Source of the DNA: Geodermatophilus sabuli
GTDB lineage: Bacteria; Actinomycetota; Actinomycetes; Mycobacteriales; Geodermatophilaceae
DNA length: 64,000 bases
Direction: 5' to 3'
Assembly (NCBI RefSeq): GCF_900215145.1
Contig: NZ_OBDO01000002.1
Coordinates: 372,001 to 436,000, forward strand
Shown here: piece after piece, positions 1 to 64,000 of the stretch
Layout: every line of letters begins with the position of its first letter
How positions within the stretch are numbered: the stretch's first letter is position 1
Program-made: the position numbers and the translations under genes
The notes under the pieces: model-generated
The model's database searches: none
The model's input: the letters and a program-made list of their open reading frames with translations, nothing else
Told to the model about the DNA's origin: nothing

Positions 1-183
1 TACACGTTCGGCCTGACCGAGCAGTCGATGTTCCGCGAGATCGACGTCGACAAGATCGACCGTCCCCGCGGTATGGACATCACGCTGGTCACCACCGCCA
101 CGAACGACGAGGAGGGTCGCGAGCTCCTCCGCCTGCTGGGCTTCCCGTTCGCCGGCTCGCCCGTCGTGACCACCACCCGCTGA
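1..183 (+). CDS. rplE: 50S ribosomal protein L5 (3' end, truncated by window)
   Basis: The reading frame is open from base 1 and encodes the last 60 residues of L5, ending at a TGA. The segments [15 protein letters not shown] and [20 protein letters not shown] are typical of the L5 C-terminal domain, and the [11 protein letters not shown] end is characteristic. L5 binds 5S rRNA in the central protuberance of the large subunit. It is followed after 22 bases by rpsN, the usual order of the spc operon. The start and N-terminal part lie outside the window. Confidence 0.95.
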
Positions 184-205
184 GCCGGGGCGAGGAGACA
201 CTCAG

Positions 206-391
206 ATGGCCAAGAAGGCGCTGATCAACAAGGCGGCCCGCAAGCCGAAGTTCGCGGTCCGCGGGTACACCCGCTGCCAGCGGTGCGGTCGCCCGCACTC
301 GGTGTTCCGCAAGTTCGGCCTGTGCCGGATCTGCCTCCGGGAGATGGCCCACGCGGGCGAGCTCCCGGGCGTGCGCAAGTCCAGCTGGTGA
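206..391 (+). CDS. rpsN: 30S ribosomal protein S14, zinc-binding short form
   Basis: A 61-residue protein starting [16 protein letters not shown] with two CxxC pairs (CQRC and CRIC) that form the zinc site of the short S14 form. S14 binds the 3' domain of 16S rRNA in the 30S head. The short zinc form (also called rpsZ) is the one normally encoded in actinobacterial spc operons. A purine-rich site (gcgaggaga) precedes the ATG. A dispersed stem-loop repeat begins 6 bases after the stop codon and separates this gene from rpsH. Confidence 0.97.
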
Positions 392-396
392 AGTAA

Positions 397-452
397 GAGG
401 ACCCCGTCCTCCCCACCCTCCGCAAGCTCAGGGTGGGACCCGGGACGGGGCC
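397..452 (+). repeat. Stop-codon-linked stem-loop repeat, copy 1 (after rpsN)
   Basis: The outer arms are GGACCCCGTCC and GGACGGGGCC, pairing with one bulged A. The inner arms CCCACCCT and AGGGTGGG pair around a short loop, giving two stacked stems. It starts 6 bases after the rpsN stop. A 29-base stretch covering its 5' arm and the preceding gaagtaaga is identical to the copy after groES. It could be a terminator or a mobile REP-like element; the sequence alone does not decide. Confidence 0.75.
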
Positions 453-567
453 ATACGGTGGCCCTGCAGCGGGGCCGCTCCAGCACGTCACCAATCGAGC
501 ACCACCGATCGCCGAGAGGCCCACGCGTACAGCGTGAGGAACCGCGGCGAGAGAGGCACCACACCCC

Positions 568-978
568 ATGACGATGACCGACCCGATCGCGGACATGCTC
601 ACGCGGATCCGGAACGCCAACCAGGCGTACCACGACTCCACGACCATGCCGTCGTCGAAGTTGAAGACGCACATCGCCGAGATCCTCCAGCAGGAGGGCT
701 ACATCGCCGGCTGGACCGTCAACGAGGTCGAGAAGGACGGCACCACCCGCAAGGAGCTGGTCGTCGACCTCAAGTACGGCCCCAACCGTGAGCGGAGCAT
801 CGCCGGCGTCCGGCGCGTCTCCAAGCCCGGTCTGCGGGTGTACGCCAAGTCCACCGCACTGCCCAAGGTGCTCGGCGGCCTCGGGGTGGCCATCATCTCC
901 ACCTCGACCGGGCTGCTCACCGACCGGCAGGCGAACAAGAAGGGCGTGGGTGGGGAAGTCCTCGCCTACGTCTGGTAA
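568..978 (+). CDS. rpsH: 30S ribosomal protein S8
   Basis: A 136-residue S8, slightly longer than the roughly 130 residues usual for the family. It begins [17 protein letters not shown] and keeps the conserved C-terminal motif [12 protein letters not shown] followed by a glycine-rich loop and [10 protein letters not shown]8 binds helix 21 of 16S rRNA and in some bacteria represses its own operon. The gap from rpsN is 176 bases, unusually long for this operon, and holds a repeat copy and possibly the remains of a promoter. The ATG start matches the family's conserved N-terminus. Confidence 0.97.
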
Positions 979-990
979 GGGAGCGAGCAG

Positions 991-1530
991 ATGTCACGGA
1001 TCGGACGACTCCCGATTCCCGTGCCCGGTGGCGTGGACGTCGCGGTCGACGGTCGGACGGTCAGCGTGAAGGGCCCCAAGGGCTCGCTGACCCACACCGT
1101 CGCAGCGCCCATCACCGTCGAGCGCGGCGAGGACGGCACGCTGAGCGTGCAGCGCCCCAACGACGAGCGGGAGAGCCGGGCCCTGCACGGGCTGTCGCGC
1201 ACCCTGATCGCCAACATGATCACCGGCGTGACCGAGGGGTACACCAAGACCCTCGAGATCGTCGGCGTCGGTTACCGCGTCGCGGCCAAGGGCTCGGACC
1301 TCGAGTTCGCCCTCGGGTACAGCCACCCGGTGCCGGTGAAGGCCCCGGAGGGCATCACCTTCACCGTCGAGTCCCCGACCCGCCTGCGGGTGACCGGCAT
1401 CGACAAGCAGCAGGTGGGCCAGGTCGCGGCCAACATCCGCAAGCTGCGCCGCCCCGACCCGTACAAGGGCAAGGGCGTGCGCTACCAGGGTGAGGTCGTC
1501 AAGCGCAAGGTCGGGAAGACGGGTAAGTGA
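991..1530 (+). CDS. rplF: 50S ribosomal protein L6
   Basis: A 179-residue L6 with the N-terminal [17 protein letters not shown] and the C-terminal signature [25 protein letters not shown], both typical of bacterial L6. It has two related L6 domains and binds 23S rRNA near the factor-binding centre. It lies 12 bases after rpsH with a GGGAGCGAG ribosome binding site. Its TGA overlaps the first base of the rplR ATG, so translation is probably coupled. Confidence 0.97.
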
Positions 1531-1940
1531 TGGCACAGACCGAGAAGGCGGCCGCTCGGGTGCACAAGCCCGTCGGCACCGACATCAGCACCGCACGGCG
1601 GGTCTCCCGCCTGCGCCGGCACAACCGGCTGCGCAAGCGGGTCTCGGGCACGCCGGAGCGTCCGCGCCTGGTGGTCCACCGCAGCTCGCGGCACATCCAC
1701 GTCCAGGTGGTCGACGACACCGTCGGCCGTACCCTGGTCAGCGCCTCGACGCTGGACCCGAGCCTGCGCGCCGCCGAGGGGGACAAGTCCACCCTGGCCC
1801 GCCAGGTGGGGGCCCTCGTCGCCGAGCGTGCCAAGGCCGCCGGGATCGCGGCGGTCGTCTTCGACCGCGGCGGCAACCGGTACCACGGCCGCATCGCGGC
1901 GCTGGCGGACGGCGCCCGCGAGGGCGGGCTGGACTTCTGA
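1530..1940 (+). CDS. rplR: 50S ribosomal protein L18
   Basis: A 136-residue L18 whose core [19 protein letters not shown] and [19 protein letters not shown] are diagnostic; the end [27 protein letters not shown] is also standard. It binds 5S rRNA next to L5. The ATG at 1530 overlaps the rplF stop as TGATG. An in-frame GTG one codon upstream (1527) is a less likely start. The N-terminal extension of about 15 residues before the conserved core is common in actinobacteria. Confidence 0.95.
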
Positions 1941-1981
1941 TGAGCTACACCGCGAACGAGCAGATCGAGAGGGACGTCTGA
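1940..1981 (+). other. 13-codon mini-ORF linking rplR to rpsE
   Basis: An ATG at 1940 overlaps the rplR stop (TGATG) and opens a 13-residue frame, [13 protein letters not shown], whose TGA overlaps the rpsE ATG in the same TGATG form. It would carry ribosomes from rplR to rpsE without a gap. The stretch also contains the rpsE ribosome binding site gagaggga, so it may be only a spacer that happens to be open. Whether it is translated is not shown by the sequence. Confidence 0.4.
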
Positions 1982-2595
1982 TGCCAGGACCACAGCGACG
2001 CGGCGGCGGCGCCGGCGGCGGTAACGACCGCCGCGACCGTCGTGACGGCGGGCGGGGGCCCGGCGGCGCGCCTGCCGAGAAGAGCAACTTCATCGAGCGC
2101 GTGGTGGCCATCAACCGCGTGTCCAAGGTCGTCAAGGGTGGTCGGCGCTTCAGCTTCACCGCCCTGGTGATCGTGGGCGACGGTGACGGCACCGTGGGCG
2201 TCGGCTACGGCAAGGCCAAGGAGGTGCCCGCGGCGATCGCCAAGGGCGTCGAGGAGGCCAAGAAGCACTTCTACAAGGTGCCCCGCATCGCCAGCACCAT
2301 CCCGCACCCGGTGCAGGGTGAGGCGGCGGCCGGTGTGGTGCTGCTCAAGCCGGCCAGCCCCGGTACCGGTGTCATCGCCGGCGGCCCGGTGCGCGCCGTG
2401 CTCGAGTGCGCCGGCATCCACGACGTGCTGTCCAAGAGCCTCGGGTCCTCCAACCCGATCAACATCGTGCACGCGACGATGCAGGCGCTGAAGGACCTCG
2501 TCCGTCCCGAGGAGATCGCGGCGCGCCGCGGCCTGCCCCTGGAGGACGTCGCCCCGGCGGCCATGCTCCGTGCACGTGCGGGCCAGGGGGTCTGA
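1981..2595 (+). CDS. rpsE: 30S ribosomal protein S5
   Basis: A 204-residue S5. The start [14 protein letters not shown] matches the glycine- and arginine-rich N-terminal extension of actinobacterial S5, followed by the double-stranded RNA-binding S5 domain ([20 protein letters not shown]) and the C-terminal domain ending in [17 protein letters not shown]5 acts in decoding fidelity and 30S assembly. The frame stays open upstream into rplR, but the start at 1981 has a good ribosome binding site and matches relatives. Confidence 0.96.
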
Positions 2596-2596
2596 C

Positions 2597-2779
2597 ATGG
2601 CGCAGCTCAAGGTCACCCAGGTCAAGTCCGCGATCGGGACCAAGCCGAACCAGCGTCAGACGCTGCGCTCGCTCGGCCTCAAGAGGATCAACGACTCGGT
2701 CGTGCAGGAGGACCGTCCCGAGATCCGCGGGATGGTCGCGACGGTGCCGCACCTGGTCGCCGTCGAAGAGATCAGCTGA
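2597..2779 (+). CDS. rpmD: 50S ribosomal protein L30
   Basis: A 60-residue L30 ([20 protein letters not shown], then [17 protein letters not shown] and [11 protein letters not shown]), of normal length for the family. It lies one base after rpsE. The ATG at 2597 is preferred over an in-frame GTG nine codons upstream inside rpsE. L30 contacts 23S rRNA near the base of the central protuberance. Confidence 0.96.
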
Positions 2780-2803
2780 ACCGCGGCTGAGTAGGGACAT
2801 CTC

Positions 2804-3247
2804 ATGACTCTCAAGGTCCACCACCTGCGTCCGGCCCCGGGCGCCCACACCGCCAAGACCCGCGTGGGTCGCGGTGAGGGCTCCAAGGGCAAGACCGCGG
2901 GCCGCGGCACCAAGGGCACCGGCGCGCGGGGCAACACCTCCGCGCGGTTCGAGGGCGGACAGACGCCGCTGCACATGCGGCTGCCCAAGCTCTCGGGCTT
3001 CAAGAACCCGAACAAGGTCGTCTTCCAGGTCGTCAACCTCGACCGGATCGCGGCGCTGTTCCCCCAGGGCGGTTCGGTCAACCCCGACACCCTCGCCGAC
3101 GCCGGCGCCGTGCGCCGCGGCCAGCCGGTGAAGGTGCTGGGCACCGGCGACCTGGGCGGGGTAGAGGTGCACGTGCACGCGCACGCGTTCTCGTCGTCCG
3201 CCGCTGAGAAGATCAGCGCGGCCGGGGGCAGCACCACCCGCATCTGA
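2804..3247 (+). CDS. rplO: 50S ribosomal protein L15
   Basis: A 147-residue L15. The N-terminal half carries the glycine/arginine/lysine-rich loop ([20 protein letters not shown], then [17 protein letters not shown]) that threads into 23S rRNA, and the C-terminal half is the globular L15 domain with [10 protein letters not shown] perfect terminator-type hairpin starts 8 bases after its stop codon, so the spc transcript probably ends, at least in part, here before secY. Confidence 0.96.
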
Positions 3248-3255
3248 GCGCTGAT

Positions 3256-3298
3256 GACCCCCGGGGCGCGTCTCTCCGCGAGACGCACCCCGGGGGTC
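3256..3298 (+). terminator. Terminator-type hairpin after rplO
   Basis: An 18-bp stem (11 plus 7 bp, one internal c-a mismatch) with a 5-base loop, followed by gtctgctgcc. It starts 8 bases downstream of the rplO stop and lies upstream of a likely secY promoter, which suggests secY-adk-map has its own transcription start. Confidence 0.85.
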
Positions 3299-3400
3299 GT
3301 CTGCTGCCCGGCCCGGACGCGCCCGCGCCGGGTCACCGACGGGGCGGACGGCGCGCGGCGCCCGTGTGGACGGGCCCTCGGCCGGATCCGCCCCTCCCGT

Positions 3401-3409
3401 TGCTAACCT
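3401..3409 (+). promoter_or_regulatory. Extended -10 promoter element before secY
   Basis: The motif TGCTAACCT carries the extended -10 TGN followed by TAACCT, 25 bases before the secY GTG. It lies just downstream of the rplO terminator. No clear -35 is visible at 17-18 bases, as is common for extended -10 promoters. Confidence 0.45.
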
Positions 3410-3434
3410 CATCCGACCGAGTAGGGGAGGGCAC

Positions 3435-4745
3435 GTGCTGCAGGCGTTCGCCGCGGCGTTCCGGACGCCAGACCTCCGGCGCAAGCTGCTGTTCTCCCTG
3501 GCGATCATCGCCGTGTACCGGCTGGGCGCCCAGATACCGGGGCCCGGGGTCTCCGTGGCGGCGATCAACAGCTGCCTGGAGGCCGCGCAGGCCTCCGACC
3601 AGCGGGACCTCTACTCCCTGGTCAACCTCTTCTCCGGCGGCGCGCTGCTGAGGCTGTCGATCTTCGCGCTCGGGATCATGCCGTACATCACGGCGAGCAT
3701 CATCGTGCAGCTGCTGGTCGTGGTCATCCCGCGGTTCGAGCAGCTGAAGAAGGAAGGGCAGTCGGGTCAGGCCAAGCTGACCCAGTACACCCGCTACCTG
3801 ACCATCGCCCTCGCGGTCCTGCAGAGCACCGGTGTCATCGCCCTGGCCCGCAGCGGTCAGCTGTTCCCGAACTGCTCGCAGGACATCATCCCGTCGGACT
3901 CCATCTGGACGACGGTGGTCCTGGTCGTCGCGATGACCGCCGGCACCGCCGTCATCATGTGGCTGGGTGAACTGCTGACGGAGAAGGGGATCGGCAACGG
4001 CATGTCCGTGCTGATCTTCACCTCCATCGCGGCCCGCATCCCGGCCGAGGGTGGGCAGATCCTGCAGACCCGCGGTGGCTTCGTGTTCGCGCTGGTGTGC
4101 CTGCTGGCCGTCGTGATCATCACCTCGGTGGTGTACGTGGAGCAGGCGCAGCGCCGGATCCCCGTCCAGTACGCCAAGCGCATGGTCGGCCGCCGCATGT
4201 ACGGCGGGACGTCGACCTACCTGCCGCTGAAGGTGAACCAGGCCGGCGTCATCCCGGTCATCTTCGCCTCGTCGCTGCTCTACCTGCCGCAGCTGATCAC
4301 CCAGCTGCAGGGTGACGAGACCGGCCCGGTCCGGCGGTTCTTCGAGAACTACGTCATCGACCAGAGCAGCCCGGTCCACATCGCCGTGTACTTCGGCCTC
4401 ATCGTGTTCTTCACGTACTTCTACGTGTCGATCACGTTCAACCCGGAGGAGCGGGCCGAGGACATGAAGCGCTACGGCGGCTTCATCCCCGGCATCCGCC
4501 CCGGTCGCCCGACCGCGGAGTACCTGCAGTACGTGCTCTCCCGGATCACCCTCCCCGGGTCGATCTACCTGGGCCTGGTGGCAGTGTTGCCCAACCTGTT
4601 CCTCTCCATCACGCAGGAGGGACAGAACCAGAACTTCCCGTTCGGCGGGACCGCGGTGTTGATCATGGTGGGAGTGGGGTTGGAGACGGTGAAGCAGATC
4701 GAGACGCAACTCAACCAGCGCAACTACGAAGGGTTCCTGAAGTAG
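3435..4745 (+). CDS. secY: Protein translocase subunit SecY
   Basis: A 436-residue polytopic membrane protein forming the SecYEG channel. The N-terminus [38 protein letters not shown] is the family start, followed by ten hydrophobic segments; [17 protein letters not shown] and the cytoplasmic loop with [17 protein letters not shown] (the SecA/ribosome docking loop) are diagnostic. The GTG at 3435 has the binding site gtaggggaggg; an ATG 23 codons upstream would add residues foreign to the family. Its TAG overlaps the adk GTG by one base. Confidence 0.95.
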
Positions 4746-5374
4746 TGCGCGTCGTGCTGCTCGGCCCTCCGGGCGCGGGCAAGGGCACCCAGGCGCAGGT
4801 CATCGCCGGCCGGCTCGGTGTGCCGGCCATCTCCACGGGCGACATCTTCCGGGCCAACGTCAGCGGGCAGACCGAGCTCGGCCTCAAGGCCAAGGTCTAC
4901 ATGGACGCCGGCGACCTGGTGCCCGACGAGGTCACCGTGGCCATGGTCAAGGACCGGTTGGCCGAGCCCGACGCCAAGGGCGGGTTCCTGCTCGACGGTT
5001 TCCCGCGCACCATCCCGCAGGCCGAGCAGCTGCGCGCCTCCCTGCAGGACCTGGGGCACGGCCTGGACCGGGTGCTCGAGCTGGTCGTCGAGGAGGAGGA
5101 GCTGGTGCGCCGGCTCTCCGGCCGGCGGATGCTGGTCGACGGCGAGTGGGTGCAGCGCGAGGACGACAGGCCCGAGACGGTGCGGCACCGCCTGAAGGTC
5201 TACCGGGAACAGACCGAGCCGCTGTCGGGGTTCTACGAGGCCGAGGGGCTGCTCACGCGCATCGACGCCATCGGCGCGGTCGACGAGGTCACCGAGCGGG
5301 CGCTGCGCGCGCTCGGGTGGCCCGACGGCGGAGGGCAGCCGGACGCGACGACCGGGCAGCCCAGCGCAGGCTGA
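4745..5374 (+). CDS. adk: Adenylate kinase
   Basis: A 209-residue adenylate kinase that interconverts ATP plus AMP with two ADP. The P-loop [10 protein letters not shown] lies at residues 7-16, the AMP-binding region has [10 protein letters not shown] and [10 protein letters not shown], and the arginines of [11 protein letters not shown] close the active site. The LID is the short form ([14 protein letters not shown]) without zinc cysteines, as in other actinobacteria. The last 20 residues are a low-complexity tail. It starts with GTG overlapping the secY stop by one base (TAGTG), supporting co-transcription. Confidence 0.96.
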
Positions 5375-5446
5375 GGGGCGGCGGCGCACATGACGGCCGC
5401 CGGACTCCTCGGCCGGCTGCCGCTGCTGGCGAAGTGGAGTGGACGG

Positions 5447-6250
5447 ATGATCCAGATCAAGACCCCGCACGAGATCGAGCTCATGCGTGCCTCCGGGCTG
5501 GTCACGGCGGGTGCCCTGAAGGCCGTCCGGGCGGCCGTGCGGCCGGGCGTCAGCACCAAGGAGCTCGACGCCGTCGCCGAGGACCACATCCGGTCCCAGG
5601 GCGCGGTGCCCAACTTCCTGGGCTACCACGGCTTCACCGGCACCATCTGCGCGTCGATCAACGACGAGATCGTCCACGGCATCCCGAACGCCGAGCGCCG
5701 GCTGGCCGAGGGGGACAACATCTCCATTGACTGCGGCGCCATCCTCGCCGGCTGGCACAGTGACTCCGCGATCACGGTGACGGTGGGGGAGCCCTCGACG
5801 GAGGACGCCGCGCTGCTCGAGGTCACGGAGCGGTCGATGTGGGCTGGCCTGGCGAAGGCCGTCGCCGGGGGCCGGCTGACCGACATCAGTCACGCCGTCG
5901 AGGAGTCGATCACCGCCGAGCAACACCCCTACGGCATCGTCGACCACTACGGCGGGCACGGGATCGGGACCGAGATGCACCAGGACCCGCACGTGCTGAA
6001 CTACGGCCGGGCCGGTCGCGGCCCCAAGCTCGTCCCCGGGTTGGTGCTGGCGATCGAGCCGATGGTGACGGTGGGCGACCCCGCAACCGTCGAGCTCGAG
6101 GACGGCTGGACCGTGGTGACCAAGGACGGCTCGCGGGCCGCCCACTTCGAGCACACCGTCGCCATCACGCCCGAGGGCCCGTGGGTCCTCACCGCGGAGG
6201 ACGGCGGCGTGGCGGGTCTGGCCCCCTTCGGGATCACGCCCCGCACCTGA
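5447..6250 (+). CDS. map: Methionine aminopeptidase, type I
   Basis: A 267-residue metalloenzyme that removes the initiator methionine from new proteins. The five metal ligands are recognisable: aspartates in SIDCGAI and HSDSAI, histidine in YGGHGIGTEMH, and glutamates in AIEPMV and HFEHTVAI. The start MIQIKTPHEIELMRASG matches relatives; the frame is open 19 codons further upstream, but that part is not conserved. It follows adk by 72 bases. A short copy of the stop-linked repeat starts 5 bases after its stop codon. Confidence 0.95.
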   Translation: MIQIKTPHEIELMRASGLVTAGALKAVRAAVRPGVSTKELDAVAEDHIRSQGAVPNFLGYHGFTGTICASINDEIVHGIPNAERRLAEGDNISIDCGAILAGWHSDSAITVTVGEPSTEDAALLEVTERSMWAGLAKAVAGGRLTDISHAVEESITAEQHPYGIVDHYGGHGIGTEMHQDPHVLNYGRAGRGPKLVPGLVLAIEPMVTVGDPATVELEDGWTVVTKDGSRAAHFEHTVAITPEGPWVLTAEDGGVAGLAPFGITPRT

Positions 6251-6254
6251 TGGA

Positions 6255-6287
6255 GGACCCCGTCCTCCGCCGGCTCCGGACGGGGCC
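6255..6287 (+). repeat. Stop-codon-linked stem-loop repeat, copy 2 (after map, short form)
   Basis: Arms GGACCCCGTCC and GGACGGGGCC are identical to those of copies 1 and 3, but the inner stem is reduced to about 12 bases. It begins 4 bases after the map stop codon. Confidence 0.7.
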
Positions 6288-6359
6288 GCTCGCCGGGAAT
6301 GCGCGAGCGGTGGGGGTCAGGGACCCTGCTCCCACCCTGGCGGATCACACCGGCCCGGG

Positions 6360-6389
6360 TTGGAGCGGCACGCCGAGGCGGGGTAGAGT
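6360..6389 (+). promoter_or_regulatory. Likely housekeeping promoter for infA-rpmJ-rpsM-rpsK-rpsD
   Basis: TTGGAG (6360-6365) and TAGAGT (6384-6389) are separated by 18 bases, close to the sigma-70 consensus. The -10 lies about 173 bases before the infA ATG, leaving a long leader. The same -10 hexamer, TAGAGT, is found in the groES promoter. Confidence 0.7.
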
Positions 6390-6562
6390 GTCCGTTGGCG
6401 TTCGCGCCGTCTTGTCGTCGTGCTGTGGCCGCATGACGCAGGGCGCCCTCGCGAGGACGTCTGCACCATCTGTTCTGCAAACAAGCCGAGCGTGACCGCC
6501 GGGATCCGGCGTGGCCGCGCGAGGACCACCAGCACCACCGAGTACGGGAGGCCGTGTAGGGC

Positions 6563-6784
6563 ATGGCGAAGAAGGACGGGGCCATCGAGGTCGAGGGTCG
6601 CGTCGTCGAGCCGCTGCCCAACGCGATGTTCCGGGTCGAGTTGCAGAACGGGCACCGGGTGCTCGCCCACATCAGCGGCAAGATGCGACAGCACTACATC
6701 CGCATCCTGCCCGAGGACCGCGTGGTCGTGGAGCTCTCGCCCTACGACCTGACCCGCGGTCGCATCGTCTACCGGTACAAGTAA
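6563..6784 (+). CDS. infA: Translation initiation factor IF-1
   Basis: A 73-residue single-domain OB-fold protein, nearly identical to other bacterial IF-1 ([20 protein letters not shown], then [16 protein letters not shown] and [11 protein letters not shown]). It binds the 30S A site during initiation. The gene starts the distal alpha-operon section, followed by rpmJ, rpsM, rpsK and rpsD. Length is standard. Confidence 0.98.
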
Positions 6785-6858
6785 CCGCCGCTCCGCGCCG
6801 CCCCGACCCGGGCCCGGCGCGTTCGGCACACGATCGACAGGAATGAGGGGCGGCACCG

Positions 6859-6972
6859 GTGAAGGTCCAGCCGTCGGTGAAGAAGATCTGCGACAAGTGC
6901 AAGGTGATCCGCCGGCACGGCCGGGTCATGGTCATCTGCGACAACGCCCGCCACAAGCAGCGGCAGGGCTGA
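6859..6972 (+). CDS. rpmJ: 50S ribosomal protein L36
   Basis: A 37-residue protein starting with [23 protein letters not shown], then [17 protein letters not shown]. The zinc ribbon ligands C11, C14, C27 and H32 are all present, so this is the zinc-binding form. Its position between infA and rpsM is the universal one. Confidence 0.97.
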
Positions 6973-6986
6973 GGGAGTACCTGGAC

Positions 6987-7367
6987 ATGGCACGACTGGC
7001 CGGCGTCGACCTCCCCCGCGAGAAGCGGATGGAGATCGCGCTCACCTACATCTACGGCATCGGCAAGGCCCACGCGAAGGAGACCCTGGCCGCGACGGGC
7101 GTCAGCCCCGACCTGCGCGCCAAGGACCTCAGCGACGAGGACCTGCTGAAGCTGCGTGACTACATCGACGAGCACTTCCGCGTCGAGGGTGACCTGCGCC
7201 GCGAGGTGGCGTCCGACATCCGCCGCAAGGTGGAGATCGGCTGCTACCAGGGGCTGCGTCACCGTCGCGGGCTGCCCGTCCACGGTCAGCGCACCCGCAC
7301 CAACGCGCGCTCGAGCAAGGGCCCGCGCAAGACCATCGCCGGCAAGAAGAAGGCCGGCAAGAAGTAA
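6987..7367 (+). CDS. rpsM: 30S ribosomal protein S13
   Basis: A 126-residue S13: [20 protein letters not shown], the helix-two-turns-helix region, and the C-terminal [21 protein letters not shown] that reaches towards the decoding site tRNAs. The frame is open upstream as far as 6843, but the ATG at 6987 gives the family N-terminus and has the binding site gagggag. Located 14 bases after rpmJ. Confidence 0.96.
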
Positions 7368-7462
7368 GCCGCTGTGTGCGCCGCCGTGGCGACCCGTGAG
7401 GGCGGGAACGACGGCGCGCAGCGTGCTCATCTGGCCACTGAACTGAAGGAAACCGGAGAGAC

Positions 7463-7870
7463 ATGCCTCCCAGGGCTCGTACTGCGGCTGGTGCCAAGAA
7501 GGTCCGCCGCAAGGAGAAGAAGAACGTCGCCCACGGCGCCGCGCACATCAAGAGCACGTTCAACAACACGATCGTGTCGATCACCGACCCGACCGGCAAC
7601 GTGATCAGCTGGGCCTCCGCCGGCCACGTCGGCTTCAAGGGCTCGCGCAAGTCCACGCCGTTCGCGGCGCAGATGGCTGCCGAGAACGCCGCGCGCAAGG
7701 CGCAGGAGCACGGCATGCGCAAGGTCGACGTCTTCGTCAAGGGCCCCGGCTCCGGTCGCGAGACGGCCATCCGGTCCCTGCAGGCCACGGGTCTCGAGGT
7801 CGGCCAGATCCAGGACGTGACGCCGCAGCCGCACAACGGCTGCCGCCCCAAGAAGCGCCGCCGGGTCTGA
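7463..7870 (+). CDS. rpsK: 30S ribosomal protein S11
   Basis: A 135-residue S11 with the conserved core [38 protein letters not shown] and the end [18 protein letters not shown]. The alanine/lysine-rich N-terminus is usual for actinobacteria. It sits on the platform of the 30S subunit near the mRNA exit. Good ribosome binding site aaggaaaccggagaga. Confidence 0.97.
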
Positions 7871-7905
7871 CCGGCCACTGACGAGACGAACGAGGAGTAC
7901 CTGAC

Positions 7906-8532
7906 GTGGCCCGTTACACCGGAGCCGACTGCCGCATGTGCCGGCGCGAGAAGATGAAGCTGTTCCTCAAGGGCAGCAAGTGCGAGTCCCCGAAGTGCCC
8001 GATCGAGATCCGGCCGTACCCGCCGGGCGAGCACGGCCGGGGCCGCAGCAAGGACAGCGAGTACCTGCTGCAGCTGCGCGAGAAGCAGAAGGCCCGCCGC
8101 ATCTACGGCGTGCTGGAGAAGCAGTTCCGCGGCTACTACGAAGAGGCCAACAAGAAGTCGGGCAAGACCGGTGAGGTCCTGCTGCAGATCCTCGAGTCGC
8201 GCCTGGACAACGTGGTCTACCGGGCCGGCTTCGCCGAGTCCCGCGACATGGCCCGCCAGCTGGTGCGCCACGGCCACATCCGGGTGAACGGCCGCAAGGT
8301 CGACATCCCGTCCTACCGGGTGAGCTCCAACGACATCATCGAGGTCGCCGAGAAGTCGCGGCGGATGCTGCCCTTCGAGGTCGCCCAGGCCCGCGCCGGT
8401 GAGCGCCCCGTGCCGCCGTGGCTGGAGGTCATCAGCTCCCAGCTGCGCGTGCTCGTGCACAGCGTCCCGGCCCGCCAGGTGATCGACACCCCGGTCCAGG
8501 AGCAGCTGATCGTCGAGCTCTACTCCAAGTAA
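7906..8532 (+). CDS. rpsD: 30S ribosomal protein S4, zinc-type
   Basis: A 208-residue S4. The N-terminus [20 protein letters not shown] with further cysteines in KCESPKC forms a four-cysteine zinc site; then comes the rRNA-binding region and the S4 domain ([20 protein letters not shown]). S4 nucleates 30S assembly and often represses the alpha operon. The GTG start is set by the conserved MARYTG. A strong hairpin 10 bases after its stop codon separates it from rpoA. Confidence 0.96.
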
Positions 8533-8542
8533 GAGCTCGCCG

Positions 8543-8574
8543 CCCGGTGCGGGGGTCACGACCCCCGCACCGGG
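8543..8574 (+). terminator. Terminator-type hairpin between rpsD and rpoA
   Basis: A perfect 15-bp inverted repeat (CCCGGTGCGGGGGTC and its complement) with only two bases between the arms, placed 10 bases after the rpsD stop. It has no T-run. It may end or reduce transcription into rpoA. Confidence 0.75.
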
Positions 8575-8674
8575 TACCGGCCCCGACGGGCGGACGGATG
8601 TCCACCGGGGCCTGCACCACCCCCCTCACGGCGTCATATGGCGGGCGCCGGAGGACCCAGAGGAGAACACCCCC

Positions 8675-9739
8675 ATGCTCATCGCACAGCGCCCGACGCT
8701 GACCGAGGAGACCATCTCCGAGCAGCGCTCGCGGTTCGTCATCGAGCCGCTCGAGCCCGGCTTCGGCTACACCCTCGGCAACTCCCTGCGCCGCACCCTC
8801 CTGTCCTCGATCCCCGGCGCTGCTGTCACCAGCATCCGGATCGAGGGCACCCTGCACGAGTTCACCACCGTGCCGGGCGTCAAGGAGGACGTCACCGAGA
8901 TCATCCTGAACCTCAAGGGCCTGGTCGTCAGCTCCGACTCCGACGAGCCGGTGACCATGTACCTGCGCAAGCAGGGTCCCGGTGAGGTGACCGCCGCCGA
9001 CATCGCGCCCCCGGCCGGTGTCGAGGTGCACAACCCCGAGCTGCACATCGCCACCCTCAACGGCAAGGGCCGGCTCGAGATCGAGCTCGTCGTCGAGCGT
9101 GGCCGCGGCTACGTGCCGGCGCCGCAGAACAAGCAGCCCGGCCAGGAGATCGGCCGGATCCCGGTCGACTCCATCTACTCGCCGGTGCTGAAGGTGACCT
9201 ACGCCGTCGAGGCGACCCGTGTCGAGCAGCGGACGGACTTCGACCGCCTCGTCGTGGACGTCGAGACCAAGCCGTCGATCGCCCCGCGGGACGCCATCGC
9301 CAGCGCCGGCTCGACGCTGGTGGAGCTGTTCGGCCTGCTGCGCGAGCTGAACATCGACGCCGAGGGCATCGAGGTCGGCCCGAGCCCGGCCGAGGCCGCC
9401 GACATCGCGAACTTCTCGATGCCGATCGAGGACATGGACCTCACCGTCCGGTCCTACAACTGCCTCAAGCGCGAGGGCGTGCACACCGTCGGTGAGCTCG
9501 TCACCCGCTCCGAGGCCGACCTGCTCGACATCCGCAACTTCGGGGCCAAGTCGATCGACGAGGTCAAGATGAAGCTCGCGGCCATGGGCCTGGCGCTCAA
9601 GGACAGCCCGCCCGGGTTCATCCCCACCTCGGTGGAGAGCTACGACGAGGGCTACGAGACCGACGCCTACCAGCAGCACGGCGAGTACGCGGAGGTCGAG
9701 TACAGCGACGGGTCCTACCAGGAGACCGAGCAGCTCTGA
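8675..9739 (+). CDS. rpoA: DNA-directed RNA polymerase subunit alpha
   Basis: A 354-residue alpha subunit. The N-terminal domain (about residues 1-230) has [20 protein letters not shown], the assembly and dimerisation signature; the C-terminal domain (about 250-320) has [20 protein letters not shown] and the helix-hairpin-helix region that contacts UP elements and activators. A 30-residue acidic, tyrosine-rich tail ([20 protein letters not shown]) follows. The ATG at 8675 has the binding site gaggagaa. Confidence 0.97.
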
Positions 9740-9757
9740 GCTGCGCAGCTGTCCGGG

Positions 9758-9785
9758 CCGGACGGCGGGGCGACCCGCCGTCCGG
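9758..9785 (+). terminator. Hairpin between rpoA and rplQ
   Basis: A perfect 12-bp stem (CCGGACGGCGGG and complement) with loop gcga, 18 bases after the rpoA stop. No T-run follows, so it may act as an attenuating or RNA-stabilising hairpin rather than a full terminator. Confidence 0.5.
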
Positions 9786-9878
9786 CACCGCTGTCCGGGC
9801 AGCCACACTGAAGCGACGACAGCACCACGGATGATGCAGCCCGGCACCGACCGCCCGGCCGCCTGAGGAAGGACCGAC

Positions 9879-10499
9879 ATGCCCACCCCCACCAAGGGCC
9901 CCCGTCTCGGCGGGTCCCCCTCGCACGAGCGGCTGATGCTGGCCAACCTGGCCACGTCGCTGTTCGAGCACGGGCGGATCACCACCACCGAGACCAAGGC
10001 CAAGCGGCTCCGCCCGCTGGCCGAGAAGCTGGTCACCTTCGCCAAGCGCGGTGACCTGCACGCCCGTCGTCAGGTCATGACGACCATCCGGGACAAGGAC
10101 GTCGTCCACACCCTCTTCGCGGAGATCGGGCCTCGCTACCAGAACCGTCCCGGTGGCTACACCCGCATCACCAAGGTCGGGCCGCGCAAGGGTGACAACG
10201 CCCCCATGGCGGTCATCGAGCTGGTCGAGGCGCTGACCGTGGGCCAGGAGGCCGTCGGCGAGGCCGAGCGCGCCCGCGGCACCCGGTTCGCCACCGGTGC
10301 CGGTGCCGCCGCTGCCTCCGGTGAGGTCACCGCCGACGCCCTCGATGCCGCTGACGTCGAGGCCGCCGAGACCACGGCGACCGACGAGGTCGTCACCACC
10401 GGCGACGCCGAGGCCACCACGGACGACGCCGACGCCGAGCCCGTGGCCGCTGACGCCCAGTCCCCGGGCGACGCCGAGGGCACGGACGGCGCGCGGTGA
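9879..10499 (+). CDS. rplQ: 50S ribosomal protein L17 with long acidic tail
   Basis: A 206-residue L17. The first 125 residues are a normal L17 ([20 protein letters not shown], then [20 protein letters not shown], and [20 protein letters not shown]). After about residue 128 comes an 80-residue tail rich in Ala, Asp, Glu and Thr, predicted disordered and acidic, which E. coli L17 (127 residues) lacks and most actinobacterial L17 have only in shorter form. L17 lies near the exit tunnel. Its TGA overlaps the GTG of the next ORF by 4 bases. Confidence 0.95.
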
Positions 10500-10879
10500 C
10501 TGACCGGGCGAACCCGGGCGAGGGCGGCAACGCCGGCGCCGCCGGGGTGCCCGCCGGTGGCGGTGACCAGGGCGCGACGTCCGTGGGCGAGACCACCGGC
10601 CCCGGCGGGGACACCTCCCCGGCCGTCACCGAGGGTCGCGTCGACCCCGAGGCGCAGGAGATCGTCACCGACGTCTACAACCCGGACGGCGAGCGGCAGG
10701 ACGACGGCGACGTCACCCCCGAGCCGATCGCGGAGAACGGCGTGGTTGTCGAGGGCGACAACGTGTCGGCCGAGCTGGCCGAGGCCGCTGCCGCCGAGGT
10801 GAACGCCGCGGAGCTGGGCGATGCTGCCACCGCCAGCCAGCAGGCGCCCGGCGGCGAAGCCGAGCTCGACCCCCAGTGA
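10496..10879 (+). CDS. Acidic, probably disordered protein of unknown function
   Basis: A 127-residue ORF starting with GTG and overlapping the rplQ stop by 4 bases (GTGA), so translation is likely coupled to L17. The product has no recognised domain: the first 50 residues are Gly/Ala-rich, and the rest is rich in Asp, Glu, Ala and Val, with a more ordered-looking core [20 protein letters not shown]. It has no cysteine, signal peptide or membrane segment. Its composition resembles the L17 tail just upstream, which hints at shared origin or duplication. It could also be a frame that is merely open. Confidence 0.55.
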
Positions 10880-10886
10880 TCCGCTG

Positions 10887-10907
10887 AGCACCCCTCCCCG
10901 GGGTGCT
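10887..10907 (+). terminator. Hairpin after the acidic ORF
   Basis: AGCACCCC and GGGGTGCT form a perfect 8-bp stem with loop tcccc, 7 bases after the ORF stop and 12 bases before the truA GTG. It is the first of two hairpins in a row. Confidence 0.55.
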
Positions 10908-10919
10908 GGAGCCCGCACC

Positions 10920-11759
10920 GTGCACGACGTCGACGAGCCCGCCACCGTCCCCGGTGGCGGGCTCGTCCGTCTCCGGCTCCGGATCGCCTACGACGGCACC
11001 GCGCTGCACGGCTGGGCCCGGCAACCCGCCCAGCGCACCGTGCAGGGTGACCTGGAGGCGGCCCTGCAGACCGTGCTGCGGTGCCCCGTCGAGCTGACCG
11101 TGGCGGGCCGCACCGATGCCGGCGTCCACGCGACTGGTCAAGTCGCACACACCGACGTCCCCCGCGAGGCGTGGGACGCGCAGCGAGACCGGCTGGTGCG
11201 CCGGCTGCGCGGGGTCCTCCCGCTCGACATCGCCGTGCCCGCGGTCGGCGAGGCGCCGGACGACTTCGACGCGCGCTTCGGTGCGCTGCGCCGGCACTAC
11301 GTCTACCGGCTCGCCGACGCCGATTCCGGGCCGCCGCCGCTGCGCCGTGCCGACACCGTGGGCTGGCCGCGACGGCTGGACGTCGACGCCATGCACCTGG
11401 CGGCCGGCCTGCTCCTGGGCGAGCACGACTTCGCCGCGTACTGCCGCCGGCGTGAGGGGGCGACGACCATCCGCACCCTGCTGGGACTGTCGGTGGAGCG
11501 GAACGGCGACCTGGTCCGCGTCCGGGCGTCGGCGGACGCCTTCTGCCACTCGATGGTCCGCAGCCTGGTCGGCGCCCTGCTGGCGGTGGGGGAGGGGCGG
11601 CGGCCACCCGAGTGGCCGGCCGGGCTGCTGCCTCGCACGGAGCGGGCGAGCGAGGTGCTCGTGGCCCCGGCCGGTGGACTCACCCTCGTCGCGGTGGACT
11701 ACCCGCCGGACGCGGAACTGGCCGCCCGGGCCCAGGTCACCCGCGCCCGCCGCGACTGA
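10920..11759 (+). CDS. truA: tRNA pseudouridine(38-40) synthase
   Basis: A 279-residue TruA that isomerises uridines 38-40 in the tRNA anticodon arm. The catalytic aspartate lies in [13 protein letters not shown], and [12 protein letters not shown] plus [13 protein letters not shown] are family motifs. The GTG at 10920 gives the N-terminus [20 protein letters not shown], similar in length to relatives; the frame stays open upstream into the acidic ORF. A perfect 12-bp hairpin falls within codons 6-15. In many actinobacteria truA follows rplQ directly, as here apart from the inserted ORF. Confidence 0.93.
10935..10964 (+). terminator. Hairpin inside the 5' end of truA
   Basis: GAGCCCGCCACC and its perfect complement form a 12-bp stem with loop gtcccc, followed by gtccgtctcc. 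It lies within the first codons of truA, 15 bases after the GTG, where it could terminate rplQ readthrough or restrict truA translation. Confidence 0.55.
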
Positions 11760-11788
11760 GGGCGGCTCCCGGCGCGGGCAGGGCCCTC

Positions 11789-12451
11789 TCAGGGCAGTGC
11801 GGCCACCGCCTCGGCGATCGGCGTCGGTCCGCTGACCAGCTCGACCACGACGCCGTCCTTCGCGTCGTCGAGGAAGGCCAGCAGGACCGCAGCGACGTCG
11901 TCCCGCGGCACCTCGCCGTACTCCACCCCGTGCTCGAGGGTGACCCGGCCGGTGCCGGGGTCGTCGGTCAGTCGCCCCGGCCGCAGGACCACCGTGTCGA
12001 GGGCCGGTCGCGGCAGGATGGCGTCCTCAGCGGCCAGCTTGGCCTGCAGGTAGGTCGCGAAGACCGGGTCCATGCCCCGCGGTGTGCCCGCGCGGGCCTG
12101 CTCCACCCCCATCGAGGAGACCAGCAGGTAGCGGCGCACGCCGGCCCGCTCGGCGGCCTCCGCGAGCAGCACCGCCGCCCCCCGGTCGACGGTGTGCTTG
12201 CGGGCCGCGCCGCTGCCCGGTCCGGCGCCCGCGGCGAAGACGACCGCGTCGGCCCCCGTGAGCACACCGGCCACGTCGTCGACGGTGGCCTGCTCGAGGT
12301 CGAGCACGACCGGCTCGACCCCGTCGTCCCGCAGGTCGTCCTGGTGACCGGGGTTGCGGATGATCCCGACCACGGTGTCGCCGCGGCCGGACAGCAGGCG
12401 GCCGAGACGGCGGGCGATCTGCCCGTGGGCCCCGGCGATGACGATGCGCAT
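11789..12451 (-). CDS. NAD(P)-binding atypical SDR (NmrA/SDR_a5-like)
   Basis: A 220-residue Rossmann-fold protein starting MRIVIAGAHGQIARRLGRLL, whose GAHGQIARRL is the glycine-rich dinucleotide site of atypical short-chain dehydrogenases (SDR_a5, NmrA-like, as in YwnB/YhfK). VVFAAGAGPGSG and YLLVSSMGVEQA are further family motifs; the catalytic Tyr-x3-Lys is seen in YLQAKLAAE. Substrate unknown. It lies 10 bases after mobA on the same strand, so both are probably co-transcribed, although no metabolic link is evident. Confidence 0.8.
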   Translation of the reverse strand: MRIVIAGAHGQIARRLGRLLSGRGDTVVGIIRNPGHQDDLRDDGVEPVVLDLEQATVDDVAGVLTGADAVVFAAGAGPGSGAARKHTVDRGAAVLLAEAAERAGVRRYLLVSSMGVEQARAGTPRGMDPVFATYLQAKLAAEDAILPRPALDTVVLRPGRLTDDPGTGRVTLEHGVEYGEVPRDDVAAVLLAFLDDAKDGVVVELVSGPTPIAEAVAALP

Positions 12452-12461
12452 GCCCCCGGGC

Positions 12462-13082
12462 CTACCCCGGGCGCCGCCGGCGCACCCGGGCGGCCTGAGC
12501 GGCCTGGACGGCGGCCGCCCGGGCCCGGGCCAGGTCGGCCGGGGTGTCGCAGTCGGTCCAGGGCGGCGGCCGGCCGGGCGTGACCGGAGGGTGCAGCCGG
12601 CGCACGGCCAGCGGAGCGAGGACCTTGCGCACGGAGGTCGGGCCGGAGACGTCGGCCACGGCGGAGCGCAGGGCGGCGGTGCGCCACACGCCCAGCAACA
12701 GCTGGTCCCGGTCGGTGTCGTCGACGACCAGGACGCCGTCGCCGGTGAGCCGCTCCCGCATCGCCCGGATCAGTCCCGGGGTCAGGAACGGCAGGTCGCC
12801 GGCGAGGAGGGCGACCACCTCGGTCGGCACGACGGTCAGGCCGGCGCGCATGGCCGCCACGGGGCCGCCACGGGGCGGTTCCTCACGGACGACGACGACG
12901 CCCGGTGGCACCGGTTGCGGCGGCCCCACGACCACGCGCGGGTCGGCGTCGGGGACCGCCGCCAGCACCGCGACGAGCAGCGACCGGCCGCCGACGTCGA
13001 GCTGCGGCTTGGGCTGCCCGCCCATCCGCGCCGCCCGGCCGCCGGCGAGGACGACGGCGGCGTACGGCGGCAGCGTGGGCAC
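12462..13082 (-). CDS. mobA: Molybdenum cofactor guanylyltransferase (MobA-like)
   Basis: A 206-residue nucleotidyltransferase. VVLAGGRAARMGGQPKPQL is the GTP-binding signature LAGGxxxRMGxxK in slightly altered form (proline-lysine spacing), and VALLAGDLPFLTPGLI contains the metal-binding GDLPF. It transfers GMP to molybdopterin or acts in a related cofactor step. The GTG at 13082 is preferred because the motif starts about 10 residues later; the frame is open far upstream through fdhD on the opposite strand. It is divergent from fdhD with 42 bases between, consistent with formate dehydrogenase maturation. Confidence 0.85.
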   Translation of the reverse strand: MPTLPPYAAVVLAGGRAARMGGQPKPQLDVGGRSLLVAVLAAVPDADPRVVVGPPQPVPPGVVVVREEPPRGGPVAAMRAGLTVVPTEVVALLAGDLPFLTPGLIRAMRERLTGDGVLVVDDTDRDQLLLGVWRTAALRSAVADVSGPTSVRKVLAPLAVRRLHPPVTPGRPPPWTDCDTPADLARARAAAVQAAQAARVRRRRPG

Positions 13083-13124
13083 ACCGCGAACCGTAGGGGT
13101 CGGGCGTGGGTACCGTCGCCTGCC

Positions 13125-13955
13125 GTGGGACGAGTCACGAGCCGGACGCCGGTGCTGCGCATCCGCGGCTCGACGCAGAGCACCCGCCCGGACACCGTGG
13201 CGGCCGAGGAGCCGCTGGAGATCCGCCTGTCGGGGACGCCGCTGGCGGTCACGATGCGCACGCCCGGGCACGACTTCGACCTGGTGCACGGCTTCCTGCT
13301 GACCGAGGGGGTCATCGACGGCGGCGACGACGTCCTCGGGTTGCGCTACTGCGACTCCGTGGACGCCGACGGGCGCAACACCTACAACGTCGTCGACGTC
13401 GACCTCGCGCCCGGCGTGGAGCCGCCCGACACCGCGCTGGACCGGAACTTCTACACCTCCAGCTCCTGCGGGGTGTGCGGCAAGGCGAGCATCGACGCGA
13501 TCCGCACCAGGACCCGGCACGACGTCGCGTCCGACGGCACCCGCCTGGAGCTGGCGACGCTGCTGGCGCTGCCCGACCGGCTGCGCGCGGCCCAGCAGGT
13601 GTTCGACAAGACGGGTGGTCTGCACGCCGCCGGCCTGTTCACCGCCGAGGGGGAGCTGGTCGCCCTGCGCGAGGACGTCGGCCGGCACAACGCCGTCGAC
13701 AAGGTCGTCGGCGACGCGGTGCGGGAGGGGCGGCTGCCGCTGGCGGGACACGTGCTCCTGGTCAGCGGGCGGGCGAGCTTCGAGCTGACCCAGAAGGCCG
13801 CGATGGCCGGCATCCCGGTGCTGGCCGCGGTGTCGGCGCCGTCGTCCCTGGCCGTGGAGCTGGCAGCCGACGTCGGGATCACCCTCGTCGGGTTCCTCCG
13901 CGGCGAGGGCTGCAACGTCTACTCGAGGCCGGAACGCCTCGTGCTCCCGGAGTGA
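13125..13955 (+). CDS. fdhD: Formate dehydrogenase accessory sulfurtransferase
   Basis: A 276-residue FdhD, which passes sulfur from IscS to the molybdenum cofactor of formate dehydrogenase. The essential cysteines lie in TSSSCGVCGKASID, and the cofactor-binding part has LREDVGRHNAVDKVVG, LLVSGRASFELTQKAAMAG and GFLRGEGCNVYS. Start GTG at 13125 is about 8 bases after a TACCGT -10-like hexamer, so the mRNA may be leaderless. A formate dehydrogenase itself is not in the window. Confidence 0.92.
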   Translation: MGRVTSRTPVLRIRGSTQSTRPDTVAAEEPLEIRLSGTPLAVTMRTPGHDFDLVHGFLLTEGVIDGGDDVLGLRYCDSVDADGRNTYNVVDVDLAPGVEPPDTALDRNFYTSSSCGVCGKASIDAIRTRTRHDVASDGTRLELATLLALPDRLRAAQQVFDKTGGLHAAGLFTAEGELVALREDVGRHNAVDKVVGDAVREGRLPLAGHVLLVSGRASFELTQKAAMAGIPVLAAVSAPSSLAVELAADVGITLVGFLRGEGCNVYSRPERLVLPE

Positions 13956-13971
13956 GTCGAGGAGACGGCGC

Positions 13972-14056
13972 GTGGCCGGGTGCCCGATCGGGGCGGGGGT
14001 CCCGGATCGGGGCACGGGGTGGGCTCAGCGCGGGTCGGGGACGGCACCCGGCCGCC
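13972..14056 (+). repeat. Dispersed element B, copy 1 (between fdhD and moaB)
   Basis: This stretch shares an approximately 60-base core (13997-14056) at about 80 percent identity with 34974-35034. Shared blocks include GGGTCCC, GATCGGG, CACGGG, GGCTCA and ACGGCACC followed by GGCCGC. Both copies lie between the 3' ends of convergent genes. No function is recognised. Confidence 0.55.
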
Positions 14057-14107
14057 GTGTCGTCCGGTGGGACGACCGGTAGGACGACGAGGTGCTGAGT
14101 GGTGTGC

Positions 14108-14595
14108 TCAGTGGTCGCCGCCGCGCAGCTGCGACACCACGTGCGGCAGCAGCGGGCCGAGCACGGCCAGCCCGTCGCGCACCCCGCCGGTGGAGCCGGG
14201 CAGGTTGACGATCAGGCTCCGCCCGGCGGTGCCGGCCAGCCCGCGGGAGAGGACCGCGGTGGGCACCGTCGGCTCGCCGTGGCGGCGCACCGCCTCGGCG
14301 ATGCCCGGTGCCTCCCGCTCGAGGACGGCGCGGGTCGCCTCGGGGGTGACGTCGGTGGGGGAGAGCCCGGTGCCGCCGGTGGTGAGGACGACGTCGGCGC
14401 CGGAGGCCACCGCCTCACGCAGCACCACCTCGAGCTCGGCGACGTCGTCGGGGCGCACGTGCGGGCCCTCCACGACGAACCCCAGCGTCCGCAGGCCCTC
14501 GGCCAGCGCCTCCCCGCTGCGGTCGGGGTAGACGCCGGCCGCGGCGCGGTTGGACGCGGTGACGACGACGGCGCGAGCGCCCTCCGGGAGCTCGC

Positions 14596-14599
<4 letters not shown>
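14108..14599 (-). CDS. moaB: Molybdopterin adenylyltransferase-like protein (MoaB/Mog family)
   Basis: A 163-residue protein of the MogA/MoaB family that adenylates molybdopterin before metal insertion. VVVTASNRAAAGVYPDRSG, VVLTTGGTGLSPTDVTPEAT and IVNLPGSTGGVRDGL are the molybdopterin-binding motifs. The ATG at 14599 overlaps the moaC stop in the ATGA form; a GTG three codons upstream is possible. Last gene of the moeA-moaC-moaB operon. Confidence 0.9.
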
Positions 14600-15140
<541 letters not shown>

Positions 15141-15144
<4 letters not shown>

Positions 15145-16343
15145 TGGAGGGCTCCTTCGATCAGCACGACGTCCACCTGGGCGCCGGCGGGCAGTTCGGT
15201 GACGTCCTCGGGGACGACGACCAGGCAGTTGGCGCGGGCCAGGTGGGCGACGAGGTGCGACCCGGGCCCGCCGACCTGGGACACCCGGCCGGCGTCGTAG
15301 CGGCCGCGGAGGAACTGGCGGCGGCCGGCCGGCGAGCGCAGCGGCGCGGTGAGGGTCGCCGGCGCGCGCAGCCGGCCGGGGGCCGCGTGGCCCAGCGCCC
15401 GGCGCAGCGCCGGGCGCACGAACACCTCGAAGGAGACGAACGAGCTGACCGGGTTGCCGGGCAGCGTCACGACGGGGACGCCGTCGACGGTGCCCGCGCC
15501 CTGGGGGCCGCCGGGCTGCATCGCGACCTTGACGAACTCGACGGTGCCCAGCTCGCGGAACGCGTCCTTGACCACCTCGTAGGCGCCGGCGCTCACGCCG
15601 CCGCTGGTGACGAGCAGGTCGGCCGTGGCCAGCTCCGCCCGGACGGTGGTGAGGAACTGCTCGACGTCGTCGGGGACGAAGTGCAACCGCCGCGCCGTCC
15701 CGCCGGCGTCCTCGACGGCGGCGACGAGCAGCGCGGAGTTGGACTCGTAGATCTGGCCCGGCAGCAACGGTGCGCCGGGCTCGACCAGCTCGCTGCCCGT
15801 GGACAGCACGAGCACCCGGGGGCGCCGGCGCACCGGCAGGGTGCGGGCGCCCACCGCGGCGGCCAGGCCGAGCTGGGCGGCACCGAGCGGGGTGCCCGCG
15901 GTGAGCGCGACGGCGCCGGCGGCGATGTCCTCGCCGGCGGCGCGCAGGTGGGTGCCGGCCGCGGGTGCGTCCCGGATCTCGACCACCTCGGTGCCGCCGT
16001 CGGTCAGCTCCACCGGGACGACGACGTCCGCGCCCTCGGGCAGTGGCGCGCCGGTCATGATCCGCTGCACGGTGCCCACGGCCAGGGGCCGGACGTCGGT
16101 GCGCCCGGCGGGGACGTCGTCGGCCACCGGCAGCCGGACGGGGGTCGCGGTCACCTCCGACCACCGCGCGGCGTAGCCGTCCATCGCGGAGTTGTCGAAG
16201 CCGGGCAGCGCGACCCGCGCCGTCACGTCGCGGGCGAGCACGCGGTTGTGCGCGGCGCCGAGCTCCACCTCCTCCTCGGGCAGGGCGGGCAGCAGCGCCG
16301 CGACGACCGCCTGGTGTTCCTCGACCGTGCGCACGGGGCACAT
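15141..16343 (-). CDS. moeA: Molybdopterin molybdenumtransferase
   Basis: A 400-residue MoeA that inserts molybdate into adenylated molybdopterin. GFDNSAMDGYAARW, RIMTGAPLPEGADVVV, VLVLSTGSELVEPG, and VTSGGVSAGAYEVVKDAF are family motifs spread over domains I-IV; LPGNPVSSFVSFEVFVRP is the conserved C-terminal part. The ATG at 16343 is chosen; a GTG three codons later (16334) would also fit. First gene of a divergent pair with the carbonic anhydrase. Confidence 0.93.
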
Positions 16344-16439
16344 CCTGTCCGATCGCAGCCGGACGCACCCGGGAGGGAGCCGCAGGGCCGGCGGGGGACT
16401 CCTACGGCAGCCCGGGGGGTCGGCCAGCCGGACCCCCGC

Positions 16440-16445
16440 TAGGGT
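16440..16445 (+). promoter_or_regulatory. -10 element before the carbonic anhydrase gene
   Basis: TAGGGT lies 30 bases before the GTG start at 16476 and upstream of the binding site GGAGGG. No convincing -35 is visible. Confidence 0.35.
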
Positions 16446-16475
16446 CGAGGGCCAGTCGCGAGTCGGAGGGCACAC

Positions 16476-16961
16476 GTGGGCGAGATCGACCGGATGCTGG
16501 CGGCCAACTCGGAGTGGGCCCAGCGGTTCCCCGGCTCCAAGGACGTGCGTCCGGTGCGGCGCGTCGCCGTGGTGGCCTGCATGGACTCCCGGATGCCGCT
16601 GTTCCAGATGCTGGGTCTGGAGGTCGGCGACGCGCACGTGATCCGCAACGCCGGCGGCGTGATCACCGAGGACGTCATCCGTTCGCTGACCGTCTCCCAG
16701 CATGTACTGGGCACTCGCGAGATCCTCCTCGTGCACCACACCGAGTGCGGTCTGCAGGCCACGGACGACAACTCCTTCGCCGACCTCGTCGAGCGGGCCA
16801 CCGGACGTCGCCCACCGTGGGCGGTGCGTGCCTTCCGCGACGCCGACGACGACGTCCGCGAGTCGATGCGCCTGATCCAGGAGAGTCCCTACCTGGTCTC
16901 GCGCGAGGTGAGGGGCACCGTCTACGACGTCGCGTCCGGCAAGCTGCACGAGGTGAGCTGA
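16476..16961 (+). CDS. Beta-class carbonic anhydrase
   Basis: A 161-residue beta carbonic anhydrase. The zinc ligands C35, H88 and C91 are seen in ACMDSRM and HHTECG, and the catalytic dyad D37/R39 is in CMDSR. RNAGGVITEDVIRSL is the conserved core. It resembles the short actinobacterial type (such as M. tuberculosis Rv1284). It interconverts CO2 and bicarbonate in the cytoplasm. GTG start with the binding site GGAGGG. Monocistronic between moeA and rplM. Confidence 0.92.
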   Translation: MGEIDRMLAANSEWAQRFPGSKDVRPVRRVAVVACMDSRMPLFQMLGLEVGDAHVIRNAGGVITEDVIRSLTVSQHVLGTREILLVHHTECGLQATDDNSFADLVERATGRRPPWAVRAFRDADDDVRESMRLIQESPYLVSREVRGTVYDVASGKLHEVS

Positions 16962-17117
16962 GCGGCCTCCGTCCCGGCCCGGCGACGAGGATCTGCCGGC
17001 TGGTATCGTGACCGGCTGGCGCTCGGGCCGGCTGGTGTCCGCGCGCGCTGCACCGTCTCCCGTGTTCGGTGAGGCGATCCCACCAGCCGATCCGACGACG
17101 ACGGAGGACGCGAGCGC

Positions 17118-17557
17118 ATGCGCACGTACACCCCCAAGCCCGGCGAGGTCAGCCGGGCCTGGCACGTCATCGACGCCACTGACGTGGTGCTCGGTCGACT
17201 CGCCAGCCAGACCGCGATCCTGCTCCGCGGCAAGCACAAGCCCCAGTACGCCCCGCACGTGGACGTCGGCGACTTCGTCGTCATCGTCAACGCCGGCAAG
17301 GTGGCGCTGACCGGCTCCAAGCGCGACACGAAGGTCGCCTACCGGCACTCCGGGTACCCGGGCGGCCTCAAGACGATCCCGGTCGGCGACCAGCTGCGCA
17401 CGCACCCCGACCGCGTCATCGAGCGCGCGATCAAGGGGATGCTGCCGCACAACAGCCTGGGCCGTCAGATGCTCAAGAAGCTGAAGGTGTACGCCGGGCC
17501 GGAGCACCCGCACGCCGCGCAGCAGCCCCAGACCTACGAGATCAAGCAGGTGGCCCA

Positions 17558-17561
<4 letters not shown>
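17118..17561 (+). CDS. rplM: 50S ribosomal protein L13
   Basis: A 147-residue L13 with [39 protein letters not shown], and [20 protein letters not shown], all diagnostic. L13 is an early assembly protein of the 50S subunit. A possible -10 TATCGT lies about 110 bases upstream (17003). Its TGA overlaps the GTG of rpsI by 4 bases. Confidence 0.97.
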
Positions 17562-17977
<416 letters not shown>

Positions 17978-17988
17978 CCGGTACGCCC

Positions 17989-19332
17989 GTGGGTCGCCTG
18001 TTCGGGACCGACGGCGTCCGGGGTCGGGCCAACGCCGACCTCACGCCGGAGTTGGCTCTCGCGGTGGCACGTGCCGCCGCCGGCGTGCTCGCCGACCGCG
18101 ACGGGACCTCGCGTCCCGTCGCGGTCGTCGGCCGCGACCCCCGCGCCAGTGGGGAGATGCTCGAGGCCGCCGTCGTGGCGGGCCTCGCCAGTGCCGGTGC
18201 GGAGGTGCTGCGGGCCGGGGTGCTGCCCACCCCGGCGATCGCGCACCTGACCGCGTCCACCGGCGCGGACCTCGGCGTGATGATCTCCGCCAGCCACAAC
18301 CCGATGCCCGACAACGGCATCAAGTTGTTCAGCCGCGGTGGCCACAAACTGCCCGACGCCGTCGAGGCGGCGATCGAGCAGGCCGTCACCGCCGGCGACA
18401 CGACCGGCCACCGCCCCACCGGGGCCGGGGTCGGCCGCGTCCGCGACCTCGCCGGCGCCGGCGACACCTACATCGAGCACCTGCTCTCGACGGTGCTCCA
18501 GCCGCTGTCGGGCCTGACGCTCGTCGTCGACTGCGCGCACGGCGCCGCGGCGACCGTCGCGCCCGAGGTCTACCGCCGGGCCGGCGCCACCGTCCACGTC
18601 ATCGGCGGCGAGCCGGACGGCTGGAACATCAACGACGGCATCGGCTCCACCCATCTGGGTCCGCTGACCGAGGCGGTCCGCGCCCACGGGGCCGACCTCG
18701 GCATCGCCCACGACGGCGACGCCGACCGCTGCCTCGCGGTCACGGCAACCGGTGAGGTCGTCGACGGCGACGCGATCCTCGCCGTCTGCGCCCTCGCCCT
18801 CAAGGAGCGCGGCCAGCTGGCCGGCGACACCGTCGTGGCGACCGTCATGAGCAACCTGGGCTTCCACCACACGATGCGTGCGGCCGGGATCGCGGTGCAC
18901 ACCACCGCGGTCGGCGACCGCTACGTGCTGGAGGCGCTGCGCGACCGCGAGCTCAGCCTCGGCGGGGAGCAGAGCGGGCACCTGGTCTTCCTGGACCACG
19001 CCACCACCGGCGACGGTCTGCTCACCGGCCTGTCGCTGCTGTCCCGCATGGCCGCCACGGGGTCCCCCCTGGCCGAGCTGGCGTCCGTGGTGCAGCGGCT
19101 GCCCCAGACCCTGGTCAACGTCCCGGTCCGGGACCGGCTGGCGGTCGTCGAGAGCGAGGAGGTCGCCGACGCGGTCAACGCCTGCGAGGCCGAGCTCGGC
19201 GACGACGGCCGAGTGCTGCTGCGCCCGTCGGGCACCGAGCAGCTGGTCCGCGTGATGGTGGAGGCCCCCACCCAGGAGCAGGCCGACGCCATCGCCGCCC
19301 GGCTGGCCGAGATCGTCGCCTCCTGTAGCTGA
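17989..19332 (+). CDS. glmM: Phosphoglucosamine mutase
   Basis: A 447-residue enzyme converting glucosamine 6-phosphate to glucosamine 1-phosphate for UDP-GlcNAc. The N-terminal [15 protein letters not shown], the phosphoserine loop [14 protein letters not shown], the metal loop [11 protein letters not shown], the sugar loop GGEQSGH and the phosphate loop [13 protein letters not shown] are in the correct order. GTG start. It stands two genes ahead of acpS and directly ahead of glmS, so consecutive steps of amino-sugar synthesis are neighbours. Confidence 0.96.
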
Positions 19333-19409
19333 CGGCCGCGGGCCGTGACCGGGCCGCGCTGCGCAGCGAGGCGTCCGCCGGGAGCGGTGACCCCGTGGTC
19401 GGGACCACG
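19332..19409 (+). terminator. Two small hairpins after glmM
   Basis: ACGGCC-gcg-GGCCGT (19332-19346) begins at the glmM stop codon, and CGTGGTC-gg-GACCACG (19394-19409) follows. Neither has a T-run. They may separate glmM from glmS. Confidence 0.4.
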
Positions 19410-19484
19410 CGAGTGAGGCGAGCATCTCCTCACCGATACGGGTGCACAGTGGCCGACGGGGACGGGGCGGTCCGGTTCCGCCGG

Positions 19485-19490
19485 TACCCT
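19485..19490 (+). promoter_or_regulatory. -10 element for a probably leaderless glmS mRNA
   Basis: TACCCT ends 7 bases before the glmS ATG, the spacing expected if transcription starts at the A of ATG. No ribosome binding site is visible, consistent with leaderless initiation. Confidence 0.5.
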
Positions 19491-19497
19491 CGGCACA

Positions 19498-21375
19498 ATG
19501 TGCGGCATCGTGGGATACGTCGGCCCGCAGAACGCCCTGGACGTCGTCCTGGAGGGTCTGCGCCGTCTCGAGTACCGGGGTTACGACTCGGCGGGGGTCG
19601 CCGTCCTCGCTGAGGGCGGGATGGCGACGGCGAAGAAGGCCGGGAAGCTGGCCAACCTGGAGAAGGCCCTCGTCGAGGAGCCGCTGCCCGCTGCCACCAT
19701 CGGCATCGGGCACACCCGGTGGGCCACGCACGGCGGCCCGACCGACCGCAACGCCCATCCCCACCTGTCGGCCGACGGCAAGGTGGCCCTGGTCCACAAC
19801 GGCATCATCGAGAACTTCGCCGCCCTGCGCGCCGAGTGCGAGACCGCCGGCGTCGAGTTCACCTCCGAGACCGACACCGAGGTCGCCGCCCACCTGCTGG
19901 CGTCGGCCTACGCCGAGACCCCCGAGGGCCCCGGCCGCCTGGCCGAGGCGATGCGGGCGGTGAGCAACCGGCTGGAGGGCGCCTTCACCCTGGTCGCCTC
20001 GCACGCCGACGAGCCCGACACGCTGGTCGCCTCCCGCCGCAACAGCCCGCTGGTGGTGGGCCTGGGAGAAACAGTCGACGGTACTGCTGAGTACTTCCTG
20101 GGCTCCGACGTCGCCGCGTTCATCGCGCACACCCGCGAGGCCCGCGAGCTCGGGCAGGACCAGGTCGTCGAGATCGACCGCACCCGCGGGCTCACCGTCA
20201 CCGACTTCGCCGGCACCGTCGTCGAGCCGACCGCCTACACGGTGGACTGGGACGCCGCCGCCGCCGAGAAGGGCGGCCACGCCTGGTTCATGCTCAAGGA
20301 GATCGCCGAGCAGCCGCAGGCGGTCGCCGACACCCTGCTCGGCCGGCTCGGCGACGACGGCGGTCTGGTCCTCGACGAGGTCCGGCTGTCCGACCAGGAC
20401 CTGCGCGACATCGACAAGGTCTTCGTCGTCTCCTGTGGTACCTCGTACCACGCGGGGCTGATCGCCAAGTACGCGATCGAGCACTGGACCCGCATCCCGG
20501 TCGAGGTCGAGGTCGCCAGCGAGTTCCGCTACCGCGACCCGGTGCTGGACCGCTCGACGCTCGTCGTCGTCATCAGCCAGTCCGGCGAGACGATGGACAC
20601 CCTCATGGCGCTGCGCCACGCCAAGGACCAGAAGGCTCGCGTGCTGGCCATCTGCAACGTCAACGGCTCGACGATCCCGCGCGAGTCCGACGCCGTCCTC
20701 TACACGCACGCCGGGCCGGAGATCGCCGTCGCCTCGACGAAGAGCTTCCTGGCGCAGATCGTCGCCTGCTACCTGGTCGGGCTGTTCCTGGCCCAGGTGC
20801 GCGGCGTCAAGTACGACGACGAGGTCGCCGCCATCGTGGAGGACCTGCGCCGGCTGCCGGAGGCGGTCAGCGAGGTGCTGCTCCAGATGGAGCCGGTGCG
20901 CGAGCTCGGCCGCTCCCTGGCCGGCGCGGACACGATCCTGTTCCTGGGCCGCCACGTCGCATACCCGGTGGCGCTGGAGGGCGCGCTCAAGCTCAAGGAG
21001 CTCGCCTACATCCACGCCGAGGGCTTCGCGGCCGGGGAGCTCAAGCACGGGCCGATCGCGCTGATCGACCAGGGGACGCCGGTGGTCGTCGTCGTCCCCT
21101 CGCCGCGGGCCCGCGAGTCGGTGCACGGCAAGGTGGTCTCCAACATCCAGGAGGTCCGCGCCCGCGGTGCGCGCACGATCGTGATCGCCGAGGAGGGCGA
21201 CGAGGACGTCGTCCCCTACGCCGACCACATCATCCGCGTGCCCCGGACGCCGACGCTCATGGCGCCGATCGTGACGACGGTGCCGTTGCAGGTGCTGGCC
21301 TGCGAGATCGCCGACACCCGCGGGTACGACGTCGACCAGCCGCGCAACTTGGCCAAGAGCGTCACCGTCGAATAG
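19498..21375 (+). CDS. glmS: Glutamine--fructose-6-phosphate aminotransferase (isomerizing)
   Basis: A 625-residue enzyme that makes glucosamine 6-phosphate. The N-terminal class II amidotransferase domain begins [20 protein letters not shown] with the catalytic Cys after Met removal. The two SIS domains follow, with [43 protein letters not shown] and [20 protein letters not shown], and the C-terminal [10 protein letters not shown] is invariant. No glmS ribozyme is seen upstream: the 165-base gap is too simple. The stop-linked repeat follows its TAG after two bases. Confidence 0.97.
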
Positions 21376-21377
21376 GA

Positions 21378-21433
21378 GGACCCGGCTGCCCCCACGACAC
21401 GCTCCGCGCGCCGCGGGTCCCTGCAGCCGCGCC
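21378..21433 (+). repeat. Stop-codon-linked stem-loop repeat, copy 3 (after glmS, divergent)
   Basis: Arms GGACCCGGCTGC and GCAGCCGCGCC pair over GGCTGC, a stem sequence different from the other copies but still complementary. It begins 2 bases after the glmS TAG, in the same orientation as the gene. Confidence 0.55.
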
Positions 21434-21452
21434 GTTCCATCACGTCACCGGG

Positions 21453-21458
21453 CAGACT
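21453..21458 (+). promoter_or_regulatory. -10-like element before acpS
   Basis: CAGACT ends 6 bases before the GTG of acpS, again compatible with a leaderless mRNA. The identical hexamer precedes the aromatic leader peptide near 49767. Confidence 0.35.
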
Positions 21459-21464
21459 GACCGG

Positions 21465-21854
21465 GTGATCATCGGGGTCGGGATCGACGTCGTGCCCGTG
21501 GAGCGGTTCGCCGAGTCGCTGACCCGCACACCCGGGCTGCGCAACCGGCTGTTCACCGCGGCCGAGCAGAGCACGCCGTCCGGCGCGCCGCGGACCGGGG
21601 AGTCGTTGGCCGCCCGCTTCGCCGCCAAGGAGGCCCTGGCCAAGGCCCTCGGCGCGCCCGGCGACCTGCGCTGGCACGACGCCGAGGTCACCGTCGGCGA
21701 GCACGGCCGGCCGCACCTGGAGGTCCGCGGCAGCGTGGCCGGGCGGGCCGCCCAGCTGGGCGTGAGCTCCTGGCACGTGTCGCTGAGCCACGACGGCGGC
21801 ATCGCCTCGGCCGTGGTGGTCGCGGAGGGCTTCCACCGCGGGGGCGACTCGTGA
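21465..21854 (+). CDS. acpS: Holo-[acyl-carrier-protein] synthase
   Basis: A 129-residue AcpS that attaches 4'-phosphopantetheine to the fatty-acid acyl carrier protein. The start [17 protein letters not shown] contains the metal-binding GIDVV, and [14 protein letters not shown] is the second signature; [17 protein letters not shown] is the C-terminal motif. It is distinct from the Sfp-type enzyme at 48255. First gene of an overlapping chain to tsaE. Confidence 0.94.
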
Positions 21855-23344
21855 CCGGGCTCACGTGGCGAGGCGGCCTCGTGATCGGTCTGTACACCGC
21901 CGACGAGGTGCGAGCGGCGGAGGCGCCGCTGCTGGCCGCCACCCGCGAGGGCGTGCTGATGCAGCGGGCGGCCACCGGCCTGGCGACGGCCTGCCTGGGG
22001 CTGCTGGGCCGCGCGCACGGTGCCCGGGTCACCGCGCTCGTGGGCGCCGGCAACAACGGCGGGGACGCGCTGTTCGCCGGGGCGCAGCTGGCCCGGCGCG
22101 GCGCCCGGGTGATCGCCGTCCTGCTGGACGCCGAGCGCGCGCACCCGGCCGGCCTGGCGGCGCTGCGGGCCGCCGGTGGCCGGGTCACCGGTCCGGAGGG
22201 GGCCACCGGACTGGACCGGGCGGAGCTGGTCCTCGACGGGATCGTCGGCATCGGCGGCGCCGGCGCGCTGCGGCCCGCGGCCGCGGCACTGGTCGAGCGG
22301 GCGGTGGCCGGACCGGGGCTCCTGGTCGCGGTCGACGTCCCCAGCGGGGTGGACGCGAGCACCGGCGCCGTCACCGGGGCCGCCGTCCCGGCCCAGCACA
22401 CCGTCACCTTCGGCGCGGTCAAGGCCGGGCTGGTGGTGGGGGAGGGGCGCCGCCACGCCGGCGTCGTCCACCTGGTGGACATCGGCCTGGGCGCGCACCT
22501 GCCGGCGCCGTCGGTCCGGCAGCTCACCGACGCCGACGCGGCCGCCCGCATCCGGCCGCCGGCCGCGGAGGACGACAAGTACTCCCAGGGCGTGGTCGGC
22601 ATCGTCGCGGGCTCCGCGGCCTACCCGGGCGCCGGCGTCCTGTGCACCGGGGCGGCGCTGCGGACCCGGCCGGGACTGGTCCGCTACGCCGGGACGGCGG
22701 CCGACGGCGTACGGGCCGCCTGGCCCGAGGTGATCGTCACCGCCGGCCGGCCCGCCGAGGCCGGGCGGGTGCAGGCGTGGGTCGTGGGCCCGGGCATGGG
22801 CACCGACGACGACGCCCGCGGCGTCCTGGCCGAGGTGCTGGCGACGGACCTGCCGGTGCTGGTCGACGCCGACGCCCTGACGATGGCCGCGCAGCAGCCC
22901 GAGCTCGTGCGGGGCCGCGGCGCGCCCACGGTGCTGACCCCGCACGACCGGGAGTTCGCCCGGTTCGGGTACGAGGTGGGTCCGGACCGGATCGGGGCCG
23001 CCCGCCGGCTGGCCGTCGACCTGGGCGCCGTCGTCCTGCTCAAGGGCGAGGCCACCGTCGTCGCCGCGCCCGACGGGAGCGCGTTCGTCAACGGCACCGG
23101 CACCCCGTGGCTCGCCACGGCCGGCACCGGCGACGTGCTCTCCGGCATCGGCGGGGCGCTGCTGGCCACGGGCCTGCCCGCGGTCGAGGCGGCCGCGGTC
23201 GCGGCGCACGTGCACGGACGCGCCGGGCAGGTGGCCGCCGAGGCGGGGCCGCTGGTCGCCGGCGACCTGGTCCGCCGGCTGCCCGCGACGCTGGCCCGCC
23301 TGCACCGGTCGCCCCGCGGCGGCCTGGGAGACTCGGGGGCGTGA
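21851..23344 (+). CDS. nnr: Bifunctional NAD(P)H-hydrate epimerase / ADP-dependent dehydratase
   Basis: A 497-residue repair enzyme that restores NAD(P)H from its hydrates. The N-terminal YjeF_N epimerase domain (about residues 10-215) has [14 protein letters not shown] and [14 protein letters not shown]; the C-terminal carbohydrate-kinase-like dehydratase domain (about 230-490) has [27 protein letters not shown] and [18 protein letters not shown]. The GTG at 21851 overlaps acpS by 4 bases; GTG at 21881 ([14 protein letters not shown]) would match relatives equally well. Confidence 0.94.
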
Positions 23345-24477
23345 CGAACGGAGCCCGTGCGGAAGTCGTCGTCGACCTCGATGTGATCGCCGCCAACACC
23401 GCGGTGCTGCGCGAGCGGGTCGGCCGGCCGCTGATGGCGGTGGTCAAGGCCGACGGCTACGGGCACGGCCTGGTCCCCGCCGCGCGGGCGGCGCTCGCCG
23501 GTGGCGCCGACGCGCTCGGCGTGGCGGTCCTGGAGGAGGCCCTGGCGCTGCGTGCCGCCGGCGTCGACGCGCCCGTGCTGGCCTGGCTCAACGGCCCCGG
23601 GGAGGACTTCGTGGCCGCGCTCCGAGCCGACGTCGAGGTCTCGGTCAACGCCGTCTGGGGGCTGGCGGAGGTCGTGGCCGCCGCCCGGGCCACGGGCCGC
23701 ACCGCCCGCCTGCACCTGAAGGTCGACACCGGGCTGTCCCGGGGTGGGGCGACTCCGGAGCAGTGGCCCGACCTCGTGGCCGCCGCCGCGCGTGCGCAGG
23801 CCGACGGCGACGTCGAGGTCGTGGGGCTGTGGAGCCACCTGGCCTACGCCGACGCGCCGACGCACCCGACGATCGGGTTGCAGGTGGGCGTGTTCGAGCA
23901 GGCCGTGGCCGTGGCCCGGGACGCCGGCCTCACCGACGCCCGGCGGCACCTGGCCAACTCCGCGGCGACCGTGGCGCTGCCGGACACCTGGTTCGACATG
24001 GTCCGCCCCGGTGTCGCCCTCTACGGGTTGGACCCGCTGGGCGGCGACCCGGCCGCGCACGGGCTGCGCCCGGCGATGACCGTGCAGGCGCGGGTGATGC
24101 TCACCAAGCGGGTGCCCGGCGGTGTCGGCGTCTCCTACGGGCACACCTACTCGCCGCCGGCGGAGACCACCCTGGCCGTGGTGCCGGTGGGCTACGCCGA
24201 CGGCGTGCCCCGGGCCGGCGGCAACCGGGCGCCGGTGCTGGCCGGTGGCCGGCAGCGGACGATCGCCGGGCGGGTGTGCATGGACCAGTTCGTGCTGGAC
24301 GTCGGCGACGACCCGGTGGCCCCTGGCGACCCGGTCGTCCTCTGGGGCCCGGGCGTGGACGGCGAGCCGACCGCGCAGCAGTGGGCGGACGCGGTCGAGA
24401 CCATCCACTACGAGCTGGTCGCCCGGATCGGCGGCCGGTTCGTGCGCCGCCACGTCGGCTCGGCGGGGGCTGTCTGA
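23341..24477 (+). CDS. alr: Alanine racemase
   Basis: A 378-residue PLP enzyme producing D-alanine for peptidoglycan. The PLP lysine lies in VVKADGYGHGLVPAAR, the barrel contains GLWSHLAYADAPTHPT and HLANSAATVALPDT, and the C-terminal domain carries the catalytic tyrosine region VGVSYGHTYSP. AGRVCMDQFVLDVG is also diagnostic. The GTG start overlaps the nnr stop by 4 bases; the frame is open far upstream in nnr, but the family start fits here. Confidence 0.95.
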   Translation: MTNGARAEVVVDLDVIAANTAVLRERVGRPLMAVVKADGYGHGLVPAARAALAGGADALGVAVLEEALALRAAGVDAPVLAWLNGPGEDFVAALRADVEVSVNAVWGLAEVVAAARATGRTARLHLKVDTGLSRGGATPEQWPDLVAAAARAQADGDVEVVGLWSHLAYADAPTHPTIGLQVGVFEQAVAVARDAGLTDARRHLANSAATVALPDTWFDMVRPGVALYGLDPLGGDPAAHGLRPAMTVQARVMLTKRVPGGVGVSYGHTYSPPAETTLAVVPVGYADGVPRAGGNRAPVLAGGRQRTIAGRVCMDQFVLDVGDDPVAPGDPVVLWGPGVDGEPTAQQWADAVETIHYELVARIGGRFVRRHVGSAGAV

Positions 24478-25694
24478 TGGCGGCGAAGCACCCCGTCCGG
24501 AAGCACCCGGGGAAGGGCCACCCGGCCAGGCGTTCCCCGGTCGCGGGGCTGGCCACCCACCGCGCGGGCGTCGTGGGCGCGGTGCTCGGGCTGGCCGCGG
24601 CCGGCACCGCCGTCGGGGTCGCCGTCAGCCGGGCCGCGACGCGGCGGGTCGTCGCCGAGCGACTGGGCTCCGCCGCTGGCCTGCTCCCGGGGCGCACGGA
24701 CGCCGAGCTGCGCGAGGACGACCCGCTCGGTGCCGAGTCCCGGCCGGCGGACCGCACCGCGCTGGTGCAGGCCGACGACGGCGTGCTGCTGCACGTCGAG
24801 GAGGTCGGTCCCGCCGACGCGCCGCTGACGCTGGTCTTCGTGCACGGCTACACGCTGTCGATGGCGTCGTGGACGTTCCAGCGGCGGTCGCTGGCCGCCG
24901 AGCTGGCCACCGCCAACGGTTCGCGGCCGAAGGCGCGGCTGGTCTTCTACGACCAGCGCGGCCACGGCGCCTCCGGGCGGGGTGCGCCCGAGAACTCCAC
25001 GATGGAGCAGCTGGGTCGCGACCTCGCGCGGGTCCTCCAGACGCGGGTGCCGCGCGGCCCCGTGGTGCTGGTCGGGCACTCGATGGGCGGCATGACCGTC
25101 ATGGCCCTGGCGGCCCTGCGACCGGAGCTCTTCGGCGACCGGGTCGTCGCCGCGGCGCTGGTGAGCACCTCGTCGGGCAACCTCGCCGACCTCGACTTCG
25201 GCCTGCCCGAGCTGCTCACCCGCGTCCGCGCGGCGGTGTTCCCCGTCGCGGCGTTCACGATGCGCCGGCGTCCGGCCCTCGCCGAGCGCACCCGCAAGCT
25301 GGCCGCCGACCTGATCTCGCACGTGACGTGGTCGCTGTCGTTCGGCTCACGCGACGTCGACCCGGCCCTGGGGCGCTACGTCGACTCGATGATCGCCGGC
25401 ACGCCGGTCGAGGTGATCGCGGAGTTCTACCCGGCGCTGGCCGGCCTGGACGAGACGGCGTCCCTGGAGCCGTTGCGGTCCGTCCCGACCCTGGTGCTCA
25501 CCGGAGACCGGGACAAGCTCATCCCCAGCGAGCACAGCGACCTGATCGTGGAGCGGTTGGCGGACGCTGAGTACGTGGTCGTGCCCGGGGCCGGGCACAT
25601 GGTGCTGCTGGAGAGGCCGGACGAGGTGACCGGGGCGCTGTCGGCGCTGCTGCGCCGGGTGGTCGCCGAGCAGCCGGCCGTGTCGGGCCGATGA
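24477..25694 (+). CDS. Membrane-anchored alpha/beta hydrolase
   Basis: A 405-residue protein with a basic N-terminus, one membrane segment (about residues 28-48, AGVVGAVLGLAAAGTAVGVA) and an alpha/beta hydrolase domain (about 95-400). The nucleophile elbow is GHSMGG, the oxyanion region HGYTLSM, the acid is in LTGDRDKLI and the histidine in GAGHMVLLE. Homologues stand between alr and tsaE in many actinobacteria. Substrate unknown; its position suggests a cell-envelope role, which is inference. ATG overlaps alr as TGATG. Confidence 0.85.
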   Translation: MAAKHPVRKHPGKGHPARRSPVAGLATHRAGVVGAVLGLAAAGTAVGVAVSRAATRRVVAERLGSAAGLLPGRTDAELREDDPLGAESRPADRTALVQADDGVLLHVEEVGPADAPLTLVFVHGYTLSMASWTFQRRSLAAELATANGSRPKARLVFYDQRGHGASGRGAPENSTMEQLGRDLARVLQTRVPRGPVVLVGHSMGGMTVMALAALRPELFGDRVVAAALVSTSSGNLADLDFGLPELLTRVRAAVFPVAAFTMRRRPALAERTRKLAADLISHVTWSLSFGSRDVDPALGRYVDSMIAGTPVEVIAEFYPALAGLDETASLEPLRSVPTLVLTGDRDKLIPSEHSDLIVERLADAEYVVVPGAGHMVLLERPDEVTGALSALLRRVVAEQPAVSGR

Positions 25695-26320
25695 GCCGAC
25701 CCCGTCCGCCCCGGTTCGACGCCGCCGCCGAGGAGGTGGCCCGGGTGGCCGCCGCCGCGCCGGACTGGGAGTCGCTGGCGGCCGCCGCGCGGCCCTGCGT
25801 CGCCTGCCCGGAGCTGGCCGCCACCCGCGAGCACGTCGTGGTCGGCGACATCCCGGTCGGCGGGCGCCCCCGGCTCGCCCTGGTCGGTGAGGCGCCGGGC
25901 GCGCAGGAGGACGCGACCGGCCGGCCGTTCGTCGGGCGGTCCGGCGCGCTGCTCGACGAGCTGCTCGCCGAGGCCGGGCTGGACCGCGCGCAGGCCGCCG
26001 TGCTCAACGTGGTGAAGTGCCGCCCGCCGGGCAACCGGACGCCGAAGGCGCCGGAGGTGGCCCGCTGCAGCGGCTGGCTGCGCCGCCAGCTGGCGCTGCT
26101 GGACCCGCCGGTGGTCGTGGCGCTGGGCCTGTCGTCGGCCAAGTGGTTCCTCGGGCCCCGCACGGTGCTGGGCGAGGTCCGCGGGCGGCCGCACGACGTC
26201 GAGGGGCGGGCCGTCTGGGCCACCTACCACCCGTCGGCGGCGATCCGGTTCGGGCCCAACGGGGCGCCACGAGCCGGGCTGCTGGCCGACCTGACCGCCG
26301 TCGCGGGGAGCCTGACGTGA
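25691..26320 (+). CDS. Uracil-DNA glycosylase, family 4-like (iron-sulfur)
   Basis: A 209-residue UDG superfamily protein. LVGEAPGAQEDATGRPFVGRS contains the motif 1 GEAPG, NVVKCRPPGNRTP and TYHPSAAIR the other active-site motifs. Four cysteines (C36, C39, C110, C126) are placed as in iron-sulfur family 4 enzymes. The UdgX hallmark KRRIH is absent, so UdgX is unlikely. It excises uracil from DNA. ATGA overlap with the hydrolase and GTGA overlap with tsaE place it in the alr chain, an unusual setting for a repair gene. Confidence 0.85.
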   Translation: MSRPRPPRFDAAAEEVARVAAAAPDWESLAAAARPCVACPELAATREHVVVGDIPVGGRPRLALVGEAPGAQEDATGRPFVGRSGALLDELLAEAGLDRAQAAVLNVVKCRPPGNRTPKAPEVARCSGWLRRQLALLDPPVVVALGLSSAKWFLGPRTVLGEVRGRPHDVEGRAVWATYHPSAAIRFGPNGAPRAGLLADLTAVAGSLT

Positions 26321-26766
26321 GGCGCGAGCACGTGCTGCCCACCCCGGAGGACACCCGCGCCCTGGGCGCGGCGCTGGCCGGCGTGGCGCGCGCCGGTGAC
26401 CTGGTGGTGCTGGTCGGCCCGCTCGGGGCCGGCAAGACCGCGCTCACCCAGGGCATCGGGGCGGCCCTGGGGGTGCGGGAGCCGGTCACCTCGCCCACCT
26501 TCGTGATCGCCCGGGTGCACCGGGGCGGCCGGCTGCCGCTGGTGCACGTGGACGCCTACCGGCTGGGCAGCGTCGCCGACGTCGACGACCTGGACCTCGA
26601 CGCCTCGACAGAGGAGTCGGTGACGGTGGTCGAGTGGGGCCAGGGGCTGGTCGAGCGGCTGGCCGACGAGCACCTCGAGGTGCGGCTGGACCGCCGCGAC
26701 GACGACGTCCGGACGGCGCTGCTCGTGCCGCACGGCCCCGGCTGGGAGCAGCGGCTCAGCGGCTGA
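26317..26766 (+). CDS. tsaE: tRNA t6A biosynthesis ATPase TsaE
   Basis: A 149-residue P-loop ATPase. Walker A is GPLGAGKTALTQGIG, and SPTFVIARVHRGGRLPLVHVDAYRLG carries the conserved threonine and DAYR; VTVVEWGQGLVERL is the Walker B region. TsaE drives the TsaB-TsaD complex that attaches threonylcarbamoyl to A37 of ANN-decoding tRNAs. The GTG start overlaps the UDG stop. tsaB and tsaD lie 0.8 kb downstream beyond a gene on the opposite strand. Confidence 0.94.
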   Translation: MRREHVLPTPEDTRALGAALAGVARAGDLVVLVGPLGAGKTALTQGIGAALGVREPVTSPTFVIARVHRGGRLPLVHVDAYRLGSVADVDDLDLDASTEESVTVVEWGQGLVERLADEHLEVRLDRRDDDVRTALLVPHGPGWEQRLSG

Positions 26767-26774
26767 CCGGCGGC

Positions 26775-27455
26775 TCAGCCGGCCCGGTCGACGATCGGCC
26801 GCAGCAGCCCGGCCAGCTCCGCCGGGTGCGACAGGAACGGCGAGTGCCCCGCGTCCATCCGCAGCACCTCGCCGGCCCGCGCGGACATCGCCTCCTGGGC
26901 GACGACGGGGATCGCCTGGTCCTGCTCGCAGACGACGTACGTGCTGGGCACCGACCGCCAGGCGACGTTGGTGAGCGGCTGCTCGGCCGACGCCCTCGAC
27001 TGCAGACCGAGGCGCGCGACCGCGGACTCCGTCAGCTCGGGGGCGACCCCGTTGTAGAAGACCTGCTCGGGCGAGCGGACAGCGATGGCGGGCCCGGTGG
27101 CCTCCCACCACGGCGGTCCCTCCCCGCCGACGCTGCCGAGCAGGGAGTCGCCCTCGTCGAGCTGGAACGCGCACAGGTACACCAGGTGCGCGACGCCGCT
27201 GTCGGCGCGGACCGCCTCGGTGACCACCGCGCCGCCGTAGGAGTGCCCCACGACGACGACCGGACCCTCGATCCCCGCCAGCGCGGCGCGGACGGCGTCG
27301 GCGTCGTCGTAGAGCCCGCCGAGGGCCGCCGGGTCGGTGCCGACGCTGGGCAGGTCCACGGTGCGCACCGCCACGCCGCCGAGCGCGCCCGTCAGCCGCT
27401 CCCAGCACCAGGAGCCGTGCCAGGCGCCGTGGACGAGCAGCAGGGTGGCGGGCAT
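26775..27455 (-). CDS. Alpha/beta hydrolase, MES/HNL-like
   Basis: A 226-residue hydrolase beginning MPATLLLVHGAWHGSWCWER, the oxyanion motif of the plant methylesterase/hydroxynitrile lyase-like group found widely in actinobacteria. VVVVGHSYGGAVVTEAV has the nucleophile serine and MDAGHSPFLSHPAELA the histidine. The ATG at 27455 has the site agaggacc; an upstream GTG frame is not conserved. It is inserted on the minus strand between tsaE and tsaB and splits what is commonly a contiguous operon, so it is probably a lineage-specific insertion. Confidence 0.85.
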   Translation of the reverse strand: MPATLLLVHGAWHGSWCWERLTGALGGVAVRTVDLPSVGTDPAALGGLYDDADAVRAALAGIEGPVVVVGHSYGGAVVTEAVRADSGVAHLVYLCAFQLDEGDSLLGSVGGEGPPWWEATGPAIAVRSPEQVFYNGVAPELTESAVARLGLQSRASAEQPLTNVAWRSVPSTYVVCEQDQAIPVVAQEAMSARAGEVLRMDAGHSPFLSHPAELAGLLRPIVDRAG

Positions 27456-27576
27456 GGAGCAGGGTCCTCTCGATCGGGGGCAGGGGAGCGCGGTGCAGTG
27501 GACCACGACCGTCCCGGCTCCGGGGCCGGCGATCGGCCCCGAGGTGCCTGCCGGCGCTCACCTACGCTGAGGAGTC

Positions 27577-28230
27577 GTGCTGGTCCTCGCCCTCGACACC
27601 GCCACGCCGACGCTTGTCGCCGGTCTCGCCCGGTGGTCCCCGGACGGCGGACCGGAGGTGCTGGCCGAGCGCACGGTGCCCTCCGGGAACCGGCACGCCG
27701 AGCTGCTCACCGTCGCGGTCACCGAGGTGCTGGCCGAGGCCGGCCGCGCGGTGACCGACCTCGACGCCGTGGTGACCGGACTGGGGCCCGGGCCGTTCAC
27801 CGGGCTGCGGGTCGGCGTGGTCACCGCCGCCGCCCTGGCCGACGCCCGCGGGGTGCCCGCCGTCGGCGTCTGCTCGCTCGACGCGGTCGGGTCCGGGGCC
27901 CGCACCGTGGTCACCGACGCGCGGCGCAAGGAGGTCTACTGGGCCGCCTACGGCGCCGACGGCGCGCGCACCGACGGGCCTGGCGTGGTGCGCCCCGAGG
28001 AGCTCGCCGTCCAGGGGCCGGTGGTCGGCGACCCGCGGTTCGCCGAGCGGCTGGGCGCGCCGGTCACCCCGGCCGACGTGACGACGGCGGGGCTGCTCCG
28101 GGCCGCGGCCGCGCAGCTCGTCGACCCGTCGGCCCTGTCGTCCACCACCCACCCCGCGCTGGTGCCGCTGTACCTGCGCCGCCCCGACGCCGTCCCGCCG
28201 ACCTCCTTCAAGCCCGCGACGAGCGCATGA
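27577..28230 (+). CDS. tsaB: tRNA t6A biosynthesis protein TsaB
   Basis: A 217-residue inactive paralogue of TsaD that scaffolds the t6A complex. [15 protein letters not shown] and [19 protein letters not shown] are the ASKHA-fold motifs, and [15 protein letters not shown] is conserved. The GTG start lies 8 bases after TACGCT, which may be a -10 of a nearly leaderless mRNA. Its last codons overlap rimI as ATGA. Confidence 0.93.
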
Positions 28231-28673
28231 GCGCGCGGCTGCGACCCATGCGGCTCGGCGATCTCGAGGCCGTCCTGCAGCTGGAGGAGGAGCTGTTCGC
28301 CCCCGACACGTGGACGGCGGCGATGTACCGCGACGAGCTCTCCCGCACCGACACCCGTCACTACCTGGTGGCCGAGGACGGCGACCGCGTCGTCGGCTAC
28401 GCGGGGCTCATCGCCTACGACGACGAGGCGCACGTGGCCACCATCGGGGTGGCCGGCGACCGGCAGGGCGAGGGCATCGGGGCGCAGCTGCTGGACGCGT
28501 TGCTCGCCGAGGCCGACCGGCGCAGCCCGGTGGTGCTGCTCGAGGTGCGGGCCGACAACGAGGTCGCCCAGGGCCTCTACCGGCGCCGCGGGTTCACCGA
28601 GGTCGGCCGACGCAGGGGCTACTACCAACCGAGCGGCGCGGACGCCGTGGTGATGAAACGGGAGAAGCTGTGA
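28227..28673 (+). CDS. rimI: Ribosomal protein S18 alanine N-acetyltransferase-like (RimI)
   Basis: A 148-residue GNAT acetyltransferase. The acetyl-CoA loop is [20 protein letters not shown], preceded by AHVATIGV, and [29 protein letters not shown] is the RimI signature. Its placement between tsaB and tsaD is conserved in actinobacteria. It overlaps tsaB by ATGA and tsaD by GTGA. Confidence 0.93.
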
Positions 28674-29704
28674 GTGAGCCGCTCGTACTGGGGTTCGAGA
28701 CCTCGTGCGACGAGACCGGCGTCGGCCTGGTCCGCGGGCAGACGCTGCTGTCCGACGCCCTGGCCACGTCGATGGCCGAGCACGAGCGCTTCGGCGGGGT
28801 CGTGCCGGAGATCGCCTCCCGGGCGCACCTGGAGGCGATGGTGCCCACCGTGCACCGCGCCCTGGCCGAGGCGGGCGTGCATGCCTCCGACGTCGACGCC
28901 GTCGCGGTGACCGCCGGGCCGGGGCTCACCGGCGCGCTGCTGGTCGGGCTGGCCGCCGCCAAGGCCTACGCCCTGGCGCTGGGCAAGCCGCTGTACGGCG
29001 TCAACCACCTGGCCGCGCACGTCGCCGTCGACGAGCTGCAGCACGGCCGCCTGGCCGAGCCGTCGATGGCGCTGCTGGTCTCCGGCGGGCACAGCTCGCT
29101 GCTGCTGGTGCCGGACCTCGCCCGTGAGGTGCAGTCGCTGGGCCGCACCATCGACGACGCGGCCGGCGAGGCCTTCGACAAGGTGGCCCGCGTGCTCGGC
29201 CTGCCGTTCCCCGGCGGGCCGCCGATCGACCGGGCCGCGCGCGAGGGTGACCCCGCGGCCATCGACTTCCCGCGCGGGCTCACCGGCCCCCGCGACGCCC
29301 CCTACGACTTCTCGTTCTCGGGCCTGAAGACCGCCGTCGCCCGGTGGGTGGAGGCCCGTCAGCGGGCGGGGGAGCCGGTGCCGGTCGCCGACGTCGCAGC
29401 GTCGTTCCAGGAGGCGGTCGCCGACGTGCTGACGAGGAAGGCCGTCCGCGCCTGCAAGGACCACGGCGTCGACCACCTGGTGCTCGGCGGTGGGGTCGCG
29501 GCCAACTCCCGGCTGCGCGCGCTGGCCGAGGAACGCTGCGCGAGGGCCGGCATCGTGCTGCGGGTGCCCAGCCCCCGGCTGTGCACCGACAACGGCGCGA
29601 TGGTGGCCGCGCTGGGCTCCCGGCTGGTGGCTGCGGGGGTCGCGCCGTCGGCCCCGGACATCGGCGCGGACAGCTCCCTGCCGATCGACGTCGTCACCCG
29701 CTGA
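28670..29704 (+). CDS. tsaD: tRNA N6-adenosine threonylcarbamoyltransferase
   Basis: A 344-residue TsaD (Kae1/Gcp). The metal histidines lie in [14 protein letters not shown], and [56 protein letters not shown] and [11 protein letters not shown] are all present. It transfers the threonylcarbamoyl group to A37. A near-perfect palindrome directly after its stop terminates both this gene and the convergent methyltransferase gene. Confidence 0.96.
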
Positions 29705-29706
29705 GC

Positions 29707-29744
29707 CCCTGAGGGGCAGAAATGGCCATTCCTGCCCCTCAGGG
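29707..29744. terminator. Bidirectional terminator between tsaD and the methyltransferase gene
   Basis: Arms CCCTGAGGGGCAG and CTGCCCCTCAGGG (13 bp) continue inward through AATGG/CCATT with one mismatch, a stem of about 18 bp including the centre. It starts 2 bases after the tsaD stop and overlaps the last codons of the minus-strand gene. The centre atggccat makes it markedly richer in A and T than the surroundings. Confidence 0.8.
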
Positions 29745-30980
29745 CACGTCGCACACCAGGGCGGTGGGGCGGCCGCCGACCCGGGTGACGACGACGACCG
29801 CCGTCCCGTCGCCCGGTCCGCGCAGCTGCCGGGCCAGCTGCTCCGGCTCGATCGGTGACCCCCGCTTCTTCACGACCACCCGCCCGACCCCGCGGGCCCG
29901 CAGCAGCGCCCTGAGCTTCTTGAGGTTGAACGGCAGCACCTCGTCGACCCGGTACGAGGAGACCCACGGGGAGCCGGCGGGGGAGTCCGAGGTCAGGTAG
30001 GCGATCGTCGGGTCGACCAGCGTGGCGCCCAGGTTGGCGCCGACCAGCGACACCAGCCCCGACCGGATCACCGCCGGGTCCGGTTCGTGCAGCCAGCCGC
30101 GCACCGGGCCCACCGGGGCGGGGCCGGGGTCGGTGTCCGCGGTCAGCTCGAGCACCTCGGCGCCGTGCACGAGCGCGGCGCGGCGCCACGTCGTCGACAC
30201 CGCCCGTCCCCAGAGCAGCGCCTCGACGATCGAGCCGCCGGCCGACACCCACTCCGCCTCGACGCCGGCCGGCACCCGGTCGTGCTCCAGACCGGGCGCC
30301 ACCTTCACCACCGCGTGGGGCACGGCGTCGAGCAGGGTGGTCACCGCCGACCACGGCGGCGACCACCGGTCGGGGTCCAGTTGCCGCCGTCCGGCCGCCC
30401 GCCGGGCGGGGTCCAGGACGGCGGCGGTGCACCCGGCCACCGCGCCGTCGCCGGCACGGGCCACCAGGTCGACGACGTCGGCGTCGACCACCGTGACCCG
30501 GTCGGCGACGCCCAGCGCGGCGGCGTTGGCGGCGGTCAGCTCCCGGGCCAGCGGATCCCGGTCGACGGCGACCACAGGGGCGCCGGCCCGGGCGAGCGCC
30601 ACGGTGTCGGTGCCGGACGCGCAGCCCAGGTCCGCGGCCGGGTGCGCCGCCCCGTCCAGCAGCCGCTCCGCCCGCCGGGCCGCCAGCGCGGGCCGGCCGG
30701 CCTGCTCCAGGGTGTCCGCGGTGAGGAACAGGACGTCGGCGTCAGCGCCGAACACCGGTCGCGCCCGCGCCCGCAGCCGGGCCAGCTCCCACGCCGGGCC
30801 GGCGTGCTCCGCACCGACCTCGGCGCGCAGCCGTCCGAGACCGGTCAGCAGGTCCGCGCCACCGGCCAGCAGCTGCGCCGCCCGGGCGGCCGCGGCGGCG
30901 CCCTCCGGGGTCCGCAGCCATCTGAGCTGCGCGAGCGCGTCCGGAGCGGGCTCGACGGGCACGACGACAGCGTGCCGCAC
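29739..30980 (-). CDS. Class I SAM-dependent methyltransferase with THUMP-like C-terminal domain
   Basis: A 413-residue protein. The SAM site is AADLGCASGTDTVALARAG with acidic loop VVAVDRDPLARELTAANA, and VLDPARRAAGRR carries the DP(A)RR motif typical of this family. The C-terminal part (LPFNLKKLRALLRARGVGRV, then VKKRGSPIEPEQLARQLR) is the THUMP-like domain. The substrate is probably RNA, but that is inference. The longest frame begins inside the groES CIRCE, so a GTG at 30980 or 30962 is more likely the start. Divergent from groES. Confidence 0.8.
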   Translation of the reverse strand: MRHAVVVPVEPAPDALAQLRWLRTPEGAAAAARAAQLLAGGADLLTGLGRLRAEVGAEHAGPAWELARLRARARPVFGADADVLFLTADTLEQAGRPALAARRAERLLDGAAHPAADLGCASGTDTVALARAGAPVVAVDRDPLARELTAANAAALGVADRVTVVDADVVDLVARAGDGAVAGCTAAVLDPARRAAGRRQLDPDRWSPPWSAVTTLLDAVPHAVVKVAPGLEHDRVPAGVEAEWVSAGGSIVEALLWGRAVSTTWRRAALVHGAEVLELTADTDPGPAPVGPVRGWLHEPDPAVIRSGLVSLVGANLGATLVDPTIAYLTSDSPAGSPWVSSYRVDEVLPFNLKKLRALLRARGVGRVVVKKRGSPIEPEQLARQLRGPGDGTAVVVVTRVGGRPTALVCDVP

Positions 30981-31008
30981 CGGTGCGTCGCCCGGTCCGG
31001 GGACCCGG

Positions 31009-31038
31009 TTGAGTGGCTGGCACTCCCCTGGGTAGAGT
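31009..31038 (+). promoter_or_regulatory. groES promoter
   Basis: TTGAGT (31009-31014) and TAGAGT (31033-31038) with 18 bases between. The CIRCE operator overlaps the spacer and -10. The start codon of groES is about 110 bases downstream. Confidence 0.75.
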
Positions 31039-31042
31039 GCCA
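31018..31042 (+). promoter_or_regulatory. CIRCE operator for HrcA
   Basis: TGGCACTC, nine bases, then GAGTGCCA: a perfect inverted repeat matching the CIRCE consensus (TTAGCACTC-N9-GAGTGCTAA) apart from T to C/G changes usual in GC-rich actinobacteria. HrcA binding here would block the groES -10. No second CIRCE was seen before groEL. Confidence 0.92.
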
Positions 31043-31148
31043 ATCGACACGGGCAGGCGCCTGACCCCCGCGACGGCAGGCCGGGCCCCGTGCCACAGCA
31101 TCAGCACCAACCCACCAGCCGTCCGACACCGAAGGGGGCGTCACCGAC

Positions 31149-31457
31149 GTGACGACCGCTACCAAGGTCACCATCAAGCCGCTGGAGGACCGCGTCGTGG
31201 TCCAGGCCAACGAGGCCGAGACCACGACCGCCTCCGGCCTGGTCATCCCGGACACCGCCAAGGAGAAGCCCCAGGAGGGCACCGTCGTCGCCGTGGGCCC
31301 CGGCCGCGTCGACGACAACGGCAACCGCGTCCCGCTCGACGTCAAGGTCGGCGACGTGGTCATCTACTCCAAGTACGGCGGCACCGAGGTCAAGTACGCC
31401 GGCGAGGAGTACCTCGTGCTCTCCGCCCGCGACCTGCTCGCCGTCGTGGAGAAGTAA
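31149..31457 (+). CDS. groES: Co-chaperonin GroES
   Basis: A 102-residue co-chaperonin. [20 protein letters not shown], the mobile loop [20 protein letters not shown] and the roof segment [20 protein letters not shown] are standard. It caps the GroEL ring. GTG start preceded by gaagggggcg. A dispersed repeat copy starts 2 bases after its stop and a long hairpin follows before groEL. Confidence 0.97.
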
Positions 31458-31459
31458 GA

Positions 31460-31514
31460 GGACCCCGTCCTCCCCACCCCTCGCGGGCTCGGGGGCGGTG
31501 CCCTGGACGGGGCC
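31460..31514 (+). repeat. Stop-codon-linked stem-loop repeat, copy 4 (between groES and groEL)
   Basis: Arms GGACCCCGTCC and GGACGGGGCC as in copy 1. It begins 2 bases after the groES stop codon. 29 bases including its 5' arm are identical to the copy 31 kb upstream after rpsN. Confidence 0.75.
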
Positions 31515-31540
31515 GCACCCGCGCTCTGCAAGGGGCCTCC

Positions 31541-31580
31541 GACCGCCCCGGGCGACCCGAACTCGGGTCCCGGGGCGGTC
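31541..31580 (+). terminator. Long hairpin between groES and groEL
   Basis: GACCGCCCCGGG at one end pairs with CCCGGGGCGGTC region at the other, with an inner GACCCGA/TCGGGTC stem, followed by gtctttc. It lies 35 bases before the groEL ATG and should reduce readthrough from groES. Confidence 0.7.
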
Positions 31581-31603
31581 GTCTTTCGCCCTGCACTGAC
31601 TGA

Positions 31604-33259
<1,656 letters not shown>

Positions 33260-33272
33260 GCCCGACGCGCCT

Positions 33273-33339
33273 GTGTTGATCATCGGCATGTGGCGGGGCG
33301 CGCCGGCGTGTCCAGCAGCCACATGCCGATGATCAACAC
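33273..33339. repeat. Perfect 22-bp inverted repeat downstream of groEL
   Basis: Arms at 33273-33294 and 33318-33339 are perfect complements, start gtgttgatcatcggcatg, and enclose a 23-base GC-rich loop. Their composition (about half A and T) is unlike the surrounding DNA. It could be a REP/BIME-like element or a mobile element trace. Confidence 0.7.
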
Positions 33340-33356
33340 CTGAGAGCGCCCGCACA

Positions 33357-33402
33357 CGCCGAGAGGGCCGGTCCAGCAACTGCTGGACCGGCCCTCTCGG
33401 CG
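33357..33402. terminator. Bidirectional terminator between groEL and whiB
   Basis: A perfect 22-bp inverted repeat with only two bases between the arms (arm starts CGCCGAGAGGGCCGG), followed by tctctgg on the plus strand. Located between the ends of the convergent groEL and whiB genes. Confidence 0.85.
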
Positions 33403-33436
33403 TCTCTGGTGGCCTCCCCGCAGGGAGGTCCTTCGG

Positions 33437-33736
33437 TCAGACCCCGGCGGCGACCGCGGCCGGCTCCGCGGCGATGAGCCGGGCGCGCTCCTCCTCGCTC
33501 ATGCCGCCCCACACGCCGTACGGCTCGCGGACCGACAGGGCGTGCTTCAGGCACGCGTCGATGACGGGGCAGCCGGCGCACACGGCCTTCGCGGCCGCCT
33601 GACGCCGGGCCCGGGCGGGGCCGCGCTCACCGTCGGGGTGGAAGAACAGGGCCGTGCTCTCGCCACGGCAGGCTCCGTGCAACTGCCAGTCCCAGACCTC
33701 GGCAACGGGGGTGGGGAGTCGGCGGATGTCGGCCAT
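33437..33736 (-). CDS. WhiB-family iron-sulfur transcription regulator (WhiB3/WhiD type)
   Basis: A 99-residue WhiB protein. Cysteines C23, C53, C56 and C62 (CxxC in VCAGCPVIDAC) hold a 4Fe-4S cluster, and REPYGVWGGMSEEER is the G(I/V)WGG turn. EVWDWQLHGACRGESTALFF and HPDGERGPARARR match M. tuberculosis WhiB3 and Streptomyces WhiD closely. Such proteins bind the sigma factor region 4 and respond to nitric oxide or redox state. The site GAGGAGGACC precedes the ATG. It is divergent from the bldM-like gene and convergent with groEL, the same neighbourhood as in those genera. Confidence 0.92.
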   Translation of the reverse strand: MADIRRLPTPVAEVWDWQLHGACRGESTALFFHPDGERGPARARRQAAAKAVCAGCPVIDACLKHALSVREPYGVWGGMSEEERARLIAAEPAAVAAGV

Positions 33737-34076
33737 GAAGGTCCTCCTCGGCTCGGTGCGAGCCGGAGGGGGCGGTCCGGCTGCATGGGGCCCGGTGCCC
33801 GAGGCCTCCGCGGGTCAAACACACCCGGACCCCGCATTTTCACGGCTCCCGTCTCCCCCCGCTGGGTGAGAGGCGCTGTCGCCATTCCCCGTGCTCGATC
33901 AAGGTGGCTGCAGGTCGTGCCGAACTCCGGCGTGGGACACCCCGCGGAGCACCGGTTCGACCGACAGCGACGGCGGGGTCCCCGGGTGGGGTCTCCCGCC
34001 CGAGCGACACCCGGCCGGGGGATCCGGGCGGTGGGACCCGGCCGGCACCGTGCGGCCGGGAGAGCGAGGAGCAGGC

Positions 34077-34826
34077 GTGATCGACGACAGGATGCGCGGC
34101 CCGGGCCACGGGACGACGACCGTGTGGGTCTACGACGAGCGTCGGCGGGTCCGCGACGACATCGCGGGCCGGCTGGTGGCGCTGCCGTTCGTGGGGCGGG
34201 TGGAGGTCGTGGGCGACGCCGCCGCCCTCATGTCCCGGCTGGCCACCCGGCTGCCCGACGTGCTGCTCGTCGGCACCCAGCGGGCGCTGGACTCCGGCCT
34301 GACCGTCGCCACCCAGGCGCTGCGTGCGCACCCCCGGCTGCCCGTCCTCGTGCTGGGCGCGCCGGACGACGCCGAGAGCGTGCGGGCCGCGGTCGCCGTC
34401 GGTGCGCGCGGCTACCTGCGCTGGGACGCCACGGCCCTGGAGATGGGCCTGGGGCTGTCCCGGGTCGGCCTGCGGGTCGACGGTCGGGGTGCGGCGCCCG
34501 CCATCCCGCACCAGCCGGTGCCGTTGGCCTCGGTCGGCGCGGCCACCGGAGCCCCCGCGTGGAGCGGTGCCACCCCGCTTGCCGGGGCCACCCCCACGAC
34601 GGTGCGCTCGACCGTGCGCGAGCCCGCCCCGGTCAGCCTGTCGATGCGCGAGATGCAGGTGCTCACCGGCATGAGCCAGGGCAAGAGCAACGCCCAGATC
34701 GGCCGGGAGCTCTACCTGTCCGAGGACACCATCAAGACCCACGCCCGCCGGCTGTTCCGCAAGCTGGGCGCGAAGGACCGCGCCGAGGCGGTGGCCACCG
34801 GCTTCCGCCGCGGCATGATGCAGTGA
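34077..34826 (+). CDS. bldM: BldM-like orphan response regulator with degenerate receiver
   Basis: A 249-residue LuxR/NarL-type regulator. The C-terminal helix-turn-helix (about residues 185-247: SMREMQVLTGMSQGKSNAQI, GRELYLSEDTIKTHARRLFR) is almost the same as Streptomyces BldM. The N-terminal receiver-like domain lacks key residues: G66 replaces the phosphorylated Asp, G94 the Thr and W116 the Lys. A 45-residue Pro/Ala/Thr linker is longer than in BldM. The GTG at 34077 has a GAGGAG site; the upstream frame is unconserved. Beside whiB, as in Streptomyces. Confidence 0.83.
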   Translation: MIDDRMRGPGHGTTTVWVYDERRRVRDDIAGRLVALPFVGRVEVVGDAAALMSRLATRLPDVLLVGTQRALDSGLTVATQALRAHPRLPVLVLGAPDDAESVRAAVAVGARGYLRWDATALEMGLGLSRVGLRVDGRGAAPAIPHQPVPLASVGAATGAPAWSGATPLAGATPTTVRSTVREPAPVSLSMREMQVLTGMSQGKSNAQIGRELYLSEDTIKTHARRLFRKLGAKDRAEAVATGFRRGMMQ

Positions 34827-34829
34827 CGT

Positions 34830-34849
34830 CGCGGTCGGTCCCGACCGCG
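34830..34849 (+). terminator. Hairpin directly after the bldM-like gene
   Basis: CGCGGTCGG and CCGACCGCG form a perfect 9-bp stem with loop tc, 3 bases after the stop codon; a stronger hairpin follows. Confidence 0.5.
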
Positions 34850-34853
34850 CGAT

Positions 34854-34891
34854 GACGAGAGCCCCCGACGTACAGGTCGGGGGCTCTCGTC
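34854..34891 (+). terminator. Terminator of the bldM-like gene
   Basis: A perfect 16-bp stem (GACGAGAGCCCCCGAC and complement) with loop gtacag, followed by gtcttc. A clear intrinsic-type terminator. Confidence 0.85.
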
Positions 34892-34942
34892 GTCTTCGGC
34901 AGTGCCGCAGACCCGCCTGGGAGGCTCGGCCGGGGACGGCCG

Positions 34943-35034
34943 CCAGCCGGGTCGACCGATCGCGGGGCCCGGAGGGTCCCCGATCGGGACACGGGCAGCG
35001 GCTCAACGGGAGCCGGGAACGGCACCTGGCCGCG
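34943..35034 (+). repeat. Dispersed element B, copy 2 (between bldM-like and DUF5319 genes)
   Basis: The core 34974-35034 aligns with 13997-14056 at about 80 percent identity. Like copy 1 it lies between convergent gene ends. The region 34892-35059 holds nothing else recognisable. Confidence 0.55.
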
Positions 35035-35059
35035 GTGCGGTCCGGAGAACCGCAGTGAC

Positions 35060-35470
35060 TCAGTCGTCGCGGGCGTGCTTGCCGCCGCGGCCGGTGCCGC
35101 CGGGCTCCTCGCGCTCGGCCATGGCCGCGATCCCGTCGGCGTACCCGCTGGCGTAGTCCCAGCTGACGTAGTCGTCGGGGTCGGGGTCGAACGGCGGCTC
35201 GTGGCGGCCGGTCTGCCCCTCCTCGAGGAGCTGGCGCAGGTTGGCCTGCATGAGCGCCCAGTCGACGTGGTGTTCCTCGTCGCAGTCGGGGCAGTCCACG
35301 ACGATGCCCTTGATGCCGGTCGGTTCCAGGAGGGTGCGGAACACCTCCAGTTCGGCGAGGTCGTCCAGGACGCCGGCCCGCTCCTCCATGGTCAGCGGCG
35401 GCGGACCTGGCTGGTCGGCGGGCCCGAAGTCAGGCCCGGAGGCGTCGTCCCACGTACTCACGGCCTCCAC
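35060..35470 (-). CDS. DUF5319 family protein
   Basis: A 136-residue protein with the CxxC segment GIVVDCPDCDEEHHVDWALM and the motif DYVSWDYASGYADGIAAMAE, matching the DUF5319 family found beside guaB in Streptomyces and Mycobacterium (Rv3412). The C-terminus is charged (RGGKHARDD). The CxxC/H pattern might bind metal, which is inference. Start is uncertain between GTG at 35470 and 35461. It is divergent from guaB with about 110 bases between. Confidence 0.85.
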   Translation of the reverse strand: MEAVSTWDDASGPDFGPADQPGPPPLTMEERAGVLDDLAELEVFRTLLEPTGIKGIVVDCPDCDEEHHVDWALMQANLRQLLEEGQTGRHEPPFDPDPDDYVSWDYASGYADGIAAMAEREEPGGTGRGGKHARDD

Positions 35471-35475
35471 GGTAG

Positions 35476-39825
<4,350 letters not shown>

Positions 39826-39867
39826 CGGGACCGCCCGGTGTCGTAGGGAACGGGCAGGCTCCGGGGC

Positions 39868-40452
39868 ATGGCCACGATCGCGCTCTTCCACTCCGCCCTC
39901 GGCGTCCGCCCCGGGATCACCGACGCCGCCGACCGCCTGCGGGCCGCCGGTCACGACGTGCTCGTCGTCGACCAGTACGGCGGGCGGGCCTTCGACGACT
40001 ACGCCGAGGCCAGCGCGTACGTCGAGGAGGTCGGCTTCCCGGCGCTCATGCAGGCCGCGCTGGACGGCGTCGGGGAGCTGCCCGACGGCTTCGTCGCGGC
40101 CGGCTTCTCCAACGGCGCGGGGATGGCCGAGTACGTGGCCACGCAGCGGCGCTGCGCCGGTGCGCTGCTCTTCTCCGGCGCGTTGCCGCTCGCGGTCATG
40201 GGCGTCCCGGGGTGGCCCGCCGGCGTGCCCGTGCAGATCCACCACGGCGAGCGCGACCCGTTCCGCCACCAGGAGTGGCTCGACGCCTTCGTGGCCGAGG
40301 TGCGCAGTGGCGGGGGAGAGGTCGAGCTCGTCGAGTACCCGGTCGCCGGCCACCTGTTCACCGACCCGAGCCTCCCCGCGGAGTTCGACGCGACCGCCGC
40401 CGAGGCGCTGTGGGAGCGGGCGCTGGCGTTCTGCGACCGCGTCACCAGCTGA
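39868..40452 (+). CDS. Dienelactone hydrolase family protein
   Basis: A 194-residue alpha/beta hydrolase with the nucleophile elbow AAGFSNGAGMAEYVA, where serine replaces the cysteine of true dienelactone hydrolases. IHHGERDPFRHQEWL carries the acid and VAGHLFTD the histidine. Substrate unknown; serine suggests esterase-type chemistry. It follows guaA by 44 bases containing a TAGGGA -10-like sequence, and ends at a strong hairpin. Confidence 0.82.
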   Translation: MATIALFHSALGVRPGITDAADRLRAAGHDVLVVDQYGGRAFDDYAEASAYVEEVGFPALMQAALDGVGELPDGFVAAGFSNGAGMAEYVATQRRCAGALLFSGALPLAVMGVPGWPAGVPVQIHHGERDPFRHQEWLDAFVAEVRSGGGEVELVEYPVAGHLFTDPSLPAEFDATAAEALWERALAFCDRVTS

Positions 40453-40456
40453 CGAC

Positions 40457-40500
40457 GGCAGCGGGCCCGGGGAGCCGATCCGCTCCCCGGGCCCGCTGCC
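40457..40500 (+). terminator. Terminator after the hydrolase gene
   Basis: A perfect 19-bp stem (arm starts GGCAGCGGGCCCGGGG) with loop cgatcc, 4 bases after the stop codon. It also lies downstream of the convergent minus-strand pair. Confidence 0.85.
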
Positions 40501-40521
40501 CGCTGCACCCCTCCCGTGGCG

Positions 40522-40818
40522 TCAGCCCCGCCTGCGGCGGGCCTTGCGCACCTCGCTGACCAGCAGGGCCACTCCGGCACCGATGAGCACCAGCCAGAGC
40601 AGCCCGCCGTCGTCGAACAGGCTGAACGGGAAGACCGCGCCGAACATCAGGGAGATGGCCAGGACCACGAACACCAGTCCGGGCACCAGCGCGGTGAGGT
40701 CGACACCCCGGCGCGCGGGCGGCGGGGGCGGGGCCTCGATCGCCAGCGGGGTCACGTCCCCGAAGGCGTGTTCCTGCCAGGCGGTGGGCGTCGTCGGGAA
40801 CTCGCTGTAGTCAGGCAC
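40522..40818 (-). CDS. Small membrane protein of unknown function
   Basis: A 98-residue protein with a proline-rich cytoplasmic-looking N-terminus ([15 protein letters not shown]), two membrane segments (about residues 42-65 and 70-88) and a basic C-terminus VRKARRRRG. No family recognised. It overlaps the end of the PspC gene by 8 bases on the same strand, so the two are probably made together and may act together. Confidence 0.75.
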   Translation of the reverse strand: MPDYSEFPTTPTAWQEHAFGDVTPLAIEAPPPPPARRGVDLTALVPGLVFVVLAISLMFGAVFPFSLFDDGGLLWLVLIGAGVALLVSEVRKARRRRG

Positions 40819-41740
40819 GGGACACCTCCACGTCGCCGATACCGGCGTTGATGGTCAGGACGATCTCGGGCTCGTCGTCGCCGGTCCACCCGGCCGAGCC
40901 GAGCCCGCGGTGGAAGCCCTCGACGGCGCTCCCGTCGAAGACGTCGACGTTGCCGAGGCCGCTGTCGACGCTGACCCGGACGTCGGCCGAGCGGGGCACG
41001 AGGACGTCCACGTCACCCACGCCGGCGTCGATCCGCGTGGTGATCGGCCCGTCGAGGCCGGCGAGGTCGACGTCGGTCAGGTCGAGCACCGCATCGCCCA
41101 TGCCCAGGTGGTACTCGGCGCGGACGTCCTCGGCGGTCGCCGGGCGGTACGTGCGGTCCCCGATGCCGCCGTCCACGTTGTGCCACGGCTCGTTCGCGAC
41201 CGCGATGAGCGCCAGGGAGAGCACGGCGCCGAGGGCGATCAGGCCGCCCTTGGCCCGGCGACCGCCGGTGAACGCGGCGGCGACCAGCCCGAGCCCGACG
41301 ACCAGCAGGGCCGACCCGAGGATCCACCGCGGGCCGATCGACCAGTCGGTGAACCGGCTGATGAGGACCAGCGTGCCGGCCACGATGAGCAGCCCGGCCA
41401 GCGTCGTCCCCGGGATGGGCGAACGCGGCTCGGCCGGTGCCTTGACCCGCGCGGCGACGGCGTCGTCCCGCGGACCGGCCGACATGAACAGCCACAGCAG
41501 CAGGTAGACGGGGATGCCGGGGCCGGCCAGGGCCAGGGCGACGAAGCCGACCCGCCAGAGCAGCGCGTCGATGCCGGTGTACTCGGCCAGTCCGCCGGAG
41601 ACGCCGCCGATGACCTTGTCGGTGCGGCTGCGCCGCAGCGGCGGGCGGACCGGCGGGCCCGGCGGCGGGTACTCGGCCGCCGGCGGGTCGAACGGCGGTG
41701 GCGCGGGAGGGATGGGGGGAGGAGGTGGTGCCGATGTCAT
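40811..41740 (-). CDS. PspC-domain membrane protein with LiaF-like C-terminal repeats
   Basis: A 309-residue protein. After a proline-rich start (MTSAPPPPPIPPAPPPFDPP) the PspC domain (about residues 35-90) has DKVIGGVSGGLAEYTGIDAL. Three further membrane segments follow (about 105-185), then an extracytoplasmic beta-helix-like part with repeated GIGD/GVGDVDV/GLGNVDV motifs as in LiaF/DUF2154 proteins. Such proteins sense cell-envelope stress. Its gene is divergent from a PspC-histidine kinase, suggesting a joint signalling locus. The ATG at 41740 is chosen; the upstream frame is unconserved. Confidence 0.82.
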   Translation of the reverse strand: MTSAPPPPPIPPAPPPFDPPAAEYPPPGPPVRPPLRRSRTDKVIGGVSGGLAEYTGIDALLWRVGFVALALAGPGIPVYLLLWLFMSAGPRDDAVAARVKAPAEPRSPIPGTTLAGLLIVAGTLVLISRFTDWSIGPRWILGSALLVVGLGLVAAAFTGGRRAKGGLIALGAVLSLALIAVANEPWHNVDGGIGDRTYRPATAEDVRAEYHLGMGDAVLDLTDVDLAGLDGPITTRIDAGVGDVDVLVPRSADVRVSVDSGLGNVDVFDGSAVEGFHRGLGSAGWTGDDEPEIVLTINAGIGDVEVSRA

Positions 41741-41863
41741 GCCATGAGAGTGCGGCGCACGGTGGCCCCGCGACATCAGGGAAGGCCCCCAATCGACCCT
41801 GGTCCGGTACTCCAGGGTGATCACCGGTGTGAGACGGCGTCGCGCGGTGCGACGATCGACAGC

Positions 41864-43042
41864 GTGACGACGACTGCCCTCGTGCCGCAGCGCCCGCCGC
41901 TGGCGCGCCCGCAGTCGGGGCGGCTGCTGGCCGGTGTCGCGGTGGGGACGGCGGTCCACCTGAAGCTGGACCCGCTCGTCGTCCGCATCGTCTTCGTGGT
42001 GCTCGCCGTCACCGGTGTCGGCGTCATCGCCTACGCGTTGCTGTGGTTCTTCATGCCCGTCACGGACGTCGACGTGGTGCCCGAGGCCACCGACGCGGAC
42101 ACCGAGCCCAGCCGCCGGCAGGCGCTCGGGCTGACCCTGCTGGGGTTCGGGGCACTCATCCTGGTGACCAACCTGGCCACCTGGGGCAACAGCGACCTCG
42201 TCGTCCCGCTGGTCCTGGTCGGCGCCGGGCTGGCGGTCATCTGGCGGCAGCTGGACACCGACCGCACCCTGGCCCGGCCCGGGGTGCCGTGGGTGCTGGC
42301 CGGCGGCATCGCCCTCGGCGTGGTCGGCGTGGTGCTGCTGCTGGCCACGACCGGTCAGCTGGCCAACGCCCGCAACGGCTTCGCCGCGACCCTGGTCATC
42401 CTCGTCGGCCTCGTCCTGGCCACCGCCCCGCTGTGGCGGCGTCTGCTCGCCTCGCGGGAGGCCGAACGCACCGCGCGGGTCCGCTCGGAGGAGCGGGCCG
42501 CCGTCGCCGCCCACCTGCACGACTCCGTGCTGCAGACGCTGGCGCTGATCCAGCGCCACGCCGAGGACCCCAAGGCGGTGGCCCGGCTGGCGCGCAGCCA
42601 GGAGCGCGAGCTGCGGACCTGGCTCTACGAGCCGGAGAAGGCGGCCGGGGGCACCTGGGCGGCGCTGGTCTCCGGCATGGTGGCCGAGGTGGAGGCCGAC
42701 CACGCGCTGACCGTCGAGTCGGTGGTGGTCGGGGACACGCCGGTCGACGACGCGCTCGCCGCCCTGGGCGCGGCCACCAAGGAGGCCCTCGTCAACGCGG
42801 CCAAGCACTCCGGCGCGACGTCGGCGGACCTGTACACCGAGGTGACCCCGCAGCGGGTGGAGGTCTTCGTCCGCGACCGGGGCGCCGGGTTCGACCCGGG
42901 CGCCGTGCCGGCCGACCGGCGCGGGCTGCGGGACTCCGTCACCGGACGGCTGTCCCGGGTGGGTGGGACGGCGACGGTGCGTTCCGCGCCGGGAGAGGGG
43001 ACCGAGGTCGAGATGTACCTGCCGAGGGAGGAGGCCGCGTGA
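41864..43042 (+). CDS. PspC-domain histidine kinase
   Basis: A 392-residue sensor kinase. The N-terminal PspC domain (about residues 12-65, RLLAGVAVGTAVHLKLDPLV) precedes three or four more membrane segments. The dimerisation box AAHLHDSVLQTLALIQRH carries the phospho-accepting His, and the ATPase domain has EALVNAAKHSGA, VRDRGAGFDPG and GLRDSVTGRL, typical of the NarL-partner HisKA_3 group. It overlaps its response regulator by 4 bases (GTGA). Likely to sense membrane or cell-wall stress, by family knowledge. Confidence 0.88.
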   Translation: MTTTALVPQRPPLARPQSGRLLAGVAVGTAVHLKLDPLVVRIVFVVLAVTGVGVIAYALLWFFMPVTDVDVVPEATDADTEPSRRQALGLTLLGFGALILVTNLATWGNSDLVVPLVLVGAGLAVIWRQLDTDRTLARPGVPWVLAGGIALGVVGVVLLLATTGQLANARNGFAATLVILVGLVLATAPLWRRLLASREAERTARVRSEERAAVAAHLHDSVLQTLALIQRHAEDPKAVARLARSQERELRTWLYEPEKAAGGTWAALVSGMVAEVEADHALTVESVVVGDTPVDDALAALGAATKEALVNAAKHSGATSADLYTEVTPQRVEVFVRDRGAGFDPGAVPADRRGLRDSVTGRLSRVGGTATVRSAPGEGTEVEMYLPREEAA

Positions 43043-43728
43043 CCTCGGGTGAGGCCGTGGAGGCGCCGGCGAGGCCGCGCGTCTTCCTCGTCGACGACCA
43101 CGCCATGGTCCGCTCGGGCGTGCGCACCGAGCTGGGCGACGCCGTGACCGTCGTGGGGGAGGCCGCCGACGTCGCAGGCGCGGTCGACGGCATCCGGTCG
43201 ACCGTGCCCGACGTCGTGCTGCTCGACGTCCATCTGCCTGGTGGCGGCGGGCACGCGGTGCTCGAGACGCTGCGCGCCGAGCTGCCGACGGTGCGCTGGC
43301 TGGCGCTGTCGGTGTCCGACGCCGCCGAGGACGTCATCGCCGTCATCCGGGCCGGCGCCCGCGGGTACGTCACCAAGACCATCTCCGGGCCGGACCTGCT
43401 CGACGCGGTCCACCGGGTCGCCGACGGGGACGTGGTGTTCAGCCCGCGGCTGGCCGGCTTCGTGCTCGACGCGTTCGCCGCGACGTCGGCGTCCGCCCCG
43501 GCCCCGTCGGAGGACCCGGCGACCGATCCCGGGCTGGACCTGCTCAGCGCCCGCGAGCGGGAGGTCATGCAGCTGCTGGCCCGCGGCTACACCTACCGGG
43601 AGATCGGCTCGCGGCTGTTCATCTCGGTGAAGACGGTCGAGTCCCACGCGTCCAACGTGCTGCGCAAGCTCCAGCTGTCCAACCGCAACGAGCTCACCCG
43701 CTGGGCGGCGACCAACCGCCTGCTCTGA
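43039..43728 (+). CDS. NarL/LuxR-family response regulator
   Basis: A 229-residue regulator. The receiver has VFLVDDHAMVRSGVRTEL, the phosphorylated Asp in VVLLDVHLPGGGG and the Lys in GYVTKTISG; the C-terminal helix-turn-helix has LSAREREVMQLLARGYTYRE and SVKTVESHASNVLRKLQLSN. It is the partner of the preceding PspC-kinase. A GTCGGCCGG/CCGGCCGAC hairpin lies 70 bases after the gene. Confidence 0.93.
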   Translation: MTSGEAVEAPARPRVFLVDDHAMVRSGVRTELGDAVTVVGEAADVAGAVDGIRSTVPDVVLLDVHLPGGGGHAVLETLRAELPTVRWLALSVSDAAEDVIAVIRAGARGYVTKTISGPDLLDAVHRVADGDVVFSPRLAGFVLDAFAATSASAPAPSEDPATDPGLDLLSAREREVMQLLARGYTYREIGSRLFISVKTVESHASNVLRKLQLSNRNELTRWAATNRLL

Positions 43729-43798
43729 GGTCGCCCGAGCCCGAGACGGGAGAGGACGGCGGGGCCGCCCTCGCATGACGTGTTCTGCGGCGGGAGAT

Positions 43799-43817
43799 GT
43801 CGGCCGGTCCGGCCGAC
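43799..43817 (+). terminator. Hairpin downstream of the two-component genes
   Basis: GTCGGCCGG-t-CCGGCCGAC, a 9-bp palindrome with a single central base, 70 bases after the response regulator stop and 115 bases before the secreted protein gene. Weak as a terminator, since no T-run follows. Confidence 0.4.
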
Positions 43818-43931
43818 CCGCCGGATGTGGCCCACGTCACGCGAGGGGTGTCACGACGTCTTCGGTGTGGGTCCCGGGAACCGGGGCCCGCGTCGCACCC
43901 GACGCCGGTACAGCACTGAGGACGTCACCAC

Positions 43932-44486
43932 ATGAATGCACAAGAGCACGTCACCGCGTCCACTCGTGACGCGGAGCGGACACCCCCTCGCCTCCACCGC
44001 AGGATCCTCGCGCTGGTCGTCAGCTTCGCAGTGGTCAGCGTCCTGGGCATGGCGGCCGGGGGTGCGGCGGCGGCCGCACCGCCGGCAGCCGCCCTCGAGC
44101 AGGCGGTCACCGGGACGGTCAACGGTGTCGCGACCGAGGGGACTCTCGACATCCAGCGGTTCGTCGTGGAGGACGGCGCCCTGCAGGCGGTGGGGACCCT
44201 CACCGGCTTCGGCCCGGCTCCGTTGGACGTCACCTGGCCGGTCGACCTCAACCAGACCACCGGCACGTGCGAGATCCTCAACCTCGTGCTCGGGCCATTG
44301 GACCTGGATCTGCTGGGCCTCGTGATCCACCTGGACCAGGTCGTCCTGACGATCACCGCCGAGCAGGGGCCGGGCAACCTGCTGGGCAACCTGCTGTGCG
44401 CCATCGCCGGGCTGCTCGACGGACCGGGCAACCCGCTGGGTGGGATCGCAGCGCTGCTGAACCGGATCCTCGCCATCCTCGGCTGA
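43932..44486 (+). CDS. Secreted protein of unknown function
   Basis: A 184-residue protein with a Sec signal: basic RRILALV, a hydrophobic stretch to about residue 44 and an AAAAAP cleavage region near residue 50. The mature part of about 135 residues has no known domain: DIQRFVVEDGALQAVGTLTG, then leucine-rich LNLVLGPLDLDLLGLVIHLD and a glycine/leucine end with NLLGNLLCAIAGLLDGPGNP. Two cysteines could form a disulfide. It looks like a small beta-rich exported actinobacterial protein; no function can be named. A perfect terminator follows. Confidence 0.8.
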   Translation: MNAQEHVTASTRDAERTPPRLHRRILALVVSFAVVSVLGMAAGGAAAAAPPAAALEQAVTGTVNGVATEGTLDIQRFVVEDGALQAVGTLTGFGPAPLDVTWPVDLNQTTGTCEILNLVLGPLDLDLLGLVIHLDQVVLTITAEQGPGNLLGNLLCAIAGLLDGPGNPLGGIAALLNRILAILG

Positions 44487-44502
44487 CCTCCGGCGCGTTG
44501 GG

Positions 44503-44536
44503 CGGTGCCCCCGGCCTCCCGGCCGGGGGCACCGCT
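44503..44536. terminator. Terminator between the secreted protein and deacetylase genes
   Basis: A perfect 15-bp stem (GCGGTGCCCCCGGCC and complement) with loop tccc, between two convergent genes. Confidence 0.85.
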
Positions 44537-44539
44537 GCG

Positions 44540-45316
44540 TCAGCCCGTGTGCACCACGTGGAAGCCCTCGCCCAGGCGGCCCTCGGGCAGGCCGAGGCGG
44601 CGGCCGGTCTCCCGCATCCAGCCGGTCACGAACTCCTCGAGGTCGTCGAGGTGGCCGACCTGGCTGACGTGGCTCGTGAGTGCGGCGAACTTGAGTTCCA
44701 GCACGTCGGTGACGTCGACGACGTGGTCGGCGCGCGGGCTGGCGGTCAGCCAGACCTCCTCGACCGTCCACGCCTCCAGCCCCTCCTCGGCGAGCAGCTC
44801 GGGGAAGGCGAAGGGGTTGCGGGCGTCGGGGTAGACCGCCCGCAGCGTCGACTCACCGACGGTCATGTGGTCGGGGTGGCTGGCGGCGACCCGCTCCCAG
44901 AACCGCTCCGGGGAGCTGGTCAGCACCCGCTGCGGCCGGACCTGCCGGATCACCCGGCTGATGTCGCGCCGCAGGTCCAGGGTCAGCTCCAGCCGCCCGT
45001 CGGGGTAGCCGAGGAACCGGACGTCGGACACGCCGACCGCCTTGGCCGCCGCCTCCTGCTCGGCGCGCCGCAGCGGGCCCATCTGGTCGCGGGGGGTGTC
45101 GTCGAAACCGCCGGCGTCGCCGTCGGTGACGATGAGGTAGGTGACCTCGGTGCCGGCCGCGGTCCACGTGGCGACGGTCCCGGAGCTGCCGAAGTCGATG
45201 TCGTCGGGGTGGGCGAGCACGCACAGGACGCGCTCGACGTGCTGGGAGGGCTGTCGCGGTTCAGGCGGGGGCACTCGTGGGAGCGTAGTGAGGGGCTGGC
45301 GGCGGTGCGCCGTCAC
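44540..45316 (-). CDS. PIG-L/LmbE-family deacetylase
   Basis: A 258-residue zinc deacetylase-like protein. The metal motif AHPDDIDFGSSGTVATW comes first, then VTDGDAGGFDDTP, VRFLGYPDGRLE and ASHPDHMTVGE with a further metal histidine. Related enzymes (MshB, Mca, LmbE, GlcNAc-PI deacetylase) remove acyl groups from amino sugars or cleave amides. The GTG at 45316 overlaps the synthetase stop by 4 bases; GTG at 45274 would match the domain better. Third gene of the phosphopantetheinyl transferase operon, so its substrate may be the product of the synthetase. Confidence 0.85.
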   Translation of the reverse strand: MTAHRRQPLTTLPRVPPPEPRQPSQHVERVLCVLAHPDDIDFGSSGTVATWTAAGTEVTYLIVTDGDAGGFDDTPRDQMGPLRRAEQEAAAKAVGVSDVRFLGYPDGRLELTLDLRRDISRVIRQVRPQRVLTSSPERFWERVAASHPDHMTVGESTLRAVYPDARNPFAFPELLAEEGLEAWTVEEVWLTASPRADHVVDVTDVLELKFAALTSHVSQVGHLDDLEEFVTGWMRETGRRLGLPEGRLGEGFHVVHTG

Positions 45317-48258
45317 GCGAGCGTGGCCGACAGGCGGCGGGCCAGCTCGAGGACGTGCGGGTGGGCCAGCACGCTGTTGTGGTCGGCGGGGATCTCCGTG
45401 ACCAGGAGGTGCGGGGCCGCCCGGCGCCAGGCCGCGAGCGTGTTGCCCACCACGGGGAGGCGTCGGGCCGCCTGGAAGTACGTCACCGCCCCGTCGTAGG
45501 GCGTGAGCCGGTGGGCGTTGTACGTGGTCGACGACCGGAGCCACGCGGCTTCCTCGGGGTCGGCGTGCTCGCCGGTCAGGCGCAGGTGCAGCTGCTCGGT
45601 CAGCCGTGCGGGGGAGCGCAGGGTGTCCCAGCGGCCCGCCCACCGGCGCGCGGCCGCCTCGCGGGGTGTCAGGCTCGCCGTGGGCGGGAGGGCGTCGACG
45701 AGGCCGAGGAAGGCGACGGGGTGCCCCGCGGCCCTGAGCCGGCACGCCACCTCGTAGACCAGCAGCCCGCCGAACGAGTAGCCGACCAGGCTGTGCGGTC
45801 CCGTCGGCTGGACAGTCAGCAGCTGACCGGTGGTGTCGTCGGCGAGCTCGGCGATGCTGCGCCGCCGGCCGTCGCCGTCGCTCAGCGCCGGCTGCACGCC
45901 GTACACGGGCCGGTCGGTCTCGAGGGCGACGACGAGTGCCTGCAGCTCGTTGAGCTGCCCCCATGCGTCACAGGCGAGGAAGACCGGCCGACCGGTGCCG
46001 GGCCGCAGGAGCTGGACCCCGGTGGTCTCGCCCCGGGGGCTCTGCTCGATCGTCCGTGCCAGCCCCTGGAGGGTCGGGTCGGCGTAGAAGGTCAGGATCT
46101 GCACATCCACGCCCAGGTCGAGCTTCACCCGGCGCAGGAGGCTCATCACCTGCCGGGACGAGCCGCCCAGGTCCATGAAGTCGTCGTCCGGCCGCGTGTC
46201 GGCGGTGCCGAGGACCTCCCGCCAGATCCGCGCCAGGGGCTCCGGCACGGAGACGCCTGCCGCGGCCCGGGGGACGGCGGTGCTGTGCCCGGGCCCGGGG
46301 GCGGGCTCATCGGAGCCCGCCGCGCGCTCGACGGCAGCCCGGATGACGGCCAGACACCCCGGGTTGCGCAGCGCCGCCTCGTTGGCGACCACGTCGCCGT
46401 TGACCGCGTCACGGGCGGCCCGTTCGGAGGCCTTGCCGTTGTGGGTCACCGGCAGCTCGGGGACCGCCAGCACCAGGGACGGCACGTGCGCGGGGGACGC
46501 GTTGCGCCGGAGGGCGCGGCGGATCCTCCGCTCCAGCTCGCCGTCGAGGGCGGCTCCCGGCTGCAGCACCACGAGCAGGACCATCCGGGTCCGGCCCGGG
46601 GCGGAGGCGTCCCGCTGCTCGACGGCCATGGCGCTGGTGATCTCGGTGACCTCGTGCAGGGCCGTGTAGACCTCGCTGGGGCCGATCCGCACGCCGTTGA
46701 CGTTGAGCACCCCGTCGGAGCGGCCGTGCATGCGGGCCGAGCCGTCCGGGCCGAACTCCACGAGGTCGCCGTGGGTCCACACCCCGGCGTGCTGGGAGAA
46801 GTACGCGCGGTGGAAGCGGGAGCCGTCCGGGTCCTGGAGGAAGCCGATCGGTCGTGACGGGAACGGCCGGCGGCAGACCAGTTCACCCACCTCGCCGGCG
46901 ACCTCCCGGCCGTCCGGGTCGACGGCGACGACGTCCAGGCCGAGGCTGCGCGTCTGGCACCGGCCCGGGCTGACGGGCAGCTCGGGGTGGCCGAGGACGA
47001 AGCAGCCGAGGATGTCGGTGCCCCCCGAGATCGACTGCAGCGGCTGGGGTCCCACCGCCCGGGCCACCCACTCGAACTGCCAGTCGTGCAGGACGGCACC
47101 GGTGGACAGCACGGCGCGCAGGTGGCTCAGGTCGTACTCGTCCGCGGGCCGGTGGCCGGCGTCCTGGCACAGCTGGAGGTAGGTGGGGCTCGTCCCGAAC
47201 ACGGTCACGCGTTCGTCGGCGACGATCCGCCAGAGGGTCTCGGGTCCGTGGACGGGGCCGTCGTAGACGACGACCGATGCGCCGACCGCCAGCGCGGACA
47301 GCTGCCAGTTCCACATCATCCAGGCGGTGGTGGTGTGGAAGTACATGCGGTCCGCGGGCCGGAGGTCGCCGTGCAGGCGGTGCTCCTTGAGGTGCTCGAG
47401 CAACGCGCCACCCGCCCCGTGGACGATCGCCTTGGGCGGTCCGGTCGTGCCCGACGAGAACATCACGAACAGCGGGTGGTCGAACGGCAGCCGTGGCCAG
47501 TCCGGGCGCGGGGCACCCGCCGCGGCCGCGACCAGGTCGGGAAGGCGGGTCGCCGGGGCGTCACCCACGGGCAGCTCGTCGAGGAGCACGAGGCGGCGCA
47601 CCGTCGGGAGGCCGGCCAGCAACGCCGAGGTGCCCTCTTCGGGTCCTCCGTGCAGGCCGTTCCGGTCGAGCAGCAGCAGCTGGGCCTCCACCTGCTGGAA
47701 GCGGCCGAGGAGCGCGGCCGTGCCGACGTCCGGCGTCGACGTCGCGACGACGGCACCCAGGGACGCCGCCGCCAGGACGGCCACCGCCACGGTGGCGTTG
47801 TTCGGCGCCACCGCGAGGACCCGGCTGCCGACTCCGATCCCGGCGTCGGCCAGCGCGGCGGCGGTCACGCCGACCGCCTCGCGCAGCTCCCGCCGGCTGA
47901 GGCGCTCCGCCGGCCGGTCGGCGTGCAGCGACGTCAGCGCGGGGGCCTCGTCGTCCACCCCCGGCAGCGGGCGCAGCAGGGCCTCGACGTAGTTGAGGCG
48001 CACCTCGGGGAAGAAGCGCGCTCCCTCGACGTCATCGCCGACGACCGTCGGCTCGGGGCTGCCCGACCACGGCAGGCCCGACCACTCGAGGAGGGTGCGC
48101 CAGAACGCGTCGCCCTCCCGGATCGAGAAGTCGTGGAACGCCAACGGCGAGCCGAGGGGGCGGCCCGCGAGCTCCTCGCAGCGCGCACGGAACTCCGCCC
48201 ACTGGGAGGTCCGGGGTTCCTCTCCCGCTGGGGTGGACGCGGTGACCGTCGCCGTCAT
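45313..48258 (-). CDS. NRPS-like synthetase: acetoacetyl-CoA-synthetase-like adenylation, carrier, thioesterase
   Basis: A 981-residue three-domain enzyme. Residues about 15-650 resemble acetoacetyl-CoA synthetase: FHDFSIREGDAFWRTLLEWS, SSGTTG at 268-273, HTTTAWMMWNWQLSALAVGA, SISGGTDILGCFVLG, GRSDGVLNVNGVRIGPSEVY and HNGKASE with the C-terminal lysine. A carrier domain follows (about 680-750), with DFMDLGGSSRQ and phosphopantetheine Ser near 701. The thioesterase (about 765-975) has GYSFGG (Ser828), LVDALPP and PADHNSVLAHP. There is no condensation or ketosynthase domain. The activated acid may be a keto or hydroxy acid (inference). The ATG overlaps the upstream transferase gene by ATGA. Confidence 0.88.
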   Translation of the reverse strand: MTATVTASTPAGEEPRTSQWAEFRARCEELAGRPLGSPLAFHDFSIREGDAFWRTLLEWSGLPWSGSPEPTVVGDDVEGARFFPEVRLNYVEALLRPLPGVDDEAPALTSLHADRPAERLSRRELREAVGVTAAALADAGIGVGSRVLAVAPNNATVAVAVLAAASLGAVVATSTPDVGTAALLGRFQQVEAQLLLLDRNGLHGGPEEGTSALLAGLPTVRRLVLLDELPVGDAPATRLPDLVAAAAGAPRPDWPRLPFDHPLFVMFSSGTTGPPKAIVHGAGGALLEHLKEHRLHGDLRPADRMYFHTTTAWMMWNWQLSALAVGASVVVYDGPVHGPETLWRIVADERVTVFGTSPTYLQLCQDAGHRPADEYDLSHLRAVLSTGAVLHDWQFEWVARAVGPQPLQSISGGTDILGCFVLGHPELPVSPGRCQTRSLGLDVVAVDPDGREVAGEVGELVCRRPFPSRPIGFLQDPDGSRFHRAYFSQHAGVWTHGDLVEFGPDGSARMHGRSDGVLNVNGVRIGPSEVYTALHEVTEITSAMAVEQRDASAPGRTRMVLLVVLQPGAALDGELERRIRRALRRNASPAHVPSLVLAVPELPVTHNGKASERAARDAVNGDVVANEAALRNPGCLAVIRAAVERAAGSDEPAPGPGHSTAVPRAAAGVSVPEPLARIWREVLGTADTRPDDDFMDLGGSSRQVMSLLRRVKLDLGVDVQILTFYADPTLQGLARTIEQSPRGETTGVQLLRPGTGRPVFLACDAWGQLNELQALVVALETDRPVYGVQPALSDGDGRRRSIAELADDTTGQLLTVQPTGPHSLVGYSFGGLLVYEVACRLRAAGHPVAFLGLVDALPPTASLTPREAAARRWAGRWDTLRSPARLTEQLHLRLTGEHADPEEAAWLRSSTTYNAHRLTPYDGAVTYFQAARRLPVVGNTLAAWRRAAPHLLVTEIPADHNSVLAHPHVLELARRLSATLA

Positions 48259-49022
48259 GAGCGAACACCCTTCTCCAGTGACCAGATGCCGTGACCGAGC
48301 ACGCGAGGCGCGAGGGGGCGACGGCGCCGCGCGACCCGACGCGAGGTGGCGAGGCTCGCGACGAACCCGACCGGTACGGGGACGGCGACGACGTGCCAGC
48401 GGCCCACCCTGCGCTCCGATCCCTCCCCGGTGCCGGTGTCGACCAGCCGGGGTGGCGTCGCGATCCCGGACCCGGACGCCTTCAGCACGGCCTCCTTCAC
48501 CGTCCAGGTCCGCGCTGCGACTCGAGCCCGCTGCGGTTCTCCGAGCACGGCGATGGCGCCCGCCTCCCGGTCGGTGAGCCAGCCCTCGTCCCGGGTGTCC
48601 GGCGTCCACGGGCCCACCTGCTCGAGGTCGATCCCGACCTGCGTCCCGCGCCCGAGGACCACCAGCCCGAGGTCGGCGCTGGCCGCGCAGCTGACGTCGA
48701 GGCTCCGCGCGCCGGGGACCGTGGCCGGTACGAACGGGCGTCCGGCCGGCGTCAGTGACAGGGGGACGCGGCTCGGCGTGCAGGAGAGCTCCGCCGCGAT
48801 CACGCACCGTAACGCCGCTCGAAGGGCGATGCGGCGCCGACGCACGGCGGGTGTGCCGCGGTCGGCGCGACTCAGCTCCGCGTCGGTGAGTGCGGTCGCG
48901 GCCCGGGCCAGTGTGGACTCGTCGGGCCCGAGGTCGACCAGCCAGACGTCGACGGGCGGGCGCCGGGGCCGTCCGAGCACAGCACTGCGTGCAGTGCCGT
49001 CACTGACCGTGAGGTTCGGCAT
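48255..49022 (-). CDS. Sfp-type 4'-phosphopantetheinyl transferase
   Basis: A 255-residue transferase. The Mg-binding GIDLEQVGPW and the catalytic WTVKEAVLKASGSG are the two signatures of the family; PLSLTPAGRPFVPA is the P1-type motif. It should activate the carrier domain of the synthetase encoded next, whose ATG overlaps this gene's TGA. The start MPNLTVSDGTARSAVLGRPR at 49022 lies near a 300-base non-coding region. First gene of the operon. Confidence 0.9.
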   Translation of the reverse strand: MPNLTVSDGTARSAVLGRPRRPPVDVWLVDLGPDESTLARAATALTDAELSRADRGTPAVRRRRIALRAALRCVIAAELSCTPSRVPLSLTPAGRPFVPATVPGARSLDVSCAASADLGLVVLGRGTQVGIDLEQVGPWTPDTRDEGWLTDREAGAIAVLGEPQRARVAARTWTVKEAVLKASGSGIATPPRLVDTGTGEGSERRVGRWHVVAVPVPVGFVASLATSRRVARRRRPLAPRVLGHGIWSLEKGVRS

Positions 49023-49177
49023 CGTCGCATAGTGGCACGAGGACGCGGGAACACGCTCGCCCTCCGTCGCGGTGTCCACCGATCCGGTGGCCCCACCCCC
49101 GCGGACCCGTCGCGACGGGCCACGGCGGGACGCGCCGCAGGGGTTCCGTCCCATCGCGGACCGGAGCACCTGGCTCG

Positions 49178-49321
49178 TCGCCGGGGGCGTTCGCGGCGGC
49201 CCGCACTCCGTACGCGGCCCTGTGGGCCGGCTCGGACGACGTCACCCTGCTCGGCGCCTGGGGGCCGGTCGAGCAGGGCCACGCCGACGTGACGACGACG
49301 TTCCGGTGGGTGGATCCGCGT
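49178..49321 (+). pseudogene. Fragment of a SnoaL-like (ketosteroid-isomerase fold) gene
   Basis: In one frame the bases 49211-49315 read YAALWAGSDDVTLLGAWGPV, then EQGHADVTTTFRWVDPRS, closely resembling the middle of SnoaL_3/DUF4440 proteins (ALWS-x-DDVTLFGAWGP-x-GW-x-FRWVASRF). No start codon or remaining 5' and 3' parts fit, and the frame runs into the antisense of the chorismate mutase gene. Probably a decayed remnant. The surrounding 49023-49177 holds nothing recognisable apart from the expected promoter of the transferase operon. Confidence 0.55.
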
Positions 49322-49600
49322 TCAGAGACGGCCGCGGCCCTGGCGGAGCAGCATCATCCCGAGGATCGCGCCGTCACGGCCGAGCGCCTCCTGGAACCGG
49401 GCGAGCACCTGCTGCTCGCGGGCCAGCGACAGGCGGGTGCCGCCCGCGGTGCGGCGCAGCTCACCGATCTCCTGCGACACGGACAGCCGGCGCCGGACGA
49501 GGTCGATGAGGGCGGCGTCGCAGGCGTCGATCTCCTCGCGGAGCTCGGAGATGCGCACGTCGGTGTCGGTCGCGGCCGTGGTGGGGAGCGTGGCGGTCAT
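49322..49600 (-). CDS. Chorismate mutase (AroQ class)
   Basis: A 92-residue all-helical chorismate mutase converting chorismate to prephenate, the branch point to Phe and Tyr. RISELREEIDACDAALIDLV, RRRLSVSQEIGELRRTAGG and the arginine-lined ALGRDGAILGMMLLRQGRGRL match M. tuberculosis Rv0948c (AroQ delta). Such enzymes are usually stimulated by contact with DAHP synthase. The ATG at 49600 follows a terminator and a leader peptide, so the gene is probably regulated by aromatic amino-acid supply. Located beside pcrA, as in Mycobacterium. Confidence 0.92.
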   Translation of the reverse strand: MTATLPTTAATDTDVRISELREEIDACDAALIDLVRRRLSVSQEIGELRRTAGGTRLSLAREQQVLARFQEALGRDGAILGMMLLRQGRGRL

Positions 49601-49651
49601 GGGGTGTTCCTCCGGGGCGGGCGGCAGGCCGTCGGACCCCTGGAACGAGAA

Positions 49652-49680
49652 ACGCCCCGGGCTCCTCGGGCCCGGGGCGT
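49652..49680 (-). terminator. Attenuator terminator before chorismate mutase
   Basis: On the minus strand ACGCCCCGGGC and GCCCGGGGCGT form an 11-bp stem with a 7-base loop, followed directly by TTCTCGTT. It lies 16 bases after the leader peptide stop and 51 bases before the chorismate mutase ATG, the position expected of a leader-controlled terminator. Confidence 0.8.
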
Positions 49681-49696
49681 CTGTTGCGGCGTGTGC

Positions 49697-49759
49697 TCAG
49701 CCAGCGGTGACGGACACCGGATCCCGGTGGCCGTAGTAAAAGCTGAGCGCGGTGAGCAC
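49697..49759 (-). CDS. Aromatic leader peptide for chorismate mutase
   Basis: A 20-residue ORF starting with GTG: MLTALSFYYGHRDPVSVTAG. Residues 7-9 are Phe-Tyr-Tyr, encoded TTT TAC TAC; TTT is very rare in this GC-rich DNA. A CACCGG-gat-CCGGTG hairpin (49715-49729) follows within the ORF, and a terminator follows its stop. Ribosome stalling at Phe/Tyr codons would plausibly favour an alternative fold and readthrough into chorismate mutase. A CAGACT hexamer ends 7 bases before the GTG, so the leader may be leaderless. Confidence 0.75.
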   Translation of the reverse strand: MLTALSFYYGHRDPVSVTAG

Positions 49760-49766
49760 GGCGGGG

Positions 49767-49772
49767 AGTCTG
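49767..49772 (-). promoter_or_regulatory. -10-like element of the leader/chorismate mutase transcript
   Basis: CAGACT on the minus strand, 7 bases before the leader GTG. It is the same hexamer and spacing seen before acpS. Upstream lies the divergent pcrA promoter region. Confidence 0.4.
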
Positions 49773-49866
49773 CCACAGCTGGCACCGAGATCGCCACCGG
49801 CTCCCCCCGGTCGGGGGCGCGTGTGACGCCTGTTCCGCACCGCCCGGGAGCGTCACTCGTGCGAAC

Positions 49867-49872
49867 TACAGT
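49867..49872 (+). promoter_or_regulatory. -10 element of pcrA
   Basis: TACAGT lies 9 bases before the ATG, giving at most a 2-3 base leader. No ribosome binding site is seen before the ATG. Confidence 0.45.
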
Positions 49873-49881
49873 GGTGTCGTC

Positions 49882-52200
49882 ATGAGCAGCGTCCAGCAGG
49901 CCCTCGTCGGTGCCCAGAAGTCCCTTCCCGGCACGGAGGGCCTCCAGCGCTCCGCTCCCGGCTCCGTGGGCCGCGAGCTGGACCGCATGCTCGCCGGGCT
50001 CAACGGCCCTCAGCGGCAGGCGGTCGTCCACGAGGGCGGGCCGCTGCTCATCGTCGCCGGCGCCGGGTCGGGCAAGACCCGCGTGCTCGCGCACCGGATC
50101 GCCTACCTGCTCGGCGCCCGTGGCGTGCAGCCCGGCGAGATCCTCGCGATCACCTTCACCAACAAGGCCGCCGGCGAGATGAAGGAGCGCGTCGCGCACC
50201 TGGTCGGCCCGCGGGCCCGCGCGATGTGGGTGTCGACGTTCCACTCCATGTGCGTGCGCATCCTGCGCGCCGAGGCCGCCAAGCTCGGCATGAAGTCGTC
50301 GTTCACGATCTACGACCAGGGCGACTCGGTCCGGCTGATGACGATGGTCGCCCGCGACCTCGACCTCGACGCCAAGCGCTATCCGGGCCGCAGCCTCGCC
50401 ACCCAGGTGTCGAACCTGAAGAACGAGCTGATCGACGAGGAGAGCTACGTCCCCGGGACGGCGCCGGAGAAGGTGCTCGCCGAGGCCTACAAGCTCTACC
50501 AGCGGCGGCTGCGCGAGGCGCACGCCATGGACTTCGACGACCTGATCATGACGACGGTCCACCTGCTGCAGGCCTTCCCCGACGTGGCCGAGCACTACCG
50601 CCGCCGCTTCCGCCACGTGCTGGTCGACGAGTACCAGGACACCAACCACGCCCAGTACGTGCTGGTCCGCGAGCTGGTGGGGCCGGAGGGCGGCGTCGTC
50701 CCGCCGGCCGAGCTGTGCGTCGTCGGTGACGCCGACCAGTCGATCTACGCCTTCCGCGGCGCGACGATCCGCAACATCGACGAGTTCGAGCGCGACTACC
50801 CGCAGGCGACGACGATCCTGCTGGAGCAGAACTACCGCTCCACGCAGCGCATCCTCAAGGCGGCCAACCAGGTCATCGCCAAGAACACCGGCCGGCGGCC
50901 GAAGAACCTCTGGACCGACGCCGGGGACGGTGAGCTCATCGAGGGCTACGTCGCCGAGAACGAGCACGACGAGGCCGCCTGGGTCGCCGAGCAGATCGAC
51001 GCGCTGGTCGATGAGGGCACGGCCAGGCCCAAGGACATCGCGGTCTTCTACCGCACGAACAACGCCTCCCGGGTCTTCGAGGAGGTGTTCATCCGCGTCG
51101 GCATGCCCTACAAGGTCGTCGGCGGGGTGCGCTTCTACGAGCGCAAGGAGGTCCGCGACGCGTTGGCCTACCTCAAGGTGGTGGCCAACCCGGCCGACGT
51201 CGTCAGCCTGCGGCGGGTCATCAACGTGCCCAAGCGCGGCATCGGCGAGAAGGCCGAGTCCTGCATCGAGACGTTCGCCGATCGGGAGCGCATCGCCTTC
51301 GCCAGCGCGCTGCGCCGGTGCTCGGAGGTCAACGCCCTCGCGCCGCGGTCGCTGAAGGCGATCCAGGAGTTCGTCGCGCTGCTCGAGGAGTTCGAGAACC
51401 TGGTCGAGACCGGTTCCGGCCCGGCCGCGCTGCTGGAGAGCATCCTCGACCGCACCGGCTACCTCGCCGAGCTGCAGGCCAGCACCGACCCGCAGGACGA
51501 GGGCCGCGTCGACAACCTCCACGAGCTCATCTCGGTGGCCGCGGAGTTCGAGGCGGCCAACCCCGGGGGCTCGGTCACCGACTTCCTCGAGCAGGTGTCC
51601 CTGGTGGCCGACGCCGACCAGATCCCCGTCGCCGGGGACGACGCGGGCGTCGTCACGATGATGACCCTGCACACGGCCAAGGGGCTGGAGTTCCCGGTCG
51701 TCTTCCTCACCGGCATGGAGGACGGCGTCTTCCCGCACCTGCGGGCGCTCGGCGACCCGCGGGAGCTGGAGGAGGAGCGCCGGCTGGCCTACGTCGGCAT
51801 CACCCGGGCGCAGCAGCGGCTGTTCATCTCCCGGGCGACGGTGCGCACCAGCTGGGGGCAGCCGGCGTACAACCCGCCGTCCCGGTTCCTCGACGAGCTG
51901 CCGGCCGACACCGTGCAGTGGGCGGGCAAGGAGCCGGTCCCCGCGCCGAGCACGGGGTACCGGTCCGCGCAGACGCGGGTGGCGGCCACGGGCCTGTCCA
52001 CCGGCGGGCTGCGGGGCGGCGCCGGAAACCGTGCGGTCATCTCCGTGGAGGTGGGGGACCGGGTCAGCCACGACGCGTTCGGGCTCGGCACGGTCGTGGA
52101 GGTGACCGGCGCCGGCGACAAGGCCCAGGCCACCGTGGACTTCGGCTCGGGTGGGACCAAGCGTCTGGTCCTGCGCTACGCCCCCCTCGTCAAGCTCTGA
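49882..52200 (+). CDS. pcrA: ATP-dependent DNA helicase PcrA/UvrD
   Basis: A 772-residue superfamily 1 helicase working in nucleotide-excision repair and replication. LNGPQRQAVVHEGGPLLIVA (Q motif), GAGSGKTR (motif I), AITFTNKAAGEMKERV (Ia), VDEYQDTNHAQYVLV (II), VGDADQSIYAFRGA (III), LEQNYRSTQRIL (IV), TLHTAKGLEFPVVFLTGMED (V) and EERRLAYVGITRAQQRL (VI) are complete. The C-terminus (about 700-772) is the Tudor-like region GDRVSHDAFGLGTVVEVTGA. Between chorismate mutase and an M23 peptidase, as uvrD1 in M. tuberculosis. Confidence 0.96.
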   Translation: MSSVQQALVGAQKSLPGTEGLQRSAPGSVGRELDRMLAGLNGPQRQAVVHEGGPLLIVAGAGSGKTRVLAHRIAYLLGARGVQPGEILAITFTNKAAGEMKERVAHLVGPRARAMWVSTFHSMCVRILRAEAAKLGMKSSFTIYDQGDSVRLMTMVARDLDLDAKRYPGRSLATQVSNLKNELIDEESYVPGTAPEKVLAEAYKLYQRRLREAHAMDFDDLIMTTVHLLQAFPDVAEHYRRRFRHVLVDEYQDTNHAQYVLVRELVGPEGGVVPPAELCVVGDADQSIYAFRGATIRNIDEFERDYPQATTILLEQNYRSTQRILKAANQVIAKNTGRRPKNLWTDAGDGELIEGYVAENEHDEAAWVAEQIDALVDEGTARPKDIAVFYRTNNASRVFEEVFIRVGMPYKVVGGVRFYERKEVRDALAYLKVVANPADVVSLRRVINVPKRGIGEKAESCIETFADRERIAFASALRRCSEVNALAPRSLKAIQEFVALLEEFENLVETGSGPAALLESILDRTGYLAELQASTDPQDEGRVDNLHELISVAAEFEAANPGGSVTDFLEQVSLVADADQIPVAGDDAGVVTMMTLHTAKGLEFPVVFLTGMEDGVFPHLRALGDPRELEEERRLAYVGITRAQQRLFISRATVRTSWGQPAYNPPSRFLDELPADTVQWAGKEPVPAPSTGYRSAQTRVAATGLSTGGLRGGAGNRAVISVEVGDRVSHDAFGLGTVVEVTGAGDKAQATVDFGSGGTKRLVLRYAPLVKL

Positions 52201-52290
52201 CCTCCGGAGGTCCCCGAGCGAGACGGCGGGACGCGCTCGGCGCAGCAGGGGACGGCCCGTGGCCGCGGTCGTCGGCCGGAGGCCGACAGA

Positions 52291-53121
52291 TCAGACGCTG
52301 ACGCCGCGCTCCGCGAGGAACTCCTGCGGGTCGATGGGGCGGCCGGTCATGCCGCCGCGGTGGATCTCGTAGTGCAGGTGCGGCCCGGTGGACTGTCCCT
52401 CGTTGCCGACCTTGGCGATCTGGTCGCCGGCGTGTACGAGGTCGCCGGCCGACACCGAGTAGTAGCGCATGTGGCCGTAGACGTGGACGTTCCCGTCGGC
52501 GTCCTGGATGTAGACCGCGTTGCCGTACCCGGAGGCACGGCCGGCGCGGATGACCACGCCGTCGGTGGCGGTCAGGATCGGGGTGCCCAGCGGCGCCGCG
52601 AGGTCGAGGCCGTAGTGCATGGTGCCCCAGCGCTGGCAGAAGCAGGTGGTGAGCCGGCCCTGCGTCGGGAGGACCGTGCGCGGGGCGCGGGCGGCGCGGG
52701 AGGCGGCGAGTTCACCCAGGCGGGCCTGGGCCTCGGCCTCGGTGATACCGCGACGTACGCCGGCGTCCTCCATGTCGCCGGTCAGGCCGACGTCGGAGGC
52801 GACGCCGAGGCCGTACTCGGCGGCGCTGACCGCCACGCCGGTGGCCTGGTCGCCCATGGTGGTGGGCAGGGCGGCGACGACGGCGCCGACCACGAGGGCG
52901 GCGAGCCAGAGGGGACCGCGCCTGCCGGGCGGACGGGGGAGGCTGCGGCGGGTCGCGGGCGCGGCGTCCTCGGGGACCTCGGACGCAGCCGGTGCGGGGA
53001 CCTCGGTCGCGGTGGTCGCTCGCGGCAGCAGGTCGACGGCGGCTCGCGGGAGGGGGATGACGGGAGTGGCCGGCGCGTGGTCGGTCCCCGGTCGCTCGAG
53101 CAGCGCGGGCTGACGGGTCAC
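52291..53121 (-). CDS. M23 family metallopeptidase (LytM-like), membrane-anchored
   Basis: A 276-residue protein: a basic, proline-rich N-terminus, one membrane segment (about residues 69-87), and a C-terminal M23 domain (about 150-270). The zinc motifs are MHYGLDLAAP (HxxxD) and GPHLHYEIH (HxH), so the enzyme should be active as a peptidoglycan endopeptidase. A pair of cysteines in TTCFCQRW lies before the domain. The orthologue in M. tuberculosis (Rv0950c) also lies between uvrD1 and sucC. GTG start with the site aaggaggtg. Confidence 0.9.
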   Translation of the reverse strand: MTRQPALLERPGTDHAPATPVIPLPRAAVDLLPRATTATEVPAPAASEVPEDAAPATRRSLPRPPGRRGPLWLAALVVGAVVAALPTTMGDQATGVAVSAAEYGLGVASDVGLTGDMEDAGVRRGITEAEAQARLGELAASRAARAPRTVLPTQGRLTTCFCQRWGTMHYGLDLAAPLGTPILTATDGVVIRAGRASGYGNAVYIQDADGNVHVYGHMRYYSVSAGDLVHAGDQIAKVGNEGQSTGPHLHYEIHRGGMTGRPIDPQEFLAERGVSV

Positions 53122-53344
53122 GGAGCACCTCCTTGGGGCAGCGACCCTCCCGAACGGGTGCCGCGAGGGCAGGTCGCCGGGGGAGCGACGGTGGCTGGGG
53201 CGTCCGGCGTGCGACGCCCGCCGGTGGGTACCGGCGCCGTGATCGGACCGTAACGATCCGTCAGGTGACCGGGCGTCAACGACACCCCGTGTCGCCTTGT
53301 CTGCAACCAGAGGGACCGGTGTGACGACAGGGACGTGAGCAGGC
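53122..53344 (-). other. Leader region of the M23 peptidase gene
   Basis: The minus-strand upstream region carries a TTGACG -35-like box (53276-53281) and a TACGGT -10-like box about 21 bases on, a spacing too long for a good promoter. It then holds about 125 bases of GC-rich leader with the partial inverted repeat CCCTC-GAGGG around the ribosome binding site. Such peptidase genes often have c-di-AMP riboswitches in actinobacteria, but the conserved blocks could not be recognised here. Confidence 0.35.
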
Positions 53345-53399
53345 GACCCCCATCCAGGGACCCGCCCCGAGCCTGCGAGGGGTGGGGAGGAAGGGGGCC
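53345..53399 (-). repeat. Stop-codon-linked stem-loop repeat, copy 5 (after the lipase gene)
   Basis: Read on the minus strand, arms GGCCCCCTTCC and GGATGGGGGTC enclose a CCCCACCCCTCGC segment like that of the groES copy. It begins 5 bases after the stop codon of the minus-strand lipase gene, so its orientation again follows the upstream gene. Confidence 0.65.
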
Positions 53400-53404
53400 C
53401 TCTC

Positions 53405-54304
53405 TCAGGCGACGGCGGCCGGCGCGGCGATCGGGGGCAGCTCGGGGCGGCGCACCCCGGCGAGGGACGCGGCGACCTCGTCGACGACGCCCCGGTGGAA
53501 CGGCAGCGACATGTGGCCCACCCCGCGGACCAGCACGTTGCGGGCGACCAGGTCCGGGTGGTCGCACCGGCCGGCGTGCGTCGGCAGCACCACCTGGTCC
53601 AGGTCGCTGTAGATCGCGGTCATCGGCGTGCGTACGCCCGGCGCGGGCTCGGCCAGCTCCTGCAGGACCGGCGAACCGGGACGGAGCTGGCGCACCAGCG
53701 GGGTGGGCACGAGGTGGGCCAGCACCGAACCCTGGTGCGGCGTTCCGAGGGTCACCAGGGACTCCACCCGCCGGTCGCCGTCCTGTCGCTGCACGTGGTA
53801 GCGGGCGATCAGCCCGCCGAGGCTGTGACCGACCACGTGTACCCGCTCGTGCCCGGTCTGCTCGCAGACGCGGTCGAGGTGCTCGCCGAGGGCTCGGGCG
53901 CCGCGCGCGACGTCGGTCAGCAGTGGGCTGTAGTTCCACGAGCAGACGTGCGCGAAGCCGCGGCGGCGCAGGCTGCGCCGCATCACCGCGAAGATCGACT
54001 GGTTGTCGACGAGGCCGTGGACGAGGACGACCGGGATGCGCGCCGCCAGCGGGTCGGCGGCGAAGAGCGCCCGCACGCCTGGGGGCTGCTCGCCGGGGCG
54101 ACAGCGCGGATCCAGCCGCAGCGGCTCGCTGCGCGTGCCGAGCGGGTACATGAGCATGTGTGCGCCGACGAGGGCCAGTTCGGTGATGCCGCCGGCGAGC
54201 GCCGCGCGGCTGACGAGGGACCGCAACGGGACCCGTGGCGTCCACGGGGCGTTGCCGGCGGTGTGCGAGTCTGGACCGGACTCCGGGTCGTCGAGTGGGC
54301 GCAT
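53405..54304 (-). CDS. Alpha/beta hydrolase, lipase class 2-like
   Basis: A 299-residue hydrolase. IPVVLVHGLVDNQSIFAVMR is the oxyanion region, VHVVGHSLGGLIARYHVQRQ the nucleophile elbow, and VRGVGHMSLPFHRGVVDEVA the histidine; VTLGTPHQGSVLAHLVPTPL is typical of bacterial triacylglycerol lipases and PGAP1-like proteins. A hydrophobic segment near residues 35-52 may anchor it to the membrane. Substrate unknown. No cleavable signal seen. Confidence 0.82.
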   Translation of the reverse strand: MRPLDDPESGPDSHTAGNAPWTPRVPLRSLVSRAALAGGITELALVGAHMLMYPLGTRSEPLRLDPRCRPGEQPPGVRALFAADPLAARIPVVLVHGLVDNQSIFAVMRRSLRRRGFAHVCSWNYSPLLTDVARGARALGEHLDRVCEQTGHERVHVVGHSLGGLIARYHVQRQDGDRRVESLVTLGTPHQGSVLAHLVPTPLVRQLRPGSPVLQELAEPAPGVRTPMTAIYSDLDQVVLPTHAGRCDHPDLVARNVLVRGVGHMSLPFHRGVVDEVAASLAGVRRPELPPIAAPAAVA

Positions 54305-54488
54305 CTGCCAGTCCCTCCCCGTTCGTGACCACCGGTCGAGCCCGGGTTCGACGTCGCCGGTGGCGTAGTTGACCCGGTCATGCCCGGTTCACCTGACGGT
54401 AAAGCTGCGGTGTGCTGTTCGTCACACAAGCGCAACGTGGCACCGACGGATCGACGCCGGTTCGTGACCGACTGGACGGAGGAGACCG

Positions 54489-55592
54489 GTGGCCGCCCGC
54501 GATGGCTCCACGCGTGACCGCGACACCGGCCGGGGCGTCCGGTCCGCCCGCGACGGGGACGTCGGCCGGGGCAGCGGCGCCGATCGTCGCGCCGCGACCT
54601 CCCGGCGCACGGGGCCGCGCCGTCCGTCGGACCGGCCGGGCCCGGCGCGCGGGCCGGCCGACGGCCTCGTCGTCGGGACCGTCCCGGCGACCGCGCGGCT
54701 GGCCGGCGCGCTGCTGGTCCTGGCCGGCCTGGCCGGGGTGGTCGCGCTCTTCCCGACCTACCTGGTGGTGGGCGGGCAGGAGGTGGCCCAGGGTGGCGGA
54801 CCCGGCAGCGTGCTGCTCGGACTGCTCACCCCGCTCACCTCTGCCGCCGTGGGCGCCGGGCTGGCCGCCGGCCGGGTGCCCCGGTTCGGACTGGGCTACG
54901 CGGGCGTGGCCGGCGCCCTCGCGGTCGGCCTGCTGCTGATCGAGCTCTACCGGGCGGACGCGTCCACCACCCGTCCGGGCGTGGAGGTGATCGCCGGGCA
55001 GCAGGTGCTGACCAGCTCGGTCGAGATCGGCGCCGGCTGGGTGTCCGGCGTCGTCTCCCTCGGGCTCACCGTGCTCGCCGGCGTGCTGGCCGCCGTGTCG
55101 TGGGGGCGCACGGTCATGGAGGACGGCGGGGCGCTGGACCCCGCCCGTCCGGGCCTGGCCGGCCTCGCCGTGCTGCTCGGCGTCGGGACCGTGCTCTGCC
55201 TCGTGCTGCCGGCGGCCGACGTCCCCGACCGGCTGGTCACGGACCCCGCGACGGGGCTGCAGACCGTGGTCGAGCAGGACGGGCCGCAGGGCCTGCTCGA
55301 GCGGCCCGGGCTGGCGTTGCTCGGTGGCCTGCTGCTGGCCGGCGCGGTCGTCCTCTGCTCGGTGCTGGCGCCCTCGCTGCGACCGCGGCTGGCCGCCGTC
55401 GGTGGGCTGCTGGCCATCACCGCCGTCGTACTGACCGCCGGGCTGACCGGCCTGCGCGACGCCGCCGTCTCCGATGAGCTCGAGTGGACCCTGCCCGGCG
55501 TGGGGCTGCTGGTGGCCGGTCTCGGCTACGGCGTCCTGACCGTCCTGGCGTGGCGGCTGCGCCGCTCCGCCGCGCCGGGCGACCGGCCCTGA
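54489..55592 (+). CDS. Polytopic membrane protein of unknown function
   Basis: A 367-residue protein. The first 60 residues are Arg/Asp/Gly-rich and likely cytoplasmic; about eight membrane segments follow (for example ATARLAGALLVLAGLAGVVA near 70, LGVGTVLCLVLPAADV near 235, LLGGLLLAGAVVLCSVLAP near 285). No family recognised. The GTG has a strong site GGAGGAG. The gene is isolated between the lipase (divergent) and sucC. Confidence 0.75.
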   Translation: MAARDGSTRDRDTGRGVRSARDGDVGRGSGADRRAATSRRTGPRRPSDRPGPARGPADGLVVGTVPATARLAGALLVLAGLAGVVALFPTYLVVGGQEVAQGGGPGSVLLGLLTPLTSAAVGAGLAAGRVPRFGLGYAGVAGALAVGLLLIELYRADASTTRPGVEVIAGQQVLTSSVEIGAGWVSGVVSLGLTVLAGVLAAVSWGRTVMEDGGALDPARPGLAGLAVLLGVGTVLCLVLPAADVPDRLVTDPATGLQTVVEQDGPQGLLERPGLALLGGLLLAGAVVLCSVLAPSLRPRLAAVGGLLAITAVVLTAGLTGLRDAAVSDELEWTLPGVGLLVAGLGYGVLTVLAWRLRRSAAPGDRP

Positions 55593-55770
55593 CCCCGGCG
55601 GGTGGCGTCGCCGGCCGACCGGGTGCCAGGCCCTCGCCGCCGTCGCCGTGGGGTTGACCAGCACGGTCGTCCGGATGGCCGTCCGGAGGGGTTCCCGGCT
55701 CCCCGTCCGGGGTGCTGTGAGACCGGCCACGCCCTCCGACGTGGGGGCGACGGCGGCATTCCAGGGGGGT

Positions 55771-55776
55771 TACGGT
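55771..55776 (+). promoter_or_regulatory. -10 element of sucC
   Basis: TACGGT ends 8 bases before the GTG of sucC, with no ribosome binding site, so the mRNA is probably leaderless or nearly so. The region 55593-55770 holds GC-rich inverted repeats but no recognisable gene. Confidence 0.5.
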
Positions 55777-55784
55777 GCCTGCTC

Positions 55785-56948
55785 GTGGATCTCTTCGAGT
55801 ACCAGGCCCGTGACCTGTTGGCCGCTCACGGCGTGCCCGTGCTGCCCGGCGGCGTCGCCGAGACGCCGGAGCAGGCGGAGGCGATCGCACGGGAGATCGC
55901 CGCTCCCGTCGTCGTCAAGGCGCAGGTCAAGACCGGTGGTCGCGGCAAGGCCGGCGGCGTCAAGCTCGCCGACGACGCCGAGAGCGCCAAGGCGCGCGCC
56001 CAGGACATCCTCGGCCTGGACATCAAGGGCCACATCACCCATCGCGTGATGGTCGCCCAGGCCAGCGACATCGCCGAGGAGTACTACTTCTCCTACCTGC
56101 TCGACCGCGCCAACCGCACCTTCCTGGCCATGGCCAGCGTCGAGGGCGGCATGGAGATCGAGCAGCTCGCGGTCGAGCGGCCCGAGGCGCTGGCCCGCAT
56201 CCCCGTGGACGCCACCACCGGCGTCGACTCCGCGAAGGCCGCCGAGATCGTCGACGCCGCCGGCTTCCCCGCCGAGGTGCGCGACCAGGTCATCGCGATC
56301 GCCGTCCAGCTGTGGGACGTGTTCGCCAAGGAGGACGCCACCCTGGTGGAGGTCAACCCGCTGGCCAAGGCGCCCGACGGCACCGTGCTCGCGCTCGACG
56401 CGAAGGTGACCCTCGACGAGAACGCCGGCTTCCGCCACGCCGACCACGCTGCGCTGGAGGACGCCGCCTCGGCCGACCCGCTGGAGGCAGCGGCCAAGGA
56501 GAAGGACCTCAACTACGTCAAGCTCGAGGGCGAGGTCGGCATCATCGGCAACGGTGCCGGGCTGGTCATGAGCACCCTCGACGTGGTCGCCTACGCCGGC
56601 GAGGAGTTCGGTGGCGTCAAGCCCGCCAACTTCCTCGACATCGGCGGTGGCGCCTCGGCCGAGGTCATGGCCAACGGGCTGCACATCATCCTGTCCGACC
56701 CCGCCGTGAAGAGCGTGTTCGTCAACGTCTTCGGCGGTATCACCGCCTGCGACGCCGTCGCCAACGGCATCGTCTCGGCGCTCCAGCTCCTCGGCGACGA
56801 GGCGACCAAGCCGCTGGTCGTGCGTCTCGACGGCAACAACGTCGAGGAGGGCCGGCGCATCCTCGCCGAGGCCAACCACCCGCTGGTGACCGTCGTGGAC
56901 ACGATGGACGGCGCCGCACGCCGGGCCGCCGAGCTCGCCGCCGCCTGA
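55785..56948 (+). CDS. sucC: Succinyl-CoA synthetase subunit beta
   Basis: A 387-residue beta subunit. [20 protein letters not shown] is the conserved start, the ATP-grasp domain has [20 protein letters not shown] and [13 protein letters not shown], and the ligase domain has [20 protein letters not shown] and [16 protein letters not shown]. It works in the TCA cycle with SucD. The upstream frame is open but unconserved. sucD follows after 29 bases. Confidence 0.96.
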
Positions 56949-56977
56949 CCGCCCCCGCAACCGACAGGACACCAGAG

Positions 56978-57856
56978 ATGTCGATCTTCCTCAACGAGAA
57001 CAGCAAGGTCATCGTCCAGGGCATGACCGGCTCCGAGGGGCGCAAGCACACCCAGCGCATGCTGGCCTCGGGGACGGCCATCGTCGGTGGCGTGAACCCG
57101 AAGAAGGCCGGCCAGAGCGTCGACTTCGACGGCACCGGCGTGCCGGTGTTCGGCTCCGTCGCCGAGGCGATGAAGGAGACCGGCGCCGACGTCAGCGTCA
57201 TCTTCGTGCCGCCGGCCGGCGCCAAGAACGCGGTCATCGAGGCCGTCGATGCGCAGATCGGTCTCGCCGTCGTCATCACCGAGGGCATCCCGGTGCACGA
57301 CTCGACCCACTTCTGGGCGCACGCCCAGGGCGGTTCGACCCGCATCATCGGCCCGAACTGTCCGGGTCTGATCAGCCCCGGACGCTCCAACGCCGGCATC
57401 ATCCCGGCCACCATCACCAAGCAGGGCAAGATCGGGCTGGTCAGCAAGTCCGGCACGCTGACCTACCAGATGATGTACGAGCTCCGCGACATCGGGTTCT
57501 CCACCGCGGTCGGCATCGGTGGCGACCCGGTCATCGGGACCACGCACATCGACTGCCTCCAGGCCTTCCAGGAGGACCCGGAGACCGAGGCGATCGTGAT
57601 GATCGGTGAGATCGGTGGCGACGCCGAGGAGCGGGCCGCCGACTTCATCAAGGCGAACGTCACCAAGCCGGTCGTCGGGTACGTCGCCGGGTTCACCGCG
57701 CCCGAGGGCAAGACCATGGGTCACGCGGGCGCGATCGTGTCCGGCTCGGCCGGCACCGCGCAGGCCAAGCAGGAGGCCCTCGAGGCCGCCGGTGTGCGCG
57801 TGGGCAAGACGCCGTCGGAGACCGCCCGCCTCATGCGGGAGATCGTCGGGGGCTGA
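56978..57856 (+). CDS. sucD: Succinyl-CoA synthetase subunit alpha
   Basis: A 292-residue alpha subunit: [20 protein letters not shown], the CoA-binding Rossmann part, [53 protein letters not shown], and the phosphorylated histidine in [17 protein letters not shown]. Complete. A stop-linked repeat copy and a long hairpin follow. Confidence 0.97.
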
Positions 57857-57860
57857 AGAA

Positions 57861-57914
57861 GGACCCCCTGCCCCCCGCCGCTCGCGAGCTCGCGACGGGG
57901 CCCTCCAGGGGGCC
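57861..57914 (+). repeat. Stop-codon-linked stem-loop repeat, copy 6 (after sucD)
   Basis: Arms GGACCCCCTG and CAGGGGGCC with the same bulged A, enclosing CCCCCCGCCGCTCGCGAGCTCGC-type sequence in which CGCGAGCTCGCG is itself palindromic. It begins 4 bases after the sucD stop. Confidence 0.75.
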
Positions 57915-57927
57915 GAGCGGCTCGTGC

Positions 57928-57959
57928 TGCCCGGCGACCTCCGACGAGGTCGCCGGGCA
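57928..57959 (+). terminator. Terminator after sucCD
   Basis: TGCCCGGCGACCT and its perfect complement form a 13-bp stem with loop ccgacg. Together with repeat copy 6 it closes the sucCD unit. Confidence 0.75.
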
Positions 57960-58082
57960 GTGGCGTCCCCGGGGCTCGGTAGCGTCCCCACGGGCGAGGT
58001 CTGAGTGCCACCGTTGCACGTACCGCCCCCACTCACCGACGATGCGCTGAGTGACCAAGCCACTACTGAGGAGCGCTCCGCG

Positions 58083-59240
58083 ATGACCAGTCAGCCGCCT
58101 CCGCCCCCGGGCGGGCCCGGACAGCCGGGGTACGGCTCCCAGCCCGGGCAGGAGCCCGGGGCCGGTGGTCAGCAGCCGGGCCACGGCGGGCAACCGGGGT
58201 ACGGGCAGCAGCCGCCTCCCCCCGGCTACGGGCAGCCGCAGTACGGCCAGCCGCCGTACCCGCAGGAGCCCGGCCACGGCCACCAGCCGGGATACGCGCA
58301 GCAGCCTCCCTACGGCCAGCAACTCCCCTACGGGCAGCAGCCCGGCTACGGCCAGCAGCCGCCCTACGGGCAGCCGGGGCAGTACGGGCAGCAACCCGGG
58401 TACGGGCAGCCGCCCTACGGGCAGGGCTCCCACGGCGGCCCGGCCCGGCCCGGTACCTCGGTGGGCTTCGACCTCAAGAGGCTGACGATGGCGGACTACG
58501 TCATCGCCGGCGGCACGCTGCTGTTCCTCGTCCTGGCGTTCTTCCCCTGGTACCAGGTCGACGACGCCTTCTTCGGGTCCGACTTCAGCTTCAGCGGCTG
58601 GCAGTCCGGCCAGGTGACGACGGCGGTCTTCCTCTTCCTGCTGGCCACGGTGTGGACCCTGCTGCCGGCCTTCGTCGACCTGAGGCTCGGGTTCCCCCGG
58701 TCGGCCATCACGGTCGGCCTGGCGGCCCTGGGCTTCCTGTTCGCGCTGCTGGGCTGGCTGGACTCGTTCACCGAGGGCTTCTCGTTCTCGATCTGGGCAC
58801 TGCTGGGTTTCCTCGCGGCAGCCGCGGTCCTCGCGTTCGCCGTCCTCCGGCTGCTGCAGGAACTGCGGAACCGTCCGGCCCTCCCGGGTGGCCTCGCAGG
58901 CGCCTCCCGGTCGGCCGACCAGCAGGCGCCGCAGTACGGCACGCAGGGCGGAGCGCCTGGCCAGTCGCCCTACGGGTACCCCGCCCAGCAGCAGCCGTAC
59001 GGGCAGCAGCCGCCCTACGGCCAGCAGCCGTCGTACGGCCAGCAGCCGTTCTACGGTCAGCAGCAGCCCCAGGGGGGCTCGGCGCCGGACCAGCCGTCCT
59101 CCGGTCGGACCCAGGCCCACCGCATGCCCCCGCCGCCACCCCCGCCGGCCACGCGACCCGAGCCCGGCCCGGGCACGGGCGGCTCCGGCGGCGCCACCGC
59201 CTCCGGCAGCGAGCCGGGGCCGAACCCGGACAACGGCTGA
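58083..59240 (+). CDS. Membrane protein with YGQ-rich tails, DUF5336-like
   Basis: A 385-residue protein. The first 120 residues consist of [10 protein letters not shown]-type repeats, then come four membrane segments (about residues 138-295, with [20 protein letters not shown]) and a second PYGQQ-rich tail ending in a Pro/Gly/Ser stretch. It matches M. tuberculosis Rv0954 (DUF5336) in layout and in position between sucD and perM; Rv0954-like proteins are linked to cell-division complexes. The ATG at 58083 has a GAGGAG site; the upstream frame is not conserved. Confidence 0.8.
58115..58430 (+). repeat. Imperfect tandem codon repeats encoding [10 protein letters not shown]
   Basis: Units of about 12-18 bases such as ccctacgggcagcag recur through the 5' part of the gene and again at 58960-59070. 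They code for low-complexity protein and are not spacer-repeat units. Confidence 0.8.
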
Positions 59241-59261
59241 CCGAGACGGACCTCACTGCCC

Positions 59262-59299
59262 GGCGGGGGCCGGCGACCTGCGGGTCGCCGGCCCCCGCC
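59262..59299 (+). terminator. Terminator after the YGQ-rich gene
   Basis: A perfect 17-bp stem (arm starts GGCGGGGGCCGGCG) with a 4-base loop, followed by gcctttgt. It lies 22 bases after the stop codon. Confidence 0.85.
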
Positions 59300-59364
59300 G
59301 CCTTTGTGGACGCGGTTGGGCGCGTGCGACGGCGATCGCCGTCCGGCCTTGCGACAGTGGGGGA

Positions 59365-60567
59365 GTGGTCTCCCTGCTCGCACGCCTGACCCTGCCCGGG
59401 CAGCAGGAGCCGGGCGCCGGGCGGCCGTGGCAGCCCGCCGTGCTCGCCGCCGTGGCCGCCCTGGCGGTCTCGGTCCTCGGCCTGCTCGGGCTCGGGCTCG
59501 CCGTCGTCGTCGTGCAGACGCTGGACCCGGCCGGCGGGTTGCCGGTCGGGGGGGCGGCCCGGCTGGCCGGTCAGTTGTGGCTGCTCGCCCAGGGCGGTGG
59601 GCTCACCGTCGCCTCCGGGCCGCTCGTGCTGGCCCCGTTGCTGCTCACCCTGGCCATCGCCTGGGGCCTGTCCAGCGCCGGCCGCGGGGTCGTGCGGGCC
59701 TGCGACGTCAGCGGGGTGCGGGGCGTGGCCGCCGTCCTGGGCCCCCTCGCCGCCGCCCACACCGTCATGGCCGTCCTGCTCGCCCTCGCGGTCGACGACG
59801 CCGGTGCCCGCGTCGACCTGCTCCGCTGCACCCTCGGGGCGGCCGTGCTCGCCGTCGTCGCCGCCGGATGGGGGACCGCGCGGGAGTTCGGCCTCCTGGA
59901 CCACGTGCTCGACCGGTTGCCGCCACCGGTCCGGCCGCTGCTGCGCGCCGTGCTCGCCGGGTTCCTCGCTGCGGTGGCGTGCGGGCTGGCCGTGGTCGCC
60001 GTGGCCCTCGCCGCCGACGCCCGTGGCTACGCCGCCCTCTCCGGTTCCCTCGGCGGTTCGGGCGCCGGCGTGGTCGGTCTCCTGGCCCTCGGGGTCCTGC
60101 TGCTGCCCAACGCCGCGGCCGCCGCCATCGGGCTCGCGGCCGGCCCGGGGTTCGCCGTCGGCAGCGGCACGCTGGTGTCGGTGCACGGCGTGACCCTGGG
60201 GGCCGTGCCGGCGCTGCCGTTGCTCGCGGCGCTGCCCGACACGCAGGCGGTGCCGCTGGTCGCGCTCGTCGCGCAGGTGGTGCCGGCGCTGGCCGGGCTG
60301 GTCGCCGGCGTCACGCTCGGTCGCCGGTTCGACCAGGGCGGCGCCGACGGCGGTTCGGTCGTCGCCGGGCTCTGGGGCGTGCTCGCGGGGGCCCTCCTCG
60401 GGGTCGCCTGCGGCCTCCTGGCCTGGATCGGCGGTGGGGCGCTCGGCGACGGTGCACTGGCGGAGGTGGGCGCGCCCGCGGTGTCCACCGGACTGGCCTT
60501 CGCGGCGCAGGCGGGGATCGCCGCGGCGGTCGGGGCCGCCGTCAGCCGCTGGCGGGCCCGGGGCTGA
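59365..60567 (+). CDS. PerM-like membrane protein (DUF6350)
   Basis: A 400-residue protein with about ten membrane segments and very little polar sequence (LAAVAALAVSVLGLLGLGLA near 30; VLGPLAAAHTVMAVLLALAV near 130). WGLSSAGRGVVRACD and SVHGVTLGAVPALPLLAALP match the DUF6350 family. Its position before purN-purH is that of Rv0955 (PerM), required for cell division under some conditions in M. tuberculosis. The GTG at 59365 is 6 bases after GACAGT. Repeat copy 7 follows the stop. Confidence 0.82.
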   Translation: MVSLLARLTLPGQQEPGAGRPWQPAVLAAVAALAVSVLGLLGLGLAVVVVQTLDPAGGLPVGGAARLAGQLWLLAQGGGLTVASGPLVLAPLLLTLAIAWGLSSAGRGVVRACDVSGVRGVAAVLGPLAAAHTVMAVLLALAVDDAGARVDLLRCTLGAAVLAVVAAGWGTAREFGLLDHVLDRLPPPVRPLLRAVLAGFLAAVACGLAVVAVALAADARGYAALSGSLGGSGAGVVGLLALGVLLLPNAAAAAIGLAAGPGFAVGSGTLVSVHGVTLGAVPALPLLAALPDTQAVPLVALVAQVVPALAGLVAGVTLGRRFDQGGADGGSVVAGLWGVLAGALLGVACGLLAWIGGGALGDGALAEVGAPAVSTGLAFAAQAGIAAAVGAAVSRWRARG

Positions 60568-60571
60568 GAGC

Positions 60572-60619
60572 GGACCCCCTCGCCCCCCACCGCTCGCGGC
60601 GGGCCATTGCGAGGGGGCC
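60572..60619 (+). repeat. Stop-codon-linked stem-loop repeat, copy 7 (after the PerM-like gene)
   Basis: Arms GGACCCCCTCGC and GCGAGGGGGCC pair with the bulged A retained. It begins 4 bases after the stop codon. Confidence 0.75.
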
Positions 60620-60643
60620 GGGGAGGGGGTGCTGTGGCCCGGT

Positions 60644-60649
60644 TAGGGT
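60644..60649 (+). promoter_or_regulatory. -10 element of purN
   Basis: TAGGGT ends 7 bases before the GTG of purN and no ribosome binding site is present, indicating a leaderless mRNA. Confidence 0.5.
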
Positions 60650-60656
60650 CACAGGC

Positions 60657-61274
60657 GTGCCCGCACCCGAGCCGTTCCCGCGGGCGCGGGTCGTGGTCCT
60701 CCTCTCCGGCACCGGGTCGCTGTGCGCGGCGCTGCTGGCGGCCACCGACGACCCGGGCTACCCCGCGACGGTCGTCGCCGTGGGCAGCGACCGCGACGCC
60801 GAGGGGCTCGAGCACGCCCGCCGCCGCGGCATCGCCACCTTCACCTGCCGGCTGCGCGACCACGCCGACCGGACCGCCTGGGACGCCGCGCTGGCCGCCG
60901 CCATCGCCGAGCACCGGCCCGACCTGGTCGTCTCGGCCGGGTTCATGAAGATCGTGGGGTCGGCGGTGCTGGCTCGCTTCGGCGGGCGGCTGGTGAACAC
61001 CCACCCGGCGCTGCTGCCCGCCTTTCCCGGCGCGCACGCCGTGCGGGACGCGCTCGCCGCGGGCGTCGAGGTCACCGGCAGCACGGTGCACCTGGTCGAC
61101 GCCGGCATCGACACCGGACCGGTGCTCGCCCAGCGCGAGGTGCCCGTCCTCCCGGAGGACGACGAGGCCCGGCTGCACGAACGGATCAAGACCGTGGAGC
61201 GGAAGCTCCTGGTGGACACGGTGGCGCGGCTCGTCACCGGCCACGCTGGGAACGACACGGAGGAGCCCCGATGA
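60657..61274 (+). CDS. purN: Phosphoribosylglycinamide formyltransferase
   Basis: A 205-residue [24 protein letters not shown] is the phosphate-binding loop; the catalytic Asn, His and Asp lie in [20 protein letters not shown] and [19 protein letters not shown]. It formylates GAR in purine synthesis. It overlaps purH by 4 bases (ATGA). Confidence 0.95.
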
Positions 61275-62821
61275 GCGACCGCACCCCGATCCGCCGGGCC
61301 CTGCTGGGCGTGTACGACAAGACCGGCATCGAGGAGCTCGCCCGCGGGCTGGCCGACGCCGGGGTGGAGCTGGTCAGCACCGGTGCCACCGCGCGCCGCA
61401 TCGCCGACGCCGGGGTGCCGGTCACCCCCGTCGAGCAGGTCACCGGCTTCCCGGAGTGCCTCGACGGGCGGGTGAAGACCCTGCACCCGGGGGTGCACGC
61501 CGGCATCCTGGCCGACCGCCGCAAGCCCGAGCACGTCCGGCAGCTCGAGGAGCTCGGGATCACGCCCTTCGACCTCGTGGTGGTCAACCTCTACCCGTTC
61601 ACCGAGACGGTCGCCTCGGGCGCCACCGCCGACGAGTGCGTCGAGCAGATCGACATCGGCGGCCCGGCGATGGTGCGGGCAGCGGCCAAGAACCACCCGT
61701 CGGTCGCCGTCGTCGTCGACCCCGGCCGGTACGGCGACGTCCTCGCGGCGGTGTCCGCCGGCGGCTTCACCCTGGGGGAGCGGCAGCGGCTGGCCGCGGC
61801 GGCCTTCCGGCACACCGCGGCCTACGACATCGCGGTGGCCTCCTGGATGGGCAACGTCCTGGCGCCGGACGACGAGTCCGGGTTCCCCGCGTGGGTGGGG
61901 GCCAGCTGGGAGCGCGCCGACGTCCTCCGCTACGGCGAGAACCCGCACCAGCGTGCGGCGCTGTACCGCAGCTCCGAGCGGGGCCTGGCGCACGCCGAGC
62001 AGTTGCACGGCAAGCAGATGTCCTACAACAACTACGTCGACACCGACGCCGCCTGGCGGGCCGCGCACGACCACACCGACCCCTGCGTGGCGATCATCAA
62101 GCACGCCAACCCCTGCGGCATCGCCGTGGGCCCCGACATCGCCGCCGCGCACCGCAAGGCACATGCCTGCGACCCGGTGTCGGCCTTCGGGGGCGTGATC
62201 GCCGCCAACCGCGAGGTGGACCTCGCCATGGCCGAGCAGGTCGCCGGCGTCTTCACCGAGGTCGTGGTGGCGCCGTCGTTCACCGACGACGCGGTGGAGG
62301 TGCTCACCGCGAAGAAGAACATCCGCCTGCTGCGGCTCCCCGACGCCGGCCGGCCGGCCACCGAGCTGCGGCCGGTCAGCGGCGGGCTGCTGCTGCAGGT
62401 CACCGACCGGGTGGACGCGCCCGGCGACGACCCGACCACCTGGACGCTGACCACCGGGCAGCCGCTGGACGCCGCCGGCCTCGACGACCTCGTGTTCGCC
62501 TGGCGCAGTGTCCGCGCCGTCCGCAGCAACGCGATCCTGCTCGCGCACGAGAAGGCCACCGTCGGCGTGGGCATGGGCCAGGTCAACCGCGTGGACGCCG
62601 CCCGTCTCGCCGTCTCCCGGGCGGGGGACCGCGCCGCCGGTGCGGTCGCCGCCTCCGACGCCTTCTTCCCCTTCGCCGACGGCCTGCAGGTGCTGATCGA
62701 CGCCGGCGTGCGGGCGGTCGTGCAGCCCGGCGGGTCGGTGCGGGACGAGGAGGTCATCGCCGCGGCGGCGGCCGCGGGCGTGCCGCTGTACCTCACCGGG
62801 ACCCGCCACTTCGCGCACTGA
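61271..62821 (+). CDS. purH: Bifunctional AICAR formyltransferase / IMP cyclohydrolase
   Basis: A 516-residue PurH making IMP in two steps. The N-terminal cyclohydrolase (about residues 1-195) has [39 protein letters not shown] and [20 protein letters not shown]; the formyltransferase has [41 protein letters not shown] with catalytic Lys/His, and [19 protein letters not shown]. Its stop overlaps the following ATG (TGATG). Confidence 0.97.
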
Positions 62822-63522
62822 TGGCGGACCCTCCCGCCCCCCGCCCCTCGCCGGCTCGCAGCGGGCCCCTGCGCGAGGGCCGCGTGCCGTCCACCGGGCC
62901 GCGCCCGCACGTCCGCCCCCCCGAGGCCGGTGCCGAGGTCGAGGGCCAGGACCTCGCCCGGGTGGACTGGTGGGGCGCCGAGCTCGACGGGGTGACCTTC
63001 ACCCGCTGCCGCTTCGACGACGCCGGGCTGGAGGAGCTGGTCACCCGCCGGTGCGTGTTCGAGTCCTGCGTGCTGACCGGCGTCCGGATGGGCGGCTCGC
63101 GGCACCTGGGCTCGGCGTTCCTCTCCTGCCGGTTCGACCGGGCGCGGCTGTTCGACGTCACCTGGGACGGCTGCAAGCTGACCGGCTCGCAGTTCCCCGG
63201 CGCGCAGGTGCGCCCCATGACGTCGACCGAGAGCGACTGGAGCTGGACGAACCTCCGCGGCGCCGACCTCTCGGGGCTGGACCTGTCCGGTCACCGGTTC
63301 CGCGAGGCGGACCTCACCGACGCCGACCTGCGCGAGTGCGACCTGACCGGCGCCGACCTCGACCGGGCCCGGCTGCAGGGCGTCAAGCTGCGCGGCACCG
63401 ACCTGCGCGGCGCGTCGACCGACGGGGTCAACTGGCTGGCGTTCGAGCTGACCGGCGTCCGCCTGGACCTCGTGCAAGCCGTCCAGTTCGCCCGCGCCCA
63501 CGGCGCCCTCGTGAGCGACTGA
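62821..63522 (+). CDS. Pentapeptide-repeat protein
   Basis: A 233-residue protein. After a Pro/Arg-rich N-terminus of about 40 residues, pentapeptide units A(D/N)Lxx run through two blocks, clearest in LRGADLSGLDLSGHRFREAD and LTDADLRECDLTGADLDRAR. These form a right-handed quadrilateral beta helix. Some such proteins (Qnr, MfpA) protect gyrase, but no specific function can be inferred. The first 20 codons coincide with repeat copy 8, so a later start is possible, though no clear alternative with a binding site was seen. Confidence 0.83.
   Translation: MADPPAPRPSPARSGPLREGRVPSTGPRPHVRPPEAGAEVEGQDLARVDWWGAELDGVTFTRCRFDDAGLEELVTRRCVFESCVLTGVRMGGSRHLGSAFLSCRFDRARLFDVTWDGCKLTGSQFPGAQVRPMTSTESDWSWTNLRGADLSGLDLSGHRFREADLTDADLRECDLTGADLDRARLQGVKLRGTDLRGASTDGVNWLAFELTGVRLDLVQAVQFARAHGALVSD
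62826..62881 (+). repeat. Stop-codon-linked stem-loop repeat, copy 8 (after purH, inside the next ORF)
   Basis: Arms GGACCCTCCCGC and GCGAGGGCC enclose CCCCCGCCCCTCGCCGGCTCGC-like sequence as in copies 4 and 6. It begins 4 bases after the purH stop codon and overlaps the 5' end of the pentapeptide-repeat ORF. Confidence 0.6.
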
Positions 63523-63529
63523 GGGACGG

Positions 63530-64000
63530 TCACCTCCTCGGGCTGGTCACCATCGCCTTGAGCGCGCCCAGCAGTCCCAGCGCCGGGACGGCGACGGCGA
63601 ACCAGAAACCGGTGTCGAAGGTGGCCCTCTCCCACCCGGCGTCGGCCAACGGCACGAGCACCCCGGCGAACGCGACCAGGCTCACCAGCAGCGCCAGCAC
63701 GCCGAGGAAGCGGTGCGAGCGAGCCGGCAGCAGCACCAGGATGCCGAGCACGAGCAGCACCGCACCGCCACCGACGACGGCCACCGGCTGCCACATCCCG
63801 TCGGCGAACACGCCGGCCACGTCGCGGCCCAGGCCCTCCACGCCGCGCCGGACCAGGTCCAGCCCGGTCAGCTCGCTGGTGCTGAGCCAGCGCAGCAGCA
63901 GGCTGACGCCGGCCGCGACGCCGGCCAGCACGAGCAGCAGCCCGGCCAGGGCGTCCGGACGGCGCACCGTCACCGGCTTGGTCGAGTACTGCGGCGCGGT
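63530..64000 (-). CDS. Membrane protein of unknown function (5' end probably outside window)
   Basis: At least 156 residues with four membrane segments: ALAGLLLVLAGVAAGVSLLL, PVAVVGGGAVLLVLGILVLL, FLGVLALLVSLVAFAGVLVP and TGFWFAVAVPALGLLGALKA. The frame is open to the window edge, and the residues before the GTG at 63973 (QYSTKPVTVRRPD) look coding, so the true start may lie beyond base 64000. No family recognised. Convergent with the pentapeptide gene, 7 bases apart. Confidence 0.7.
   Translation of the reverse strand, partial: TAPQYSTKPVTVRRPDALAGLLLVLAGVAAGVSLLLRWLSTSELTGLDLVRRGVEGLGRDVAGVFADGMWQPVAVVGGGAVLLVLGILVLLPARSHRFLGVLALLVSLVAFAGVLVPLADAGWERATFDTGFWFAVAVPALGLLGALKAMVTSPRR

Follow-up and report, generated by a model that had tools for sequence, protein, structure and literature searches.

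What is made at a locus of Geodermatophilus sabuli where a phosphopantetheinyl transferase, a large carrier-bearing enzyme and a PIG-L family deacetylase follow one another on the minus strand, and do all three genes belong to one pathway? The window, meaning the whole stretch of 64,000 nucleotides that was analysed (G+C ~74%), comes from a genome of 5.5 Mb, and the original prediction had read the three genes as a single unit. We find a unit of two genes, and the three-gene pathway is not upheld. The first gene encodes a 255-residue Sfp/HetI-like 4'-phosphopantetheinyl transferase (PPTase; 48255..49022, minus strand), and it shares an ATGA overlap with the start of the second, which encodes a 981-residue synthase (45313..48258, minus strand; start ATG at 48258, stop ending at 45313). 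This predicted overlap is well borne out: of 26 Geodermatophilaceae loci (25 regions from relatives plus the window), 24 have a PPTase-family gene adjoining the synthase, and a 4-base overlap recurs at 20 of these 24 pairs. The part of the prediction that failed is the deacetylase as a member joined by GTGA.

The deacetylase (44540..45274, minus strand; Pfam PIG-L, E 5.4e-30) is, judging from synteny, a bystander that belongs to the neighbourhood of a type II chorismate mutase (49322..49600, minus strand; Pfam CM_2, 3e-11). Orthologues with 81-87% identity are found in all 16 same-genus relatives searched, in each case on the strand of the chorismate mutase and within ~2.3 kb of it, and the placement is the same in five of them (G003, G006, G012, G014 and G016) for which no full-length synthase stands among the matches listed. 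The two genes are also adjacent in G040 and G042, which represent two further families of the order; matches to the chorismate mutase itself occur in 27/27 genomes searched. The proposed GTGA link relies on a GTG that overlaps the synthase stop at 45316, and it is spurious because the gene starts, by homology, at GTG 45274, 38 bases past that stop and 7 bases past a TACGCT box (45282..45287, minus strand) that is conserved as TAGGCT or TACGCT in 16/16 relatives. Such a box presumably fits the -10 promoter pattern, and we read it as the -10 element of a putative leaderless promoter of the PIG-L gene. At the clustering threshold, no match to the window PIG-L was found in the other 25 synthase regions. 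Scored against the NCBIfam models BshB2, BshB1, MshB and Mca, the deacetylase reaches 92.5, 83.6, 52.7 and 46.7 bits, each under the respective cut-off.

The gap between chorismate mutase and PIG-L is a variable spot among Geodermatophilus, with different gene sets at L146, L152, L153, L156, L160, L172, L179 and L182; some relatives hold a SnoaL-like gene there, others a sigma-70-type gene and one of the carboxymuconolactone-decarboxylase family. In the window a remnant of a SnoaL-like gene, cut at both ends, persists between the PPTase and chorismate mutase genes, at 49208..49321 on the plus strand (residues 26-63 of 135; tblastn 26/38 identical, E 2e-12), and the gene is complete at the equivalent place in two relatives (loci L172 and L179, genomes G005 and G013; Pfam SnoaL_3/DUF4440 in L172). 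Given that this remnant survives, it would appear that part of the spot gave way to the PPTase-synthase pair or to a larger exchange in which the pair arrived.

The synthase carries the domains that had been predicted for it and no others: Pfam at E 0.001 gives four families only, AMP-binding (106-465), AMP-binding_C (532-609), PP-binding (675-737) and Thioesterase (759-862), in keeping with the claim that condensation and ketosynthase domains are absent. The adenylation part (residues 13-640; 46339..48222, minus strand) is of the acetoacetyl-CoA-synthetase (AacS) type and not of the amino-acid type. It passes the NCBIfam equivalog for acetoacetate--CoA ligase, TIGR01217, with 600.7 bits against a curated cut-off of 520.9, and its closest solved structure is the acetoacetate-CoA ligase 4wd1 (E 2.2e-124), which we take to be from Streptomyces lividans; the amino-acid adenylation model gives the synthase 105.9 bits, far under its cut-off of 317.4. 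Resemblance to AacS thus extends over the whole length of the adenylation fold, whereas the fused carrier and terminal domain, the PPTase partner and a separate place in the tree set the synthase apart. The difference in size is equally plain, 981 residues with carrier and thioesterase (TE) against ~650 for free-standing AacS. A literature search, to which subscription papers were mostly out of reach, found no description of an AacS-type enzyme with adenylation, carrier and thioesterase domains (A-T-TE).

How far the family extends was assessed from a cluster of 112 proteins from 106 loci, reduced to 111 when a length cut removed one 845-residue protein, and to 85 distinct synthases once five ordinary A-T-TE proteins of 871-874 residues were taken out, along with rows that repeated an adenylation domain because a genome was included twice. 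A quick maximum-likelihood tree built from the adenylation domains does not place these 85 synthases among the free-standing AacS; they form a separate clade, and a single branch (SH-aLRT 100) divides them from the 24 AacS. The clade spans Actinomycetota, Pseudomonadota, Myxococcota and Verrucomicrobiota. From the named genome collection the best 80 of 201 relatives were kept, the more distant ones being set aside, and among these are Geodermatophilaceae, Cupriavidus, Paraburkholderia, Bradyrhizobium, Methylobacterium, Acetobacteraceae, Myxococcota, Verrucomicrobiota and others. In a survey that scored up to 13 candidates per genome, full-length synthases were present in at least 16 of 26 genomes of the genus (the window's genome included); 11 genomes from other genera of the family yielded at least two with a full-length synthase and at least one with an adenylation-carrier match, and in 24 other genomes of the order no full-length synthase was among the matches listed. 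In a sample of 396 genomes of the phylum, the window's own was the only one with a full-length match at E 1e-150. Synthase matches also occur in 14 plasmid records, in seven of which one place covers at least 80% of the query. On two of these plasmids, NZ_CP017759.1 and NZ_CP084267.1, the synthase is full-length and bears a carrier, yet its annotation reads acetoacetate--CoA ligase and assigns it to the mevalonate pathway, a label that is probably misleading for such proteins; a third plasmid record is unannotated.

Within the adenylation domain the clade combines an AacS-like frame with residues of its own. Lys609, which we take to be the catalytic lysine, is kept in 85/85 distinct synthases. 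At positions that we presume to line the acyl pocket of Acs, identified from earlier work on Acs and mapped onto the synthase by alignment, Met314, Met315, Thr386 and Gly412 match the AacS majority (16, 20, 22 and 24 of 24 AacS, respectively). Other positions differ: Arg469 is invariant (85/85) where 23/24 AacS have Met, Phe82 (85/85) replaces a Trp found in 24/24 AacS, and the clade is further set apart by Leu422 (85/85), Gln408 (84/85), Ser611 (83/85), Gln319 (81/85) and His/Gln308 (85/85), along with Val/Ile389, which is fixed or nearly so. Because these residues are near-uniform across phyla, they suggest that the whole clade uses one and the same altered acid, related to acetoacetate. We also considered whether loss of the CoA site could prove carrier loading, and rejected it. 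The loop aligned to Arg191/Arg194 of Acs, which we assume to be CoA-site residues, shows their sequence pattern in 4/16 AacS and in 0/111 synthase rows, and it varies even among AacS; Arg584, aligned to what we take to be a CoA contact of Acs, is present in the window synthase and in 42/85.

The remainder of the protein looks competent. The carrier domain (residues 675-737; 46048..46236, minus strand; Pfam 3.8e-12) has its serine, Ser701, in GGSSRQ, and the type-I TE domain (residues 759-981; 45316..45984, minus strand; Pfam 5.7e-17) has Ser828, Asp855 and His960, so that the carrier site and the triad are intact as first described. All four residues are invariant in 25 aligned sequences, the window included. 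The prediction would have suffered had most orthologues lost them; instead the carrier serine is kept in 85/85 synthases and the full triad in 72 of the 76 with a thioesterase-like terminal domain (Ser 73, Asp 76, His 72). The carrier-TE part was modelled with a mean pLDDT of 91.7, and its top Foldseek match is 3tej, the carrier-thioesterase didomain of EntF (enterobactin synthase component F; E 1.7e-21), followed by many Pks13 thioesterase chains, NocB and Vlm2. The window TE is predicted from this model to be a normal type-I TE, a fold compatible with hydrolysis, cyclisation or transfer alike. Although EntF and the synthase share this didomain and an intact triad, the synthase has no condensation domain and no amino-acid adenylation over cut-off, and a peptide product is not expected. 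Taken together, its sequence makes the protein probably a working AacS-type A-T-TE enzyme with a linked PPTase.

The family members vary at the C-terminus. Nine of the 85 synthases end in something other than a TE. In two Blastococcus proteins (L065 and L066) the terminal domain consists of hexapeptide repeats. Six alphaproteobacterial members have a GNAT-like end, an assignment that is weak, with one of four scanned just over the Pfam cut-off, two placed by alignment only, and a poor model (pLDDT 45.4). The Bradyrhizobium protein at L128 ends in an Antibiotic_NAT domain (1.4e-33); here an adenylation-carrier protein is fused to an aminoglycoside 3-N-acetyltransferase-type (AAC(3)) domain (L128:9965-13255), and a stretch between the carrier part and this domain resembles, by eye, a truncated GNAT-like end. 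Off-loading is evidently not always the work of the TE, because this domain lacks both Ser and His in three members (Klenkia, Blastococcus TF02A-30 and URHA0031) and His in a fourth (L083). The three without catalytic Ser and His, at L054, L084 and L106, nevertheless retain carrier and PPTase.

The PPTase was called dedicated in the original prediction, a reading that its linkage to the synthase supports. The protein is recognised by Pfam ACPS (1.7e-10; 41.3 bits, cut-off 25) and reaches 80.5 bits with NCBIfam HetI, under the cut-off of 370. Its sequence contains VGID and WTVKEAVLK, which we take to be PPTase motifs, and the form W-x-x-K-E-A-x-x-K recurs in the PPTase cluster, in 53 of its 57 distinct members, the window's included. 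Searching with a profile built from the PPTases of these loci, we found a PPTase frame within 3 kb of 55/85 synthases. Of these frames 52 share the strand of the synthase (42 upstream of it, 10 downstream), and three are on the opposite strand. No such frame lies within 3 kb at the other 30, which include all six with a GNAT-like end and L128, and some of these loci end near the gene. Because the same genome holds a second PPTase of the Sfp/HetI kind on another contig, as well as a holo-ACP synthase (21465-21854), the linked PPTase is probably dedicated by position and not by necessity.

Could neighbouring genes point to an acceptor? Of 40 loci of the Geodermatophilaceae type (one of them from a Pseudonocardia bin), 33 have polysaccharide-type genes within 10 kb, whereas in a small control set of 20 regions, taken from eight Geodermatophilus genomes, the figure is two, as counted with 12 Pfam-named probe families that were taken from the synthase loci themselves (among them Wzz, tyrosine phosphatase, polysaccharide deacetylase, cytidylyltransferase, WecG, UDP-sugar dehydrogenase, glycosyltransferases and sugar transferase). 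The count of 33/40 is inflated by shared descent: the synthase-PPTase pair stands beside mfd at 14 of 26 loci, a site that these loci probably share through descent. Polysaccharide genes are also found near copies away from mfd, on another contig or far from it (L027, L043, L044, L046, L048 and L040). The window copy has no such gene within 10 kb that the 12 probes could find, and outside the Geodermatophilaceae-type set only 5 of 45 loci have one. The synthase family is thus probably linked to extracellular polysaccharide in Geodermatophilaceae, though not at the window locus. In the window's genome mfd is on another contig, directly followed by a SurA-like gene, and the pair is missing from this site. 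At G002:C3 (L041) the synthase lies ~9 kb from mfd and yet belongs to the other paralogue clade, which implies that different lineages of the family have occupied the mfd region.

A few further features of the neighbourhoods deserve mention. A second, ordinary A-T-TE protein of 845-874 residues is encoded near the synthase at L044:12252-14876 and also at L027, L043, L069, L071 and L076; these loci carry glycosyltransferase genes, domains having been scanned in L044 alone. At L039 and L042 a thiamine-type cluster is the immediate neighbour of the synthase-PPTase pair (ThiG is identified by Pfam in L042, the other genes by eye). Among L079-L128, a comparison that also took in seven alphaproteobacterial loci, no third gene common across genera was seen by eye beside the unit; shared neighbours occur mainly within one genus, for example Cupriavidus or Paraburkholderia.

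We consider it about an even chance (roughly 0.5) that the two genes form a self-contained system for acyl loading and acyl transfer. The PPTase would attach the phosphopantetheine arm to the carrier, and the adenylation domain would activate with ATP a short acid, which we infer to be of the acetoacetate type; the activated acid would then be loaded onto the synthase's own carrier and not onto free CoA. In the window synthase the acyl group may move through an acyl-serine on the TE to an acceptor, while in some relatives a different terminal domain, mostly of the acyltransferase type, would perform the transfer. Hydrolysis by the TE of a simple loaded acid would waste ATP, suggesting that the TE either joins two acids or passes the acid on, and we favour transfer because nine of the 85 have another domain, mostly of the acyltransferase type, in place of the TE. 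The likeliest acceptor in Geodermatophilaceae would be the extracellular polysaccharide for which neighbouring genes are responsible, at the level of one of its sugars or precursors. A precedent for transfer by a TE exists in Pks13, whose TE moves a beta-ketoacyl chain to the sugar trehalose (PMC7261415). The Pks13 TE is among our structural matches; this similarity is generic, with 23-26% identity in the structural alignments and EntF ranking higher in Foldseek, and Pks13 differs in being a polyketide synthase whose TE handles very long mycolic chains.

The other outcome left to the TE, the joining of two acids, is the main competitor of acyl transfer and a possible, clearly less probable one: two identical keto acids would be loaded and the TE would join them into a furanone, pyrone or lactone. 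Fungal NRPS-like enzymes (atromentin, polyporic acid), which join two aromatic alpha-keto acids, and the bacterial RalA are likewise described as single A-T-TE modules without a condensation domain (PMC9047271, PMC10316625), and domain order and triad of the synthase are as in the fungal non-reducing members. That no third gene was seen with the unit across genera would also suit a product made by one enzyme. Compared with these descriptions, however, the window family differs in its AacS-type adenylation domain, which scores far under the amino-acid model's cut-off, in the overlapping PPTase gene and in the variable terminal domain. Nine of the 85 carry a different terminal domain, which weakens a furanone, quinone or lactone as the general rule and, like the three TEs without Ser and His, counts against condensation.

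It is unlikely, on the other hand, that the protein is an AacS with appended domains that still makes the free CoA ester while carrier and TE regulate or clean up. Such an enzyme would explain the score over the TIGR01217 cut-off, the name given to the two plasmid copies and the retention of Arg584, but the genome already has a separate AacS-like gene (G000:C9:24187-26127), the carrier serine is universal in a clade with its own fixed residues, and a PPTase frame is near in 55/85. Next to the closest free-standing AacS genes of eight other actinobacterial genomes no carrier or TE was seen by eye, and the surroundings of these genes are unrelated. Least probable by a wide margin is the three-gene pathway in which PIG-L modifies or releases the product: the shared strand and the GTG overlapping the synthase stop speak for it, against its constant place near chorismate mutase with or without a listed full-length synthase, its later start behind its own box, and the lack of a match to it, at the clustering threshold, in the other 25 synthase regions.

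Acyl loading followed by transfer, should it hold beyond this locus, would define a cross-phylum family with an AacS-like adenylation-carrier core, often its own PPTase, and interchangeable off-loading domains, in which a single protein performs carrier-bound keto-acylation of polysaccharide sugars; this wider proposal is tentative and rather doubtful. Independently of it, the name acetoacetate--CoA ligase, whose model the window protein passes, hides a multi-phylum family of carrier-bearing enzymes, and the PPTase-synthase pair is small enough for direct expression. If the transfer reading is true, each of these synthases would act as an acyl donor in a single protein, with the acceptor determined by a terminal domain that can be swapped, a property that would be useful for glycan and small-molecule chemistry.
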